Source: Lentibacter algarum (lineage in GTDB: Bacteria; Pseudomonadota; Alphaproteobacteria; Rhodobacterales; Rhodobacteraceae). Taken from it: 64,000 bases of DNA. Under the pieces are notes generated by a model that worked only from the letters and a program-made list of their open reading frames with translations, did no database searches and was not told where the DNA came from. The DNA is taken from assembly GCF_040580765.1 (NCBI RefSeq), contig NZ_CP158687.1, forward strand, positions 558,001 through 622,000. Reading direction: 5' to 3'. This document shows positions 1-64,000 of the stretch, piece by piece (positions within the stretch are counted from its first letter, which is position 1; the number at the start of each line of letters is the position of its first letter). The position numbers and the translations under genes were made by a program.

Positions 1-360
1 GATGTGCGCATCATTGCCAGCGATATTGACGAGGTGGCCGTTGATGTGGCGCTGGCCAATGCGAAGGCCAACGGGCTTGAGGGGCGTCTCGAATGTGTCG
101 AGGCGGCGGGCTTTGGCCATCCTGTGCTTGCAGAGGCAGCACCTTATGATCTGATTTTTGCCAACATCCTCAAGGGGCCGCTTGTGGCCCTTGCCCCCGA
201 GATTGCAGCGAACCTCACTCAAGGGGGCTACGCGATTCTGTCGGGGATCTTGAACGAGCAGGCCGAGGAAGTCATCGAGGTTTATGCACAGAATGGAACC
301 AATCTGAGCCAGCGACAGGTGATTGGTGACTGGAGCACGCTTTTGCTGCAAAAACCCTGA
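1..360 (+). CDS. prmA: Ribosomal protein L11 methyltransferase, 3' part
   Basis: This is the C-terminal 119 codons of a class I SAM-dependent methyltransferase, and the 5' part lies outside the window. PrmA trimethylates ribosomal protein L11 in the cytoplasm. The fragment shows the end of the Rossmann fold: an acidic ASDID segment that would bind the SAM ribose, then the PrmA signature FANILKGPLVALAPEI, which holds the N-x-L motif of this family, and a final GGYAILSGIL strand. The GTG at position 4 is internal to the gene and is not a start. Identification rests on the FANIL signature. Other N-methyltransferases have NPP or NPPY at this place, so PrmA is the best fit. The next gene is on the same strand about 100 bases downstream. 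Confidence 0.85.
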   Translation, partial: DVRIIASDIDEVAVDVALANAKANGLEGRLECVEAAGFGHPVLAEAAPYDLIFANILKGPLVALAPEIAANLTQGGYAILSGILNEQAEEVIEVYAQNGTNLSQRQVIGDWSTLLLQKP

Positions 361-464
361 CAAGAAGACGCTCTTTTTCGCCTTATTTGAGGAAATTGCC
401 CAATTTTTGCCACAATTCGGAGGCAAATTATAAAGGAACTTCGGTGGGGGCACTGGAGTCTGCC

Positions 465-809
465 ATGTCTGCCAAAGTGCAAAATTTTGATAAGCGTTTG
501 ACACGTATTGTCCGTAAGCACCGTTCTATGAGCAACGGCTACGGGTTCCGTGTGGACAAGAGCGGTTTGATTACGATCAAGCCAAAGCGTGCCAAGGGCA
601 CATCCCCGATTTTCATTCTGTTTATGGTTCTGTGTGTCGGCGTTTTGTTCAAAGCAGTGGCTTTGGCAAACTTCGGGCCTGCCAAATATGCTGACAGGCT
701 CGCTCCGCTTCACGAGGGCACTGTTGTGGAACAAGCTGGCGCATGGCTGATGGAGCCAGGCGTGGTGACATATGCTGTCTCAGGCTTTGTCGGCGGATTT
801 ATTAACTAG
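465..809 (+). CDS. Small conserved membrane protein, function unknown
   Basis: This encodes 114 residues. I chose the ATG at 465 because GGAG lies 6 bases upstream; an in-frame start at 387 would add a tail with no protein-like features. The N-terminal 45 residues are strongly basic (RLTRIVRKHR, KPKRAKG). One transmembrane helix follows at about residues 48-66, then a short C-terminal part with no cysteines and no catalytic motif. The basic N-terminus before the helix suggests an inner-membrane protein with its N-terminus in the cytoplasm. I do not recognise a named domain. It follows prmA on the same strand and is closed by a hairpin terminator just downstream, so it may be co-transcribed with prmA. 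Confidence 0.6.
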   Translation: MSAKVQNFDKRLTRIVRKHRSMSNGYGFRVDKSGLITIKPKRAKGTSPIFILFMVLCVGVLFKAVALANFGPAKYADRLAPLHEGTVVEQAGAWLMEPGVVTYAVSGFVGGFIN

Positions 810-838
810 TTTTCTGTTTCATTCTCTCCTCCAAAGAG

Positions 839-877
839 AAAGCCGCGCTCCCTTAGGGATGCGCGGCTTTGATCTTT
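839..877. terminator. Bidirectional hairpin terminator
   Basis: A perfect 10-bp stem, AAAGCCGCGC (839-848) with GCGCGGCTTT (861-870), encloses a 12-base loop and is followed by a short T-rich stretch (GATCTTTT). It sits between the 3' end of the small membrane protein on the plus strand and the 3' end of the DUF1127 gene on the minus strand, so it probably ends both transcripts. Confidence 0.75.
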
Positions 878-898
878 TGGATGGGGCGGCAGAGGAGC

Positions 899-1108
899 TT
901 AGCGTTGTGCCTCTGCAAGCGCGTCGATGTCACCACGGCACAGGCCAATGTCTTCCAGCTCGCGGTCGCTGAGCTGTGAGAGGGCGTTGCGTGTTGAGCG
1001 TGCGTCATTCCATGCAACAAAAGACGCTGTCATGTGAGCGAAGATCTGGCCGATACGGCCGTGTGTGCCAGCAATTTGCTGCGCGCGTGTATAGTCGAGG
1101 GCGGCCAT
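899..1108 (-). CDS. DUF1127 domain small protein
   Basis: This is a 69-residue protein ending in the DUF1127 (YjiS-like) signature, LSQLSDRELEDIGLCRGDID at about residues 43-62. The N-terminal half is a predicted amphipathic helix. Members are small, basic, often present in several copies per alphaproteobacterial genome. Some have been linked to RNA maturation and to phosphate or carbon metabolism, but no single biochemical role is settled. AAGGAA precedes the ATG by 7 bases. It is transcribed away from ruvC and ends at the shared terminator at 839-877, so it is a single-gene unit. The family call is firm from the C-terminal motif; function is not assigned. Confidence 0.85.
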   Translation of the reverse strand: MAALDYTRAQQIAGTHGRIGQIFAHMTASFVAWNDARSTRNALSQLSDRELEDIGLCRGDIDALAEAQR

Positions 1109-1461
1109 ATCTATGTTCCTTCTCTAAAATTATGGTCATCGTTCTGATTGGCCGCATTTAGGTGCGGTTATGTCCCCGCACAAGGGGATATTTTGACATA
1201 AGTCCCATGCGTTTTGTGCATAGGTCAAAATGTGGTGAAACTCCTTAATTTTATAGCTTTGCTGACTGCTGGAAACGTCGCTTTTGGCGCCTGGAATGGC
1301 GGTTTTTGTCCAGAATTTGCTGCAATGCGGCAAAATTGCGGCAAAAGCGCTCAGATATGTTAAGACTTGGCAGATGTTCCCCTTTCGTGCTAGTGCTTCA
1401 AAAAAGCAACAGATTTGGCTGTGACAGCAAGCCAGCGAGACAAGTGAGCGGGGCGAGTGGC
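1109..1461. promoter_or_regulatory. Divergent intergenic region between DUF1127 gene and ruvC
   Basis: I see no convincing gene in these 353 bases. They hold several short inverted repeats: CCGCA/TGCGG (1152-1167), TCCCC/GGGGA (1173-1188), and a longer imperfect one whose outer arms are TTTTGAC (1191-1197) and GTCAAAA (1224-1230). The left arm contains TTGACA (1193-1198), a consensus -35 element, but I could not place a good -10 for it. An open frame on the minus strand (1136-1333) has no codon bias or motif and I do not call it. Both genes must be expressed from here. Confidence 0.45.
1376..1390. promoter_or_regulatory. Possible LexA (SOS) box upstream of ruvC
   Basis: The sequence GTTC-N7-GTGC differs at one base from the alphaproteobacterial LexA consensus GTTC-N7-GTTC. 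It lies 71 bases before the ruvC start. SOS control of ruvCAB is common in the class, which is why a near-match is worth recording here. A single mismatch in a conserved half-site makes this only a candidate. Confidence 0.3.
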
Positions 1462-1959
1462 ATGCGTATTTTGGGAATCGACCCCGGATTGAGGAATATG
1501 GGCTGGGGTGTGATTGAGAAGCACGGCTCGCGGCTGAGCTTTATCGGTTGTGGCGTTGTGAATTCCGCAGGTGACGATCTGGCCGAGCGGCTTTTGTCTT
1601 TGCATCACGGGCTGACCGAAGTTTTGCGCGCATATGCGCCCGAGACCGCCGCCGTGGAACAGACGTTTGTCAACAAGGACGCGGTGGCGACGTTGAAGCT
1701 TGGTCAGGCGCGTGGGATTGCGCTTTTGGTTCCTGCGCAATTCGGGCTCGGCGTGGCGGAATATGCGCCCAACAAAGTCAAAAAGACGGTTGTGGGTGTG
1801 GGTCATGCGAGCAAAGATCAGATCAAGCATATGGTGAAGATGCAGCTCCCAAGTGCTGATGTGAGCAAAGCCGATGCGGCGGATGCTCTGGCCATTGCCA
1901 TTTGTCATGCGCATCATCACACATATGCCGCTATGACGCTGGCCAGAACAGGAAGTTGA
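1462..1959 (+). CDS. ruvC: Crossover junction endodeoxyribonuclease RuvC
   Basis: RuvC is the Holliday-junction resolvase that nicks four-way DNA junctions as a dimer within the RuvABC complex. The 165-residue product has the RNase H-like fold, and its four catalytic acids fall where the E. coli enzyme has them: D7 in GIDPG, E66 in AVEQTF, D138 and D141 in KADAADAL. I chose the ATG at 1462 because it gives the family length and starts directly at the first beta strand. Upstream in-frame codons to 1306 encode an unrelated tail. It is the first gene of ruvC-ruvA-ruvB, with ruvA starting 4 bases after its stop. A possible SOS box lies upstream. Confidence 0.97.
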
Positions 1960-1963
1960 GCGG

Positions 1964-2623
1964 ATGATTGGGAAAGTCGCAGGGCGGATTGATTATATCG
2001 CTGAGGATCATGCGCTGATCGACGTTAAAGGGATCGGCTATTTGGTCTATTGCTCGGAGCGCACGCTGCGCAGCCTGCCGCGGGCAGGCGAGGCTGTGGC
2101 GCTTTATACGGATCTGCTCGTGCGTGAGGACAACTTGCAGCTTTTCGGCTTTACCTCGCTTGTGGAGAAAGAGTGGTATCGCCTGCTTTTGACGGTGCAG
2201 GGCGTGGGGGCAAAGGCGTCTCTGGCGATGCTGAGCGCGCTTGGCCCCGATGGGGTGAGCCGTGCTATTGCGCTGGGTGACTGGGGCGCTGTGAAAGCAG
2301 CTAAGGGCATTGGCCCGAAGACGGCGCAGCGTGTTGTGATGGAGCTAAAGGACAAAGCACCTGCCATAATGGCGCTCGGTGCTGGGCCTGCGCCTGATAT
2401 GGGGCAGGATGACGATGTGCTTGAAGATATTGCCCCAGTGAGCGCGCCTGTTGCGCAGGTGGGCGGTGCCGCACAGTCGGAGGCGTTGTCGGCCTTGAGT
2501 AACCTTGGTTATGCGCCCTCTGAAGCGGCGAGCGCGATTGCGCAGGCGCAGGAAAATGGCGGCGGCGAGGACACAGCAGCGCTGATCCGTCAAGCGCTGC
2601 GGCTTTTGGCGCCGAAGGGGTAA
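1964..2623 (+). CDS. ruvA: Holliday junction helicase subunit RuvA
   Basis: This is the 219-residue junction-recognition subunit, which forms tetramers on Holliday junctions and loads RuvB. The N-terminal OB-fold domain ([12 protein letters not shown], about 1-62) is followed by two helix-hairpin-helix motifs, [13 protein letters not shown] (about 78-91) and [12 protein letters not shown] (about 112-124). These contact the DNA backbone. An acidic, glycine/alanine-rich linker leads to the C-terminal domain III (about 165-219), which binds RuvB and ends in a normal three-helix bundle ([13 protein letters not shown]). It starts 4 bases after ruvC and ends 3 bases before ruvB, so the three are translated from one message. 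Confidence 0.97.
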
Positions 2624-2626
2624 AGG

Positions 2627-3646
2627 ATGAGCGCGAGAGAACCTGTCTTGAACCCAGAAGCGCTCCCTGAAGATGTGGAGCGCGCGTTGCGCCCGCAGCA
2701 TCTGAGCGAGTTTGTCGGACAAGCCGAGGCGCGAGCCAACCTCAAGGTCTTTATCGAGAGCGCCAAGATGCGCAAAGATGCGATGGACCACACTTTGTTT
2801 CATGGCCCTCCTGGACTTGGTAAGACAACGCTGGCTCAGATCATTGCGCGCGAGCTTGGCGTTGGTTTTCGTATGACGAGCGGGCCCGTACTCGCCAAAG
2901 CGGGCGATCTGGCAGCAATCCTCACGAACCTTGAGCGCAATGATGTGCTCTTTATTGACGAAATTCACCGTCTCAATCCTGTGGTGGAGGAAATCCTTTA
3001 CCCCGCGCTTGAGGACTTTGAACTTGATCTTGTGATTGGCGAGGGTCCGGCAGCGCGCACTGTGCGGATCGAGCTTCAGCCCTTTACGCTTGTTGGCGCA
3101 ACGACGCGGCTTGGCCTCCTGACCACGCCACTGCGCGACCGTTTTGGTATCCCGACGCGGCTCGAGTTTTATGCGGTGGCGGAGCTTGAGCGGATTGTCA
3201 GTGTCAACGCGCAGAAGCTTGGGGTGAAGGCGGATGCGGCAGGTGCACTCGAGATTGCAAAGCGTTCGCGTGGTACACCGAGGATCGCGGGGCGCTTGCT
3301 GCGCCGTGTCGTGGACTTTGCAATTGTCGAGGCGGATGGCGTTGTAAGCCAAGAGTTGGCAGACCGCGCGCTCTCAAGGCTCGGGGTGGATGCACTCGGG
3401 CTTGACGGAGCGGACCGCCGGTATCTCAATCTGATTGCCGAAAACTATGCTGGCGGACCTGTGGGCATTGAGACCATTGCCGCGGCTTTGTCGGAAAGTC
3501 GCGATGCGCTTGAGGAGGTGATTGAGCCCTACCTCTTGCAACAGGGGCTTATTCAGCGCACACCGCGCGGGCGGATGCTGGCGCAGAAGGGCTGGACCCA
3601 CATGGGCCTGACCCCGCCAAAGACCCGCACTGACCTGTTTGAATAA
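2627..3646 (+). CDS. ruvB: Holliday junction branch migration ATPase RuvB
   Basis: This is a 339-residue AAA+ motor that forms hexameric rings on DNA and drives branch migration with RuvA. Visible landmarks are the RuvB N-terminal signature [12 protein letters not shown] (21-32), Walker A GPPGLGKT (60-67), Walker B VLFIDEIH (107-114), the sensor-1 region GATTRLG, and the arginine-finger region in [10 protein letters not shown]-terminal winged-helix DNA-binding domain follows and ends in PRGRM. Length and motifs are ordinary for the family. It is the last gene of ruvCAB. The next gene starts 16 bases downstream on the same strand and may be co-transcribed. Confidence 0.98.
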
Positions 3647-3662
3647 AGACGAGCCTGAGACT

Positions 3663-4301
3663 ATGAGCACGACCCCTGCCGATATTGAAGCCATGTTCAC
3701 GGATGCGAAGGGTGCCTTTCGCTTTGCGCGTTGGGGGCGGCCGATTGCGCCGATTGTCTTTGGGGTCGATGATGCGACGTTGAATATCTTTAAGGGCGCT
3801 GTTGAAGCGCTTTCGGCTCTGACTCAGCACCCACTGGCGGAAACGGACTTTGAGCTTGGGGTTAATCTTATGTTCTTTATGTTCAAGAGCTGGGACGAGC
3901 TGAGCGATCTGCCTGATCTTGATCGGCTCGTGCCCGAACTCGACCAGCTTGTGCCGAAACTCAAGTCGCAAGGGGCGAGCCAATATCGGCTGTTCCGCTT
4001 TGATGATCAGGGCGCGATACAGGCTTGTTTTGTGTTTATATGCATGGATGGGCCTCTGGCCGACTGGCCCGCAGAAAGCCTTGCTTTGGTGCAGGCGTCG
4101 CAGGCGTTTTTGCTTTGGGGCGATCAGGCTTTTGCCGAGCGCTCGCCCTTGGCACGGCTGCCCAATGGGGCGGATATTTTGCGCCCCGATGTGGGCGATA
4201 TTTTGCGCGCGGCCTATGCACCTGAGCTTCCGCATGTGGCCCATGACGCTAGCTTTTCTCTCAGGCTTTTTGCGCGGGTGAGTGGGGCGCAGGCTGGATA
4301 A
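3663..4301 (+). CDS. Conserved protein of unknown function between ruvB and ybgC
   Basis: This is a 212-residue, predicted cytoplasmic protein with no signal peptide and no clear membrane span. I chose the ATG at 3663; an earlier ATG at 3639 would overlap the end of ruvB. The sequence has hydrophobic and aromatic stretches (FGVDDATLNIF, NLMFFMFKSWDEL) and few charged catalytic-type motifs, and I recognise no domain. Codon use is like the neighbours, so it looks like a resident gene and not a recent arrival. It sits between the recombination genes and the Tol-Pal operon, 16 bases after ruvB and about 40 bases before ybgC, so it is probably co-transcribed with one or both. Function is left open. 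Confidence 0.65.
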   Translation: MSTTPADIEAMFTDAKGAFRFARWGRPIAPIVFGVDDATLNIFKGAVEALSALTQHPLAETDFELGVNLMFFMFKSWDELSDLPDLDRLVPELDQLVPKLKSQGASQYRLFRFDDQGAIQACFVFICMDGPLADWPAESLALVQASQAFLLWGDQAFAERSPLARLPNGADILRPDVGDILRAAYAPELPHVAHDASFSLRLFARVSGAQAG

Positions 4302-4341
4302 GCGCGGCGAGCTGTGCTGAAGTGGGGCGAGACATCAGAAA

Positions 4342-4740
4342 GTGGCCTATATGATCTATTCCCTACCTGTGCGCGTTTACTATGAAGACACTGACATGGC
4401 GGGGATCGTGTATTACGCCAATTACCTGCGCTATATCGAGCGCGGGCGCTCTGAATGGGTGCGCGAAGTTGGACTTGACCAGAATGTGATGAAAGAGCGT
4501 GATGGTATCGTCTTTGCTGTGCGGCGTGTGGAGGCTGACTACCTCGGCTCTGGGCGACTGGACGATCAGCTTGTTGTTGAGACGCAGGTTAAGGCTGTCA
4601 CGGGGGTCAGAATGGTTATGGAGCAATGGGTTAAGCGCGGAGAAGACATATTGTTTCATGCGCTCGTGACCGTTGTTTGTATGACGCTGGACGGGCACCC
4701 GACCCGTCTGCCAGCAAATATCCGCCAAATGGTGCACTGA
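4342..4740 (+). CDS. ybgC: Tol-Pal-associated acyl-CoA thioesterase YbgC
   Basis: This is a hot-dog-fold thioesterase of the YbgC/4HBT family, 132 residues from the GTG at 4342 or 129 from the ATG at 4351; the start is uncertain. The family active-site motif YYEDTDMAGIVYYANYL is present near the N-terminus. The catalytic aspartate is D18 counted from the GTG, and the GIVYYANYL helix that closes the active site follows. YbgC hydrolyses short or long acyl-CoA at the cytoplasmic membrane and is linked to phospholipid metabolism. It is the usual first gene of the tol-pal cluster, and here tolQ begins 95 bases downstream. Confidence 0.93.
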   Translation: MAYMIYSLPVRVYYEDTDMAGIVYYANYLRYIERGRSEWVREVGLDQNVMKERDGIVFAVRRVEADYLGSGRLDDQLVVETQVKAVTGVRMVMEQWVKRGEDILFHALVTVVCMTLDGHPTRLPANIRQMVH

Positions 4741-4835
4741 TCCTCGGCCAAGTCTTGCTTGGGATAGCTTTCTGACTTGAGATCGGCTATTTTGCTCTCA
4801 ATAAGGCGAAAAGCCACCAAGAGAGAGCAGGCACT

Positions 4836-5531
4836 ATGGAAACTGAAGCACTGGCTGCGGCGCAGCATATCGACTTTTCGATGTGGGCGCTGTTCATGCG
4901 CGCAACCTTTACCGTAAAACTCGTGATGATCATCTTGATACTGGCCTCATTCTGGTCGTGGTCGATTATCATCCAGAAATTTATCAACTACCGCAAAGCC
5001 CGTGAAGAGGCGGCCTCTTTTGACCGTGCATTTTGGTCGGGTGAGCCGCTGGATGCGCTCTATGAGCAGATCGGCGCTGAGCCAGATGGGCAGAGCCAGA
5101 AGATTTTTGCCGCTGGCATGACAGAGTGGCGGCGCTCTCATAAGGCTGATGGCGCAATGATTGCAGGGGCGCATTCGCGGATTGACCGCTCTATGGATGT
5201 GGCGATCGCTAAAGAAGCAGACAAGCTTCAAAGCGGGCTGCAAGTTTTGGCCACTGTGGGCTCGACGACGCCATTTATCGGCCTCTTCGGCACTGTGATC
5301 GGGATTATGAACGCCTTTATCGAGATTGCTGAGCAGCAAAACACCAACCTCGCCGTTGTCGCGCCGGGTATTGCTGAGGCGCTTTTGGCGACTGGCCTTG
5401 GTCTTTTGGCAGCGATCCCTGCTGTTATCTTTTACAATAAGCTGAGTGCTGACAGTGAAGGGCTTGTTGCTGGATATGAAGCCTTTGCTGATGAGTTCTC
5501 AACCATTCTTAGCCGTCAACTGGATAGCTGA
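4836..5531 (+). CDS. tolQ: Tol-Pal inner-membrane protein TolQ
   Basis: TolQ (231 residues) forms, with TolR, the proton-driven motor that energises TolA during outer-membrane constriction at division. It belongs to the MotA/TolQ/ExbB family. Three membrane helices are visible, at about residues 27-47, 136-161 and 177-199. The second has the family motif TVGSTTPFIGLFGTVIGIM and the third ATGLGLLAAIPAV, including the conserved threonines lining the proton path. The long cytoplasmic loop between helices 1 and 2 is normal for the family. tolR starts 1 base after its stop, so the two are translationally linked. Confidence 0.97.
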   Translation: METEALAAAQHIDFSMWALFMRATFTVKLVMIILILASFWSWSIIIQKFINYRKAREEAASFDRAFWSGEPLDALYEQIGAEPDGQSQKIFAAGMTEWRRSHKADGAMIAGAHSRIDRSMDVAIAKEADKLQSGLQVLATVGSTTPFIGLFGTVIGIMNAFIEIAEQQNTNLAVVAPGIAEALLATGLGLLAAIPAVIFYNKLSADSEGLVAGYEAFADEFSTILSRQLDS

Positions 5532-5532
5532 T

Positions 5533-6027
5533 ATGGGCGCGGGCGTAGTACAAAAAGACACTGGAGGCGGCAGTCGCCGACGCCGTGCGCGCGGCCGTTC
5601 ACGGCCGATGTCTGAAATTAACGTGACACCTTTTGTCGATATTATGCTGGTTTTGTTGATTATCTTTATGGTGGCTGCACCGATGCTAACCGTGGGTGTG
5701 CCCGTGGAGCTGCCGAAGACAGCAGCGAACAGTCTGCCTGTGGAGGCGGAGGAGCCTCTCACGGTGACGATTACGGCTGAGGGGCAAGTCATGATCCAGC
5801 AGACGGAAGTGCCGCGGAGCGAATTGGTTGGGCGGATGCGCGCAATTGCGGCGGAGCGCGAGGGCGACCGCGTGTTTTTGCGTGCGGATGGGGCCGTCTC
5901 TTATGCAGAAGTGGTTCAGGTCATGGGCGCGCTGAATGGAGCGGGCTTTAGCAACATTGGCCTTGTGACCGAGAGCGGCGGACCAGCGCTTGATGGCGTG
6001 GACGCAAGCGTCCCGAGCGACCAGTAG
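5533..6027 (+). CDS. tolR: Tol-Pal motor protein TolR
   Basis: This is a 164-residue ExbD/TolR family protein and the proton-channel partner of TolQ. A basic cytoplasmic N-terminus (SRRRRARGRSRP) leads into a single membrane helix, VTPFVDIMLVLLIIFMVAAP (31-50), which carries the essential aspartate D36. A periplasmic domain follows, with the typical FLRADGAVSYAEVVQVMGAL region that is thought to contact peptidoglycan. The ATG at 5533 directly follows the tolQ stop. The frame is open further upstream inside tolQ, but only this start gives a normal TolR N-terminus. The N-terminal tail is a little longer and more basic than in enterobacteria. Confidence 0.96.
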   Translation: MGAGVVQKDTGGGSRRRRARGRSRPMSEINVTPFVDIMLVLLIIFMVAAPMLTVGVPVELPKTAANSLPVEAEEPLTVTITAEGQVMIQQTEVPRSELVGRMRAIAAEREGDRVFLRADGAVSYAEVVQVMGALNGAGFSNIGLVTESGGPALDGVDASVPSDQ

Positions 6028-6033
6028 GGCGCT

Positions 6034-7122
6034 TTGAACCGCGGCCAGAGCATATCCCTCATCGGCCATCTTGGGCTGATTGGACTGCTTCTCTTTGGTG
6101 GGAAGTGGAACAGTGATCCGTTGCCGTTTGAGATCAGTGATGTTTCTGTTGTGAGCGAGGCAGAGTATCAGGCGGTTTTGGCTGCGGTGCGTGCGCCCGA
6201 AGCTGCCTCTGATATCGAAGTGCCAGAGCCACCAAGCGAAGATGAAACCTCCCAGCCGCAAGCAGCACCAGATACTCCGCCAGACACACAAGTGGCCCCT
6301 GATGTCGCCAGTCCCGAGACGGATGTTGCCCCAGAAGTGGACACAAGCGAACCCGCCGTGACCACACAAGTTGAAGATGTGCCGCCGCAGTTGGTGCAGC
6401 CCCAAGAAGATGTCGCGGTCTTGACCCCAGGGACGAGCCCGCGCCCAAAGCTGCGCCCGATTGAGCGGGTGGCACCTGAAGCAGTGAATGCGCCGGAGCA
6501 GACGGATGTTGCTCCTGCAGAGCAGGTTCAGCCTGAGACAGCACCTGATGCCATCGCTGAGGTGGTGGAGCCAGAGACAGAGGCGGCACAGCCTGAGGCT
6601 GCGACAACTGAGATCAACCCCGAAGCGCGTGATGATGTGACGCTTGCGCCCGCGCAATCGATGCGCCCCAAAGGCCGCCCGCAGCGGCAGGCTGAGGCTG
6701 CGACAGCACCTGCTGCCGAGGCCTCCAACGCGGTCAATGACGCGTTGGCCGAGGCTTTGAGCGGTGGGGCCGACACGGCCGAGGAGACAGCTGCGCCGGC
6801 AGGGGCGCCGCTTACGGGCGGCGAACGGGAGGGGCTGAAGCTGGCAATATCCCGCTGTTACAATGTGGGTGCATTGTCATCAGAAGCGCTTGCCGTGAAT
6901 ATCTATGTTAGCGTTGAGATGGCACGGGATGGAAAGCCTGTGATCCCGTCGATCAAGCTATTGCGCAGCGAAAACGGCTCTGACGCGGCTGCAAAGCAAG
7001 CTTATGATGCGGCGCGACGGGCGATTATTATTTGTGGCAGTGATGGATTTGATCTGCCGAGCGAGAAATACGACCAATGGAAAACGGTCGAGATAAAGTT
7101 TAACCCCGAGAGTATGAGGTAA
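6034..7122 (+). CDS. tolA: TolA-like energy-transducing envelope protein
   Basis: This is a 362-residue protein in the TolA position. The likely start is TTG at 6034, with a weak AGGG upstream. An N-terminal membrane helix (about residues 5-22, [16 protein letters not shown]) contains the S-x-x-x-H pattern that contacts TolQ/TolR. A long central region (about 50-255) is rich in proline, alanine, glutamate and valine and replaces the helical stalk of enterobacterial TolA. The C-terminal domain (about 265-362) has a cysteine pair (SRCYNVG and IICGSDG) and resembles the TolA/TonB-type C-terminal fold that binds Pal or TolB. The central domain is low-complexity, so sequence similarity outside the ends will be weak; position in the operon supports the call. 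Confidence 0.9.
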
Positions 7123-7126
7123 GGGT

Positions 7127-8443
7127 ATGATCTTGAGACTATTGAGCTTTGTGCTTTTGGCGGCGGTGAGTTCGGCATCTTTTGCACAGGCTGAGCCTTT
7201 GCGGATCGAAATCACCGATGCGGTGATTGAGCCTTTGCCTGTGGCTGTTCCTGAATTTGTGGCTGAAACGGCAGGCGCAGGGCCGATTGCCGCTGATATT
7301 GCTCGTGTTGTGGCCGAAGACTTAAAGGGCACAGGGCTATTTCGCGAGATTGATAAGGCTGCATTTATCAGCCAGATCAGCTCTTTTGCAGCACCTGTTC
7401 AATTTGCAGATTGGAAAGCAATCAACGCGCAGGCTTTGATTACTGGGGCTGTCACCGTTCAGGGCGAACAGATCATTGTGAAGTTCCGCGTTTATGATGT
7501 TTTTGCCGGTCAAGAGCTTGGCAAAGGTTTGCAACTGGCAGGGACGCGCGCAGGTTGGCGGCGGATGGCGCATAAGGTTGCCGATCAGGTCTATACGCGG
7601 ATCACGGGCGAAGGCGGCTACTTTGACAGCCGTGTTGTTTACGTGAGCGAGACTGGGCCGAAGGACAACCGTAAGAAGCGCCTTGCGATTATGGATTATG
7701 ACGGCGCGAACAACCAGTTTCTCACTGACAGCAGCGCGATTGTACTTGCACCGCGTTTCTCACCAACGGGCGACCGCGTTCTCTACACAAGTTATGAGAC
7801 AGGTTTCCCCAAGATATATGTGCTTGATGTGGCCAGTGTGGGCCGGCGTGTGCTTGAAAGCCGCGATGGAACGATGAGCTTTGCGCCGCGTTTTGCACCA
7901 GACGGACGCAAGGTTGTGTTCTCGCTTGAAAGCGGAGGCAACACTGACATCTACCTCATGGATGTGGCCACAGGGGCGGAGCAGCGTTTGACCAATGCGC
8001 CGTCGATTGAAACAGCGCCGAGCTTTTCGCCTGATGGCAGCCAGATCGTTTTTGAGAGCGACCGTTCAGGCAGCCAACAGCTTTACGTGATGTCTGCCAA
8101 TGGGGGAGAGCCACGGCGGATCAGCGCAGGACCAGGGCGATACGGCACGCCAGTCTGGTCACCACGGGGCGACCTTGTGGCTTTTACCAAGCAATCTAAA
8201 GGCCGGTTCCACATTGGGATCATGCGCACGGATGGTACGGGCGAGAAGCTTCTGACCGCTTCATTCCTAGAAGAGGGGCCGACATGGGCTCCGAACGGGC
8301 GTGTCATAATGTTTACCAGAGAAACACAGGGTACTGACGGGCAATCTAGCCTTTATTCTGTCGATATCTCGGGTCGTAATTTGCAGCGGGTGCGCACCGA
8401 GGGCGGCGCGTCTGATCCCTCATGGAGCCCATTGCAGCAGTAA
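7127..8443 (+). CDS. tolB: Tol-Pal periplasmic beta-propeller protein TolB
   Basis: This is a 438-residue secreted protein. A signal peptide of about 22 residues (ending SSASFAQA) is followed by the TolB N-terminal domain and then a six-bladed beta-propeller. The propeller is seen as repeats of the PD40 type: [61 protein letters not shown] and [15 protein letters not shown]. TolB binds Pal and TolA in the periplasm and cycles between them. It starts 4 bases after tolA, and pal follows after a 100-base gap that may carry a secondary promoter. Confidence 0.97.
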
Positions 8444-8480
8444 CACAAAGGTGTGAGCGGTGCGCCGCTTCACGCTGATC

Positions 8481-8517
8481 TTGAGAATTCACAGGCGGTG
8501 CTGTCTATGTTAGACAG
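8481..8517 (+). promoter_or_regulatory. Possible promoter and inverted repeat upstream of pal
   Basis: TTGAGA at 8481-8486 is a 5 of 6 match to a -35 element. It is spaced 17-18 bases from a weak -10 (TCTATG or CTATGT). Overlapping that -10 is a perfect inverted repeat, CTGTCTA (8501-8507) and TAGACAG (8511-8517), with a 3-base centre. It could be an operator for an internal promoter or a hairpin in the tolB-pal message. Confidence 0.35.
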
Positions 8518-8543
8518 TCCGTATTAAACACGAGGCTAAGAGC

Positions 8544-9050
8544 ATGAAACTCAAACTGATTACACTTGTTATCCCCGCGGTTCTCGCCCTTTCGGCCTGT
8601 ACCAACCCCAACCGTTTTGACAATGGTGCTGGCGGGGCGGGCACGTTTTCGTCTGTGACGCCGGGTTCTGCACAAGACCCGCAGTCACCACTTTATTTCC
8701 AAGAAACGATCGGCGACCGCGTCCTTTTTGATGTCGACCAATCCAGCCTGAATGACGAAGCGCGCCGCGTTCTGGACGGGCAGGCCTCATGGCTGACGAC
8801 CAATGCTGATTATGCTGTTGTCATTGAAGGCCATGCTGATGAGCAGGGCACACGCGAGTACAACCTCGCGCTGGGCGCACGCCGAGCCAATGCTGTCAAA
8901 GAGTATCTTCTGGCCAAGGGCATGCCGTCTAGCCGCCTTAAGACAGTCAGCTATGGCAAGGAGCGCCCGCTTGAAATCTGTTCACAGGAAGCGTGTTATG
9001 CCAAAAATCGCCGCGCTGTGACTATTCTTTCAAGCGGCTTGAGCAGCTAA
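8544..9050 (+). CDS. pal: Peptidoglycan-associated lipoprotein Pal
   Basis: This is a 168-residue outer-membrane lipoprotein. The signal peptide ends in the lipobox LSAC with the lipidated cysteine at residue 19. After a short glycine-rich linker comes an OmpA-like peptidoglycan-binding domain with RVLFDVDQSSL, then GHADEQGTREYNLALGARRA, which holds the conserved Asp and Arg that bind diaminopimelate. A pair of cysteines lies near the C-terminus (ICSQEACYAKNRR). Pal anchors the outer membrane to the wall and is the target of TolB and TolA. Length is normal. Confidence 0.98.
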   Translation: MKLKLITLVIPAVLALSACTNPNRFDNGAGGAGTFSSVTPGSAQDPQSPLYFQETIGDRVLFDVDQSSLNDEARRVLDGQASWLTTNADYAVVIEGHADEQGTREYNLALGARRANAVKEYLLAKGMPSSRLKTVSYGKERPLEICSQEACYAKNRRAVTILSSGLSS

Positions 9051-9063
9051 GAAGGATTTCTCT

Positions 9064-9891
9064 ATGCGCCGTTTTTTCTTCGTTCTCTGTGCTATTTCTC
9101 TGAGTGTGGGCGTGGCCCATGCTCAGGATAGCGAAACGCTGGCGGATATTCGGCAGGAACTGACGGTGCTTAGTGTGGAGATGCAAAAGCTGACACGCGA
9201 GCTTTCGACAACCGGTACAATGGGAACGGCTACTGTGAGTGGGTCTGTGCTCGAGCGTGTAGATGCTATTGAGAACGAGCTGCGCCGCCTGACCGCGCGT
9301 ACAGAAGAGCTCAGCTTGCGTGTCGAGGCGGTTGCGCAAGATGGGACACGGCGGGTTGCTGATCTTGAGTTCCGCCTTGTGGAGCTTGAGGGCGGCGACG
9401 TGAGCACGCTCGGCCAGACCAGCACTTTGGGTGGGGATCTGCCCGAAGGCCAAGTGGCTGTAGCATCTCCGATAGCTTCACCAAGCAGCGAGCCTACCGC
9501 GGAATTGGCTGTGGGAGAAGCAGCCGATTTTGCGGCGGCGCGAAAAGCGCTAGAGGCGGGAGAGTTTGCTGATGCGGCAGCGCGCCTCAAGTCATTTAAT
9601 GAGACATACCCCGGCTCGCCCGTGGCGACCAAAGCGGCTTTGGCCTATGGCGCGGCTCTTGAAGGCCAAGGCGACATGACAGGCGCTTCGCGGGCTTATC
9701 TGGATGCGTTTCGCCGCGAGCCGACGGGCGAGGATGCGCCAGAAGCCCTTTATCGACTTGGCAACGGGTTGGGGCGTCTCGGTCAGACAGCTGAGGCCTG
9801 CAAGACGCTTGCGGAAGTCTCTGTGCGCTTTCCGGGCGGGGAGCCTGCCAGCAAGGCCGAGGCCGAACGCAGCAGACTTGGCTGTTCGTGA
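9064..9891 (+). CDS. cpoB: Tol-Pal periplasmic coordinator CpoB/YbgF
   Basis: This is a 275-residue periplasmic protein with a 20-residue signal peptide (ending GVAHA). The segment at about residues 25-110 is a predicted coiled coil (heptads such as LTVLSVEMQKLTREL and RVDAIENELRRLT), which mediates trimerisation in the family. A linker rich in Ser, Pro and Glu follows. The C-terminal part (about 155-275) has TPR repeats, for example AARKALEAGEFADAAARLKS and ALYRLGNGLGRLGQTAEACK. In enterobacteria CpoB links the Tol machine to peptidoglycan synthases. Its stop codon overlaps the tilS start (GTGA). Confidence 0.93.
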   Translation: MRRFFFVLCAISLSVGVAHAQDSETLADIRQELTVLSVEMQKLTRELSTTGTMGTATVSGSVLERVDAIENELRRLTARTEELSLRVEAVAQDGTRRVADLEFRLVELEGGDVSTLGQTSTLGGDLPEGQVAVASPIASPSSEPTAELAVGEAADFAAARKALEAGEFADAAARLKSFNETYPGSPVATKAALAYGAALEGQGDMTGASRAYLDAFRREPTGEDAPEALYRLGNGLGRLGQTAEACKTLAEVSVRFPGGEPASKAEAERSRLGCS

Positions 9892-11081
9892 CACTTATTG
9901 CGCGGTTTGAGACGGCTCTTGAAGGCGCGACGCGGCCCTTGGGGCTTGCGGTGTCTGGGGGTAGTGACTCCCTAGCGCTTTTACATTTGGCTGCAGAAGC
10001 GGGCGTTGGCCCGCTTTTTTGCGCGACTGTCAATCATGGCTTGAGGCCTGAGGCGGCGGCTGAATGTGCACTTGTGGCGGATGCCTGCTCGAAACTTGAT
10101 GTTGTACATGAGATTTTGGACTGGCGCTGGAGCGGGGCAGGCAACCTTCAGGCCGAGGCTCGCGCAGGGCGCTATGGCGCCCTAACAGACTGGGCCAAAC
10201 GGCGGGGTCTTGGCACTGTGCTTGTTGGCCATACGCAAGACGATGTGGCAGAGACGTTTTTGATGCGTATTGCGCGCGGTTCTGGCCTTAAAGGACTCGC
10301 GCAGATGCAGGGACAGTGGCAGGCAGAAGGGCTTGGTTGGGCGCGTCCGTTGCTTTCGATGTCGCGAGCCGAACTGCGAGACTATCTACGGGCTGCGGGG
10401 CAGAGCTGGGCCGAAGATGCTTCCAATGCTGATCCGTCTTATGACCGCGTGAAGATGCGGCAGGTGTTGGCAGACGTTGGGCTGCCAACGGCTCGGATCG
10501 CGGAGACAGCGGCACGGCTGGCGCAGGCCGATGCGGCGCTTGAGGCGATGACTGCCAATGCGGCGGAACAGGTGGCGAAGCTACAGGGGCGCAATATTGT
10601 GATTGATGGAGCCGCTCTTGCGGCGCTGCCTGAGGAAATCACGCAGCGCTTGATGAGCGCTTGGACGGCGTGGCAAGGGCGGAGCGTTTATCCGCCACGC
10701 CGAGGGGCTTTGGCCAGCGCTGTGGCGCACGCGCTTGCAGGCAAGCAAACGACATTAAATGGCTGCGTGCTTGTGGCGCATAAAGGCCGTGTGATCGTGG
10801 CGCGCGAAGCGGCGGCTGTGACTGGGCTTAAGTCAGTTGGTGACAGTTGGGACGAGCTAACGCTCTTAGGGCATGGGCCTAAAGATCTGGAAATCCGCGC
10901 TTTGGGAGCCGAAGGGCTTGCCGCCGTTAAGGACTGGCGGGCGCAAGGCTTGCCGCGCGAGGCGCTTTTGGCGACACCTTCCCTCTGGCAGGGCGCGCGG
11001 CTTTTCGCCGCCCCATCCTTGGCGTTTGGCGACGCATTTAAACTAAATTTTAAGGTTCCCCCGCCCTATTTAGGAAAATGA
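9888..11081 (+). CDS. tilS: tRNA(Ile)-lysidine synthase TilS
   Basis: TilS attaches lysine to C34 of the tRNA(Ile) with anticodon CAU, changing its identity so that it reads AUA. The 397-residue protein has the PP-loop ATP pyrophosphatase motif SGGSDS (residues 23-28), then the HGLRPEA and GHTQDDVAETFLMR motifs of the family. An alpha-helical region with SNADPSYDRVKMR follows, and the C-terminal domain is less conserved. The GTG start overlaps the cpoB stop. The order cpoB-tilS-ftsH is usual in alphaproteobacteria. Nothing unusual is seen. Confidence 0.95.
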   Translation: MTLIARFETALEGATRPLGLAVSGGSDSLALLHLAAEAGVGPLFCATVNHGLRPEAAAECALVADACSKLDVVHEILDWRWSGAGNLQAEARAGRYGALTDWAKRRGLGTVLVGHTQDDVAETFLMRIARGSGLKGLAQMQGQWQAEGLGWARPLLSMSRAELRDYLRAAGQSWAEDASNADPSYDRVKMRQVLADVGLPTARIAETAARLAQADAALEAMTANAAEQVAKLQGRNIVIDGAALAALPEEITQRLMSAWTAWQGRSVYPPRRGALASAVAHALAGKQTTLNGCVLVAHKGRVIVAREAAAVTGLKSVGDSWDELTLLGHGPKDLEIRALGAEGLAAVKDWRAQGLPREALLATPSLWQGARLFAAPSLAFGDAFKLNFKVPPPYLGK

Positions 11082-11126
11082 CGGGGCGTTGCAGCACCTT
11101 TTGCTGATCTTAATCGGCTTCTGCCG

Positions 11127-11153
11127 TTGAAGATGTTGCGTTGATCTCTATTT
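11127..11153 (+). promoter_or_regulatory. Possible heat-shock type promoter before ftsH
   Basis: TTGAAG (11127-11132), 15 bases, then CTATTT (11148-11153) resembles the alphaproteobacterial RpoH (sigma-32) pattern of CTTGAA and a CYAT-type -10. ftsH is a heat-shock gene in many bacteria, which makes the reading plausible. The first base of the -35 is G instead of C, so the match is imperfect. Confidence 0.3.
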
Positions 11154-11205
11154 TAGTCTGTAACACGACGAAACACATGCGCCACCTCATTTGGGAGAGC
11201 TTTTC

Positions 11206-13134
11206 TTGGGCAATACACGAAACATCGCTTTTTGGGTCATCCTCTTTGTTATGATCCTTATGCTGTTCAATCTCTTCAGCGGGTCCAACACGGCGCAGCC
11301 GAGCTCTGCTCGCTCCTATTCGGAGTTTGTGCAGGCGGTGCAGGACGGTGCTGTGCAAGAGGCGACGATTGACGGGGAGAACGTGCGCTTTGTTGGGTCG
11401 GACAATAAAGTCTACGCAACGGTCAAGCCCGAGGACGCCGCTGTGACTGACCTTTTGATCGAGAATAACGTTCCTCTGACGGCCAAGCCGCAGCAGACTT
11501 CTGGCTTCCAGTCATTTCTTCTGAGCTTGCTGCCCTTCCTGCTTTTGATCGGTGTGTGGATTTACTTCATGAACCGTATGCAAGGCGGTGGCAAAGGCGG
11601 CGCGATGGGTTTTGGGAAATCCAAGGCCAAAATGCTGACTGAAAAGTCTGGCCGTGTGACATTTGACGATGTGGCTGGTATTGACGAAGCCAAGGAAGAG
11701 CTTGAAGAGATTGTCGAGTTTTTGCGGAACCCGCAGAAGTTCTCGCGTTTGGGCGGCAAAATCCCTAAAGGTGCTTTGCTTGTTGGCCCTCCCGGCACGG
11801 GTAAGACGCTTTTGGCGCGCGCGATTGCAGGCGAAGCGGGCGTTCCGTTTTTTACCATTTCAGGCTCTGACTTTGTTGAGATGTTTGTCGGCGTCGGCGC
11901 GAGCCGCGTTCGAGACATGTTTGACCAAGCCAAAAAGAACGCTCCCTGTATTGTGTTTATTGATGAGATCGACGCCGTTGGCCGCCACCGTGGTGCTGGC
12001 TATGGCGGCGGCAACGATGAGCGCGAGCAGACGCTCAACCAGCTCCTTGTTGAGATGGACGGGTTTGAAGCCAATGAAGGTGTTATCATCTTGGCTGCGA
12101 CAAACCGCAAAGATGTGCTTGATCCAGCGCTGCTGCGTCCTGGTCGTTTTGACCGCAACGTAACTGTGCCTAACCCAGACATTAAAGGTCGTGAGAAAAT
12201 TCTTGGTGTCCATGCGCGCAAAAGCCCGCTTGGCCCAGATGTCGACCTGCGCATTATCGCGCGTGGGACGCCTGGCTTTTCGGGTGCGGACCTTGCCAAT
12301 CTTGTGAACGAAGCTGCGCTCATGGCGGCCCGTGTCGGGCGCCGCTTTGTCGCTATGGCTGACTTTGAGCAGGCGAAAGACAAAATTATGATGGGTGCTG
12401 AGCGCCGCTCCATGGTTATGACGCCTGCGCAGAAGGAAATGACTGCCTATCATGAAGCGGGCCACGCCATTGTCGGTATGACGCTGCCAAAATGTGACCC
12501 AGTTTACAAAGCGACGATTATTCCACGCGGCCAAGCGCTCGGAATGGTGATGAGCTTGCCAGAAATGGACCAGCTGAATTACTTCAAGGATGAATTGACC
12601 CAGAAAATCGCCATGACCATGGCGGGCAAAGCTGCAGAGATCATTAAGTACGGTGAGGATGCAGTGAGCAACGGCCCGTCAGGCGACATTATGCAAGCCA
12701 GTGCTTTGGCGCGGGCGATGGTGATGCGCTGGGGCATGTCTGACAAGGTCGGCAATATCGACTACCAAGAAGCAGCCGAAGCTTTCCGCGGCGGTGGCGG
12801 CGCGGGCGGGTTCTCTATTTCAGCGCATACCAAAGAGCTGATCGAGGAAGAGGTTAAGCGCATCATCGACCAAGGCTATGAAGACGCACATAAGATCATC
12901 ATGGACAATAAGGCCGGATGGGAAAGTCTTGCGGAAGGCCTGCTTGAGTATGAAACGCTGACTGGCGCGGAGATTGAGCGGGTGATGCGCGGCGAGCCGC
13001 CACATAAGGGCGACGACGAGGAGGATGAACCGACGGATAAAGGCTCTGTCACGGCGATCCCAAAGACCAAGCCTCGCGCCAAGGCCAAGCCCAAAGCCAG
13101 CGATGGCGACATGGAACCTGAGCCCACCGCATGA
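11206..13134 (+). CDS. ftsH: ATP-dependent zinc metalloprotease FtsH
   Basis: This is a 642-residue inner-membrane AAA+ protease. I chose the TTG at 11206 ([10 protein letters not shown]), because GGGAGAG lies 6-7 bases upstream; another in-frame TTG at 11191 would include that binding site. Two membrane helices flank a periplasmic domain (about residues 7-23 and 105-122). The AAA module has Walker A GPPGTGKT (194-201), Walker B IVFIDEID, and the second region of homology ending in RPGRFDR. The protease zinc site is HEAGH at about residue 420. FtsH degrades unassembled membrane proteins and regulators such as RpoH. The C-terminal tail is Lys/Pro/Asp-rich and poorly conserved. Its stop overlaps the next gene by 4 bases. 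Confidence 0.97.
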
Positions 13135-13913
13135 GTGCATCAGCGCAAAAACGAGACTGGAATCCCGAGGCCTATTCAAGGTTTCGGGATTTGCGTTTGC
13201 GCCCTGCGCTAGATTTGCTTCTGGCTGTTCGGTCTGTCGGCGGGGGAGATGTGATTGACCTCGGCTGCGGCAATGGAGCGATGGGCCCCCGATTGAAAGA
13301 GCGCTTTCTGGGCCATTCTGTTGTGGGCGTAGACGCGTCGCCTGCGATGCTCGCACAGGCCGAAGAGACAGGGACTTACGGACGACTGGATGAAGCGGAT
13401 ATAGCCAGCTGGAGCGCGCAAGGCGCAGGGCTGATTTACTCAAACGCTGCCCTTCATTGGCTGAAGGGACATGAAGAGTTGATGCCGCGCCTTGCGGGGA
13501 TGCTGGGCAAGGGCGGGACACTTGCCGTTCAGATGCCCCATCAAAACAATGCGCCCTCGCATCGTGTCTGGGGCAGTTTGGCGGAAGAATTTTTCCCGCA
13601 ACGGGTCGACTTTGAGGCGGGGCCTTCTGTGCTATTACCGAGCCAGTACCATGCGATGCTTTCCAAACTTGGGGACGTGTCGATCTGGGAAACGGAGTAT
13701 TACCAGCGGCTTGGAGCGGACGAGGCAGGCCATCCTGTGCGCCGCTTTACTGAGAGCACCTATGCGCGCCCTATTCTGGAGGTGCTTGATGCGGAAGAGC
13801 AAGCGATGCTTGTGCAGCGGTATGAGCAGGTGATGGAGAAAGCCTACCCGCGCGCAGAGGACGGCACTGTTCTGTTTCCTTTCCGACGAATGTTTTTCAC
13901 ACTGACAGTATAA
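13131..13913 (+). CDS. SAM-dependent methyltransferase, trans-aconitate methyltransferase-like
   Basis: This 260-residue class I methyltransferase has the SAM-binding glycine motif VIDLGCGNG near residue 40, an acidic second motif [11 protein letters not shown], and [10 protein letters not shown], a motif typical of the Tam subgroup. The N-terminal [22 protein letters not shown] also matches trans-aconitate 2-methyltransferase, which esterifies trans-aconitate, an inhibitor of aconitase. Substrate choice cannot be read from the sequence, so I withhold the symbol tam. The ATG overlaps the ftsH stop. It converges with the M23 peptidase gene, with an 8-base gap. Confidence 0.8.
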
Positions 13914-13921
13914 GGCAGCCT

Positions 13922-14896
13922 TTAGGGCGCTATCTGGAGGCTGATCGCTTCTGTGCCGATGATCTTGCCTTTGCGGGTGAGTGTGGCGAGGCCCTGATAG
14001 GCGCCAATTGGCCAGCTTTCAGTGCGCAGGCGCTTGCCAGCAGCGCGAAAGCTCAGGGCTTGGGTCTTTTCGAGCGTGGTGTCGTGCTCAAATGAGAACC
14101 CTTCAGGACCGCTGATGACAAGGCGTAGGCTGTCGCCACTCCGAGTTCCAAACATATAGGCCCAAAGGACAAGCGCACCCGCATCGCGCGAGAGCGAGGC
14201 CTTATGGGCTGTGCCAGCTTTGATGTTGTCAAATTCGGGAACTGTGCTCGCAAAGCCAAGGCCAATGAGCCCGCCTGCCACATAGGCGGGCGTCTCGGCC
14301 CAGAGGGTCTGATCTGCGGCGCCGCAGGTGGCTGTGTCCTCGGGATCAAACGGGTCAATCACCCTCTCGCCTTGGCGCACAGTAAAGTGCAAATGGGGAA
14401 ACTCGCTGCGTCCCGATAAGCCGACCTGACCGAGTGGATCGCCTACTTTAACCGTCTGACCTTTGCTGACCGTGATCGAGCCGAGCTTCATATGACAATA
14501 CTGGCTCACCCAACCATCGCCATGATCAATTACCAATCCGTTGCCACACTCGCGACCTGCAATCATCGCTTCGGTCGCTGAGCTGAGGCCGGTGTCTGGC
14601 ATCTCGTCACGTGTCCCGCGTACCACGCCATCGGCTGCGGCTGTCACTGTTACGCCTGTCGCCATTTGTGCGCGGTTGAGCAGGGCGAAGTCTGTACCTT
14701 TGTGGCCGTCATAGCTGAGCGGTCCACAGGCGAAGTCTGACACGCGACCTTCGGCAGGGAGAGTGTCGACAAAGTTCTGGATGTAGCAAGTCTCACCCAA
14801 GCTGCAGTCTAAAGGGAGGGCAAAGAGGGGGGCCTCAGCCAACGCTGGGCTAGCAAAAAGGGCGGCAAGGCCCAGAAGAGAGCCTCGCCGCCACAT
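13922..14896 (-). CDS. Secreted M23 family metallopeptidase (LytM domain)
   Basis: This is a 324-residue exported protein with a 20-residue signal peptide (ending SPALA). The LytM/peptidase M23 domain spans about residues 50-185. It has a full zinc site: H65 and D69 in HKGTD and H170 in HLHF, with H135 and H168 as the further catalytic histidines. Such enzymes cut peptide cross-links in peptidoglycan; because the active site is complete, this one is probably a true hydrolase and not an EnvC-type activator. The C-terminal 130 residues are a separate beta-rich domain I do not recognise. It starts 3 bases after clpA, so it is read from the same transcript. Confidence 0.88.
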   Translation of the reverse strand: MWRRGSLLGLAALFASPALAEAPLFALPLDCSLGETCYIQNFVDTLPAEGRVSDFACGPLSYDGHKGTDFALLNRAQMATGVTVTAAADGVVRGTRDEMPDTGLSSATEAMIAGRECGNGLVIDHGDGWVSQYCHMKLGSITVSKGQTVKVGDPLGQVGLSGRSEFPHLHFTVRQGERVIDPFDPEDTATCGAADQTLWAETPAYVAGGLIGLGFASTVPEFDNIKAGTAHKASLSRDAGALVLWAYMFGTRSGDSLRLVISGPEGFSFEHDTTLEKTQALSFRAAGKRLRTESWPIGAYQGLATLTRKGKIIGTEAISLQIAP

Positions 14897-14899
14897 GAT

Positions 14900-17221
14900 C
14901 TATTCAGCCGTCAAAAGAGGTGGCTTTGTTCCCGAGAGGCGGGGCTTGTCGGGGCCTTCGATGCGCAAATCAAGCTTGCCGTCTTTTACGCCGACTTTGA
15001 CCACGCCGCCTTTGGCCAGAGTGCCAAAGAGTAGTTCTTCAGCAAGTGGCTTCTTGATGTGCTCTTGAATGACGCGGGCAAGGGGGCGTGCACCCATCTT
15101 GTCATCATAGCCTTTATCGCCGAGCCATTCGGCAGCAGCATTGGTCAGTTCAAATGTCACATTGCGGTCCATGAGCTGGGCTTCCAGCTGAAGCACGAAC
15201 TTCTCAACCACTTTGGAGATGACGGTCTTGCTGAGCGGTGCAAAGCTGATCACGGCGTCAAGACGGTTGCGGAACTCAGGTGTAAAGGTGCGCTCGATGG
15301 CGGCGGTGTCTTCTCCTGTGCGGCGGTCACGGCCAAAGCCAACAGCTTCCTTCGCTTGCTCCGACGCGCCTGCGTTTGATGTCATGATCAAGACAACATT
15401 GCGGAAGCTCACGGTGCGGCCGTTGTGGTCTGTTAGCTCGCCGTTGTCCATCACCTGCAAGAGGATGTTGTAGACATCGGGGTGGGCCTTTTCCATTTCG
15501 TCAAGCAGCAGCACACAGTGCGGGTGCTGATCGACACCGTCTGTGAGCAAGCCGCCCTGGTCAAAACCAACATAGCCGGGAGGGGCGCCGATAAGGCGGG
15601 AGACCGCATGTTTCTCCATATACTCGGACATATCAAAGCGCAGAAGCTCGACGCCCAGGACATCAGCGAGCTGTTTGGCCACTTCGGTTTTGCCGACACC
15701 TGTTGGCCCTGCGAAGAGATAGTTGCCGATGGGTTTCTCAGGCTCTCGCAAACCTGCTCGGGAAAGTTTGATCGCTGAGGAGAGCGCGTCGATCGCCTCA
15801 TCTTGGCCGAAGACCACGCGTTTGAGAGACTTCTCGAGGTCTTTAAGCACAGCGCCGTCGTCTTTGGAGACGTTCTTCGGCGGAATGCGTGCAATTTTGG
15901 CGACCACGGCCTCAACTTCTTTTGTGCCGATTGTCTTGCGACGTTTGGCTGATTTGAGGAGGTGCTGGGCGGCGCCCGCTTCGTCGATCACGTCAATTGC
16001 GCTGTCAGGGAGCTTGCGGTCGTTGATGTAGCGTGCAGCAAGTTCCACAGAGGTTTTGATCGCGTCGTTGGTGTATTTGACGCCATGGTGCTCCTCGAAA
16101 TAGGGCTTGATGCCACGTAGAATTTTGATGGCGTCTTCCACGGAGGGTTCGTTTACGTCGATCTTTTGGAAGCGGCGTGAGAGGGCGCGATCTTTCTCAA
16201 AATGTTGGCGGAACTCTTTATAAGTTGTGGAGCCCATGGTGCGCAGCTTGCCGCCTGCGAGGGCGGGCTTGAGCAGGTTGGAGGCGTCCATTGCACCGCC
16301 TGAAGTTGCACCTGCGCCGATGACTGTGTGAATTTCGTCGATGAAGAGCACAGCGTCGTCATGGTCCTCGAGCTCTTTTACAACGGCTTTCAGACGCTCC
16401 TCAAAATCACCTCGGTACCGAGTGCCTGCGAGGAGCGCGCCCATGTCGAGCGAGTAGATTGTGGTCTTTGACAAAATCTCGGGCGTTTCGCCATTGACGA
16501 TCTGGTTGGCGAGGCCTTCGGCGATCGCCGTTTTGCCAACGCCGGGATCGCCGACAAGAAGCGGGTTGTTCTTGCGGCGGCGGCAAAGCACCTGAATGCA
16601 GCGCTCGACTTCGCTGTCGCGGCCGATGAGCGGATCAATCTCGCCTTTGCGCGCCTTTGCGTTGAGGTCGACGCAGTATTTGCTGAGCGCGCTTTCGTCT
16701 TCTGGTTTGGCATCAGGCGAAGCGTCTTGGCGCTCCTCTTCTTCTGCACCAGTGAGTGGACGAGCTTCTCCAAACGCAGGGTCTTTGGCAACTCCGTGGG
16801 CGATAAAGTTGACCGCGTCATAGCGTGTCATGTCTTGTTCTTGCAGGAAGTAGGCGGCATTGCTTTCGCGTTCCGCAAAAATCGCGACGAGGACGTTTGC
16901 GCCTGTCACTTCATTGCGGCCTGAGCTTTGGACATGAATGGCCGCGCGCTGGATCACACGCTGGAAGGCGGCTGTCGGAACGGCCTCGGATCCTTCGATG
17001 TCGGTAATCAGGTTGGCGAGATCTTCCTCGACAAATTCGACAAGACTCTGACGCAGCTCGTCGGTGTTCACTGAGCAGGCTTGAAGGACGCGGTAGGCGT
17101 CCGGCTCATCGAGAAGGGCGAGGAGCAGATGCTCTAGTGTGGCGAACTCATGACGTTTGCTGTTGGCTGTGGCCAAAGCTGCGTGGATTGCTTGCTCGAG
17201 TGTGTTCGAAAATGATGGCAC
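14900..17221 (-). CDS. clpA: ATP-dependent Clp protease ATP-binding subunit ClpA
   Basis: This is a 773-residue Hsp100 unfoldase that feeds substrates to ClpP. I chose the GTG at 17221 ([15 protein letters not shown]), which gives the standard ClpA N-terminus. An ATG 30 bases upstream is also in frame. Visible parts are the N-domain, which binds ClpS and substrates, D1 with Walker [10 protein letters not shown] and Walker B VLFIDEIH, and D2 with Walker [10 protein letters not shown] and Walker [12 protein letters not shown]. No long middle domain is present, so it is ClpA and not ClpB. clpS is not next to it, although the two are often neighbours. It lies between gloB and the M23 gene on the same strand. 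Confidence 0.95.
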
Positions 17222-17352
17222 TGCTCTCGTGCTCCTTTTGAGTTGGTTCACCGACGTGTCTGGGCCCTTGATGAGAACCTTCGCGCTCTTAAGTTAAAGT
17301 TTGGTCGATATGACGCTGGCTTCAAGGCTTTTCTGGAAAAAAGGCACTATAT

Positions 17353-17365
17353 TTCGTGTCACGAA
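17353..17365. promoter_or_regulatory. Palindrome in the clpA upstream region
   Basis: TTCGTG-T-CACGAA is a perfect 6+1+6 palindrome between the gloB stop and the clpA start, about 130 bases before the clpA GTG. It could be an operator or the hairpin that follows gloB, but there is no adequate T-run on the gloB side. The assignment is tentative. Confidence 0.25.
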
Positions 17366-17377
17366 GCGGTGATCGGC

Positions 17378-18100
17378 CTAAAATACGTCTTTTTGGGCCC
17401 GCAAGGCAGCGAATGACTTAGCGTCAGTCGCGAGCATGAAGGGATTGGTCGCTTTTTCCAACGCGAGTGTTGATGGCACAGTAAACTGGTCAGCACGGCG
17501 AAGCCGGTCTGTTTCGGCGCTGCGGCTGGCGATGGCGGGAACGTCTGGCATGACCGATGCTGCGAAGCGGGCGTTTGAGGATGTGTATTCGTGGCCTGAA
17601 CAGACAAGAGTGTCGTCGGGTAGGGCCGCAAGCTTGGCGAGGCTATGATACATCTGGTCTGGCGTGCCTTCAAAAAGGCGGCCGCAACCAAAGGCCATTA
17701 GGCTATCGCCTGTAAAGACAAAGCCCGAGGCGGGAAAGTAAAATGCGATGTGGCCGATTGTGTGGCCTGAGACATCGAGGATATCAACCTCTTCGCCCAG
17801 AACGGTGATGCGCCCTCCTTCGGAGACCTCTTCCGTGAGAGGCGGCAGGCGGTGGGCATCGGCTTTGGCACCAATGACGCGGGGAGCAAGCGCTGTATTC
17901 AGACCGTCAAGCCCTTCAACGTGGTCCCAGTGATGATGGGTGAGCAAAATGGTTGTTAATGTAAGGTCCCGTGCTGCGAGCGCTGCATTGATCGGCGCGG
18001 CTTCGGGCGCATCAACGAGGGCGGCTTCGCCTGCCGCATTTACCAAAAGAAAGGCGTAGTTGTCAGACAGGCAGGGGATGGTGAGCAGCTCAAGGGGCAT
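17378..18100 (-). CDS. gloB: Hydroxyacylglutathione hydrolase (glyoxalase II)
   Basis: This is a 240-residue metallo-beta-lactamase fold enzyme that hydrolyses S-D-lactoylglutathione, the second step of methylglyoxal detoxification. The binuclear metal signature THHHWDH is at residues 54-60. Further metal ligands are in SGHTIGHI and FTGDSLM, and the glutathione-side CSGHEYT motif follows. I chose the ATG at 18100 (MPLELLTIPC), which gives the usual start of the family; the frame stays open to 18163. It is transcribed away from the methyltransferase at 18162 with a 61-base gap, so promoters for both lie in or near that gap. Confidence 0.92.
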   Translation of the reverse strand: MPLELLTIPCLSDNYAFLLVNAAGEAALVDAPEAAPINAALAARDLTLTTILLTHHHWDHVEGLDGLNTALAPRVIGAKADAHRLPPLTEEVSEGGRITVLGEEVDILDVSGHTIGHIAFYFPASGFVFTGDSLMAFGCGRLFEGTPDQMYHSLAKLAALPDDTLVCSGHEYTSSNARFAASVMPDVPAIASRSAETDRLRRADQFTVPSTLALEKATNPFMLATDAKSFAALRAQKDVF

Positions 18101-18161
18101 AGCATTTCCACGGATCATTGTTATGTTGACCTCAGAGTGACGGATACAGGCGGCGGCGTCC

Positions 18162-18902
18162 ATGCATCTTGACGTGAAAGATCTGAGAAATTTCTACTAC
18201 CGCAGCACCTTGGGCCGAGCGGCGCAAAAGGTGATCCGAGACCAGATGCTCACGCTCTGGCCAGAGGCCAAGGGGCAAACGGTTGTAGGTTTTGGTTTTG
18301 CTGCGCCCTTGTTGCGGCCGTATCTTGGGCAAGCGCGGCGAGTGAGTTGCCTTATGCCAGGACCACAGGGCGTAATGCCTTGGCCTGCGGGGCAGCCCAA
18401 TGTGAGTGTTCTGTGCGAGGAGACCCATTGGCCGATCGAGACGGGGCATGTGGACAGGCTGGTTGTGATGCACGGGCTTGAGACCAGTGAGTGGCCCACA
18501 CATGTTCTGGAAGAATGCTATCGGGTGCTTGGCCCCGGAGGGCGTGCGCTTTTTATCGTCCCCAACCGCGCTGGGCTTTGGAGCCGCAATGACCGCACGC
18601 CTTTTGGCTATGGCCGGCCCTTCACGATGGGCCAGCTCGATCAGCAGTTGAAGCTTTGGGGCTTTAAGACCGAGCATAGCCAGACTGCTCTTTACCAGCC
18701 GCCGAGTGAGAAACGCTTCTGGCGCAAGACGGCTGGCTTTTGGGAGAAACTTGGACACGGGTTGCCACTGATTGCAGGGGGAGGTGTGCTTATGGTTGAG
18801 GTGACAAAGCAGATTCCTGCGCCGACACGACCCGGGCTGAGCCAAAGGGTGCGCAAGCCCTCGTTTGTGCTTCAACCGATGCCTGAAGGGCTGCCTGCTT
18901 GA
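18162..18902 (+). CDS. Class I SAM-dependent methyltransferase
   Basis: This 246-residue protein has the core of a methyltransferase-11 type fold: [11 protein letters not shown] takes the place of the glycine-rich SAM loop, [11 protein letters not shown] is strand 4, and [17 protein letters not shown] is the typical post-motif helix and strand 5. The SAM loop lacks the usual G-x-G-x-G form, so binding may be unusual or the domain divergent. No target recognition domain is visible. The C-terminal 40 residues are basic and proline-rich. The gene is divergent from gloB and stands alone before the ATP synthase operon. Substrate is unknown; it looks like a conserved gene of this order. Confidence 0.75.
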
Positions 18903-19205
18903 AGGTCGTTTCGAGGGATTCTGTTGTGATAGCGTTAACTTTCGTGGCCTGAATCATTAAAAACCCGACCGAATTGGTGATATTTGCATGCGCAAACGGT
19001 CGCAGTTTTGCTAAGGTTCTGAATTAATTGTATTTTATGGTATACTGAAAAATGCGCTAGCAGGTTGCCGCAAATGGAATGCTCTGCTACACCCGCCTCG
19101 ATTTAGCAGCTTTGGGAAATCTCAGGGTAAAAACGCCCCCAAGTGAGCTATGTGCAAATTCGAGCGCATTGCGGATCACGGGGCCAAAAAATCGAAAGGG
19201 TTGAC
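18903..19205 (+). promoter_or_regulatory. ATP synthase operon promoter region and leader
   Basis: These 303 bases have no gene. The best promoter candidate is an extended -10, TGG-TATACT, at 19038-19046. The -35 upstream is poor (TTCTGA, 19017-19022, spacing 18). If used, it would give a leader of about 150 bases before the atpH GTG. A short inverted repeat, TTTGC (18983-18987) and GCAAA (18992-18996), lies about 45 bases upstream of the -10. I see no riboswitch-like fold or convincing small ORF here. Confidence 0.45.
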
Positions 19206-19766
19206 GTGTCCGAACCAGCTTCGATCTCTTCCGGCATTGCTGCACGCTATGCCACGGCCGTATTTGACCTGGCCAAGGAAACGAAAAAGCTCACAGCCGT
19301 TGAGGGTGACCTTAACAGCTTGGAAGGGGCGCTGACTGACAGCGCCGATTTTAACAATCTCATTATGAGTCCGGTTTATAGCCGTGACGAGCAGGGCGCT
19401 GCTGTTGCTGCGCTCGCTAAAAAAATGAAGCTTTCCCCAATGATGACAAATACGCTCAGCCTGATGGCTGCTAAGCGTCGTTTGTTTGTCTTGCCTCAGC
19501 TCGTACGCGCTCTGCGCGCTGCGATTGCGCAAGACAAGGGTGAAGTTTCGGCTGATGTGGTCAGTGCCAAGGCTCTGACGAAAGGCCAAGCAGACAAGCT
19601 TGCTAAGACGCTGAAAGAGCGCTTTGGGAAGACTGTAACTATCAATGCGACCGTTGATGAAACCCTCATCGGCGGTCTTGTCGTCAAGGTGGGCTCGAAA
19701 ATGATCGATACGTCGATCCGCTCGAAGCTCAGCTCCCTCCAGAATGCAATGAAAGAGGTCGGATAA
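19206..19766 (+). CDS. atpH: F1Fo ATP synthase subunit delta
   Basis: This is the 186-residue stator subunit that ties the top of the F1 hexamer to the b-subunits of Fo. I chose the GTG at 19206 (MSEPASISSG), preceded by GAAAGGG; the frame is open upstream to 19143 but without a protein-like sequence. The N-terminal helical bundle begins GIAARYATAVFDLA. The C-terminal signature is near DETLIGGLVVKVGSKMIDTSIRS, here seen as GGLVVKVG followed by IDTSI. It starts the atpHAGDC operon. The Fo genes (a, c, b) are not adjacent, which is the usual split arrangement in this group. Confidence 0.96.
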   Translation: MSEPASISSGIAARYATAVFDLAKETKKLTAVEGDLNSLEGALTDSADFNNLIMSPVYSRDEQGAAVAALAKKMKLSPMMTNTLSLMAAKRRLFVLPQLVRALRAAIAQDKGEVSADVVSAKALTKGQADKLAKTLKERFGKTVTINATVDETLIGGLVVKVGSKMIDTSIRSKLSSLQNAMKEVG

Positions 19767-21305
19767 ATGGGTATCCAAGCAGCAGAAATTTCTGCGATCC
19801 TGAAGGACCAGATCAAGAACTTTGGCAAAGAAGCCGAAGTTGCTGAAGTCGGTCAAGTTCTCAGCGTTGGCGATGGTATCGCCCGTGTTTATGGTCTGGA
19901 CAACATCCAAGCCGGTGAGATGGTTGAATTCCCTGGTGGGATTATGGGCATGGCCCTCAACCTCGAAACCGATAACGTTGGTGTTGTTATTTTCGGTTCT
20001 GACCGTGACATCAAAGAAGGTGACACAGTCAAGCGCACGAAAGCGATCGTGGACGTTCCAGCCGGCCCCGAGCTTCTCGGTCGCGTGGTTGACGGCCTCG
20101 GCAACCCGATTGACGGCAAAGGCCCGATCAAAACTAAGCTGCGCGCGATTGCGGACAGCAAGGCACCTGGCATTATTCCACGTCAGTCTGTTCACGAGCC
20201 AATGGCGACAGGCCTCAAGTCTGTTGACGCGATGATCCCGATTGGCCGTGGCCAGCGCGAGCTCATCATTGGTGACCGTCAGACAGGTAAAACGGCTGTG
20301 GCGCTTGATGCGATCCTCAACCAGAAGTCTTACAACGAAGCAGCCGGCGACGACGACAGCAAGAAGCTGTACTGCGTCTATGTTGCGGTTGGCCAGAAGC
20401 GCTCGACTGTTGCGCAGCTGGTGAAACGGCTCGAAGAAAGCGGCGCGCTTGAGTATTCAATCGTTGTTGCTGCGACAGCGTCTGACCCTGCACCTTTGCA
20501 GTTCCTTGCGCCTTATGCTGCAACGGCAATGGCAGAATATTTCCGCGACAACGGCAAGCACGCTTTGATCATCTATGATGACCTTTCAAAGCAAGCTGTG
20601 TCTTATCGCCAGATGTCACTTCTTCTCCGTCGCCCACCAGGCCGCGAAGCTTATCCTGGTGACGTTTTCTATCTTCACTCACGTCTGCTTGAGCGCTCTT
20701 CAAAGCTCAACGCCGACCACGGCTCAGGCTCTTTGACAGCTCTGCCGATCATTGAAACTCAAGGTGGCGACGTTTCGGCGTTTATTCCAACCAACGTGAT
20801 CTCGATCACCGACGGTCAGATCTTCCTTGAAACAGAACTGTTCTACCAAGGCATCCGCCCTGCTGTGAACACAGGTCTGTCAGTTTCTCGTGTTGGATCA
20901 TCAGCGCAAACATCTGCGATGTCTTCTGTTGCTGGCCCTGTTAAGCTTTCTCTCGCGCAATACCGTGAGATGGCGGCCTTCGCCCAGTTCGGCTCAGACC
21001 TTGATGCGGCGACGCAACAGCTTCTGAACCGTGGTGCACGCCTCACAGAGCTTATGAAGCAGCCACAGTACTCACCGCTGTCGAACGCCGAGATCGTATG
21101 TGTTATCTTTGCAGGCACAAACGGCTACCTCGACAAAATCGCTGTGAAAGATGTTGCTCGCTACGAAGCAGGCCTACTCAAGCATCTGCACTCAAAGCAC
21201 GCTGACATCATCGAGTGGATCACAAAAGACGATCCCAAGATCAAAGGCGAAGCCGCAGACCGTTTGAAAGCAGCGCTAGACACATTCGCCGCTGACTTCG
21301 CATAA
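19767..21305 (+). CDS. atpA: F1Fo ATP synthase subunit alpha
   Basis: This is the 512-residue non-catalytic nucleotide-binding subunit of F1. The ATG follows the atpH stop directly with no spacer. The beta-barrel N-domain is followed by the P-loop GDRQTGKT (about 169-176). The family signature [20 protein letters not shown] and the arginine-containing segment SRVGSSAQ, which supplies the arginine finger to the beta subunit, are present. The C-terminal helical domain is complete. Length is typical. Codon use is strongly biased, as expected for a highly expressed gene. Confidence 0.99.
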
Positions 21306-21320
21306 GGGGGAGATAGGGCA

Positions 21321-23644
<2,324 letters not shown>

Positions 23645-23655
23645 AGGAGGCATCA

Positions 23656-24051
23656 ATGGCCGAGACAATGCAATTTGATCTGGTAAGCCCTGAGCGCAAT
23701 CTTGCTTCTATGCAGGTTGCCTCGGTCCAGATCCCCGGTGCAGACGGGCAAATGACGGCAATGCCGAACCACGCGCCTGTGATCACCACGCTGCGTCCAG
23801 GTGTTCTGGCCGTGAGTGGCCCTGAAGGCGATGTGTCCTTCGCGGTCACAGGCGGCTTTGCCGAGATCAACCCAGAGGGGCTTTCTGTGCTCGCAGAGAA
23901 AGCTATTCCTTTGGCGGACGCCTCGGCGGCTGATCTGGAACCAATCGTTGCGGCTGCGAAAGCAGCAGCGGCCTCAGCGGCTCCTGAAAACCGCGACATG
24001 GCTGAGCTTCTGCTCGCAGACCTTGAAGAGCTTATGCAAAACATGGTCTGA
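23656..24051 (+). CDS. atpC: F1Fo ATP synthase subunit epsilon
   Basis: This 131-residue protein forms part of the rotor and can inhibit ATP hydrolysis. The N-terminal beta-sandwich ([20 protein letters not shown] region, then [18 protein letters not shown]) is complete. The C-terminal helical arm is present but rich in alanine and acidic residues instead of the basic residues of E. coli epsilon. In alphaproteobacteria the inhibitory role is often taken by a separate zeta protein. It is the last gene of the operon; a strong terminator follows at 24079. Confidence 0.96.
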
Positions 24052-24078
24052 TATTGTGCAGTGCACGCAAAAAGTGAT

Positions 24079-24113
24079 ATGCCTCAGCCTGTAAAGGTTG
24101 GGGCATTTTTTTT
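24079..24113 (+). terminator. Rho-independent terminator of the atp operon
   Basis: An 11-bp stem, ATGCCTCAGCC (24079-24089) with GGTTGGGGCAT (24096-24106), includes two G-T wobbles and a 6-base loop. It is followed by an unbroken run of eight T. It lies 28 bases after the atpC stop and has all the features of an intrinsic terminator. Confidence 0.93.
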
Positions 24114-24166
24114 GCCTGTGGGTTTTCAGTGCCAGATTTGATGTATCAGGAGCAGGCAGGCAGACG

Positions 24167-24514
24167 ATGAAGAAACTGGGCGGCGCAATCGGAATTGCGC
24201 AGGGAAATGACGTAATTTTTGAGCATTTTCAGGACGGTGGCGAAATGTGGACGGGTAAGGGCAATCGCGAGATTGTAAAACCTGTGATATTTCGCGAAGC
24301 CTTTAGCGCTCCACCTAACGTACATTGTTCTCTAACGCTTTGGGACGTGGACAGCGACACCAACGTGCGCGCCGACATTGAAGCTGAAAACATCACCGAT
24401 ACAGGATTTGACCTTGTGTTTCGCACATGGGGCGACACAAAGATTGCGCGTATTCGGGCGGGATGGATGGCCATCGGGCCTGTCTCAAACGACGACGACT
24501 GGGAGCTCTACTGA
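24167..24514 (+). CDS. H-type lectin domain protein
   Basis: This is a 115-residue protein with a single H-type lectin (Helix pomatia agglutinin-like) domain over about residues 35-112. The family pattern is clear: FREAFSAPPNVHCSLTLWDVD, then NVRADIEAENITDTGF and VFRTWGDTKIARIRAGWMAIG. In characterised members this six-stranded fold binds N-acetylgalactosamine-type sugars as a trimer. No signal peptide is visible, so the protein may be cytoplasmic or leave the cell by another route. I chose the ATG at 24167, as the frame upstream runs into the atpC terminator. It lies after that terminator, so it needs its own promoter. Sugar binding is inferred from the fold only. Confidence 0.8.
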   Translation: MKKLGGAIGIAQGNDVIFEHFQDGGEMWTGKGNREIVKPVIFREAFSAPPNVHCSLTLWDVDSDTNVRADIEAENITDTGFDLVFRTWGDTKIARIRAGWMAIGPVSNDDDWELY

Positions 24515-24527
24515 GCCAAGCAGGGCA

Positions 24528-24545
24528 GGCGGGCCAGAGCCCGCC
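24528..24545. terminator. Terminator-like hairpin between lectin gene and prs
   Basis: A perfect 7-bp GC stem, GGCGGGC (24528-24534) and GCCCGCC (24539-24545), with loop CAGA lies between two convergent genes. There is no T-run on either side, so it may act as a stabilising 3' hairpin instead of a classic intrinsic terminator. Confidence 0.45.
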
Positions 24546-24556
24546 AGCGCGCTAAG

Positions 24557-25567
24557 TTAGAACATGCCTTCGTAGATCGGCTCAAGCATATCGGTATCAA
24601 AAAGAGAACTCACAGAGGTTCCGTTCCAGATATTGAGGATCGCTTGGGCAAACATTGGCGCTGTGGGCACAACGCGGATGTTTGGGGTCTTCTTGACAGC
24701 TTCTGTCGCGGCGATGGTATCGGTGATCACCAGTGATTTCATGACAGAATTGGTGATCCGCTCGCAGGCGGGGCCTGAGAGCACACCATGTGTGATATAA
24801 GCGTGGACTTCTGAGGCACCGTTTTCCATGAGGACTTCGGCGGCTTTGCAGAGCGTACCAGCTGTATCAACCATATCGTCGACGATAAAACATTTCTTGC
24901 CAGTTACATCACCGATTACCGTCATCTCGGCCACTTCGCCGGCTTTTTCGCGGCGTTTGTCGACGATTGAGAGAGGGGCGTTGATCCGCTTGGCCAGCTC
25001 ACGCGCGCGTGCGACGCCGCCAACATCGGGTGAGACAACCATTATGTCGTCCAGATTGTCTTTGAACTGATGCTTGATATCAAGGGCGAAAATCGGTGAG
25101 GCGTAGAGGTTGTCTACGGGGATATCAAAGAAGCCCTGAATTTGAGCGGCGTGCAGGTCCATAGTCAGGACACGTTCAATGCCAGTTCCAACGAGCATGT
25201 TTGCCACGAGCTTGGCTGAAATCGGGGTGCGCGCTTTAGAACGACGGTCTTGGCGAGCATAGCCGAAATAGGGGATCACGGCTGTGATGCGTTGTGCTGA
25301 AGAGCGGCGCAGAGCGTCGGCCATGATCAACAATTCCATAAGATTGTCGTTGGCGGGATTTGAGGTGCTCTGGATAATGAACATGTCTTCGCCGCGCACG
25401 TTGTCATAGACTTCGACGAAAATTTCTCCGTCGTTGAACCGCTCTACGCGTGCTTCGACCAGCCCTTGGCTCACGCCACGATGCAGCGACATGCGCCGTG
25501 CAATGGCAGAGGACAAAGGCATGTTTGAATTGCCTGTGATGAGTTTTGGTTCTTTGGTGAGTGACAT
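24557..25567 (-). CDS. prs: Ribose-phosphate pyrophosphokinase
   Basis: This 336-residue cytoplasmic enzyme transfers pyrophosphate from ATP to ribose 5-phosphate, giving PRPP for nucleotide, histidine and tryptophan synthesis. Motifs seen are [11 protein letters not shown] near the N-terminus, [16 protein letters not shown] (the flexible loop and ATP site), the PRPP synthetase signature [18 protein letters not shown], and the PRPP-binding loop [14 protein letters not shown]. It is slightly longer at the N-terminus than the E. coli enzyme (315). It is convergent with the lectin gene and divergent from the isomerase gene. Confidence 0.97.
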
Positions 25568-25702
25568 GTGGCGCGGCCTCTGGGCTTTGGGAATTCATGA
25601 CAGAATCGTGACGTTGACACCGCTTAACATCTAACTCATGTCTGGCAAAGGTTGCACTTGGCCGCAAGGCTGCAAGCGCACATAAAAACGGAAGGCAACA
25701 CG

Positions 25703-26305
25703 ATGGCAACTATGAACTACTATTTTACCACGCTGAGCCCTTGGGCCTATCTCTCTGGCCTGCGTGCTGAAGAGATTGCTGCGAAGCATGGTCTGACTGT
25801 TGTATATAAACCGCTTGATATTATGGCACTTTTTTCTCGTACAGGCGGCACAGCACCAGCTGATAGACATCCAGCACGGATGGATTATCGCAATCAGGAG
25901 CTGCGCCGTCAGGTCAAAAAAGCGGGTCTTCCGATGACTTTCCCTAAGCCCGCGTTCTGGCCGACGAACCCAGCCCCCTCAAGCTATGCGATCATTGCAG
26001 CGCAAGAAGCAGGTGGTGGTGATCTTGGGAAACTGACCCATTCAATTCTGCGCGCCTGCTGGGCCGAAGAGAAAGACATCGGTGATGAAAGCGTCGTCCA
26101 AGACTGCCTTGAAGCGGCAGGGTTTGAGCGCGGTTTGACAACAAGCGGCATGCTCCTTGGCGCAGAAACTTATGCGCGCAACTTGGAAGAGGCTGTTGAA
26201 AAGGGCGTCTTTGGCGCGCCGTTTTATGTGCTGGACGACGGTGAGAAGTTCTGGGGTCAAGACCGCCTCGCCGATATGGACGCCTACCTCGCAGGCGATC
26301 TGTGA
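25703..26305 (+). CDS. 2-hydroxychromene-2-carboxylate isomerase family protein
   Basis: This 200-residue protein is of the thioredoxin-fold DsbA/kappa-class GST group. The N-terminal FTTLSPWAYL has the S-P-W in the place where DsbA has its CxxC, as in glutathione-dependent 2-hydroxychromene-2-carboxylate isomerases. FWPTNPAPSSYAII and the cis-proline segment GVFGAPFYVLDDG, followed by FWGQDRL, complete the family pattern. The known reaction belongs to naphthalene breakdown, but most members in marine bacteria have other, unknown glutathione-dependent roles. I chose the ATG at 25703, after GGAAGG. Its stop overlaps the next start (GTGA), so the two genes are coupled. Confidence 0.82.
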   Translation: MATMNYYFTTLSPWAYLSGLRAEEIAAKHGLTVVYKPLDIMALFSRTGGTAPADRHPARMDYRNQELRRQVKKAGLPMTFPKPAFWPTNPAPSSYAIIAAQEAGGGDLGKLTHSILRACWAEEKDIGDESVVQDCLEAAGFERGLTTSGMLLGAETYARNLEEAVEKGVFGAPFYVLDDGEKFWGQDRLADMDAYLAGDL

Positions 26306-27099
26306 GCTTGGAAACGCGCGCGGGGTATCCTGTCTTCGCGCGCGACTTAGGCCATGGCGCGCGCGCAGGTCTGATGTTGCATTGTTCGTTGGCACATGGC
26401 GGCGCATGGCGGGGGCTTGCAAAGGCTTTTGAGACAGAGTTCACCTTTGCTGCGCCTGACTTTCTGAGCCATGGGCGCAGTGCTTTCTGGGATGGGCACG
26501 GGAGCTATCACGACGCCTGCACCGAGGTGGCGAAGAGCTTTCTCGGCGATGGGCCTGTTGATCTAATCGGGCATTCCTTTGGGGCGACGGTTGCCTTGCG
26601 GCTGGCTCTCGAGGCTCCTGCGCTTGTTCGCAGTCTTGTGTTGATTGAGCCTGTCTTTTTTGCGGTCGCATTGCAGGATGATCCTGAGTTTTTCAGCGGT
26701 GTGGAGGCTTTCAGAACGCTTTTGGCAGAGGAAGGACGCTATACTGCAACCAGAGAATTTCTCGGCGAATGGGGCGGTGGTTTGCCTTGGGATATGATGC
26801 CTAAAGACACCCAAGACGATATGGCCTCGCGCATTGAAGTAATCCCTGATGCGGCGCCCGCTTTGTATGGCGATACGGCTGGCATGCTTGTGGAAGGGCG
26901 TTTGCAGTCGCTCCAAATGCCTGTTCTTTTGGTTCGTGGTGATACCTCGCCCAATGTGATTAAGACTATCAACGCGGGGCTTGCGCGGCGCATTCCTGAG
27001 GCGCAATCAGCTGTGATTGCGGGGGCGGGGCATATGGCGCCGATATCTCATGCGAAAGATTGTGCTGGCGAGATGCGCCGTTTTTGGGCGCTGTCCTAG
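26302..27099 (+). CDS. Alpha/beta hydrolase
   Basis: This 265-residue alpha/beta-hydrolase fold protein has a complete triad: the nucleophile elbow GHSFG with S92, an aspartate in LLVRGDTSP, and a histidine in AGHMAPISH. The oxyanion region is near LHCSLAHGGAW. No signal peptide is present, so it acts in the cytoplasm. The substrate cannot be told; ester and C-C bond hydrolases share this pattern. It is translationally coupled to the glutathione-dependent isomerase upstream, which suggests work on a shared substrate. Its stop codon shares CTAG with the convergent transglycosylase gene. Confidence 0.82.
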   Translation: MSLETRAGYPVFARDLGHGARAGLMLHCSLAHGGAWRGLAKAFETEFTFAAPDFLSHGRSAFWDGHGSYHDACTEVAKSFLGDGPVDLIGHSFGATVALRLALEAPALVRSLVLIEPVFFAVALQDDPEFFSGVEAFRTLLAEEGRYTATREFLGEWGGGLPWDMMPKDTQDDMASRIEVIPDAAPALYGDTAGMLVEGRLQSLQMPVLLVRGDTSPNVIKTINAGLARRIPEAQSAVIAGAGHMAPISHAKDCAGEMRRFWALS

Positions 27100-28280
27100 C
27101 CGAGAGACGCAAGCAACGCTTTGCTTGGAAGGCCTGTCACAGGAAACCCACGAGACTGCTCGTAGGCGCGGATGGCGGCGCGGCCTTTTTCGCCGATGAC
27201 ACCGTCTGGATTCCCCGCTGCAAAGCCACGATCATTGAGGCGTTGTTGTAGCGCTTGCCGTTCGCGGGTGCTCATTCCCCAGGGGTTTTGGGGAAAGCCC
27301 GAGCGGATCTTGCCGCGCCCTGCAAGGCGATCAGACAGATGCCCCACGCCGATGGCGTAGCTGTCGGCGTAGTTGTATTTTTTGATCACGTGGAAGTTGT
27401 TGTAGACCATGAAGACGGGGCCTTCTGGGCCGGCGGGCAGGATCAGCGCGCCATTGCCGTGATCGGCGAGCTTTCCGCTGCTTGCTGTTGTGACGCCAAG
27501 GCGTTGCCAGTCACGTGTCTTGCGCGGAAAGATACGACCAGTGAGGGCGAGATCAAACTCGCGTGGAAGCGTGACTTCTACAGCCCAAGGCTGGCCTTTC
27601 CGCCAGCCCTCGGCTTTGAGTAGTTGGGCTGTGGAGGCCAATGCATCCGTCGGATCATCGCCCCAGATGTTAGCATGACCTGTGCCGTCGAAGTCTTGGG
27701 CATGGCGTTGGTAGGTCGAGGGCATGAACTGGGTATGGCCCATCGCCCCTGCGAAGCTACCGCGCATTTCGGCGGGCGTGGCATGGCCCGCTTCAACGAT
27801 CTGAAGCGCTGCGATCAGCTCAGCCTCGAATAGCTCTCGCCGGCGACCCTCAAAGGCAAGAGTTGAAAGCGTAGAAAAGACGGGTAGGTTGCCGCGAAAG
27901 CCGCCATAGGCGCTCTCCATGCCCCAGATCGCTGTGAGCACTTCTTTCTCAACGCCGTAGGTGCGTTCAATCTTGGAGAGCGTGTTGTTGTATTTTCTGA
28001 GCGCCTTCTGCCCGCCTGAAAGCCGTGCACCAGAGGCGGCGGAAGCGAGGTAATCTTGTAAGGGCTTAGCCACTTCGGCTTGACGGGAATCGTTTGCGAC
28101 GACTTTTGGAAGGAACTCTGCGCCCTTTAGGCTTGCGTCCAGCGTGCGTTCGGAAAAACCGAGACGCGTGGCCTTACGGCGGAATTTTTTGAGCCATGTT
28201 TCAAAGCCTGTGCGCGCAAGTGCAGGGGAAGCAGCGAAAGCAAGAGATGTAATGATAACGGCGCGGCGCGTGAGAGACAT
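27096..28280 (-). CDS. Lytic murein transglycosylase (MltB-like) with peptidoglycan-binding domain
   Basis: This is a 394-residue periplasmic enzyme that cleaves the glycan strand of peptidoglycan with formation of 1,6-anhydroMurNAc. The N-terminus has a signal peptide with a twin arginine (LTRRAV) and cleavage near SPALA. The SLT_2/MltB catalytic domain follows, with the catalytic glutamate in WGMESAYGGF and the motifs GAMGHTQFMPSTY and DPTDALASTAQLL. The C-terminal 65 residues are a peptidoglycan-binding type 1 domain (LQQRLNDRGF, then PDGVIGEKGRAAIRAYEQ). No lipobox is visible, so it is probably soluble. It lies 30 bases after the TlpA-like gene on the same strand. Confidence 0.92.
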   Translation of the reverse strand: MSLTRRAVIITSLAFAASPALARTGFETWLKKFRRKATRLGFSERTLDASLKGAEFLPKVVANDSRQAEVAKPLQDYLASAASGARLSGGQKALRKYNNTLSKIERTYGVEKEVLTAIWGMESAYGGFRGNLPVFSTLSTLAFEGRRRELFEAELIAALQIVEAGHATPAEMRGSFAGAMGHTQFMPSTYQRHAQDFDGTGHANIWGDDPTDALASTAQLLKAEGWRKGQPWAVEVTLPREFDLALTGRIFPRKTRDWQRLGVTTASSGKLADHGNGALILPAGPEGPVFMVYNNFHVIKKYNYADSYAIGVGHLSDRLAGRGKIRSGFPQNPWGMSTRERQALQQRLNDRGFAAGNPDGVIGEKGRAAIRAYEQSRGFPVTGLPSKALLASLG

Positions 28281-28310
28281 TGTTGCGTTCCTTAAAAGGG
28301 GGCAGCGGGA

Positions 28311-28913
28311 CTAGTCTTTGGCGGCTATGAGAGCCTTTAGGATATTTTTGGCACTGTCAGACGCCCAGTCGGCATCGCCAAGAAGGCGGGCGACTTCGGT
28401 CCCGTCACGTGCGATGAGAACTGTGGCAGGGAGGCCGAGGACGCCCATTTCGCGCGCCACTGCAGAATTAGCGTCTGTGTGCAGAGGCAAGTTGCTGATA
28501 CCAATCTCGGCGAAGAAGCGCGCCATGGCCGCTGGGTCATTCTTGCCCGTTGCGATCGTGATGACTTCGAAATCACTGCCGCCGAGTTCGGTCTGAAGCT
28601 CCGAGAGCATGGGCATTTCTTTGCGACAAGGGGCGCACCAAGTCGCCCAGAAGTTCAGCAGAACGACTTTGCCTTTATGCGCGGCGAGTGTCGCTGTGTC
28701 TCCCGTCGCTGTTGCGTAGGGCGCGGTGGCCACGGCTTGGGGGCTTGGATGCACCACCAGTTTTTTCATGTCGCCTGTTTGAAGCGATTGGACCGCTGTT
28801 CGGGTGGCCTGACTGATGCCGCCTGTCACAGCATTTGTGGGTGCAAACGCGAAAAGCGCAGCGATGATTGCGATTGCGGCGAGGGCGGTATAAACCAGCT
28901 TGGAGCGAGACAT
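28311..28913 (-). CDS. TlpA-like thiol:disulfide oxidoreductase
   Basis: This 200-residue protein is anchored by one N-terminal helix (about residues 7-25) with a periplasmic thioredoxin domain of the TlpA/ResA type. The redox motif is WCAPC with cysteines at residues 93 and 96, inside [17 protein letters not shown]. The GLPATVLI segment holds the cis-proline. Such proteins reduce apocytochrome c or copper-centre cysteines. I chose the ATG at 28913, because AAAGG sits just in front; an ATG six bases upstream is too close to that site. The gene is divergent from argH with only 27 bases between the starts. Confidence 0.88.
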
Positions 28914-28940
28914 TTTCATCCTTTCGAAGGCATAATACCC

Positions 28941-30332
28941 ATGAGCAACGACACCTCGAACCAAATGTGGGGCGGCCGCTTTTCGGCTGGCGTAGACGCG
29001 ATTATGGAGGCGATCAATGCCTCGATCGGGTTTGACCAGCGGATGGCTGCCGAGGACATTGCTGGCTCTCGGGCCCATGCTGCTATGTTGGCGGCCACGG
29101 GCATCGTCAGTGATAGCGATGCGGAGGCGATGAGGGAAGGGCTGCTCACGGTCTTGTCAGAGATTGAGGCCGGAACGTTTGAGTTTTCTACTCAGCTTGA
29201 GGACATTCATATGAATGTTGAAAGCCGTCTCAAGGCGCTGATTGGTGAGCCTGCGGGGCGTTTACACACTGGGCGCTCGCGCAACGACCAAGTGGCGACC
29301 GACTTCAAGCTTTGGGTGCGCGGGCAGATGGACGCTGCTATCGCAGGCATCCGGGCGCTCCAACTTGCTTTTTTAGGACAGGCTGAAGCGGGCGCCGACT
29401 GGGTTATGCCTGGGTTTACGCATTTGCAAACGGCCCAGCCCGTGACATGGGGGCATCATATGATGGCTTATGTCGAGATGCTGGGGCGCGATGCCTCGCG
29501 CTTTGAAGATGCACGCCGCCGTATGAACGAGAGCCCGTTGGGCGCGGCAGCTCTGGCAGGGACATCCTTTCCGATTGATCGTGAGATGACAGCGCGTGAG
29601 CTTGGCTTTGATCGGCCTGCATCGAATTCGCTCGATGCGGTGAGCGATCGTGACTTTGCGCTGGAGTTTTTGAGCTGCGCGAGTATCTGCGCAATGCACC
29701 TCAGCCGCTTTGCCGAAGAGCTTGTGATCTGGTCTTCCGCACAGTTTCGCTTTGTGCAGCTCAGCGACAGCTTCTCTACGGGCTCAAGCATTATGCCGCA
29801 GAAGAAGAACCCTGACGCTGCGGAGCTTATCCGCGCTAAAATCGGCCGTATCTTTGGGGCCAATGTGGCGCTGATGATGGTGATGAAGGGGCTGCCGTTG
29901 GCCTATTCAAAGGACATGCAAGAAGACAAGGAGCAAGTCTTTGATGCAGCCGACAACCTGATGCTGGCTCTGGCCGCTATGGAGGGCATGGTGCGTGATA
30001 TGTCGGCCAACCGAGAGAGCCTTGCAGGAGCCGCGGGCAGCGGTTTTTCAACGGCGACGGACCTTGCAGACTGGTGTGTACGGGTGCTGAACATGCCGTT
30101 TCGCGATGCGCATCATGTCACGGGGAGCCTTGTCGCTATGGCCGAGGCCAAGGGCTGTGACTTGCCAGATCTTTCGCTGGAAGAAATGCAGAGCGTCAAT
30201 GCAGCGATCACCGAAGATGTCTTTAGCGTGCTGACGGTAGAGGCCTCTGTCGCTTCGCGCACAAGCTATGGCGGCACAGCGCCCTCTGAAGTGCACAAAC
30301 AAGTGGCGCGCTGGAAAGACGCGCTCGCATGA
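28941..30332 (+). CDS. argH: Argininosuccinate lyase
   Basis: ArgH (463 residues) splits argininosuccinate into arginine and fumarate, the last step of arginine synthesis. It belongs to the fumarase/aspartase superfamily. The superfamily signature [12 protein letters not shown] is present, together with [12 protein letters not shown] (substrate binding) and [16 protein letters not shown], which contains the catalytic histidine. I chose the ATG at 28941 ([15 protein letters not shown]), which is the standard start. The reading frame continues open upstream to 28479, but that stretch is antisense to the TlpA-like gene. The stop overlaps the next start (ATGA). Confidence 0.97.
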
Positions 30333-30634
30333 GCCGCCTCTGGCTTGTGCTCGCTCTTTGGGGGACGGTGCATCCGATGTATTATTTCCTGTCCTACATG
30401 TGGGCAGAAGGCGTTGGCCTCACGGGGTTATCACAAGCGTGGTATGTGAACGCGTCGACCACAGGGCTGACTTGGGATCTGATCATCGCTGCGCTGAGTC
30501 TCACGGTCTGGGTGATCTATGAGGCCCTGCAAAAGCGTGACTGGTTGAGGCTTGTCGCGATTCCTGCCACGTTTTGCATCGGAGTGAGCTGCGGCTTGCC
30601 ACTCTATCTTTATTTGCGCGGGCGCAAGCAATAA
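30329..30634 (+). CDS. DUF2834 small membrane protein
   Basis: This 101-residue integral membrane protein has three predicted helices, at about residues 2-22, 50-66 and 75-97. It matches DUF2834 in layout: [20 protein letters not shown] in the middle and [12 protein letters not shown] at the C-terminus, where the family has a conserved P-L-Y-L-Y-x-R pattern. The role of the family is unknown. Its ATG overlaps the argH stop codon, so it is co-translated with argH, though no link to arginine synthesis is evident. Confidence 0.8.
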
Positions 30635-30664
30635 GATCAGTCTTAGTTCAAATGGAGGTATGCT

Positions 30665-30823
30665 GTGGTTCGGTTCTTTAGTTTGGGTTTGAGCCTTATG
30701 ATCTTGGTGGGTTGTGGTGCGGACGGTGAACCTTTGCGGCCCTCGGCGGCTCCGAGCGAGTCGGCCTCGCCAAGTGGTGTAAACGTGTCAGGCTATGCGA
30801 CTGTTGGGGTTATCTATGAATAA
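30665..30823 (+). CDS. Small lipoprotein, LptM-like (copy 1)
   Basis: This gene encodes 52 residues from a GTG at 30665 with a strong GGAGG 8 bases upstream. A short signal peptide ends in the lipobox LVGC, with the lipidated cysteine at residue 17, followed by GADGEPLRPSA. The mature chain is only 36 residues and ends VGVIYE. The pattern C-G-x-x-G-x-P-x-x-P after the cysteine, the tiny size and the position just before lysA match LptM (YifL), a lipoprotein that helps maturation of the LptDE lipopolysaccharide translocon. The match is by pattern and context only. A second, similar gene follows 44 bases downstream. Confidence 0.7.
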   Translation: MVRFFSLGLSLMILVGCGADGEPLRPSAAPSESASPSGVNVSGYATVGVIYE

Positions 30824-30867
30824 TTGGCATTCCTTGGCGGAATTCCGCTAGGGCCAGGAGAACCGAT

Positions 30868-31044
30868 ATGATCCGTTTCCTTATTGTTGGCATCAGTCTT
30901 TTGGCGCTGCCAAGCTGTGGCGCAGACGGGACGCCGATGCGTCCCACGGCAAGCGGAACTGTGACAGTGACCCCGAGTGGGGTCCACACGGGTGGCTCTG
31001 TGGGTGTGAGTAAAGGGCCAGTCAGCATCGGCATTAGCCTTTGA
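30868..31044 (+). CDS. Small lipoprotein, LptM-like (copy 2)
   Basis: This gene encodes 58 residues from an ATG at 30868 with CAGGAG upstream. The signal peptide ends LPSC, with the cysteine again at residue 17, and the mature chain begins CGADGTPMRPTA. It is clearly a relative of copy 1: both start M-hydrophobic-R-F, both have GxSL in the signal, and both carry CGADGxPxRP(S/T)A. The C-terminal halves differ (TVTVTPSGVHTGG here). The order argH, small lipoprotein, lysA is what one expects for an LptM gene; having two copies is unusual. lysA starts 62 bases downstream. Confidence 0.7.
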   Translation: MIRFLIVGISLLALPSCGADGTPMRPTASGTVTVTPSGVHTGGSVGVSKGPVSIGISL

Positions 31045-31106
31045 ACAGGCTTGGCGCGCGGCTGCGTTTGCGCTAGAGCAGGCGCAATATAGCTTAGGGG
31101 CGCACA

Positions 31107-32378
31107 ATGGACCATTTTCTTTACAATAACGGCGAACTTCATGCCGAGGATGTGCCGCTGAGCGCGATTGCAGCAGAAGTTGGGACGCCGTTTTATTGCT
31201 ATTCGACGGCTACCTTGGAGCGTCACTTTCGTCTCTTTGATGAGGCATTGGCGGGCATGGAGCACCTTGTGTGCTACGCAATGAAAGCCGCATCAAATCT
31301 GGCTGTCCTCAAAGTTTTGGCGGATTTGGGTGCTGGAATGGATGTTGTGTCGGGCGGGGAGTACGCACGCGCGAAGGCTGCTGGTGTTCCTGGCAACAAG
31401 ATCGTGTTTTCAGGTGTTGGAAAAACGCGTGATGAGATGCGTATGGCTCTCACTGGGGGCATACGACAGTTCAATGTCGAGAGTGAGCCCGAGATGGAGC
31501 GGCTTAATGCGGTTGCGCTGGAGTTGGGTGTGAAGGCGCCGATCACGATCCGCGTTAATCCTGACGTGGATGCCAAAACACACGCCAAGATTGCCACGGG
31601 CAAGTCTGAAAACAAATTCGGTATTCCAATTGCAAAGGCGCGAGCTGTTTATGCTCATGCCGCCAGCCTCAAGGGACTTGAGATTGTTGGAATTGATGTG
31701 CACATCGGCTCGCAACTGACCGAGCTTGAGCCGTTTCGACTGGCTTATGAAAAGGTCAAGGAACTGACGCTTCTGCTGCGCGACGATGGCCATGAAATCC
31801 GCCGCCTAGATCTGGGCGGGGGCCTTGGTATTCCTTACGAGCGCTCAAATACTGCGCCACCCTTGCCCACAGATTACGGCGCGATGGTGCGCGAGGTTCT
31901 GGGCGATCTGGGCTGTGAAATCGAGATCGAACCTGGGCGGCTAATTGCAGGCAACGCGGGTGTTTTGGTCAGCGATGTTGTCTATGTGAAGCAGGGAGAG
32001 GGGCGACAGTTCCTTATTCTGGACGCCGCGATGAACGACCTTATCCGCCCTGCTATGTATGATGCCTATCACGATATTGTCCCTGTGGTGGAGCCTGCGG
32101 CAGGGGCGGAGCCAGAGGTTTATGACATTGTTGGTCCCGTTTGTGAAAGTGGTGATACCTTTGCCAAGGGCCGCAGTATGACTGCGATGCGCGAGGGGGA
32201 TCTCGTCGCCTTCCGCAGTGCGGGGGCTTATGGCGCGGTAATGGCCAGCGAATACAATTCACGTCCTCTCATTCCTGAAGTTCTGGTGAAGGGTGATCAA
32301 TTTGCTGTCATTCGCGCGCGTCCGAGCTTGGAAGACATGCTTTCGCGCGATAGCATACCTGCGTGGTTGCAACGCTGA
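31107..32378 (+). CDS. lysA: Diaminopimelate decarboxylase
   Basis: LysA (423 residues) makes lysine from meso-diaminopimelate, using PLP. It is a fold-type III (alanine racemase-like) enzyme. The PLP lysine is K60 in YAMKAASN. The phosphate-binding glycine loop is GGGLGIPY, the EPGR motif is seen as EIEPGRLI, and the catalytic cysteine is in GPVCESGD. The DVHIGSQL motif is also present. Length is normal. It follows the two LptM-like lipoproteins and precedes the TIGR02302 gene, all on the same strand. Confidence 0.97.
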   Translation: MDHFLYNNGELHAEDVPLSAIAAEVGTPFYCYSTATLERHFRLFDEALAGMEHLVCYAMKAASNLAVLKVLADLGAGMDVVSGGEYARAKAAGVPGNKIVFSGVGKTRDEMRMALTGGIRQFNVESEPEMERLNAVALELGVKAPITIRVNPDVDAKTHAKIATGKSENKFGIPIAKARAVYAHAASLKGLEIVGIDVHIGSQLTELEPFRLAYEKVKELTLLLRDDGHEIRRLDLGGGLGIPYERSNTAPPLPTDYGAMVREVLGDLGCEIEIEPGRLIAGNAGVLVSDVVYVKQGEGRQFLILDAAMNDLIRPAMYDAYHDIVPVVEPAAGAEPEVYDIVGPVCESGDTFAKGRSMTAMREGDLVAFRSAGAYGAVMASEYNSRPLIPEVLVKGDQFAVIRARPSLEDMLSRDSIPAWLQR

Positions 32379-32414
32379 AGCGTGAGACAGCCGCAAACCT
32401 GACGGAGGCGCGGC

Positions 32415-35015
32415 TTGCCAGAGCAGACTAAAAAGCCTGAGCGGATTGATCTGAAAGATCAGGTCTTGCTAACCTATCTTGGCCTTTGGGCTGAGCGGCT
32501 TTGTATTGGGTTCTGGCCTCTTTGGTCCGCGCTTATAGCTTTTTTGGCCTTTATATTCTTAGGGTTGCATGAGGTTCTACCGCTTGAGCTTGTCTGGGGC
32601 TTTTTCGTTTTGTCGGCTTTTGGTGCATGTTTTGGCACGTGGTACGCGTGGCGTAGGTTTGCCCGCCCCAGTCGCGAAGAGGCACTAGAGCGCATCGACG
32701 CAAGTCTTGTCGGGCGGCCCATTCGTGCGGTGCGCGACAGGCAGGCGATTGGCGCAGGAGACGCAGCGTCTGAGGCGCTTTGGCGCGAGTATCAGCGTCG
32801 TATGATGGAAAAAATTCGAGTGGCGCGCGCGATTCCGCCGACGATCCGCCTTGCAGGAGCAGATCCTTTTGGCCTGCGTTATGTCGCGCTTTTGGCGCTT
32901 TCGATCGGGCTGTTGTTTGGGTCTGTTTGGCGGCTTGGAACAGTTGGTGAGATTGCTGGCCCAAGTGCAGGTGCTGCCAATGCCGCGATGGGGCCAAGTT
33001 GGGAAGGCTGGATAGAACCGCCTCTCTACACAGGGTTGCCGTCAATCTACCTCAATGATGCAACGGCCGACGTGCTTGAGGTGCCCAAAGGCAGCGAAGT
33101 GACCCTGCGCCTCTATGGAGCGGCGGGGGAGATCACGGTAAGCGAAACCGTTTCAGCGCAGCTTGGCGCAGTCACTTCAGTCGCAGCACCAGAGCAAAGC
33201 TTCGAGATTTTGCAGGATGGGAGACTCGAGATTTCGGGCACTGGCGATCGCTGGTGGGATATTGTTGCACGCCCAGATGCTGCGCCGTTTGTGGAGTTCA
33301 CTGGGCCTGCAGAGACGGCTGCGGGGGGTGTCTTCTCAATGCCGTTTGAGGCAATGGACGACTACGGTATTGAGCGTGGTGAAGCTGTGATTGCGCTTGA
33401 TATGGCGCTGGTTGACCGCCGCTATGGGCTTGCGCTTGAGCCTGAGAGCAATGAAACGCTGAGAGTTGTGCTGCCTTTGCCAGTGACTGGGGCACGCGAT
33501 GACTTTGAAGAGACGTTGATGGAGGATTTCTCACAACATCCTTGGGCCAACTTGCCGGTGACAATCACATTAGCGGCTTTGGACGAGGCGGGCCAGATGG
33601 GCACGAGTGATCCCGTCGAGATCAATCTCGCGGCACGCAAGTTCTTCAATCCTTTGGCGGCTGCCGTGGTTGAGCTGCGCCGTGATCTGCTCTGGAACCG
33701 TGAAAATGCGCCGCGGATTGCCCAGCTTTTGCGAGCGATTTCCCACGAGCCAGATAGTCTTTTTAAGCGTGAGACCGATTATCTGCGTTTGCGCACGATT
33801 TTGCGGCGGATGGAGACCAAAGTCGCATATGGCGGATTGGATGATGAGACGGTTGCGGAGCTGTCTGGGGCACTTTGGGATTTGGCGCTCAATCTGGAAG
33901 ACGGCAATCTCTCGGATGCACTTGAGCGGATGCGTGAAGCACAAGATAAGCTTGCTGAAGCGCTGCGCAACGGGGCCTCAGAGGAAGAAATCGCAGAGCT
34001 GATGCAGGAGCTGCGCGACGCGACAAACGAATACATGCAACAACTCGCCCAACAGCAGCAGCAAGAGCAGCAAGATGGCGAACAGGGAGAGCAGGGCGAA
34101 AGCATGCAACTCTCCCAGCAAGACCTGCAGGACATGATGGACCGTATTCAGGAGCTCATGGAGCAAGGCCGCATGGCTGAGGCTGAGCAGGCGTTGCGCG
34201 AGTTTCAAGAGATGATGGAGAATATGCGGGTGACCCAGAGCCAGTCTGGGCAAGGTGAAGGCCAAGAAGCGATGGAAGGGCTGGCAGAGACACTGCGCGA
34301 GCAGCAGGGCCTCTCGGATCAGGCCTTCCGTGACCTTCAGGAGCAATTCAACCCCAACGCCCGAGCCGGTGAGAGTGGCCAGAATGAAGGCCGCAACGGT
34401 GGCCAAGGTCGAGGGGAGCAACACGAGGGCCAAGGCGAGGGCGAGGGCCGCGCTGAACAAGGCCAAAATGGCTCAGGCGAAGAAGAGGGTGAGGGCCAAG
34501 GCGGGGCTCAAGAAGGCCAAACTCAGGAACAATCACTTGCCGAGCGCCAGCAAGCGCTGAGAGATGAGCTTTCCCGCCAAGCCCAAGGCCTGCCGCAGAT
34601 GGGCGGCGAGGCGGGCGAAGCCGCACGAGACGCACTTGAAGGGGCTGGGCGCGCCATGGAGCAGGCAGAAGACGCGTTGCGCCAGAATGATTTGGCCGAG
34701 GCTATTGACCGTCAGGCCGAAGCGATGGAGCGCTTGCGTGAAGGGATGGATAATCTGGGTGAGGCAATGGCGCAAGCCAATGAAGGCCAAGAGGGACAAG
34801 ACGGACAAAATGCCGAAACCGCTGGCCGCCAAAGCAGTGATCCCTTGGGTCGCAACCGCCGCGGCTTTTCAGGCGCTGAGGAAAGTATGGTCGGAGATGA
34901 AGACGTCTACCGCCGTGCCCGCGAGCTTCTAGACGAAATCCGCCGCCGCAGCGGCGAGGCGGGCCGCTCGGACACAGAACGTAGCTATCTTGAGCGGCTG
35001 CTCGATCGCTTTTAA
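32415..35015 (+). CDS. TIGR02302/DUF4175 family large membrane protein
   Basis: This 866-residue protein starts at a TTG (32415) with GGAGG 6 bases upstream. The N-terminal part has two close membrane helices (about residues 30-55 and 62-80) and a third at about 156-172. A periplasmic beta-rich region (about 195-400) follows. From about residue 480 the protein is helical and very rich in Gln, Glu, Gly and Ala: runs of Q at about 540-550, repeated GQGEG-type segments at 655-710, then heptad-like helices to about 800. It ends in a conserved RELLDEIRRRSGEAGRS tail. This layout fits the TIGR02302/DUF4175 family of alphaproteobacteria, whose function is unknown. It lies directly after lysA and converges with the zinc-ribbon gene. 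Confidence 0.85.
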   Translation: MPEQTKKPERIDLKDQVLLTYLGLWAERLCIGFWPLWSALIAFLAFIFLGLHEVLPLELVWGFFVLSAFGACFGTWYAWRRFARPSREEALERIDASLVGRPIRAVRDRQAIGAGDAASEALWREYQRRMMEKIRVARAIPPTIRLAGADPFGLRYVALLALSIGLLFGSVWRLGTVGEIAGPSAGAANAAMGPSWEGWIEPPLYTGLPSIYLNDATADVLEVPKGSEVTLRLYGAAGEITVSETVSAQLGAVTSVAAPEQSFEILQDGRLEISGTGDRWWDIVARPDAAPFVEFTGPAETAAGGVFSMPFEAMDDYGIERGEAVIALDMALVDRRYGLALEPESNETLRVVLPLPVTGARDDFEETLMEDFSQHPWANLPVTITLAALDEAGQMGTSDPVEINLAARKFFNPLAAAVVELRRDLLWNRENAPRIAQLLRAISHEPDSLFKRETDYLRLRTILRRMETKVAYGGLDDETVAELSGALWDLALNLEDGNLSDALERMREAQDKLAEALRNGASEEEIAELMQELRDATNEYMQQLAQQQQQEQQDGEQGEQGESMQLSQQDLQDMMDRIQELMEQGRMAEAEQALREFQEMMENMRVTQSQSGQGEGQEAMEGLAETLREQQGLSDQAFRDLQEQFNPNARAGESGQNEGRNGGQGRGEQHEGQGEGEGRAEQGQNGSGEEEGEGQGGAQEGQTQEQSLAERQQALRDELSRQAQGLPQMGGEAGEAARDALEGAGRAMEQAEDALRQNDLAEAIDRQAEAMERLREGMDNLGEAMAQANEGQEGQDGQNAETAGRQSSDPLGRNRRGFSGAEESMVGDEDVYRRARELLDEIRRRSGEAGRSDTERSYLERLLDRF

Positions 35016-35022
35016 GCAAGGT

Positions 35023-35877
35023 TTACTCGCTCGGAGCCGTCCCTTCAGGTGCGGCGCTTTCGGAGGCCATGCCATCAAGCATTTCCATGATGTTACGCAT
35101 CTGACCATCTAGCCACAGGCGTGCGGCATTGACGCCTTCGACGTATGCCTCAAGGGCTGGGGCAACTGGGGGCAAGGCTTCGGCCAGTTGAGGGGCAAAA
35201 ACATAGAGCGCAATCAGAACGACTGCGAGCAGGATCACCACAAGAAACCCAAGCCCAAAGCCGCTTTTTTGCTCGGTGGCTTCGCGAGACGCTGCAACTT
35301 CTGTCGCGGTTTTGCGACGCTCACTGTCTTTGCGCAGGGTTGAATTGATTTCGTCGATATCAGGCAGAACGCCCCGCCGCGAGCCGTTTGCGGCCATGGC
35401 GGCTGCGGCTTTGGCTTCACTTGGATCTTCACCGCGCATTCGAGCCATCCGGTCGCCCGCTTCGCGCTGGCGCCGAGAGATTTCATCATCTGGTTCCCCG
35501 ATGCCCAGCTCTGGCTGTTCTTCGAGCGTACCTGCCTCGCGAGCGCGCGCTGCGGCCTCTCGGGCAGCTTCTTCGCGCAGAACATCACTGACTGAGGGAT
35601 CAAGCTCGCGCCGGGGCGCTGGCTGTACTGGCGGTGTACTACGCTCAGGTTCTGTCACATTAGGAGGCGCTGGTGTGGGCTCGGGCTCTGGCGGGTTTGA
35701 TACTTCAGGCGCCACGCGGGCTTCGCCCAGTTCTTCGGCCAATCCATCGTCATTTGAAGGGTGGTTCTGGAACCATGTGTCGCCACAGTTTGAGCATTGC
35801 ACATCGCGCCCGTCCTGCGGGATCACTTCGTCGGGCACTTCATATTGTGCGCCGCAATTTGGGCATACAAGCCTCAT
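35023..35877 (-). CDS. Zinc-ribbon (MJ0042-type) single-pass membrane protein
   Basis: This 284-residue protein has an N-terminal MJ0042-family zinc ribbon with four cysteines (C5, C8, C28, C31) in CPNCGAQYEVPDE and VQCSNCGDTWF. A long disordered, Pro/Glu/Arg-rich middle follows, then one membrane helix at about residues 206-226 (GFGLGFLVVILLAVVLIALY) and a short C-terminal part outside the cytoplasm. In this order the gene is regularly found next to ftsEX, which hints at a division or envelope role, but none is established. It is transcribed away from ftsE with a 164-base gap that carries an inverted repeat at 35916-35936. Confidence 0.82.
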   Translation of the reverse strand: MRLVCPNCGAQYEVPDEVIPQDGRDVQCSNCGDTWFQNHPSNDDGLAEELGEARVAPEVSNPPEPEPTPAPPNVTEPERSTPPVQPAPRRELDPSVSDVLREEAAREAAARAREAGTLEEQPELGIGEPDDEISRRQREAGDRMARMRGEDPSEAKAAAAMAANGSRRGVLPDIDEINSTLRKDSERRKTATEVAASREATEQKSGFGLGFLVVILLAVVLIALYVFAPQLAEALPPVAPALEAYVEGVNAARLWLDGQMRNIMEMLDGMASESAAPEGTAPSE

Positions 35878-35915
35878 TCCGCCCCCTTACTATCCCCAAA
35901 CGAAAGACAAACATA

Positions 35916-35936
35916 TTACCCCACCATAGGGGGTAA
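35916..35936. promoter_or_regulatory. Inverted repeat in the zinc-ribbon/ftsE divergent region
   Basis: TTACCCC (35916-35922) and GGGGTAA (35930-35936) form a perfect 7-bp inverted repeat with a 7-base centre. A related TTACTATCCCC lies about 30 bases closer to the zinc-ribbon gene. Its place between two divergent genes suggests an operator. No matching known regulator comes to mind. Confidence 0.35.
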
Positions 35937-36041
35937 GCTTTTGCACGAAAAGGCCAAACACGCAAACGCGCAACGCGATTGCAACTTTCTCTGCTCTGGG
36001 GCATGGTCTGCCGCGTGCGCGCGCAAGGGAAGGGCGAACCT

Positions 36042-36719
36042 GTGATAGAGTTAACAGATGTGGCCTATAGCTACGGCGACGGCGAGCTTTTGGGCGATAT
36101 GACCCTGAGTTTACCGACGGGGTCGTTCTACTTCCTGACAGGTCCGTCTGGCGCAGGAAAAACCACGCTTCTTAAGCTTTGCTATGGTGAGCTCTTGCCC
36201 ACTGCAGGGCATTTGCGTCTGTTTGATCAAGACGTTCGCAGCCTTGATCGTGACGGGATCGCGGAGATGCGCCGCCGTATTGGTGTCGTACATCAGGATT
36301 GCCAGTTTCTTGATCACCTTTCTATCGCTGACAACATTGCTCTGCCGCTCACCGTTGCAGGGCACAGTTTGGCGGGCGAGCAGCAAAACCTTGCGGAGCT
36401 GATGAACTGGGTGGGTCTGCGCGACCGCGCTGATGCGCTTCCTCCTGAGCTGTCGGGCGGTGAACGGCAGAGAGCTGCGTTGGCGAGAGCGGTGATTATG
36501 TCGCCCGATGTGATCTTGGCTGACGAGCCGACGGGGAATATTGACTGGGAAATGTCACAACGCCTATTGCAGCTTCTTGTCGAGCTGAACCGTATGGGAA
36601 AAACAGTTGTTATTGCGACGCATGACATGAGTCTTATCCGTGCCGCAAAAACACAGGTCCAGTCGCGGGTGTTGCGGATTGCGGGGCGGCGGATTCAGCA
36701 GGCGGGGGCAGATCTCTGA
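36042..36719 (+). CDS. ftsE: Cell division ATP-binding protein FtsE
   Basis: This 225-residue ABC ATPase works with FtsX at the division septum to activate periplasmic peptidoglycan hydrolases. I chose the GTG at 36042 (MIELTDVAYSYG), which has GGAAGGG 7 bases upstream and gives a normal N-terminus; the frame is open back to 35979. Walker A is GPSGAGKT (34-41), the ABC signature is LSGGERQRAALARA, Walker B is VILADEPTG, and the switch histidine is in VVIATHD. Its stop overlaps the ftsX ATG by one base. Confidence 0.95.
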   Translation: MIELTDVAYSYGDGELLGDMTLSLPTGSFYFLTGPSGAGKTTLLKLCYGELLPTAGHLRLFDQDVRSLDRDGIAEMRRRIGVVHQDCQFLDHLSIADNIALPLTVAGHSLAGEQQNLAELMNWVGLRDRADALPPELSGGERQRAALARAVIMSPDVILADEPTGNIDWEMSQRLLQLLVELNRMGKTVVIATHDMSLIRAAKTQVQSRVLRIAGRRIQQAGADL

Positions 36720-37630
36720 TGAGAAACGTCATCAATATCAATAAAATAACTGACTTTATTATTGGTGATGCACAGGCCGAGCGGGCCGTGCCGCCGACAG
36801 GGTTTACCGCACGGCTAACGCTGTTTGCGGCGGCCGTCATGGCTTTTCTTGCCGTGTTCGCACTGGCGCTTTCTGTTTCTGCGGGCCGCCTTTCAGAGCG
36901 TTGGGCAAGTGAGCTGGCGCAATCAGCCACAGTGCGCATTTCTGCTCCGCAAGGCCAGATGCAGGCTTCGACTGAAGCCGCGATTGAGGTTCTTCAAACC
37001 ACGCCCGGTGTGGCCAGTGCACGACTGTTGAGCGATGCGGAGCAACGTAAGCTCTTGGAGCCATGGTTTGGGCCTGACATGCCGCTTGAGGCTTTGCCTA
37101 TTCCACAGCTGATTGAAATTATTGAGAGCTCAGAGGGCCTTGACGCCGAGGCGCTCCGCCTACGCCTTCTGGGTGAAGTGCCTGGCGCTGTACTGGATGA
37201 TCATGCACGCTGGCGCGCGCCTTTGGCGGCGGCGGCTGGGCGTCTGTCGTTTCTGGGGTGGTTCTCTATCATACTGATCTTTGCGGTCATGGGCGCGATG
37301 ATTACACTGGCGGCCAATGCGGCGCTGGCGGCAAACGCGAAGGTGATCACTGTGATGCGGCTTGTTGGCGCGAAAGACGGCTATATCGCAAGTGCCTTTG
37401 TGCGGCGCTTCACGTTGCGCTCTTTGACTGGTGCTGCACTTGGCATGGTGCTTGGCGTGATTGCACTGCTGATTTTGCCGACGGGCGGCGGAGACGAGAG
37501 TATTTTGAGCGGCCTTGGGTTTAGAGGGGCAAGCTGGCTCTGGCCACTGGTGATACCGCTTCTGGCGGGGCTTGTGGCCTTTGCTGCAACTCAAGCGGCC
37601 GCGCGCCGCACATTAAAGGAGCTGCGCTGA
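36719..37630 (+). CDS. ftsX: Cell division protein FtsX
   Basis: This 303-residue membrane partner of FtsE has four predicted helices: about residues 27-50, then a large periplasmic loop (about 52-165), then about 175-200, 225-250 and 270-292. The periplasmic loop carries the FtsX extracellular domain (ATVRISAPQGQMQASTEAAI region), which in other bacteria recruits amidase activators such as EnvC. The VMRLVGAKDGYIASAF motif that couples to FtsE is present. It overlaps ftsE upstream, and its last base is the first base of the acyltransferase gene, so the three are co-translated. Confidence 0.93.
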   Translation: MRNVININKITDFIIGDAQAERAVPPTGFTARLTLFAAAVMAFLAVFALALSVSAGRLSERWASELAQSATVRISAPQGQMQASTEAAIEVLQTTPGVASARLLSDAEQRKLLEPWFGPDMPLEALPIPQLIEIIESSEGLDAEALRLRLLGEVPGAVLDDHARWRAPLAAAAGRLSFLGWFSIILIFAVMGAMITLAANAALAANAKVITVMRLVGAKDGYIASAFVRRFTLRSLTGAALGMVLGVIALLILPTGGGDESILSGLGFRGASWLWPLVIPLLAGLVAFAATQAAARRTLKELR

Positions 37631-38355
37631 TGTTGGCTGTACGCTGGGTTATTTCGCTGTTCTTTGTGGTTCAGAACGCTGTGATGATGCTGCTGGTCGG
37701 GATTGTCTTTTTGCCTTGGGCGCTGGTGAGCTCAAAAGGTGCGCGGGCGGCGTGCAAATTCTATTGTATTTGGGTGCTCTGGACCGCGCGCTGGATGCTT
37801 AACCTGCGTCACGAAATTCGCGGCACACCGCCGTCGGGTGAGATGTTGATTGCCGCCAAGCACCAGTCCTTCCTTGATATCATCATGATTTTCAATGCGA
37901 GCCCTGCTGCAAAATTCATCATGAAGCGCGAACTCCTCTGGACGCCAGTGATTGGGCTTTATGCCTATCGGATTGGGTGTGTGCCTGTGAACCGTGGCAA
38001 GCGTGGTAAGGCGATCAAGAAGATGCTCCACGATGTTAAGTCAGGGCTGACAGCGGCGGGTCAGCTGGTGATTTACAGTCAGGGCACGCGCGTCAAACCA
38101 GGCGAAAAGAAACCCTATAAAGTTGGTACATTTGCGCTCTATGACCAGATGGAACAGGTCTGTATGCCTGTTGCGACCAATGCGGGATTGTTCTGGCCAA
38201 AGGGCACGATCATGCGCAAACCAGGTCTGGCTGTCGTCACGTTTTTGGAGCCGATCCCCGCGGGATTGGAGCAGGCCGAGTTTATGGAACGCCTTGAAGC
38301 AGAGGTTGAGGCGTGTTCGGATTCCTTGATGGCGGAAGCAGGGTTTAGTGGCTGA
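37630..38355 (+). CDS. plsC: 1-acyl-sn-glycerol-3-phosphate acyltransferase
   Basis: This 241-residue inner-membrane enzyme adds the second acyl chain to lysophosphatidic acid, giving phosphatidic acid. An N-terminal helix (about 5-30) is followed by the catalytic HX4D motif H78-QSFL-D83 in AAKHQSFLD. The substrate-binding motif normally written FPEGTR appears as YSQGTR (149-154), with Gln in place of Glu. CVPVNRGKRG corresponds to block III. It starts on the ftsX stop and runs 8 bases into the next gene, so phospholipid synthesis and FtsEX are expressed together. Confidence 0.9.
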   Translation: MLAVRWVISLFFVVQNAVMMLLVGIVFLPWALVSSKGARAACKFYCIWVLWTARWMLNLRHEIRGTPPSGEMLIAAKHQSFLDIIMIFNASPAAKFIMKRELLWTPVIGLYAYRIGCVPVNRGKRGKAIKKMLHDVKSGLTAAGQLVIYSQGTRVKPGEKKPYKVGTFALYDQMEQVCMPVATNAGLFWPKGTIMRKPGLAVVTFLEPIPAGLEQAEFMERLEAEVEACSDSLMAEAGFSG

Positions 38356-38956
38356 GTATGTCAAAAATATCAAAGAATTAGAGGCGCTTTACGGCGCGCC
38401 TGGAGTGGCTTCAATCCGCAAGGTGGCGCAGCAGATGACGCCGCTTTATCGCAAGTGGATACTCGCGTCGCGGTTCTGCATTGTCTCAACTGTCGGCCCT
38501 GAAGGGACAGACGGAAGTCCACGCGGGGACGATGGCCCTGTGGTTCAGGAGCTGGATGAGCACACACTTTTGATGCCTGATTGGCGAGGCAACAATCGGA
38601 TGGATACGCTGCGCAACATCGTGGCGGATGGGCGTATATCGCTCCTCTTTATGGTGGCTGGGTCCAATACTGTTGTGCGAGTGAATGGCGCGGCGAAGGT
38701 GAGCATAGAGCCAGAGCTTTGCGCGCGGTTTGAGGACAGGGGCCGCCTTCCACGCTCGGTGATCGTGATCAAAATCGGTGAGATTTATACGCAATGTGCG
38801 CGCGCGCCGATGCGTGCAGGTCTTTGGAGCGCAGGTGACCAGAGTGCAGGTTTGCCCACCGCTGGCGAGATCCTTGCAGAGCAGACCGACGGTGAAGAAG
38901 GCGGCGCGACCTATGACGCTGATTGGGCCGCGCGCGCCGAAAAAACGATGTGGTGA
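38348..38956 (+). CDS. Pyridoxamine 5'-phosphate oxidase family FMN-binding protein (MSMEG_1061 type)
   Basis: This 202-residue split-barrel flavoprotein starts at a GTG inside the last 8 bases of plsC. The segment SRFCIVSTVGPEGTDGSPRGD is the first strands and FMN phosphate loop of this fold, and LLMPDWRGNNRMDTLRNI plus SLLFMVAGSNTVVRVNG complete it. The C-terminal IGEIYTQCARAPMRAGLW is typical of the MSMEG_1061/TIGR04025 subgroup. These are thought to be flavin- or F420-type oxidoreductases with unknown substrates; this one is not PdxH, which has different flanking motifs. It converges with the deacetylase gene after only 7 bases. Confidence 0.8.
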   Translation: MAEYVKNIKELEALYGAPGVASIRKVAQQMTPLYRKWILASRFCIVSTVGPEGTDGSPRGDDGPVVQELDEHTLLMPDWRGNNRMDTLRNIVADGRISLLFMVAGSNTVVRVNGAAKVSIEPELCARFEDRGRLPRSVIVIKIGEIYTQCARAPMRAGLWSAGDQSAGLPTAGEILAEQTDGEEGGATYDADWAARAEKTMW

Positions 38957-38963
38957 GAGCGGC

Positions 38964-40082
38964 TTAGCCGAGGTGCTCTGTTACCATTTCATCAATTAAC
39001 TCTGAGACAAACGCCGCTGCGCGTGCGCTCGGCTGGCGTGCAGCGACGACCTCGGCCATCGGGTCAGGGGCTGTGATTTGGCTACCAGACATCTCTTCCA
39101 TGACTGCGTGGCCACAGAAGGGGACATAGGCCTCCGAATAGCCGCCTTCATGGGCCATCATGAGCTTGCCATCGCACAGCTCTTCGGCAGCTTTGACGAC
39201 ACGGCGGGTCATCTGTCGGAAGGTTTCTGCTGTGCAAAGTTGATGACCCAAAGGGTCAAATGTGCCCGCATCATAACCGCAGGCGATGATGATCACATCG
39301 GGCTTGAAGCGCGCGAGAGCCGGCAGGACGATCTTGTCCATTGTCTCAAGATAACTCGCATGGCCAGCGCCAGGCGGCAGGGGGATATTCATATTGTAAC
39401 CAAGGCCAGCCCCGCGGCCTTTGTCGGCTAAGTGACCTGAATTAATGGGATAATTGTTTTCTTCATGGATGGAAATGGTCAGGACATCGTCGCGATCATA
39501 GAAGATATGCTCGGTCCCGTTGCCGTGATGAACATCCCAGTCGATGACGGCAAAACGCGTCGCAAGACCTTGCGCTTTTGCGGCTTCAATGGCGATGGCG
39601 AGGTTGGCCAGAAGGCAGAAGCCATTGGGCCAGTCAGGCAGGCAGTGATGCCCAGGCGGGCGGGACAGGGCATAGGCGTTTTTAAGCTTGCCCGAAAGCA
39701 CATCACAAAGTGCGCTACGCGACAGGCCCGCAGACAGCGCAGCAATTTCATAACCGCCCTTGAGGAAGGGGGTGCGTAAGCCGAGCTCGCCACCATTTGC
39801 TGCGGAAAGCTCTTGGAATTTATGAAGAAAACCGAGCGGATGCACGCGTGCCAACTCTTCTTCGGTGCAGGGGGAAGCGGTCTGCATTGCAAGTTCTGCC
39901 GAGAGGCCCGTGACGTCCATCAAGTTTTTGAAGCGGCGTTTTGTTTCGGGCGCTTCGGGAAGGCCACCAGCAACAAGGGGTTGTACAAGCCCGCCAACAG
40001 GCAGGGTCAGCGCGTAATTCCCGCCGCCATGCCAGAATGTTTTTTCGTCCCAATAAAAGCCTGTTTTGCGGTCTGTGCCCAT
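38964..40082 (-). CDS. Class II histone deacetylase family protein
   Basis: This 372-residue zinc hydrolase has the arginase/deacetylase fold. I chose the ATG at 40082 (MGTDRKTGFYWDE) with GGAGG 7 bases upstream. Landmarks are RPPGHH (the charge-relay histidine pair), VIDWDVHHGNGTEHIFY (zinc ligands Asp and His), SIHEENNYP, and CGYDAGTFDPLG (third zinc ligand). LMAHEGGYSEAYVPFCGHAV closes the domain. Bacterial members act on acetylated polyamines, other acetyl-amines or proteins; the layout here is closest to HdaH-type enzymes. Which acetyl group it removes cannot be read from the sequence. An AT-rich cluster of inverted repeats lies upstream. Confidence 0.88.
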   Translation of the reverse strand: MGTDRKTGFYWDEKTFWHGGGNYALTLPVGGLVQPLVAGGLPEAPETKRRFKNLMDVTGLSAELAMQTASPCTEEELARVHPLGFLHKFQELSAANGGELGLRTPFLKGGYEIAALSAGLSRSALCDVLSGKLKNAYALSRPPGHHCLPDWPNGFCLLANLAIAIEAAKAQGLATRFAVIDWDVHHGNGTEHIFYDRDDVLTISIHEENNYPINSGHLADKGRGAGLGYNMNIPLPPGAGHASYLETMDKIVLPALARFKPDVIIIACGYDAGTFDPLGHQLCTAETFRQMTRRVVKAAEELCDGKLMMAHEGGYSEAYVPFCGHAVMEEMSGSQITAPDPMAEVVAARQPSARAAAFVSELIDEMVTEHLG

Positions 40083-40164
40083 TTGCCTGCCTCCTGCCAA
40101 TGTCTTGGGTCATTAGGACGAGGGCGGAACAAATTGGCAAGCGGCTAAAAGTGTCGTGACGGGA

Positions 40165-40197
40165 GGTTAAACTTTGAGGTTTAACAAACCTTAAACC
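40165..40197. promoter_or_regulatory. Cluster of interleaved GTTTAAC inverted repeats
   Basis: Two perfect inverted repeats overlap: GTTAAAC (40166-40172) with GTTTAAC (40179-40185), and GGTTTAA (40178-40184) with TTAAACC (40191-40197). The second also reads TTAA-N6-TTAA, close to the CtrA box TTAA-N7-TTAA. The cluster lies between the 80-residue hypothetical gene and the deacetylase gene, both on the minus strand, so it could regulate the deacetylase or fold at the 3' end of the hypothetical gene. Confidence 0.4.
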
Positions 40198-40202
40198 AGC
40201 CG

Positions 40203-40445
40203 TTAGAGGTCTTTTTCGCGCACCAGAGAATAGACGCCTTCGGGCAGATCAAGGGCTGCGGCGAGGTCTTGAACCTGAGCCATGGAGAGGGTGATCTTTT
40301 CGGTTTTGTCTGTGCGCGGGTTGTATTGTTCCAGCGTGACACATTCGCCAAATGCATTGATCACAATGTCTTCGCCCAAGGGCGTAGATCCCTCATCGAC
40401 AAGGGTTATGACCGTGCTGTCAAACTCGTGTTCTATTGAAAACAT
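40203..40445 (-). CDS. Small conserved hypothetical protein
   Basis: This 80-residue acidic, predicted cytoplasmic protein is made mostly of short beta strands (STVITLVDEG, ITLSMAQVQDLAAAL) and has one cysteine. I know no family for it. The even mix of hydrophobic and charged residues and normal codon use suggest a real gene. A short helix near the C-terminus is followed by EGVYSLVREKDL. It stands alone between the deacetylase gene downstream and the divergent M48 lipoprotein gene, 133 bases away. Function is not assigned. Confidence 0.6.
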   Translation of the reverse strand: MFSIEHEFDSTVITLVDEGSTPLGEDIVINAFGECVTLEQYNPRTDKTEKITLSMAQVQDLAAALDLPEGVYSLVREKDL

Positions 40446-40578
40446 ACCCCCAGAATAGGCGGATGCGCGCCACTTGCAAGGGCTTCGCTTGGCAGGGGGT
40501 CACAGCGGCGTGAAGGGGCTGGCGTGAGAGGGGTGTGCTCGCTATATTCTATTTCAGCAATTAAAGGCAGGCGGTGTG

Positions 40579-41298
40579 ATGTCATTCATTAAAAAGGCTT
40601 TTTTCGGCGTTGCCTTGTTGGCTTTAGCAGCCTGCGATGTGCCGACAGAAACGAGCGCGCCAGCGCCTGTTGCAACGGCCCAAGCGCCTACTCCGTCACA
40701 GCTCAGTGGACGCCAAGCGGCGCGCCAGTTTGTCGGCGTTGTGGAGACAGTTGAGCCTGTGGCAGAGCGTGAGTGCCGAGCGCGCGCACCGGGGATGAAC
40801 TGCGACTTCAAAATCGTGATTGATGACCGGCCAGGGCAACCTGTGAACGCCTATCAGACGCTTGATACATCAGGTCAGCCAATCATTGCTTTCACGATCG
40901 CTTTGATCGCTGATGTGCGCAATGCAGACGAGCTGGCCTTTGTGATGGGGCACGAAGCTGCGCACCATATTGCGGGCCATATCGCTCGCCAACAGCGCAA
41001 TGCGCAGGCGGGAGCCTTGGTCTTTGCGGGGCTGGCTGCGCTTACGGGCGCTGACGCTCAAGTGCTCCAAAACGCTGGGGAAATTGGCGCTCAAGTAGGG
41101 GCGCGGACGTACTCCAAGGACTATGAGATCGAGGCGGATATTCTTGGCACGGTGATCACCAAAAAGGCGGGCTATGATCCTGTTCGAGGGGCGGCATTCT
41201 TCAGCCGTATTCCCGATCCCGGGGATCGCTTTCTTGGCACACACCCACCCAATGCGCAGCGCATTGAAGCGGTGCGCCGTACGGCCTCACAGCTTTAG
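40579..41298 (+). CDS. M48 family metallopeptidase, lipoprotein
   Basis: This 239-residue lipoprotein has its lipobox in LALAAC with the cysteine at residue 19 (from the ATG at 40579; the preceding codon is also a possible GTG start). The peptidase M48 zinc motif HEAAH lies at residues 125-129 in VMGHEAAHHIAGH. The third ligand is in the KDYEIEADILG segment, and HPPNAQRIEAV near the end is typical of the BepA/LoiP group. This is the single catalytic domain without the TPR tail of BepA, so it resembles LoiP/YggG. Such proteases act on misfolded outer-membrane proteins. Confidence 0.88.
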   Translation: MSFIKKAFFGVALLALAACDVPTETSAPAPVATAQAPTPSQLSGRQAARQFVGVVETVEPVAERECRARAPGMNCDFKIVIDDRPGQPVNAYQTLDTSGQPIIAFTIALIADVRNADELAFVMGHEAAHHIAGHIARQQRNAQAGALVFAGLAALTGADAQVLQNAGEIGAQVGARTYSKDYEIEADILGTVITKKAGYDPVRGAAFFSRIPDPGDRFLGTHPPNAQRIEAVRRTASQL

Positions 41299-41306
41299 CC
41301 AAGCCT

Positions 41307-41669
41307 GTGAACCAGCTTGACAATATCATCAGCGACAGAGGCTCGCGCTATTCTGTTTCAGGTGGCGTGGCTGAGACGCGCGAAGCGGCCGAGGCACTGC
41401 TTAAAGAGCTGAAACGCAACAAGAAATATGCCAAGGCGACACATAACACATGGGCGATGATCCTGCCCGATGGCACGCCACTCAAGTCAGACGATGGCGA
41501 AAGCGGAGCAGGTATGGTCATCGTGCGGATGTTGGAGCGCGAAGAGCTTTTGGGCCATGTGATCGTCGTGACACGGTGGTATGGCGGCAAGCATCTTGGG
41601 GGCGACCGTTTCCGTCATGTGCAAGATGCTGTCACGGCCTATCTCAGCGCTTTTTTCCGCGGCGGTTAA
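41307..41669 (+). CDS. YigZ/IMPACT family protein, N-terminal domain only
   Basis: This 120-residue protein corresponds to the IMPACT N-terminal domain (UPF0029). It shows SKFIA-region equivalents, then KATHNTWAMIL, DDGESGAGMVIVRMLE and VVTRWYGGKHLGGDRFRHV, the last being the family signature. E. coli YigZ is about 200 residues with a second, C-terminal DUF1949 domain, which is missing here. The start GTG at 41307 lies 8 bases after the M48 gene stop and has no good ribosome binding site, so translation may depend on the upstream gene. The role of the family in bacteria is unclear; the eukaryotic relative controls Gcn2. Confidence 0.82.
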   Translation: MNQLDNIISDRGSRYSVSGGVAETREAAEALLKELKRNKKYAKATHNTWAMILPDGTPLKSDDGESGAGMVIVRMLEREELLGHVIVVTRWYGGKHLGGDRFRHVQDAVTAYLSAFFRGG

Positions 41670-41707
41670 CCTTTGAAAAGGGGCTGATTCTAGGGGGGTG
41701 AAAAGCG

Positions 41708-41740
41708 TGCACAACCCATGCACAACCCGTGCACCGCCTG
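41708..41740. repeat. Tandem 11-bp direct repeats upstream of the DUF6455 gene
   Basis: Two near-identical 11-bp units, TGCACAACCCA (41708-41718) and TGCACAACCCG (41719-41729), are followed by a partial third, TGCACCGCCTG (41730-41740). The period is one helical turn. They lie in the 227-base gap between the YigZ-like and DUF6455 genes. The rest of that gap holds a palindrome, AAGATATCTT (41839-41848), and no gene that I can support. Confidence 0.5.
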
Positions 41741-41896
41741 AACGGGTTTTGAAATTCGGCTTAAAACGGGCTGTTTGTTAAGGCCGCGCGCGCTGATCGG
41801 CGGATAAACGCAACGTACGGTCGGTTTGCGCTATGTCAAAGATATCTTGGATTTGGAGGGCCAGAGTGTAGCTCTGATCTGAGAAGGACGATCTCT

Positions 41897-42160
41897 ATGA
41901 CGCTTGCAACTTCTGCTTATACTGCTCCGCTTGGAAATCCTGCGCTTCACTTTGAGCTCACCCGCTTGGCTGCCGCCAATATGGGCGTTTGTATGAGCAC
42001 AGCCATGGCCTCGGGGGCTTTGGGCGTGAAGGACCACGCTGACATGATAACCCGCTGCCGTAGCTGTCCGTTTGCACAGGCGTGCATGGAGGCGCTGGCC
42101 GAAGGACAAGTGCCGGCGGAGTGCGGCAACCGCTCGCTGCTTTACGGACTGGCGGGGTGA
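41897..42160 (+). CDS. DUF6455 family cysteine-rich protein
   Basis: This 87-residue protein has five cysteines (C32, C54, C57, C63, C76) in the pattern of DUF6455: TRCRSCPFAQACMEAL, then PAECGNRSLL. Such a C-x2-C-x5-C-x12-C array could bind a metal or an iron-sulfur cluster, but this has not been shown to my knowledge. The family is common in Rhodobacterales as small stand-alone proteins. It has its own upstream region with direct repeats and converges with rimO after 7 bases. Confidence 0.8.
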   Translation: MTLATSAYTAPLGNPALHFELTRLAAANMGVCMSTAMASGALGVKDHADMITRCRSCPFAQACMEALAEGQVPAECGNRSLLYGLAG

Positions 42161-42167
42161 TCGGCGT

Positions 42168-43538
42168 TTAGAGCCGTCCCCACAAATCATACTCGCCTGC
42201 CTCATCAACCTCGACAGATACGATCTGGCCGACTTTGAGGGCTTCTGTGCCTTCGTCGATAAAGAGGTTCCCGTCGATCTCGGGCGCATCAGCTTTCGTG
42301 CGGCAGGTGGCGATTCCGTCTTCGTCGATGTCGTCAATAATCACATCCATGCGCTGGCCGACTTTGGCGGCGAGCTTGGCCTCGGAGATGGCTTGAGCCT
42401 TCTCCATGAAGCGCTCCCACCGCTCTTGCTTGAGCGCCTCGGCGACGTGATCGGGCAGGGCATTGCTGCGCGCGCCTGCGACGTTTTCGTATTTGAAGCA
42501 TCCAACGCGGTCGAGCTGGGCTTCATCCATCCAGTCGAGCAGGGTCTGGAACTCTGCCTCAGATTCGCCGGGGTAGCCGACGATAAATGTCGAGCGTAGC
42601 GTGATGTCAGGGCAGAGGTCGCGCCACTCATTGATCCGGTCAAGAGTGCGCTCGGCGTGGGCCGGGCGGGCCATCCGCTTGAGCGTCTCGGGGTGCGCGT
42701 GCTGAAAAGGGATATCAAGGTAGGGCAGGATCAGCCCTTCGCTCATCAGCGGGATAATTTCGCGCACGGAAGGATAGGGGTACACATAGTGCAGGCGCAC
42801 CCATGCCCCGAGCGATCCGAGGTCGCGCGCGAGCGTTGTGATCGGCTGTTCGGTGAGACCACGGCGGACATCATTTGGCCAGTCGGTGCCGTAGGCGGAA
42901 GTGTCTTGAGAGATCACAAGAAGCTCTTGAACGCCGTTTTCAACAAGCTTTTCCGCCTCGCGCAGAACGGCTTTATGGGGCCGAGAGGCCAGACGGCCCC
43001 GCATATCGGGGATAATGCAGAACTTGCACTTATGGTTGCAACCTTCTGATATCTTTAGATAACTATAGTGGCGAGGTGTGAGGCTCACACCAGAGGCTGG
43101 CAAGAGGTCAATAAAGGGGTCGGGGCTGGGCGGCACGACCGCGTGCACGGCATCCAGCACCTGCTCATATTGGTGCGGGCCTGTCACCGCGAGGATACGC
43201 GGGTGATGTTCGCGGATATAGTCAGGCTCTGCACCAAGGCAGCCAGTGACGATCACTTTGCCATTTTCGGCAAGCGCTTCGCCGATGGCGTCAAGGCTCT
43301 CGGCTTTGGCTGAATCCAGAAAACCGCAGGTGTTGACGATCACGGCATCGGCGCCTGAATAGTCCGGCGAGATCCCGTAGCCCTCGGCTCTGAGGCGCGT
43401 CAGGATGCGCTCGCTGTCGACCAGTGCTTTGGGGCAGCCAAGCGAAACCATCCCGATTGTGGGCTGGCCTTCACGGCGTGTTTCAGAAAGCTGGGCGCGG
43501 GCGAGATCTGGACGCAGATCGGGGGGATTTTGTGACAT
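42168..43538 (-). CDS. rimO: Ribosomal protein S12 methylthiotransferase RimO
   Basis: RimO (456 residues) is a radical-SAM enzyme that adds a methylthio group to the beta carbon of an aspartate of ribosomal protein S12. I chose the ATG at 43538 ([10 protein letters not shown]) with GGAG four bases upstream. The N-terminal UPF0004 domain begins [15 protein letters not shown] and holds the first cluster cysteines (also [11 protein letters not shown] and VTGCLGAE). The radical-SAM motif is C-x3-C-x2-C in [15 protein letters not shown] domain ends the protein ([13 protein letters not shown]). The CPKALVDSE form distinguishes RimO from MiaB. Confidence 0.96.
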
Positions 43539-43651
43539 GACGCTCCTATAGCGGCTGAATTGCGCTTGGGGAAGGGGGCGCATTGGGCAAGATGATTGAA
43601 GCCTGTGGCGTGAGAGCATAGCCTTGGGCAAGTCAAAGGAGACGTCTTCAC

Positions 43652-45574
43652 ATGCGATTTTTGCGCTGGATTTTTATTGCTGTATTTTTGTTTGTTGGGT
43701 TTGCTGCTGCGGGCCTCATGCTTTTGCCAAAAGAGCGGATTGCCAAGGTGGCGAGTGCAGAGATGTCCAAGGCGCTTGGGCGTGAGGTTTTGATTTCGGG
43801 TGATATTGGATTGAGTGTCTGGCCCGTGTTGGGCGTGAAGACGGGGCCTGTGCAGATCGCTGGCCCAGAGTGGGACGCGGCACCTTTGCTCAAGGCTGAA
43901 GCGCTGAGTATCGGGGTGGGCGCGGCAGCGGCGCTCAAGCGGGAGATTGAAATCCGCCGTGTTGAGCTTGTCTCCCCCGAAATCAATCTGATCACGGCCA
44001 AGGACGGGCGGGTGAGCTGGGCCTTTGGCGAGAGCACAGAGGCGGCAGGCGCCACCGAGGGCAGCACGGGTGTGACGCCCTTTAGCCTTGCGCGCGCGAC
44101 AGTGACAGGCGGGACAGTTTTGATTGACGACCGCCGTGCTGGCACGCGGGAAAAGCTCACTGGGCTGGATGTGGCGCTTTCTATGCCCAAGCTTGCAGGG
44201 CCTGCAACACTCAAGCTGAGCGGTTTGCGCGGTGGGGCGGCGTTGAGCCTTGAGGGGACTGTGGGCAATGCGCGTGACTTGATCGCGGGCAAGCTTACGC
44301 CTGTGACAGCGCGCTTTGAGGCTGCGGGCGGCAGCGCGCGCTTTGAGGGGCGTATGAGCCAAGCGCTTGAGGCCGAAGGACAGATGAGCTTGAGTACATC
44401 AAGCACCTCGACGTTTATGCAGAGCCTTGGGCTCGGCGCGGCAGAGCTGCCACGCGGCATGGGCCAAGCGATCGATATGACAGGGCAAGTCACGTTTTCG
44501 GGCGGAGAGATTGTGAACCTGCGCGGCATGACCTTGAAGCTTGATCAGAACACGTTGACGGGGGATGCGGACATTCGGCTTGGCGGCGCGAAGCCGCAGA
44601 TCACTGCGAAGCTGGCGGCGGGGGCGCTTGATTTTGCGTCGCTCGCGGCCGAAGGGGGCAGCGGCGGCGGCGAGAGCAGTGCTGGCTGGAGCAAGACGAC
44701 GATTGATGCGAGCGGGCTGGCGGCTGTGAATGCTGAAGTGAGCCTTGCTGTGCAATCGCTTGATGCGGGGATGATCAAGCTGGGGGCAAGCAGTCTGGGC
44801 GTGAGCTTGGACAATTCGCGGCTTGTTTTGAAGCTTCCTAAGGCGACAGGCTATGGCGGGCAAATCTCTGGCGAATTTGTGGTGAACAACCGTGGCGGGC
44901 TGTCTGTGGGTGGCAACTTGAACATTTTGCAGGCTGATGTGAAGTCGCTTCTTGTCGATCTGATGGGCGTTGAGCGGTTGTCAGGGAAGGGTGACGGGTT
45001 CGTTAAATTTCTTGGATCGGGGAGAAATCTGGACGCAATCATGAATTCGCTGTCGGGCAACGGCGGACTCGCTATGGCGGGGGGGACGATTTCGGGCTTG
45101 GACCTCAACGGGCTTATGGGCACTGGCAATGGCACCAAAGGCACGACAGTTTTTGACAAGCTCGGCGCGAGTTTTGACATCAAGGCAGGTGTCTTGAGCA
45201 ATGACAATCTGAATATGACGCTGCCGCGGATCGCTGCGACGGGCAAAGGCGTTGTGGGCCTTGGCGCCCAGACGATCAACTACGTGTTTACGCCCGTAGC
45301 GCTGAAGGCCAGCAGCGGCAAGGACTTGGCCTTTCCTGTCAAGATTTATGGGCCTTGGAGCAACCCGAAGATTATTCCTGATCTGAGTGCTGCGATTGAT
45401 CTGAACTTCAAGGAGAAGAAGGAAGAAGTGAAGCAAAAGGCCAATGACGCGATCAAGAAAAAGGTGGAGCAAGAGCTTGGTGTGAGTGTGGGCGAGGGGC
45501 AGAGTGTGGAAGATGCTGTGAAGCAGGGCGTCGAAGACAAGCTGAAGAAAGAGTTGTTCAAGATTTTTGAGTGA
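43652..45574 (+). CDS. AsmA family envelope protein
   Basis: This 640-residue protein has one N-terminal membrane helix (about residues 4-24) and a large periplasmic part of the AsmA type. The N-terminal AsmA domain is clear: [31 protein letters not shown], then VQIAGPEW and [20 protein letters not shown]. The C-terminal AsmA_2 domain has the [17 protein letters not shown] and GLDLNGLMG segments. AsmA-like proteins are thought to form hydrophobic grooves that carry phospholipid between the two membranes. The C-terminal 70 residues are helical and Lys/Glu-rich. It is divergent from rimO (113-base gap). Confidence 0.88.
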
Positions 45575-45591
45575 AGCGTTTTGGGGTTCGA

Positions 45592-45668
45592 ATTGCGCTG
45601 CGCGCAATCCGATCCGCTGGGGGACCAGTCCCCCAGACCCCCTGGGATATTTTTGAAGAGAAGAAGCT
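45592..45668 (-). repeat. REP-like 3' element: hairpins plus GATATTTTT motif
   Basis: Two hairpins are packed here: ATTGCGC/GCGCAAT (45592-45608) and a nearly gap-free CTGGGGGAC/GTCCCCCAG (45617-45636). They are followed by a C-rich stretch and GGGATATTTTTGAAGAG. Read on the minus strand the order is stop codon region, pyrimidine-rich tract, AAAAATATCCC, then the GC hairpin, which is the layout of a dispersed 3'-end element I recall from Rhodobacterales genomes. It lies between the convergent AsmA gene and the 168-residue hypothetical gene. A related element is at 47641-47687. Confidence 0.55.
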
Positions 45669-45688
45669 GTGGGGGAGGCTTTTGAGGG

Positions 45689-46195
45689 TTAGCCGCGCGG
45701 GAGGGCGAGCGTTGTTGTCGTGGATTGGAGCGCGTCTGCGCTATCGGGTTCGATGCGCATAAGAATGATGCCCCAGTTGTTTGTCTCGGTCTGCGCTGTG
45801 AAAGCGCGGTGGAGATCCCAGTCGAGTGGATCGGTGTGCTCGGAGAGCTCCGGAAGTTTGGCGGCTATGAAAGCGACGATACTGGCGACGGCAGTGTCGC
45901 GTTGGGCCTCTGTCATCAGGCGTGTGGCGTCTTTGACTTCGCAGATGTCACGGCTTTGAATGGCTTGCAGGCCTGCGCTATCGAGGCGGGTGATGCGCTT
46001 TTCGTTTTTCACAAGGGTTGCAAACGGATCTGAGCCGCTTTGCGCTTTGGCGAGGCGGCTCACGCAGTGATTTTCAAAGAGCGCGAGGTAGGCGCTTGCG
46101 GGATCGGGCGGATGGGCCGTTTGCCAGAGTGCGCGGCCAGATAGGCCAAGCCCCAAGACAAGGGCTGCCGCAAAGGCAATACGGCTTGGTTTCAT
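45689..46195 (-). CDS. Hypothetical exported or membrane-anchored protein at the end of the suc-lpd cluster
   Basis: This 168-residue protein has an N-terminal hydrophobic segment (about residues 5-22, SRIAFAAALVLGLGLSGRAL), so it is either exported or anchored in the inner membrane. The remainder is acidic and mostly helical with two cysteines (ENHCVSRL and SRDICEVKD), then a strand-rich end (NWGIILMRIEP). I recognise no family. I chose the ATG at 46195, 13 bases after the lpdA stop, which makes it the last gene of the sucCDAB-MAPEG-lpdA operon. The frame is open upstream inside lpdA but that part is not protein-like. Confidence 0.6.
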   Translation of the reverse strand: MKPSRIAFAAALVLGLGLSGRALWQTAHPPDPASAYLALFENHCVSRLAKAQSGSDPFATLVKNEKRITRLDSAGLQAIQSRDICEVKDATRLMTEAQRDTAVASIVAFIAAKLPELSEHTDPLDWDLHRAFTAQTETNNWGIILMRIEPDSADALQSTTTTLALPRG

Positions 46196-46208
46196 CCGCC
46201 CTGTTTCC

Positions 46209-47597
46209 TCAAGCGTGGATTGCGCCGTCGCCACAGGCGAGGGCAGCTTCGCGCACGGCTTCCGAGTAGGTCGGGTGCGCGTGGCAGGTGAGGGCGATGT
46301 CCTCTGCGGAGGCGCCAAATTCCATGGCCACGCAAAGCTCGTGGATCATATCGCCAGCGGCGGGGCCGATGATGGCGGCGCCAAGCACACGGTCTGTTGT
46401 GGCATCGGTGATGATTTTGACGAAACCGTCGCCTTGGTGGACCGCTTTGGCGCGGGCGTTGCCCATGAACATGAACTTGCCAACCTTGGTTTTGACACCC
46501 TCTTCTTTGAGCTGGGCCTCTGTTTTGCCGACGGTCGCCACTTCGGGGGAGGTATAGACCACGCCCGGGATCACGCCGTAGTTTACGTGGCCGTGCTTGC
46601 CTGCCATCACCTCGGCGACGGCCATGCCTTCGTCTTCGGCTTTGTGCGCGAGCATTGGCCCTTCGATCACATCGCCGATGGCGTAGAGGCCTGCCACATT
46701 GGTTTGCCAATGGGCGTTGGTTTTGATCTGGCCACGGGGGGTCATCTCGACGCCGAGCGCGTCAAGTCCGAGGCCGTCGACGTAGGGCTTGCGGCCTGTG
46801 GCGACGAGAACGATATCGGCTTCGATGGTGGCCTCTGTGTCGTCCTTTTTGGTTTTGTAAGTGACGGTAGCCTTGCCTTTGCCAGCCTTGGCAGACTGGA
46901 CGGCAGCACCCATGACGAAGGTCAGGCCCTGCTTCTCAAGGATTCGCTTGAATGTGCGCTGCACGTCGGCGTCCATGCCGGGAGTGATCGCGTCCATGTA
47001 TTCCACCACGGTGACTTCAGAGCCGAGGCGGGCATAGACAGAGCCAAGCTCAAGCCCGATCACGCCTGCGCCGATGACGACAAGTTTCTTCGGGATTTTG
47101 GCAAGGGTGAGCGCGCCTGTGGAGGAGACGATTGTTTTCTCGTCGATCTCGACACCTGGCAGCGTTGCGGGGGCGGAGCCAGAGGCGACAACGATATGTT
47201 TGGCGTCGTGGAGCTCATCGCCCACCTTCACTTTGCCTGCCTCGGGAATGGAGCCCCAGCCTTTGAGCCAGTCGATTTTGTTTTTCTTGAAGAGGAACTC
47301 GATGCCGCCGGTGTTTTGGCCGATGGTGTCGTCTTTATAGGCGAGCATCTGCTTCCAGTCGACGGAGGGGCTTTTGCCCTTGAGGCCCATGGCGGCGAAG
47401 TTGTGCTCGGCTTCGTGCAGCATGTGGGAGGCGTGCAAGAGGGCCTTGGACGGAATGCAGCCGACGTTGAGGCAGGTGCCGCCCAATGTGTCGCGGCCTT
47501 CGACCACAGCTGTTTTGAGGCCAAGCTGGGCGCAGCGGATGGCTGAGACATAGCCGCCGGGGCCGGCGCCGATGATGATTACGTCATATGATGCCAT
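46209..47597 (-). CDS. lpdA: Dihydrolipoyl dehydrogenase (E3)
   Basis: This 462-residue flavoprotein reoxidises the lipoyl groups of 2-oxoacid dehydrogenases, passing electrons to NAD. It has the FAD-binding GAGPGGY near the N-terminus, the redox cysteine pair C42 and C47 in [12 protein letters not shown], the NAD-binding [12 protein letters not shown], and the interface histidine-glutamate motif CHAHPTYSE near the C-terminus. AAGGAG precedes the ATG by 7 bases. Its place in the suc operon suggests that it serves the 2-oxoglutarate dehydrogenase complex. Confidence 0.97.
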
Positions 47598-47640
47598 GGG
47601 GAGGCTCCTTTTGGTGATGGGGGGAGAGGCTTGGCCCCTC

Positions 47641-47687
47641 TTGGCCTTTGGCCAATTTACCCAAAGATATTTGAGGCAAGAAAAAAG
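47641..47687 (-). repeat. REP-like 3' element after the MAPEG gene
   Basis: TTGGCC-TTT-GGCCAA (47641-47655) is followed by CCCAAAGATATTTGAGGCAAG and a run of A. On the minus strand this directly follows the MAPEG stop codon. The GATATTT and AAGAA parts are shared with the element at 45592-45668, which also directly follows a minus-strand gene. It may act as a 3' end processing or termination signal between MAPEG and lpdA. Confidence 0.45.
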
Positions 47688-48083
47688 TCAAAAGAGGGAT
47701 GCGAGCAGCATGAGAAGGGTGGCGAAAAAGCCGATAGCCCAGACAAGGCTGCGCCAAGGGCGCAAGTCATAGGCATAGGCGGGGATATAGAGCACGCGGG
47801 CGCCGAGATAGACCCAAGCGCAGGCGGCTGTGAAGGGCGAGGCGGCTTGGCCGAGCGTGACCACGAGTACGGAGATTGTGAAGAGGATGAGGCCTTCGAA
47901 ATGGTTGTTCAAGGCGCGGCCCAAGCGGGCCGTCTTGTGGGACATGTCGCGGCTTGGCGGACGGTCGCGAGCGGACATGGTGTAGCCTGACCCAAGCTCA
48001 AGATTTGCGGGGATGGCGTAGAGCACGAATTGCACCGCTTGAAGCAGGGCGGCGAGCGCGAGGGCGGTGAGCTCTGGGGTCAT
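47688..48083 (-). CDS. MAPEG family membrane protein
   Basis: This 131-residue protein has four predicted membrane helices and the bacterial MAPEG layout: NLELGSGYTMSARDRPP between helices 1 and 2, then RLGRALNNHFEGLILF, which holds the N-x-x-E motif of the family, and AWVYLGARVLYIPAYAYD, with the R-x-x-Y-x-P-x-Y pattern. Eukaryotic members are glutathione transferases or eicosanoid enzymes; the bacterial role is mostly unknown. The ATG at 48083 gives a normal N-terminus. It sits between sucB and lpdA in the 2-oxoglutarate dehydrogenase operon, an odd place for such a protein. Confidence 0.83.
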   Translation of the reverse strand: MTPELTALALAALLQAVQFVLYAIPANLELGSGYTMSARDRPPSRDMSHKTARLGRALNNHFEGLILFTISVLVVTLGQAASPFTAACAWVYLGARVLYIPAYAYDLRPWRSLVWAIGFFATLLMLLASLF

Positions 48084-48145
48084 GCGGTGGGCGCTCCGAT
48101 GTTTGGGGAGGCGGGGCGCGCAGAGGCTGCGCACCCCGAGTGTGA

Positions 48146-49639
48146 TTAGAGATCCATCAAGAGGCGCTGCGGGTCTTCCAGCGCTTCTTTGACGCGCACG
48201 AGGAAGGTGACGGCGCCTTTGCCGTCTACGATGCGGTGATCGTAGCTGAGCGCGAGATACATCATCGGGCGGATCACAACCTGACCATTGATCGCCATTG
48301 GGCGGTCCTGGATTTTGTGCATGCCGAGGATGCCAGACTGTGGCGGGTTGAGGATCGGCGAGGACATCAGCGAACCATAGACGCCACCGTTGGAGATGGT
48401 GAAGGTTCCGCCTTGCATTTCGGCCATGGAGAGCTTGCCGTCGCGCGCGCGGCGGCCTTTTTCGCCGATGGCTTTTTCGATACCGGCAAAGCTCATCTGG
48501 TCGACGTCGCGGATGACAGGGACGACGAGGCCTGTGGGCGTGCCTGCGGCGATGCCCATGTGGACGAAGTTTTTATACACAACGTCTGTTCCGTCGATCT
48601 CGGCGTTAACTTCAGGCACTTCCTTGAGGGCGTGCACACAAGCCTTTGTGAAGAAAGACATAAAGCCGAGGCGCACACCGTGCTTTTTCTCGAACTCGCC
48701 TTTGTACTGGTTGCGCAGCTCCATAACGGCCGTCATGTCGACTTCGTTATAGGTCGTCAGCATGGCAGCTATATTTTGCGCCTCTTTGAGGCGGCGAGCG
48801 ATGGTCTGGCGCAGGCGGGTCATCTTGACACGTTCTTCGCGGGCCGCGTCATCGGCCGAAACGGGCGCACGGGGCGCTTGTGCTGCGGGTGCTGGGGCCG
48901 CAGCAGCGGCAGAGCCTGCGGAGGCGGCGGCTTTCATAACGTCTTCTTTCATGATCCGTCCGTCTTTTCCTGTGCCTGCAACGGCATTGGCGTCGAGGCC
49001 TTTTTCGGCCATCATTTTTTCGGCTGAGGGCGCATTTTTGGCGCCTGCTGTGGCGGCGGCTTGCGCTGGAGCGGGGGCAGCAGCAGGCGCTGCGGCGGCT
49101 GTTGCGCCTTCGCCCGAGCTGATCACGCCGAGCTTTGCGCTTGCGTCAACAGTTGCGCCTTCGGCGGCGATGATTTCTGTCAGAACGCCTGCGGCGGGAC
49201 TTGGTACTTCGACGCTGACTTTGTCTGTCTCAAGTTCGCAGAGCATTTCGTCTTGGGCAACTGTATCGCCGACTTGCTTGAACCATGTTGAAACTGTCGC
49301 TTCTGTGACGCTTTCGCCAAGTGTCGGCACCATGACATCAACGGCAGCGGCTGAGGCTGCTGCAGCGGGCGCTGCGGCGGCTTTTGGGGCTGCTGCTGCG
49401 GCTTCGCCTGCGTTGATTGTGGCGAGAAGGGCGTCAACGCCCACTGTCTCGCCTTCGGCGGCGATGATCTCGCCCAGCGTGCCCGCTGTGGGCGCTGGGA
49501 CTTCGACAGTCACCTTGTCTGTTTCAAGCTCACAGAGCATTTCGTCGGCTTGGACCGCATCACCTGGCTTTTTGAACCATGTGGCGACTGTGGCTTCGGT
49601 GACGGATTCACCCAGTGTAGGAACGCGAACTTCGGTCAT
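48146..49639 (-). CDS. sucB: Dihydrolipoyl succinyltransferase (E2o) with two lipoyl domains
   Basis: This 497-residue core protein of the 2-oxoglutarate dehydrogenase complex carries two lipoyl domains at the N-terminus, with lipoyl lysines K42 and K140, each in CELETDKV. They are separated and followed by Ala-rich linkers. A peripheral subunit-binding domain ([20 protein letters not shown], then [11 protein letters not shown]) comes next. The catalytic domain ends with the active-site histidine in [11 protein letters not shown]. coli SucB has one lipoyl domain. The catalytic domain and operon place identify it as E2o and not pyruvate dehydrogenase E2. It starts 3 bases after sucA. Confidence 0.95.
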
Positions 49640-49642
49640 GGG

Positions 49643-52603
49643 TTATTTCCCTTTTTTCAGTGTGAGCGCATCGTCAATGAGTGCGGCTTGTTGTGCTTTG
49701 TGGGCTGAGGCAAGGCCTGTTGCGGGCGAGGCGCTTGCGGCGCGGCCTGCATAAGTCGGGCGGCCGTGCTTGGCTTTGATACGCCCGAGGACCCATTCGA
49801 TATTAGGCTCGATGAATGTCCATGCGCCTTGGTTCTTTGGCTCTTCCTGACACCAGACCACTTCGGCGTTTTTGAAGCGCGACAGCTCCTTAACGACGGA
49901 TTGAGCGGGGAAGGGATAGAACTGCTCAACGCGCATCAGATAAACATCATCAATGCCGCGCGCGTCACGCTCTTCCAGCAAGTCATAATAGACTTTGCCC
50001 GAGCACATGACGACGCGTTTGATTTTGTCGTCGCTTGCAAGAACCGTATCGGAGTTGCCGTATTGAGCGTCGTCCCAGAGGATGCGGTGGAAGCTTGAGC
50101 CTGTGGTGAACTCTTCAGCCTTTGAGACTGCGAGCTTGTGGCGCAGGAGCGACTTTGGCGTCATCAGGATCAGCGGCTTGCGGAAGGTGCGGTGCAGCTG
50201 GCGGCGCAGAATGTGGAAGTAGTTGGCTGGTGTCGTGCAGTTGGCGACGATCCAGTTGTCTTGGCCACATTGCTGCAAGAAACGCTCAAGGCGGGCCGAG
50301 CTGTGCTCTGGGCCTTGGCCTTCGTAGCCGTGCGGCAGAAGCACTGTCAGACCCGACATGCGCAGCCATTTGCTTTCGCCAGATGAAATAAACTGGTCAA
50401 ACATGATCTGAGCGCCGTTGGCGAAGTCGCCGAACTGGGCTTCCCAGAGCGTGAGGGCGTTTGGCTCAGCCAAAGAGTAGCCGTACTCAAACCCAAGAAC
50501 CGCATATTCTGACAGCATGGAGTCGATGACTTCATACTGGGCCTGACCTGCACGGATGTTGTTGAGCGGGTAGTAGCGCTCTTCCGTGTCTTGGTTGATG
50601 ATGCCTGAGTGGCGTTGGGAGAAGGTGCCGCGTGTGGCGTCTTGTCCTGAGAGGCGGACAGGGTAGCCTTCGGAGAGCAGCGAGCCAAAGGCCAGCGCTT
50701 CGCCTGTGGCCCAGTCAAAGCCTTCGCCTGTTTCAAACATCTGCGCCTTGCTTTCCAGCAAGCGGCCCACTGTTTTGTGAAGCGGCAAAGTGGCGGGCGC
50801 TGTGCTGAGCGCGCGGCCGATCTCGGCGAATGTCTCTGGCTTGATGGCGGTTTCGCCGCGCTGATACTCTTCTTTGTCGCGGTTGAGGTGAGACCACTTG
50901 CCATCCAGCCAGTCGGCTTTGTTGGGTTTGTAGTCTTTACCTGCCTCGAACTCCTCGCCCAGATGGGCTTGGAACGCGGCTTTCATATCTTCGATCTCGC
51001 CCTCTGGGATGAGGCCGTCTTTGACCAGCTCAGCGGTATAGAGGCTAAGCGTGGTCTTTTGTTTCTTGATCTTTTTGTACATGAGCGGGTTTGTGAACAT
51101 GGGCTCGTCGCCCTCGTTGTGGCCAAACCTGCGGTAGCAGAAAATATCGATAACCACGTCTTTGCCAAACTTCTGGCGGAACTCTGTCGCCACTTTGGCC
51201 GCGTGGACCACGGCCTCGGGATCGTCGCCATTGACGTGGAAGATCGGTGCTTCGACCATCAGAGCGATGTCTGTGGGGTAGGGCGAGGAGCGCGAGAAAT
51301 GCGGCGCGGTGGTGAAACCGATCTGGTTGTTGACCACGATATGCATCGTGCCGCCTGTGCGGTGGCCCTTGAGGCCTGAGAGGCCCAAGCCTTCAGCCAC
51401 AACGCCTTGGCCTGCAAAGGCCGCATCGCCGTGCAACAGAATTGCCATGACTTGCTTGCGCTCTGTATCGCCGAGCTGGTCTTGCTTGGCGCGGACCTTG
51501 CCGAGCACAACGGGGTTGACCGCCTCAAGGTGTGAGGGGTTAGCGGTGAGGCTGAGGTGGACAGAGTTGCCGTCAAACTCGCGGTCCGAGCTTGCGCCGA
51601 GGTGATATTTTACATCGCCCGAGCCGTCCACGTCTTCGGGCTTGAAGCTGCCGCCTTGAAACTCGTTGAAGATCGCGCGGTAGGGCTTGCTCATCACGTT
51701 GGCGAGCACGTTGAGGCGGCCACGGTGAGGCATGCCGATGACCATTTCGCGAATGCCGAGTGCGCCGCCGCGTTTGATAATCTGTTCCATCGCAGGAATG
51801 AGGCTTTCGCCACCATCAAGGCCGAAACGTTTGGTGCCCATGTATTTGACATGAAGGAATTTTTCAAAGCCCTCGGCCTCAACCATCTTGTTGAGGATCG
51901 CCTTACGGCCTTCGCGGGTAAATTTGATTTCCTTGTCGTAGCCTTCGATGCGCTCTTTCAGCCAGCCCGCTTCTTCGGGGTTGGAAATGTGCATGTATTG
52001 CAGCGCGAATGTGCCACAGTAGGTGCGGCGCACGATATCAAGGATCTGGCGCATATTGGCAAAATCAAGCCCCAGAACCTTATCAATGAAGATCGGGCGG
52101 TCCATGTCGGCATCGGTAAAGCCATAAGACTTTGGGTCGAGCTCGGGGTGGGGCGTGTGCTCAGTCAGTCCGAGCGGGTCAAGATTGGCAATGAGGTGGC
52201 CACGGATACGGTAGGCGCGGATGATCATCAGCGCGCGGATGCTGTCGAGCACGGCTTGGCGGACAGCCGCGTTTGAGGCATCAACGCCCGCTTTGGCAGC
52301 GCCTGCCTGAATTTTGGTGGCGGCGGCTTTTACTTCTACTTCTTCCCATTCACCCGTGAGCGCTTGGGTCAGGTCGTCATGAGGTACAGGCGGCCAGTCG
52401 GCGCGGGCCCAGCTTGGGCCTTTGGCTTCCGCCTTAACGTCCATCTCGGCATCTCCGAGCGCGCCAAAGAACGCGCGCCACGCGTCGTCAACCGAGTTCG
52501 GATCGGCGGCATATTGGCCATAGAGCTGCTCCAGATACTCGGCGTTATGGCCTTGCATGAAGGAGGAGGCGTGGAACTGGTCGTTGGAAGACTGGTCGGT
52601 CAT
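49643..52603 (-). CDS. sucA: 2-oxoglutarate dehydrogenase E1 component
   Basis: This 986-residue thiamine-diphosphate enzyme decarboxylates 2-oxoglutarate and passes the succinyl group to SucB. I chose the ATG at 52603 (MTDQSSNDQFHASSF). The N-terminal segment EYLEQLYGQYAADPNSVDDAWRAFF is the E2-binding motif of this family. The ThDP site is visible as HVNGDDPEAVVHAAK and DIFCYRRFGHNEGDEP, and GMPHRGRLNVLANV is also typical. Length is normal. It is preceded by sucD (97-base gap) and followed by sucB (3-base gap). Confidence 0.97.
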   Translation of the reverse strand: MTDQSSNDQFHASSFMQGHNAEYLEQLYGQYAADPNSVDDAWRAFFGALGDAEMDVKAEAKGPSWARADWPPVPHDDLTQALTGEWEEVEVKAAATKIQAGAAKAGVDASNAAVRQAVLDSIRALMIIRAYRIRGHLIANLDPLGLTEHTPHPELDPKSYGFTDADMDRPIFIDKVLGLDFANMRQILDIVRRTYCGTFALQYMHISNPEEAGWLKERIEGYDKEIKFTREGRKAILNKMVEAEGFEKFLHVKYMGTKRFGLDGGESLIPAMEQIIKRGGALGIREMVIGMPHRGRLNVLANVMSKPYRAIFNEFQGGSFKPEDVDGSGDVKYHLGASSDREFDGNSVHLSLTANPSHLEAVNPVVLGKVRAKQDQLGDTERKQVMAILLHGDAAFAGQGVVAEGLGLSGLKGHRTGGTMHIVVNNQIGFTTAPHFSRSSPYPTDIALMVEAPIFHVNGDDPEAVVHAAKVATEFRQKFGKDVVIDIFCYRRFGHNEGDEPMFTNPLMYKKIKKQKTTLSLYTAELVKDGLIPEGEIEDMKAAFQAHLGEEFEAGKDYKPNKADWLDGKWSHLNRDKEEYQRGETAIKPETFAEIGRALSTAPATLPLHKTVGRLLESKAQMFETGEGFDWATGEALAFGSLLSEGYPVRLSGQDATRGTFSQRHSGIINQDTEERYYPLNNIRAGQAQYEVIDSMLSEYAVLGFEYGYSLAEPNALTLWEAQFGDFANGAQIMFDQFISSGESKWLRMSGLTVLLPHGYEGQGPEHSSARLERFLQQCGQDNWIVANCTTPANYFHILRRQLHRTFRKPLILMTPKSLLRHKLAVSKAEEFTTGSSFHRILWDDAQYGNSDTVLASDDKIKRVVMCSGKVYYDLLEERDARGIDDVYLMRVEQFYPFPAQSVVKELSRFKNAEVVWCQEEPKNQGAWTFIEPNIEWVLGRIKAKHGRPTYAGRAASASPATGLASAHKAQQAALIDDALTLKKGK

Positions 52604-52700
52604 GATGCACCTATGCGTTCGAGCGTTTGGTCTGCGCGTTTCTGGCTCGTGGCGTTGCGAAAAGCAGCGGCGCAAAATACGCCGCTGCTATTGTCTTTGC

Positions 52701-53585
52701 TTATTTGCCGATCGCTTCGATCACGGCTTCGCCAAGGCTTGCTGGGCTTTCAGCCACAACGATACCGGCTTTGCGCATGGCCTCGATCTTGTCTTCCGCG
52801 CCACCCTTGCCGCCGGCGACGATCGCGCCAGCGTGGCCCATACGACGGCCGGGAGGGGCTGTGCGGCCCGCGATAAAACCAGCTGTTGGCTTCCAGCGGC
52901 CCTTTTTCTTCTGGGCGGCAAGGAATTCAGCGGCTTCTTCTTCAGCTGAGCCGCCGATTTCGCCGATCATGATCATGCTGTGGGTTTCGTCGTCATCAAG
53001 GAACATGTTCAGAACGTCGATGTGCTCTGTGCCTTTGATGGGGTCGCCGCCGATGCCAACAGCAGAAGACTGGCCGAGGCCGAGGTCTGTTGTTTGCTTG
53101 ACCGCTTCATATGTCAGCGTGCCTGAACGCGAGACAACGCCGCAGGAGCCGCGCATGTGGATGTGGCCCGGCATGATGCCGATTTTGCAAGCGCCTGGCG
53201 TGATAACACCTGGGCAGTTTGGCCCGATGAGGCGGCTTTTGCTGCCTTCAAGCGCGCGTTGGACGCGCATCATGTCAAGCACTGGGATGCCTTCGGTGAT
53301 GCAAACGATCAGCGGCATTTCAGCGTCGATCGCTTCAAGGATAGAGTCCGCCGCGAAGGGGGGAGGCACGTAGATCACCGAGGCGTTGGCCTCTGTGACG
53401 TGCATGGCTTCGTGGACCGAGTTGAAGACGGGCAGCTCAAGATGCGTGCTGCCGCCTTTGCCCGGTGTCACGCCGCCGACCATTTTGGTGCCATAGGCGA
53501 TGGCCTGTTCGGTGTGGAATGTGCCTTGCGAGCCTGTGAGGCCCTGACAGATGACTTTTGTGTTTTCGTTTACGAGGACTGCCAT
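52701..53585 (-). CDS. sucD: Succinyl-CoA synthetase subunit alpha
   Basis: This 294-residue subunit carries the phosphohistidine that passes phosphate between succinyl phosphate and nucleotide. The CoA-binding N-domain has [14 protein letters not shown] and GVTPGKGG. The active-site signature is [20 protein letters not shown], with the phosphorylated histidine in [16 protein letters not shown] is also present. AAGGAG is 7 bases before the ATG. It follows sucC on the same strand after 54 bases and precedes sucA. Confidence 0.97.
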
Positions 53586-53639
53586 GTTTTGGCTCCTTAG
53601 ATAGGGTCGTTGGGGAGGTGGGGTGCACCCACCCGACGA

Positions 53640-54833
53640 TTAGCCTTTGACGGCTTTTACAATTTTCTGCGCGCCGTCTTTGAGGTTGTCAGCGGCGATT
53701 ACATCAAGGCCCGAGTTGTTGATAATGGCTTTGCCTTCGTCAACATTCGTACCCTCAAGGCGAACAACCAGCGGAACTTTGAGGCCCACTTCTTTGACAG
53801 CAGCCACAACGCCCTCCGCGATCACATCGCAGCGCATGATGCCGCCGAAGATGTTGACCAGAATGCCTTTGACCTGTGGGTCAGACGTGATGATCTTGAA
53901 CGCCTCAGTGACTTTCTCTTTGGTCGCGCCGCCACCTACGTCAAGGAAGTTGGCTGGCTCAGCGCCGTAGAGCTTGATGATGTCCATGGTTGCCATGGCA
54001 AGGCCGGCACCGTTGACCATGCAGCCGATTTCACCGTCCAGAGCGATGTAGTTGAGGTCATACTTTGAGGCCTCAAGCTCTTTGGGGTCTTCTTCTGTGG
54101 TGTCGCGCAGTTCGGCGATGTCGGCGTGGCGGTAGACCGCGTTGCCATCAAAGCTGACTTTGGCGTCGAGCACTTTCAGATCGCCGCCGTCTGTGACGAT
54201 GAGCGGGTTGATCTCAAGCATTTCCATGTCTTTCTCAAGGAACGCTTTGTAAAGAATACCCATCAATGAAACGCATTGTTTGATCTGCGCGCCCTTGAGG
54301 CCGAGTGAGAAAGCGATGCGGCGGCCGTGGAAGGCTTGGTAGCCTGTCGCAGGATCAACTGAGAAGGAGAGGATTTTCTCTGGTGTGGCGGCTGCCACCT
54401 CTTCAATGTCCATGCCACCCTCGGTGGAGCAGACAAAAGAGATACGGCTTGTTTGGCGATCCACCAGCAGAGCAAGGTACAGCTCTGTTTCGATGCCTGA
54501 GCCGTCTTCGATATAGATGCGGTTGACTTGCTTGCCCGCTGGACCGGTCTGGTGTGTGACCAGAGTGCGTCCGAGCATGCGCTTGGCTTCTTCTGCGGCT
54601 TCTTCAACAGAGCGCGCAAGACGTACGCCGCCAGCTTCGCCAGCGTCAGCTTCTTTGAACTTGCCTTTGCCGCGGCCGCCCGCGTGGATCTGGGCTTTGA
54701 CGACCCAGAGGGGTCCGTCCATTTCGCCTGCGGCTGTTTTGGCGTTTTCGGCTTTGAGGACAACGCGGCCATCTGAAACTGGCGCGCCGTAGGAGCGAAG
54801 CAGAGCTTTCGCTTGATACTCGTGGATGTTCAT
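53640..54833 (-). CDS. sucC: Succinyl-CoA synthetase subunit beta
   Basis: This 397-residue ATP-grasp subunit binds nucleotide and forms the active enzyme with SucD, converting succinyl-CoA to succinate with ATP or GTP formation. The start [16 protein letters not shown] (ATG at 54833) is standard; the frame continues open upstream to 54890. [11 protein letters not shown] is the nucleotide loop, and the C-terminal domain has [17 protein letters not shown] and the signature [15 protein letters not shown]. It is the first gene of the sucC-sucD-sucA-sucB-MAPEG-lpdA transcript, with a double palindromic operator about 107 bases upstream. Confidence 0.97.
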
Positions 54834-54879
54834 AGAGCTTTCCCGTCTGGTTGCTGCTGTTGGGGGTTTTACTCGCACA

Positions 54880-54895
54880 AGGTTTCGCAAAACCT
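54880..54895 (-). promoter_or_regulatory. Small hairpin with TGCG loop in the sucC leader
   Basis: On the minus strand AGGTTT-TGCG-AAACCT forms a 6-bp stem closed by TGCG, which as RNA is a UNCG-type tetraloop known to be very stable. It lies about 47-62 bases before the sucC ATG, between the operator and the ribosome binding site. It could stabilise the 5' end of the message. Confidence 0.35.
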
Positions 54896-54940
54896 AAGAG
54901 TAATTTGCACTGATGAGGGGGGAATAGGGATATTTCTGCA

Positions 54941-54977
54941 TTTTGTGATCACAGGATTTATATGTGTGATCACAAAT
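54941..54977. promoter_or_regulatory. Double palindromic operator upstream of sucC
   Basis: TTTTGTGATCACA (54941-54953), 10 unmatched bases, then GTGTGATCACAAAT (54964-54977). Each half contains the perfect 10-bp palindrome TGTGATCACA (54944-54953 and 54965-54974), with starts 21 bp apart, i.e. two helical turns. The same 37-bp module, identical outside the central 10 bases, lies upstream of sdhC (60230-60266). Read on the minus strand, TATAAA falls between the two palindromes and could be a -10 element. The regulator is not identified. The arrangement suggests two dimers binding the same DNA face. Confidence 0.75.
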
Positions 54978-55073
54978 TCGCCGCTCGACGTGGCAAGAGA
55001 ATCATTTTGGTGCAGATGACGGCTTTGAGGCCTGATGCGTCGCAGGGAGGGCCTGATTTGCGCAGCTCTGCAC

Positions 55074-55103
55074 AAAAAAGGCGCGCCCAGAACAGGCGCG
55101 CCT
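55074..55103 (-). terminator. Rho-independent terminator of mdh
   Basis: A perfect 9-bp stem AGGCGCGCC (55079-55087) and GGCGCGCCT (55095-55103) has a 7-base loop. On the minus strand it is followed by six T (55074-55079). It lies 28 bases after the mdh stop, so mdh is separated from the sucC operon, which must have its own promoter. Confidence 0.92.
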
Positions 55104-55130
55104 CTTGGTGTCTTTTGGACAGTCTTTCGC

Positions 55131-56138
<1,008 letters not shown>

Positions 56139-56251
56139 TTATTTGCTCCAGCGCAAGGGTGCTGCGCTGCGGCATCTGTCAGGCTCTGCTTGTTTTGAGA
56201 CGGCAGATAGCGCTAAACCGATTGAGAAATCGTAACTTTAAGGCTGATCTG

Positions 56252-56998
56252 TTGGATTTTGCATTTTTCGCTATAGCGGGCGCAGCTGTGACCTTTGCGG
56301 GCATCTCGAAGGGGGGCTTTGGCTCTGGCGCGGCGTTTGCGGCGGCGGCGATTCTCGCTCTTGTGGTGGAGCCCGCGATGGCGCTGGGAATCATGCTGCC
56401 GCTTCTTATGCTGATCGATTTTGCCACTCTAAAGCCCTATTGGGGGCGTTGGCGCTGGGCAGACGCAAGGCTTTTGGTGCTTGCGGGTGTGCCGGGTGTG
56501 CTGCTTGGGGCGCTGTTTTACGCATGGGCCAATGCCGATACGCTACGGCTCATTATTGGTGGGATCGCGCTTTTGTTTGTCGCATGGCAGATGGCGGGGC
56601 GCGCAGGGCTGATCAAGGCAGCGAAGCGACCCATCCCCGCTTGGGGCGGCGTGGTTGCGGGGCTTGTGGCAGGGTTCACGAGCTTTATCAGCCATGCGGG
56701 AGGCCCTGCGGCAGCCGTTTATCTCTTGTCACGCAATCCGAGCAAGACCGAGTATCAGGCCAGCACGGTGCTTGTCTTTTGGCTGATCAATATTGTGAAG
56801 GTGATCCCTTACGGGTTCATGGGTATTTTTACCTTGGAGACGCTCAAACTTGATTTGATGCTTGCGCCTTTTGCACTCTTGGGCGCGTGGCTTGGCGTGA
56901 AAGCGCATTTTCTGATTGGCGAGCGGGTCTTCTTTGCGCTCACCTATGTTTTGCTCACTGTGACAGGGGCCAAGCTTGTCTGGGACGGGCTGACCTAG
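56252..56998 (+). CDS. TSUP family transporter (TauE/SafE)
   Basis: This 248-residue permease has about eight membrane helices. The N-terminal GAAVTFAGISKGGFGSGAAF and the middle AGFTSFISHAGGPAAAVYLLSR are the two halves of the duplicated TSUP motif. Members export sulfite, sulfoacetate or other small organosulfur anions; the substrate here is not known. The start is uncertain: I chose TTG at 56252 (MDFAFFAIAGAA) with AAGG upstream. The frame is open back to 56159. It is divergent from mdh and convergent with the next gene after 3 bases. Confidence 0.85.
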   Translation: MDFAFFAIAGAAVTFAGISKGGFGSGAAFAAAAILALVVEPAMALGIMLPLLMLIDFATLKPYWGRWRWADARLLVLAGVPGVLLGALFYAWANADTLRLIIGGIALLFVAWQMAGRAGLIKAAKRPIPAWGGVVAGLVAGFTSFISHAGGPAAAVYLLSRNPSKTEYQASTVLVFWLINIVKVIPYGFMGIFTLETLKLDLMLAPFALLGAWLGVKAHFLIGERVFFALTYVLLTVTGAKLVWDGLT

Positions 56999-57001
56999 GC
57001 C

Positions 57002-57307
57002 TCAGGCGTCATTTTCTTTTGTGGGTAGGGCTTCTGCCAGCGCTTCAAAAGACTGACCACTGGCAACAAGGCAGGTCAGGCCCGCGGCTGTGGTGACGGT
57101 GATTGTCCATGTGCCGCTCTCAACGCTAGCAAAGACTTCGACCACAGAATTGTTTGAGCCAAGGCCGATCGATTGGCGTGTTTCGCCATAAGCGCTCGCG
57201 AGGCGTGCGACCACGGTTTCGCGGGGGGCACAATTGGCGGCGGGCTGGGCTGCAGCCGCGAGAGGCAAAAGCACCGTGGTGGCAAAGACAAAACCTAATC
57301 TACTCAT
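57002..57307 (-). CDS. Small exported protein, function unknown
   Basis: This 101-residue protein has an N-terminal signal peptide (about 20 residues, ending AAAAQ) and a small mature domain. The mature part has two cysteines (ANCAPRETV and GLTCLVASG), which could form a disulfide in the periplasm, and a strand-rich middle (TWTITVTTAAG). I recognise no named domain. AAAGG lies 7 bases before the ATG at 57307. It is divergent from the mcl2-like gene with a 250-base gap and overlaps nothing. The mature sequence QSIGLGSNNSVVEVFAS looks conserved in style but function cannot be given. Confidence 0.65.
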   Translation of the reverse strand: MSRLGFVFATTVLLPLAAAAQPAANCAPRETVVARLASAYGETRQSIGLGSNNSVVEVFASVESGTWTITVTTAAGLTCLVASGQSFEALAEALPTKENDA

Positions 57308-57557
57308 AACATAACCTTTCCCAACGGCTTTTGCCGATGCGGGCTGAAACGCGTCCTCTTTCACAAGTTACACAAGGCGAAGCGAGCTTTGCCGCTCTGA
57401 ACCCCTGCAAATCATGGCGAAAAAGCCCTAAAGAATTGGTTAACGGCTCGTGCGACGGGGGCCTTCTTTGATAAAATTCTGCGCTGCAGCACGTTTTGGC
57501 TTGAAGAAATCGCACAAAAAATGCCACATCTGCGCAAGATTATTGCTGGAGAGACTT
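57308..57557. promoter_or_regulatory. Divergent region upstream of the malyl-CoA thioesterase gene
   Basis: These 250 bases hold no gene I can support. CTGC-GCT-GCAG at 57479-57489 resembles the CTGC-N3-GCA site of the polyhydroxyalkanoate regulator PhaR of Paracoccus. I see no clear -35/-10 pair. The in-frame GTG at 57450 lies in this region but adds a non-conserved tail to the downstream protein. Confidence 0.3.
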
Positions 57558-58406
57558 ATGGATATGCCCCGCCCTTACCGCTCGGTACTTTACATTCCCG
57601 CCTCGAAAGAGCGCGCCCTTGATAAGGCCCGCAGCCTTGATGTGGACGCGATCATCTTTGATTTGGAGGATGCAGTGACGCCTGATGCGAAGGTCGAAGC
57701 GCGCGACACCTTGAAGGCTGCTCTGAAAGAAGGCGGCTATGGCGCGCGGGCGAAGATCATCCGTCTTAATGGCCTTGATAGCGCTTGGGGGCGCGAGGAT
57801 GCGGAGGCGATGAAAGATGCTGAGGCCGATGCGTTCCTTCTGCCCAAGGTCAGCTCGGCGGCGGATGTCGAGGCTCTGGCTGCGATTATTGGCAAGGATA
57901 AAGACATCTGGGCGATGATCGAGACGCCAATGGGTGTGATGAAGGCTGAAGAAATTGCAGCGCACCCTCAGATGAAGGGCTTTGTGGCGGGGACAAATGA
58001 CCTTGCCAAAGAGCTCAACTGCCGCTTTCGCGCAGACCGTCTGCCGATGATCACCTCGTTGTCGATGATGCTTTTGGCTGCAAAGGCGCATGGAATTGTC
58101 GCGATTGACGGGGTGTACAACCAGTTCAAAGATGACGAGGGGCTTGCCGCAGAGTGTGCCCAAGGCCGTGACATGGGCTTTGAGGGCAAGACGCTCATTC
58201 ACCCCGCACAAGTTGCGGTCTGTAACGAGGCCTTCTCCCCAAGTGCCGAAGAGATCGACCTTGCTGAGCGCCAGATTGCTGCTTTTGAGGAAACGGAAGC
58301 TTCGGGGCAGGGTGTTGCGGTTGTGGATGGTAAAATCGTGGAAAACCTGCATGTTGAGACGGCGCGCAAAATCCTCGCTTTGGCTGAGGCCGTCAGCGCG
58401 CGCTAA
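57558..58406 (+). CDS. mcl2: (3S)-malyl-CoA thioesterase-like protein (Mcl2), HpcH/HpaI aldolase family
   Basis: This 282-residue member of the CitE-like HpcH/HpaI aldolase family begins MDMPRPYRSVLYIPASKERAL. I chose the ATG at 57558 with GGAG upstream. Motifs are DAIIFDLEDAV (metal-binding aspartate region), AFLLPKVSSA, MIETPMGVM with the second metal ligand, and VAGTNDLAKEL. In Rhodobacter sphaeroides the protein of this size, beside mch and sdh, is Mcl2, which hydrolyses (3S)-malyl-CoA to malate and CoA and so completes apparent malate synthase activity. The longer lyase Mcl1 has a different N-terminus, so I favour Mcl2. Assignment is by length, motifs and gene context. Confidence 0.82.
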   Translation: MDMPRPYRSVLYIPASKERALDKARSLDVDAIIFDLEDAVTPDAKVEARDTLKAALKEGGYGARAKIIRLNGLDSAWGREDAEAMKDAEADAFLLPKVSSAADVEALAAIIGKDKDIWAMIETPMGVMKAEEIAAHPQMKGFVAGTNDLAKELNCRFRADRLPMITSLSMMLLAAKAHGIVAIDGVYNQFKDDEGLAAECAQGRDMGFEGKTLIHPAQVAVCNEAFSPSAEEIDLAERQIAAFEETEASGQGVAVVDGKIVENLHVETARKILALAEAVSAR

Positions 58407-58418
58407 CAGGAGGCTTTC

Positions 58419-58964
58419 ATGCTCATACTTATTCTCGGCGTCGCGCTTTGGGCGGGTGCACATCTTTTCAAACGACTTGCACCAGCGCGCCGCGCAGGTT
58501 TGGGTGACAAGGGCAAAGGGCTTGTCTCTGCCGCACTGGTTGTTGCGATTGTCTTGATGGTGATTGGCTATCGCACGGCAGATAGCGCTGTACTTTGGGG
58601 CCGTAGCCCTGCGCTTGTCGGCATCAACAATCTTTTGATGCTGCTCGCTTTCTATATTTATGCGGCATCGGTCAGAGGCACGCGCATTACCCGCTGGATC
58701 CGCCATGCACAGCTGACGGCTGTTCTTGTTTGGTCGACTGCGCATCTCTTGGTCAATGGCGATACCCCGTCATTCGTTTTGTTTGGTGGGCTAGCTGTTT
58801 GGTCTGTTGTGCAGATGCTGGTGATCAACCGCGGCGAGGGCCCGCGCGCGCCCTATGTCGCGCCAGCGATGAAATCAGAGGTGCTGGCAGGTGTGATCAG
58901 CGTTGTTGCGTTCAGCCTCGTTGCTGCCATTCACCTCTGGCTTGGTTACAACCCGTTTGGGTGA
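58419..58964 (+). CDS. NnrU family membrane protein
   Basis: This 181-residue integral membrane protein has about five helices. It matches the NnrU family (named from denitrification clusters): WAGAHLFKRLAP near the N-terminus, VGINNLLMLLAFYIYAAS in the middle, and WSTAHLLVNGD, where the family has conserved histidines (AHLLxNGD). NnrU-type proteins are related to the isoprenoid/heme-linked NnrU-CruF-type folds, and their role outside denitrification is unknown. It lies 12 bases after the Mcl2-like gene in the same operon. Confidence 0.83.
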   Translation: MLILILGVALWAGAHLFKRLAPARRAGLGDKGKGLVSAALVVAIVLMVIGYRTADSAVLWGRSPALVGINNLLMLLAFYIYAASVRGTRITRWIRHAQLTAVLVWSTAHLLVNGDTPSFVLFGGLAVWSVVQMLVINRGEGPRAPYVAPAMKSEVLAGVISVVAFSLVAAIHLWLGYNPFG

Positions 58965-58983
58965 AACTCGTTTGGATAAAAAT

Positions 58984-59187
58984 ATGAAACTCTACAGATT
59001 ACTCACAGAAGAAGACACATCGGCCTTTTGCCACAAAGTCTCTGAAGCCCTCAGCAAAGGCTGGGAACTTTATGGCTCACCGACCTATGCATGGGATCAG
59101 GCCGCAGGTGTTATGCGTTGCGGACAGGCTGTGACCAAAGATGTGGCCGTGGATTATACACCCGATATGAAGCTTGGAGCGCAGTAG
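58984..59187 (+). CDS. DUF1737 small protein
   Basis: This 67-residue soluble protein is a single DUF1737 domain: MKLYRLLTEEDTSAFCHKV, then EALSKGWELYGSPTYAWD and MRCGQAVTK. The domain is a small alpha/beta unit found alone or as a tail on other enzymes; no function is known. I chose the ATG at 58984; the frame is open upstream inside nnrU. The stop lies 1 base before the mch ATG, so it is translated together with mch. Confidence 0.82.
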   Translation: MKLYRLLTEEDTSAFCHKVSEALSKGWELYGSPTYAWDQAAGVMRCGQAVTKDVAVDYTPDMKLGAQ

Positions 59188-59188
59188 T

Positions 59189-60220
59189 ATGTCAAAGACC
59201 AACGCAGGCCGCTTTTTTGAAGACTACACCCTCGGCCAAGTGATTGAGCATGCCGTGCCGCGTACCGTGGGCGAGGGGGAGCGCGCTTTGTATCATGCGC
59301 TTTATCCTGCGCGCCACGCGCTCTATTCGTCCGATGTCTTTGCGGCTCAGAGCGGTTTGGAAGGCTCCCCGATCGATGACTTGGCGGCGTTCCATGTGGT
59401 CTTTGGCAAGACTGTTCCTGATATTTCGCTGAATGCGGTGGCCAATCTTGGCTATGCCGAGGGGCGCTGGCTTTTGCCTGTGTATCCCGGTGATACGCTG
59501 CGCGCTGTGTCTGAAGTCATTGGCCTCAAGCAAAACAGCAATGGCAAGACAGGGGTTGTCTGGGTGCGGACTACAGGTCTCAACCAGATGGAAGAGCCTG
59601 TGCTCAGTTATGTGCGCTGGGTCATGGTGCGCAAAGGCAATCTGGATGCACCTGCTCCCGAGACACATGTGCCTGAGCTTGCGGGTGTGATCGCGCCCGA
59701 AGATCTGATGATCCCCGAGGGCTTGGACTTTACGGGCTATGACTTTGCCCTTGCAGGCGAGCCGCACCGCTGGGGCGACTACGCCGTTGGTGAGAAGATC
59801 GACCATGTTGATGGTGTGACGATAGAGGAAGCTGAGCATATGCTCGCCACGCGGCTTTGGCAGAACACCGCCAAGGTACATTTTGACGCGACGTTCCGCC
59901 CCGATGGCCAGAGGCTCATCTATGGCGGACATATCATCTCGATGGCACGCGCGTTGAGCTTTAACGGGCTCGCAAACGCGCAGATGATTGTTGGCCTTAA
60001 TGGTGGTGCGCACGCAAACCCCTGTTTTAGTGGGCTGACTGTGAAGGCGTGGTCCGAAGTGCTGGACAAGGCCGAGACATCTGCGCCCGGCGTGGGGGCT
60101 GTGCGTTTGCGGCTTGTCGCCGTGAGCGGGGGCGACGCCTTTACCCTCAAAGGCGAGGATGGAAAATATCTTCCGCATGTTCTTTTGGACCTCGATTACT
60201 GGGCCCTGATGCCACTATGA
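59189..60220 (+). CDS. mch: Mesaconyl-CoA hydratase (beta-methylmalyl-CoA dehydratase)
   Basis: This 343-residue MaoC-like protein has two hot-dog domains. The N-terminal sequence GRFFEDYTLGQVIEHAVPRTVGEG and the SSDVFAAQSG stretch are typical of Mch, which interconverts mesaconyl-CoA and beta-methylmalyl-CoA in the ethylmalonyl-CoA pathway. The length equals what I recall for the Rhodobacter sphaeroides enzyme. I chose the ATG at 59189 with GGAG nine bases upstream. It lies in an operon with the Mcl2-like gene and directly before sdhC, which links acetyl-CoA assimilation to the TCA cycle. Confidence 0.88.
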   Translation: MSKTNAGRFFEDYTLGQVIEHAVPRTVGEGERALYHALYPARHALYSSDVFAAQSGLEGSPIDDLAAFHVVFGKTVPDISLNAVANLGYAEGRWLLPVYPGDTLRAVSEVIGLKQNSNGKTGVVWVRTTGLNQMEEPVLSYVRWVMVRKGNLDAPAPETHVPELAGVIAPEDLMIPEGLDFTGYDFALAGEPHRWGDYAVGEKIDHVDGVTIEEAEHMLATRLWQNTAKVHFDATFRPDGQRLIYGGHIISMARALSFNGLANAQMIVGLNGGAHANPCFSGLTVKAWSEVLDKAETSAPGVGAVRLRLVAVSGGDAFTLKGEDGKYLPHVLLDLDYWALMPL

Positions 60221-60229
60221 GAGGGCTTG

Positions 60230-60285
60230 TTTTGTGATCACACTTTCAATAAGTGTGATCACAAATGCAATTTTCTCGGCATTTG
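60230..60285 (+). promoter_or_regulatory. Double palindromic operator upstream of sdhC
   Basis: TTTTGTGATCACA (60230-60242), 10 variable bases, then GTGTGATCACAAAT (60253-60266). The two TGTGATCACA palindromes are at 60233-60242 and 60254-60263, again 21 bp apart, and outside the central 10 bases the module is identical to the one before sucC. It begins 9 bases after the mch stop and lies 141 bases before the sdhC ATG. It is followed at once by a 7-bp inverted repeat, CAAATGC (60262-60268) and GCATTTG (60279-60285), which may form a hairpin at the start of the leader RNA. Confidence 0.75.
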
Positions 60286-60407
60286 CGACAAAAAAGCAGG
60301 TCTGATCGGCGTCTCTTTGCGTGACTCTGCCTCCAAATTCGTTATCAAAGGTGTAACGCGTGCAGAGGTATTGAGTCAGCACGCATCTGAGAAGAGGATC
60401 TACTCAC

Positions 60408-60791
60408 ATGGCCAATGGCAAACCCGTAGAGCGCCCGCTTTCGCCGCATTTGACGATTTATCGCCCGCAGCTCACTTCGATCACTTCGATCCTGACACGG
60501 ATCACAGGCAACGCACTGATCATCTCAGCGCTGCTCGTGGTTTGGTGGCTCTTGGCGGCGGCTGTCGGCCCCGCCTATTATGAGATCGCCAACGCGGTGC
60601 TGACCTCGTGGTTCGGCGACATCGTCATGAGCCTCTCGGTTCTGGGCGTCTGGTATCACTACCTTGCAGGTCTGCGGCACCTCTATTTTGATGCGGGTCA
60701 CGGTCTTGATATCCCGACTGCAGAAAAGCTCGGATGGGCTTGTCTGATCGGATCGGCCGTTCTCACCGTAATCACTTTGATCATCGTATAA
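60408..60791 (+). CDS. sdhC: Succinate dehydrogenase cytochrome b556 subunit
   Basis: This 127-residue membrane subunit of complex II has three helices (about residues 35-54, 68-88 and 105-126). The family signature RPLSPHLTIYRPQLTSI lies at the N-terminus and the heme b ligand H84 in LGVWYHYLAGLRHL. With SdhD it anchors the complex and binds ubiquinone. A ribosome binding site (GAGG) is about 10 bases before the ATG. It starts the sdhC-sdhD-sdhA-lipoprotein-sdhB operon. Confidence 0.96.
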   Translation: MANGKPVERPLSPHLTIYRPQLTSITSILTRITGNALIISALLVVWWLLAAAVGPAYYEIANAVLTSWFGDIVMSLSVLGVWYHYLAGLRHLYFDAGHGLDIPTAEKLGWACLIGSAVLTVITLIIV

Positions 60792-60803
60792 GGGGAGCGA
60801 GAC

Positions 60804-61175
60804 ATGCGGTATTTGACAGCTCGTAAACGCGCAGCAGGCAAAGGCTCGGCCCATCATGGCGCAGAGCACCACTGGTCCATGCAGGTGAGCGCCGTTGGCC
60901 TCGCCCTCGTTGTACCTGCCTTTATCTTTATTATTGGGCGCGCTTTGGGGAGCAGCCACGCTGATGTGCTGGCGACATTCCAAAGCCCCTTTGTTGTGAT
61001 CATCGTAGGGCTCACGCTTTTCATCGGCCTCAATCATGCGCGCAAGGGTGCGCAAATCATGATCGAGGATTACACGCAGGGCACGACCCGCAAAGGGCTG
61101 ATCATTTTTGTGACAGCTCTCACCTATTTGATGACGGCTACTGCGCTCTACGCGCTGGCCAAACTCGCGCTGTAA
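60804..61175 (+). CDS. sdhD: Succinate dehydrogenase membrane anchor subunit
   Basis: This 123-residue subunit has three membrane helices (about residues 29-47, 60-77 and 98-120). The N-terminus [17 protein letters not shown] region (here [12 protein letters not shown]) and the [16 protein letters not shown] segment, which holds the conserved H-x3-G-x2-x-I-x-D-Y pattern, are characteristic of alphaproteobacterial SdhD. It contributes to heme and quinone binding. It lies 12 bases after sdhC and 13 bases before the sdhA ATG. Confidence 0.94.
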
Positions 61176-61188
61176 GGACATTTTGACC

Positions 61189-62994
61189 ATGGCTGAATAC
61201 GAATACGAAACACACGATTATGACGTTGTTGTTGTCGGTGCGGGTGGCGCTGGTTTGCGTGCAACTCTCGGTATGGCCGAGCAGGGCTTGCGCACCGCTT
61301 GTGTGACCAAGGTTTTCCCAACACGCTCCCACACGGTTGCGGCGCAAGGCGGTATTGCCGCTTCGCTTTCCAACATGGGACCGGATCACTGGCAGTGGCA
61401 TATGTATGACACGGTCAAAGGCTCTGACTGGCTTGGTGACACAGATGCGATGGAATATCTCGCTCGCGAAGCGCCCAAGGCGGTTTATGAGCTTGAGCAC
61501 TATGGCGTTCCGTTTTCGCGCACAGAAGAGGGCAAGATTTATCAACGTCCCTTCGGTGGCCACACAACAGAGTTTGGCGAAGGCCCAGCTGTGCAGCGCA
61601 CTTGCGCCGCAGCGGACCGCACAGGCCACGCGATCTTGCACACGCTTTACGGCCAATCGCTGAAGAACAACGCAGAATTCTACATCGAATATTTCGCGAT
61701 CGATCTGGTCATGTCCGAAGACGGGCAGTGCCAAGGTGTCGTTTGCTGGAAGCTTGATGACGGTACGATGCATGTCTTCAACGCCAAAATGGTCGTTCTG
61801 GCCACAGGTGGCTACGGGCGCGCCTATTTCTCGGCCACATCTGCGCACACATGCACAGGCGATGGCGGCGGCATGGTCGCTCGTGCAGGCCTTGGCTTGC
61901 AGGATATGGAATTCGTCCAGTTTCACCCCACAGGCATCTACGGTTCAGGCTGCTTGATCACCGAGGGCGCACGCGGCGAGGGCGGCTATCTGACAAACTC
62001 CGAAGGCGAACGCTTTATGGAGCGTTATGCGCCACAGTACAAAGACCTCGCGCCGCGCGACTATGTTTCCCGCTCGATGACCATGGAGATCCGTGAGGGC
62101 CGTGGTGTGGGTGCTGAGGGCGACCATATTCACCTCAACCTCTCACACCTCCCTGCCGATGCTCTGGCTGAGCGCCTTCCAGGCATCTCGGAATCAGCCA
62201 AAATTTTCGCAGGTGTTGATGTCACCAAAGAGCCGATCCCTGTGATCCCGACGGTGCACTACAACATGGGTGGCGTGCCAACGAACTATTGGGGCGAAGT
62301 GATCAACCCGACGAAGAAAGACGCAAACGCAATCGTGCCGGGCCTTATGGCTGTGGGCGAGGCGGGCTGTGCCTCTGTGCACGGGGCCAACCGTCTTGGT
62401 TCGAACTCGTTGATTGACCTTGTGGTCTTTGGCCGCGCTGCGGCGATCCGCGCGGGCCAGATTGTGGATGCTGATGCGCCCAATCCCGAGCTGAACAAAG
62501 CTTCTGTTGATGCGGCGTTTGCGCGCTTTGACGGTCTGCGCCACGCCAAAGGCACAACCGGCACTGCCGAGCTACGCCTTGAGATGCAAAAGACAATGCA
62601 GGCTGACGCGGCTGTGTTCCGTACATCCAAGACGCTCAAAGAGGGCGTTGATAAGATGGCCGCGATTGCAGACAAGCAGGATGATCTCAAAGTCACGGAC
62701 CGCTCGCTGGTCTGGAACTCTGATCTTATGGAAACGCTTGAGCTCACAAACCTTATGCCAAACGCTCTGGCCACAATTGCTGGCGCAGAAGCCCGCAAGG
62801 AAAGCCGCGGCGCGCACGCGCACGAAGACTTCGCCACACGCGATGACGAAAAGTGGCGCGTTCACACCATTGCCCACCTTGAGGGCAACAAAGTGAAGTT
62901 GAGCTATCGTGAGGTCGGCAAAACGCCCCTGACGACTGAGAAAGAAGGCGGAATTAGCCTCAAGCGGATCGCTCCGAAAGAGCGGACGTTCTGA
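61189..62994 (+). CDS. sdhA: Succinate dehydrogenase flavoprotein subunit
   Basis: This 601-residue subunit carries covalent FAD and oxidises succinate to fumarate. I chose the ATG at 61189 ([17 protein letters not shown]); an in-frame TTG at 61183 is possible. FAD-binding GAGGAGLRA is at the N-terminus, and the histidine that holds FAD is in [10 protein letters not shown]. The active-site motifs [21 protein letters not shown] and the arginine in [13 protein letters not shown] are present. Length is normal. Its last base is the first base of the small lipoprotein gene that follows. Confidence 0.98.
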
Positions 62995-63332
62995 TGATGC
63001 TTAAGGCGGCATATCTGGCAGGCGCTTTTGCGTTGCTCGCAGGCTGCGACACGGCTCAACAGGCTGTGGACGATGCTGCGCGGGTAACGGCGAAAGCCAC
63101 GGTGGAAAAGGTTCTCACGGCACATTTGCCAGAGACCGTGCCCGCCAAGCTGGTGACGCCTTACTCAAGCTGCATCATCGACAACGCAAGCGCCAACGAG
63201 CTTTTCAAGCTCAGCCGCGCCTCGATCACGGGTGTTGAGCCCAGCACAATCGGCTTGGTCACGGATATTATCCAGCGCCGCGCTACAACCACATGTATTG
63301 CCAAGGCCTCAACTGGCCTCTTGGCCTCCTAA
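62994..63332 (+). CDS. Small lipoprotein encoded between sdhA and sdhB
   Basis: This gene encodes 112 residues from the ATG overlapping the sdhA stop, or 111 from the next ATG. The signal peptide ends in the lipobox LLAGC, followed by DTAQQAVDDAARVTAKATVEKVLTA, a predicted amphipathic helix. The mature part has two further cysteines (PYSSCIIDN and TTTCIAKAS), which could form a disulfide, consistent with a periplasmic place. I recognise no named domain. It interrupts the usual sdhA-sdhB pair and is tightly coupled to sdhA, so it is made together with complex II. Whether it helps assembly is not known. Confidence 0.75.
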   Translation: MMLKAAYLAGAFALLAGCDTAQQAVDDAARVTAKATVEKVLTAHLPETVPAKLVTPYSSCIIDNASANELFKLSRASITGVEPSTIGLVTDIIQRRATTTCIAKASTGLLAS

Positions 63333-63344
63333 AGGAGAAAACGG

Positions 63345-64000
63345 ATGGCAGAGTTCAAACTTCCCGTGAATAGCCGCATTACGACGGGCAAAACATGGCC
63401 CAAGCCAGAAGGTGCGACCAACCTTCGCCAGTTTGATATCTATCGCTGGAACCCTGACGATGGGAAAAACCCCTGCGTTGACACGTATTTCGTGGATATG
63501 GACAACTGCGGTCCGATGATCCTCGATGCGCTCATCAAGATCAAAAACGAGATCGACCCAACGCTGACGTTCCGCCGCTCTTGCCGCGAAGGGATTTGTG
63601 GCTCCTGCGCGATGAACATTGACGGGATCAACACACTGGCCTGTATCTACGGGATGGACGAAGTCAAAGACGGGACTGCCGTCAAAGTTTATCCGCTGCC
63701 GCATATGCCGGTGGTAAAAGACCTTATCCCCGATCTGACGCATTTCTACGCTCAGCACGCGAGCATCATGCCTTGGCTCGAAACCAAGACAAACCGCCCG
63801 CAAAAAGAGTGGAAGCAGTCGATTGGTGATCGCAAGAAGCTTGATGGCCTCTATGAGTGCGTTATGTGCGCCTGCTGCTCGACATCTTGCCCGAGTTACT
63901 GGTGGAACTCGGACAAATACCTTGGCCCAGCTGCGCTGCTCCATGCGTATCGCTGGATCATCGACAGCCGCGATGAGGCAACAGGCGAGCGTCTGGACGA
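63345..64000 (+). CDS. sdhB: Succinate dehydrogenase iron-sulfur subunit, 5' part
   Basis: This is the first 218 codons of SdhB; the 3' end lies beyond the window. The ATG at 63345 has AAAGGAG nearby. The N-terminal ferredoxin domain shows the [2Fe-2S] cysteines in [15 protein letters not shown] and the following LACI. The C-terminal domain begins with [20 protein letters not shown], the ligands of the [4Fe-4S] and [3Fe-4S] centres. The subunit passes electrons from FAD in SdhA to quinone. About 40 residues are missing compared with the usual length of near 260. Confidence 0.96.

Follow-up and report, generated by a model that had tools for sequence, protein, structure and literature searches.

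The stretch of DNA analysed here (the window, 64,000 nucleotides of the Lentibacter algarum genome) carries mdh, sucC and the succinate dehydrogenase operon. Two perfect copies of a 10-bp palindrome, TGTGATCACA, lie between mdh and sucC, and a second such pair precedes sdhC. The features of the region are as follows.

54941 to 54977, unstranded: predicted sucC operator; two perfect TGTGATCACA palindromes, 21 bp from start to start, flanked by TTT and AAT.
54944 to 54953, unstranded: sucC-proximal palindrome; read on the sucC strand it starts at 54953, 120 nt before the sucC ATG.
54965 to 54974, unstranded: sucC-distal palindrome.
60230 to 60266, unstranded: predicted sdhC operator; a pair of perfect TGTGATCACA palindromes, at 60233-60242 and 60254-60263, 21 bp from start to start, flanks as at sucC.
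53640 to 54833, minus strand: sucC, encoding the beta subunit of succinyl-CoA synthetase; first gene after the sucC operator.
60408 to 60791, plus strand: sdhC, which opens the succinate dehydrogenase operon.
55074 to 55105, minus strand: mdh terminator, a 9-bp GC-rich stem followed by a T run.

A preliminary description of this DNA had reported a double module common to sucC and sdhC, with the same 21-bp step, and both copies were found where it had placed them (54944-54974 between mdh and sucC; 60233-60263 before sdhC). Their inner 11 bases differ (GGATTTATATG and CTTTCAATAAG). As to the outer flanks said to be shared, TTT is correct; AAAT is to be shortened to AAT, the extra A being the last base of the palindrome. 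The mdh terminator upstream from sucC was likewise borne out, the 9-bp stem being perfect and followed by its T run, with a fold z of -5.3. A simple terminator scan of the two regions reported nothing, the mdh terminator included.

The window contains four exact palindromes, against 0.04 expected from shuffles. In the whole genome (3,281,784 bases) the 31-bp module TGTGATCACA-N11-TGTGATCACA occurs at exactly two places, before sucC and before sdhC. The reversed control pattern has no match in the genome, and allowing two mismatches uncovers no further module copies. Thus, both genomic copies precede TCA-cycle operons, and the idea that suc and sdh are coupled by a shared operator gains support. 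The single palindrome occurs at eight places genome-wide: four in the modules, one at the start of a gene for a GntR protein and three inside open frames. The latter three need no explanation, since about 2.1 copies per genome are expected by chance from base composition. The paired-palindrome observation is confirmed; the modules look functional and are largely explained by a known regulator.

The CRP operator (TGTGA-N6-TCACA) is ruled out as the half-sites of the palindrome are adjacent, with no N6 between them, and the FNR operator (TTGAT-N4-ATCAA) is a pattern unlike the palindrome. Comparison with both consensus forms thus agrees with the preliminary description, which had suggested, tentatively, a GntR-family protein. 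AkgR and RSP_0981 of R. sphaeroides are reportedly one protein. One report gives GTGATCAC as a motif of the sites that AkgR binds in R. sphaeroides and terms the protein a transcriptional activator (PMC6365646). In another, RSP_0981, a GntR-family protein, is the predicted regulator of RSP_0967-6, RSP_0974-6 and RSP_0965-62, the targets being succinyl-CoA synthetase, 2-oxoglutarate dehydrogenase and succinate dehydrogenase (PMC4344238).

Three observations point to membership of the window modules in the AkgR regulon. Their palindrome contains GTGATCAC; the operons they precede match the predicted targets (succinyl-CoA synthetase/2-oxoglutarate dehydrogenase and succinate dehydrogenase); and the L. 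algarum genome encodes an orthologue of RSP_0981. The akgR orthologue lies outside the window, at 2756833-2757498, and its product has GntR winged-helix and FCD domains, both above Pfam cut-offs, which bears out the suspected family. Over 207 residues the protein shares 78% identity with the GntR protein encoded after sdh in genome G051, and ygjP adjoins the gene in both genomes. In G051 the order is sucA, sucC, mdh, sdhC, sdhA, the GntR gene and ygjP, which is the order of the RSP locus tags, and the GntR protein is 94% identical to a Cereibacter ovatus relative; from features such as these we infer that G051 is R. sphaeroides. Its sdhC module is exact and its sucC module carries one mismatch. 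The L. algarum akgR, unlike that of G051, is not beside sdh. Most likely, the regulator of the sucC and sdhC modules is the AkgR orthologue. Called unidentified in the preliminary description, it would be a protein already predicted to control the suc and sdh operons and already linked to the palindrome in print (PMC4344238, PMC6365646).

In L. algarum, an exact palindrome is found at the start of the akgR orthologue, and a second copy with one mismatch 39 bp away. The comparison was extended to 110 akgR loci (L053-L082 and L084-L163; three genomes entered twice). A palindrome with at most one mismatch is present around the akgR start in 43 of them, whereas a control stretch of equal length inside the gene has none in any of the 110. 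The 67 loci without the palindrome are mostly Rhodobacter-like. The position of the site suggests that AkgR may repress its own synthesis in the lineage of the window. Eighty of the loci are named ones, which lean to Rhodobacter-like genera because they were chosen as the best matches to the G051 protein. Within this set ygjP is present in 79 loci, and a suc or sdh gene lies within 10 kb on either side of akgR in 29 of the 80 (22 of the 43 that are full-length). Modules occur in 12 of the 80 loci, each time before sucC or sdhC.

The FCD domain of AkgR reads R-x-DVTxGL near its C-terminal end (L015, 2331-3002), as judged by eye in nearly all 110 loci. Metal-binding FCD domains usually have a histidine at that position. 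This histidine seems to be missing in AkgR, and ligand binding may therefore differ.

Conservation of the module was assessed in 198 genomes of the family, one per genus. The exact module is present in 109 genomes, and 163 have it with two mismatches or fewer; the reversed control pattern is absent among the matches listed for this sample. We inspected 48 module loci: the first 40 fetched from the family sample, four from a class-wide sample and four picked from the two-mismatch list. All except three precede sucC, sdhC or, once, sucA next to mdh (45/48). The expectation that the module would be kept in orthologous promoters was correct, as it stands before sucC and sdhC of related genera. The sucA case (G177; L169, 1501-1531) has the module between mdh and sucA with no sucC in between, so that its place is tied to the operon and not to sucC itself. 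A third module copy, with up to two mismatches, was found in seven genomes, among them G042 and G115. In G042 a third module with one mismatch (L238, 1793-1823) precedes a class II fumarase gene, so that the regulon may extend to a further TCA-cycle step in some genera. In G197 the third copy reflects a third palindrome, one step further along the array. A two-mismatch module inside a fructose-6-phosphate aldolase gene of G115 (L239) is probably due to chance. Before sucC, arrays of four palindromes with steps of 21, 21 and 26 bp were seen in two MAGs, one of Gemmobacter nectariphilus and one of the Rhodobacteraceae (L115, 20205-20282; L135, 20143-20220).

An AkgR orthologue (E 1e-50 or better; hand count) is encoded by 177 of the 198 genomes. 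For the geometry of the sdhC promoter, upstream stretches were drawn from three groups: 40 module-bearing genomes standing high in the SdhC list; 11 of the 17 that have the orthologue and lack a 21-bp module at two mismatches; and 8 of the 21 without the orthologue. With the window included, stretches from genomes with the orthologue number 52. Allowing up to three mismatches, 47 of these contain a palindrome pair, spaced by 21 bp in 40 and by 20 bp in seven; the remaining five, all from genomes with the orthologue, have no clear pair. The eight stretches from genomes without the orthologue yielded no pair, the best match at a 21-bp step having six mismatches of 20. When near-perfect palindromes in the 52 stretches were counted at all distances, 35 pairs fell at 21 bp, six at 20 bp and at most two at any other distance.

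The clearest conserved block downstream of the sdhC pair is GTGAC, with TAT or TAA about 16 bases further on, fitting putative -35 and -10 boxes. In the 47 paired stretches, the distance to GTGAC, measured from where the nearer palindrome starts, is 66-69 bp in 41 and 57, 79, 79, 88 and 89 bp in five; the block is missing in one. The stretch with GTGAC at 88 bp has a further palindrome at 67. Searching for the fuller promoter pattern, present in 41 of the 52 stretches, gave a similar picture: the nearest palindrome is 66-69 bp off in 36 and 57, 79, 79, 89 and 90 bp off in five, the 90-bp case (L180) having a poor palindrome site only. The exceptions fall at about whole helical turns. In the window, the corresponding predicted elements are the following.

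60321 to 60326, plus strand: predicted sdhC -35, GTGACT, at a distance of 67 bp from the nearer palindrome (start to start); conserved across genera.
60343 to 60348, plus strand: predicted sdhC -10, TATCAA; transcription start expected near 60355.
54866 to 54898, minus strand: tentative sucC promoter region with a -10-like TAAAAC at 54866-54871; low confidence.

Relative to the expected start, the sdhC palindromes are centered at about -96 and -117. At sucC, counting from the nearer palindrome, relatives keep a TT near +56/57 and, less strictly, an AT-rich block near +80; both suggest that the promoter may be about one turn closer to the pair. A simple promoter scan reported no sigma-70 match at either the sucC or the sdhC promoter. 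The preliminary description had also pointed to a TATAAA between the palindromes on the minus strand. The hexamer is there; as a promoter it was rejected because the conserved promoter-like element lies elsewhere, about 67 bp downstream at sdhC.

The spacing of 20 or 21 bp, taken together with the 66-69-bp promoter distance and its whole-turn exceptions, suggests that a pair of AkgR dimers would occupy one face of the helix and activate transcription. Many GntR proteins are repressors, and the lone palindrome where akgR starts seems placed for repression; the pair could accordingly be a repressor operator, or serve a dual role, instead of being an activator site. The sdhC pair, however, lies about 66 bp upstream from the inferred -35 without overlapping it, at a distance that shifts by helical turns, and AkgR is called an activator in the published report (PMC6365646). 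We thus regard repression or dual action through the pair as unlikely.

Assignment of the modules to AkgR was weighed against the other GntR/FCD proteins of the window genome, which has seven FCD-domain matches; the AkgR orthologue and one control GntR gene were profiled. The module (two mismatches or fewer) is present in 160 of the 177 genomes with the AkgR orthologue and in three of the 21 without it (Fisher p 3e-13; hand count). The three genomes with a module and no detected orthologue (G019, G096 and G114) are drafts of about 210, 50 and 320 contigs. The control GntR is nearly as widespread (171/198 at E 1e-50). With seven genomes outside the listing deduced by subtraction, 154 of the 171 genomes that have it carry the module, as do nine of the 27 that do not (Fisher p 6e-10). 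Odds ratios with the module are 56 for the AkgR orthologue and 18 for the control. Since the control associates too, part of the co-occurrence is attributable to common descent and to incomplete assemblies, and the association of the control, though weaker, undercuts co-occurrence as proof of AkgR. Binding of the modules by another GntR/FCD regulator is nevertheless improbable: the AkgR orthologue is the sole GntR gene with an exact palindrome in the genome, AkgR is the protein named with both the motif and the suc and sdh operons in the literature (PMC6365646, PMC4344238), and akgR has suc or sdh as a neighbor in about half of the full-length named loci. Finally, that one genome holds two nearly identical copies at a distance of 5.3 kb might be thought to reflect a small repeat, a mobile element or duplicated promoter DNA, a notion to be given hardly any credence as the likeness is limited to the palindromes and a few flanking bases, the inner bases differ, and both copies are separately conserved at sucC and sdhC in many genera.

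The module is all but confined to the family. Among 289 genomes sampled across the class, three of the four family members and one of the 285 others have it with at most one mismatch; an AkgR relative (E 1e-40) is encoded by the four family members and by one other genome, in the latter at 36% identity. The one outside match to the module, in G344 of another family, is a 21-bp double palindrome with one mismatch (L234, 991-1021, among the 48 loci inspected); it immediately precedes another gene with GntR and FCD domains, a hint that the motif and the pairing may be common to related regulators.

On these grounds we consider it highly probable that the modules are tandem operators of the AkgR orthologue. 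One AkgR dimer would bind each palindrome, placing two dimers two helical turns apart on the same DNA face, at sdhC some 96 and 117 bp upstream of where transcription is expected to begin. From this upstream position they would contact RNA polymerase and activate the suc and sdh operons, while at the lone palindrome of the akgR start AkgR would repress its own synthesis. A more general scheme, to which we give slightly less than an even chance, is that a fixed array of two AkgR dimers is phase-locked to the promoter in most sampled genera, sometimes with three or four sites, a pair meaning activation and a single site repression. The strict pair spacing and the phase lock to the promoter may be new.

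Class I activators such as CRP act from sites upstream of the -35, at whole-turn spacing from the promoter and on the same DNA face. The sdhC pair likewise lies upstream of the predicted -35 and, judging from conservation, seems to depend on helical phase. The window modules thus resemble class I sites in upstream position, whole-turn spacing and shared face; they differ from those of CRP in protein family, in palindrome and in the two adjacent dimers inferred per promoter. The closest known system is the AkgR regulon of R. sphaeroides, alike in its GntR protein, its GTGATCAC palindrome and the same three operons (PMC4344238, PMC6365646); the window system belongs to another genus. In Pseudomonas simiae, deoxyribonate oxidation is under a GntR-like regulator, PS417_07240, which is 32% identical to AkgR and is also a proposed GTGATCAC binder; it differs in its other targets and in having a single palindrome, located 40-47 bp ahead of the start codon of its own gene (PMC6365646). 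CceR (RSP_1663), of the LacI family, is another predicted regulator of mdh and succinate dehydrogenase; its published motif, GTT-N6-8-AAC with degenerate outer bases, is unlike TGTGATCACA (PMC4344238).

Because the palindromes shift, relative to each other and to the promoter, by about one base or by a whole turn, the arrangement would lend itself to a ready test of activation by a GntR/FCD protein. In the reading favored here, a single regulator would control both the lower TCA cycle and complex II across a large family of bacteria.
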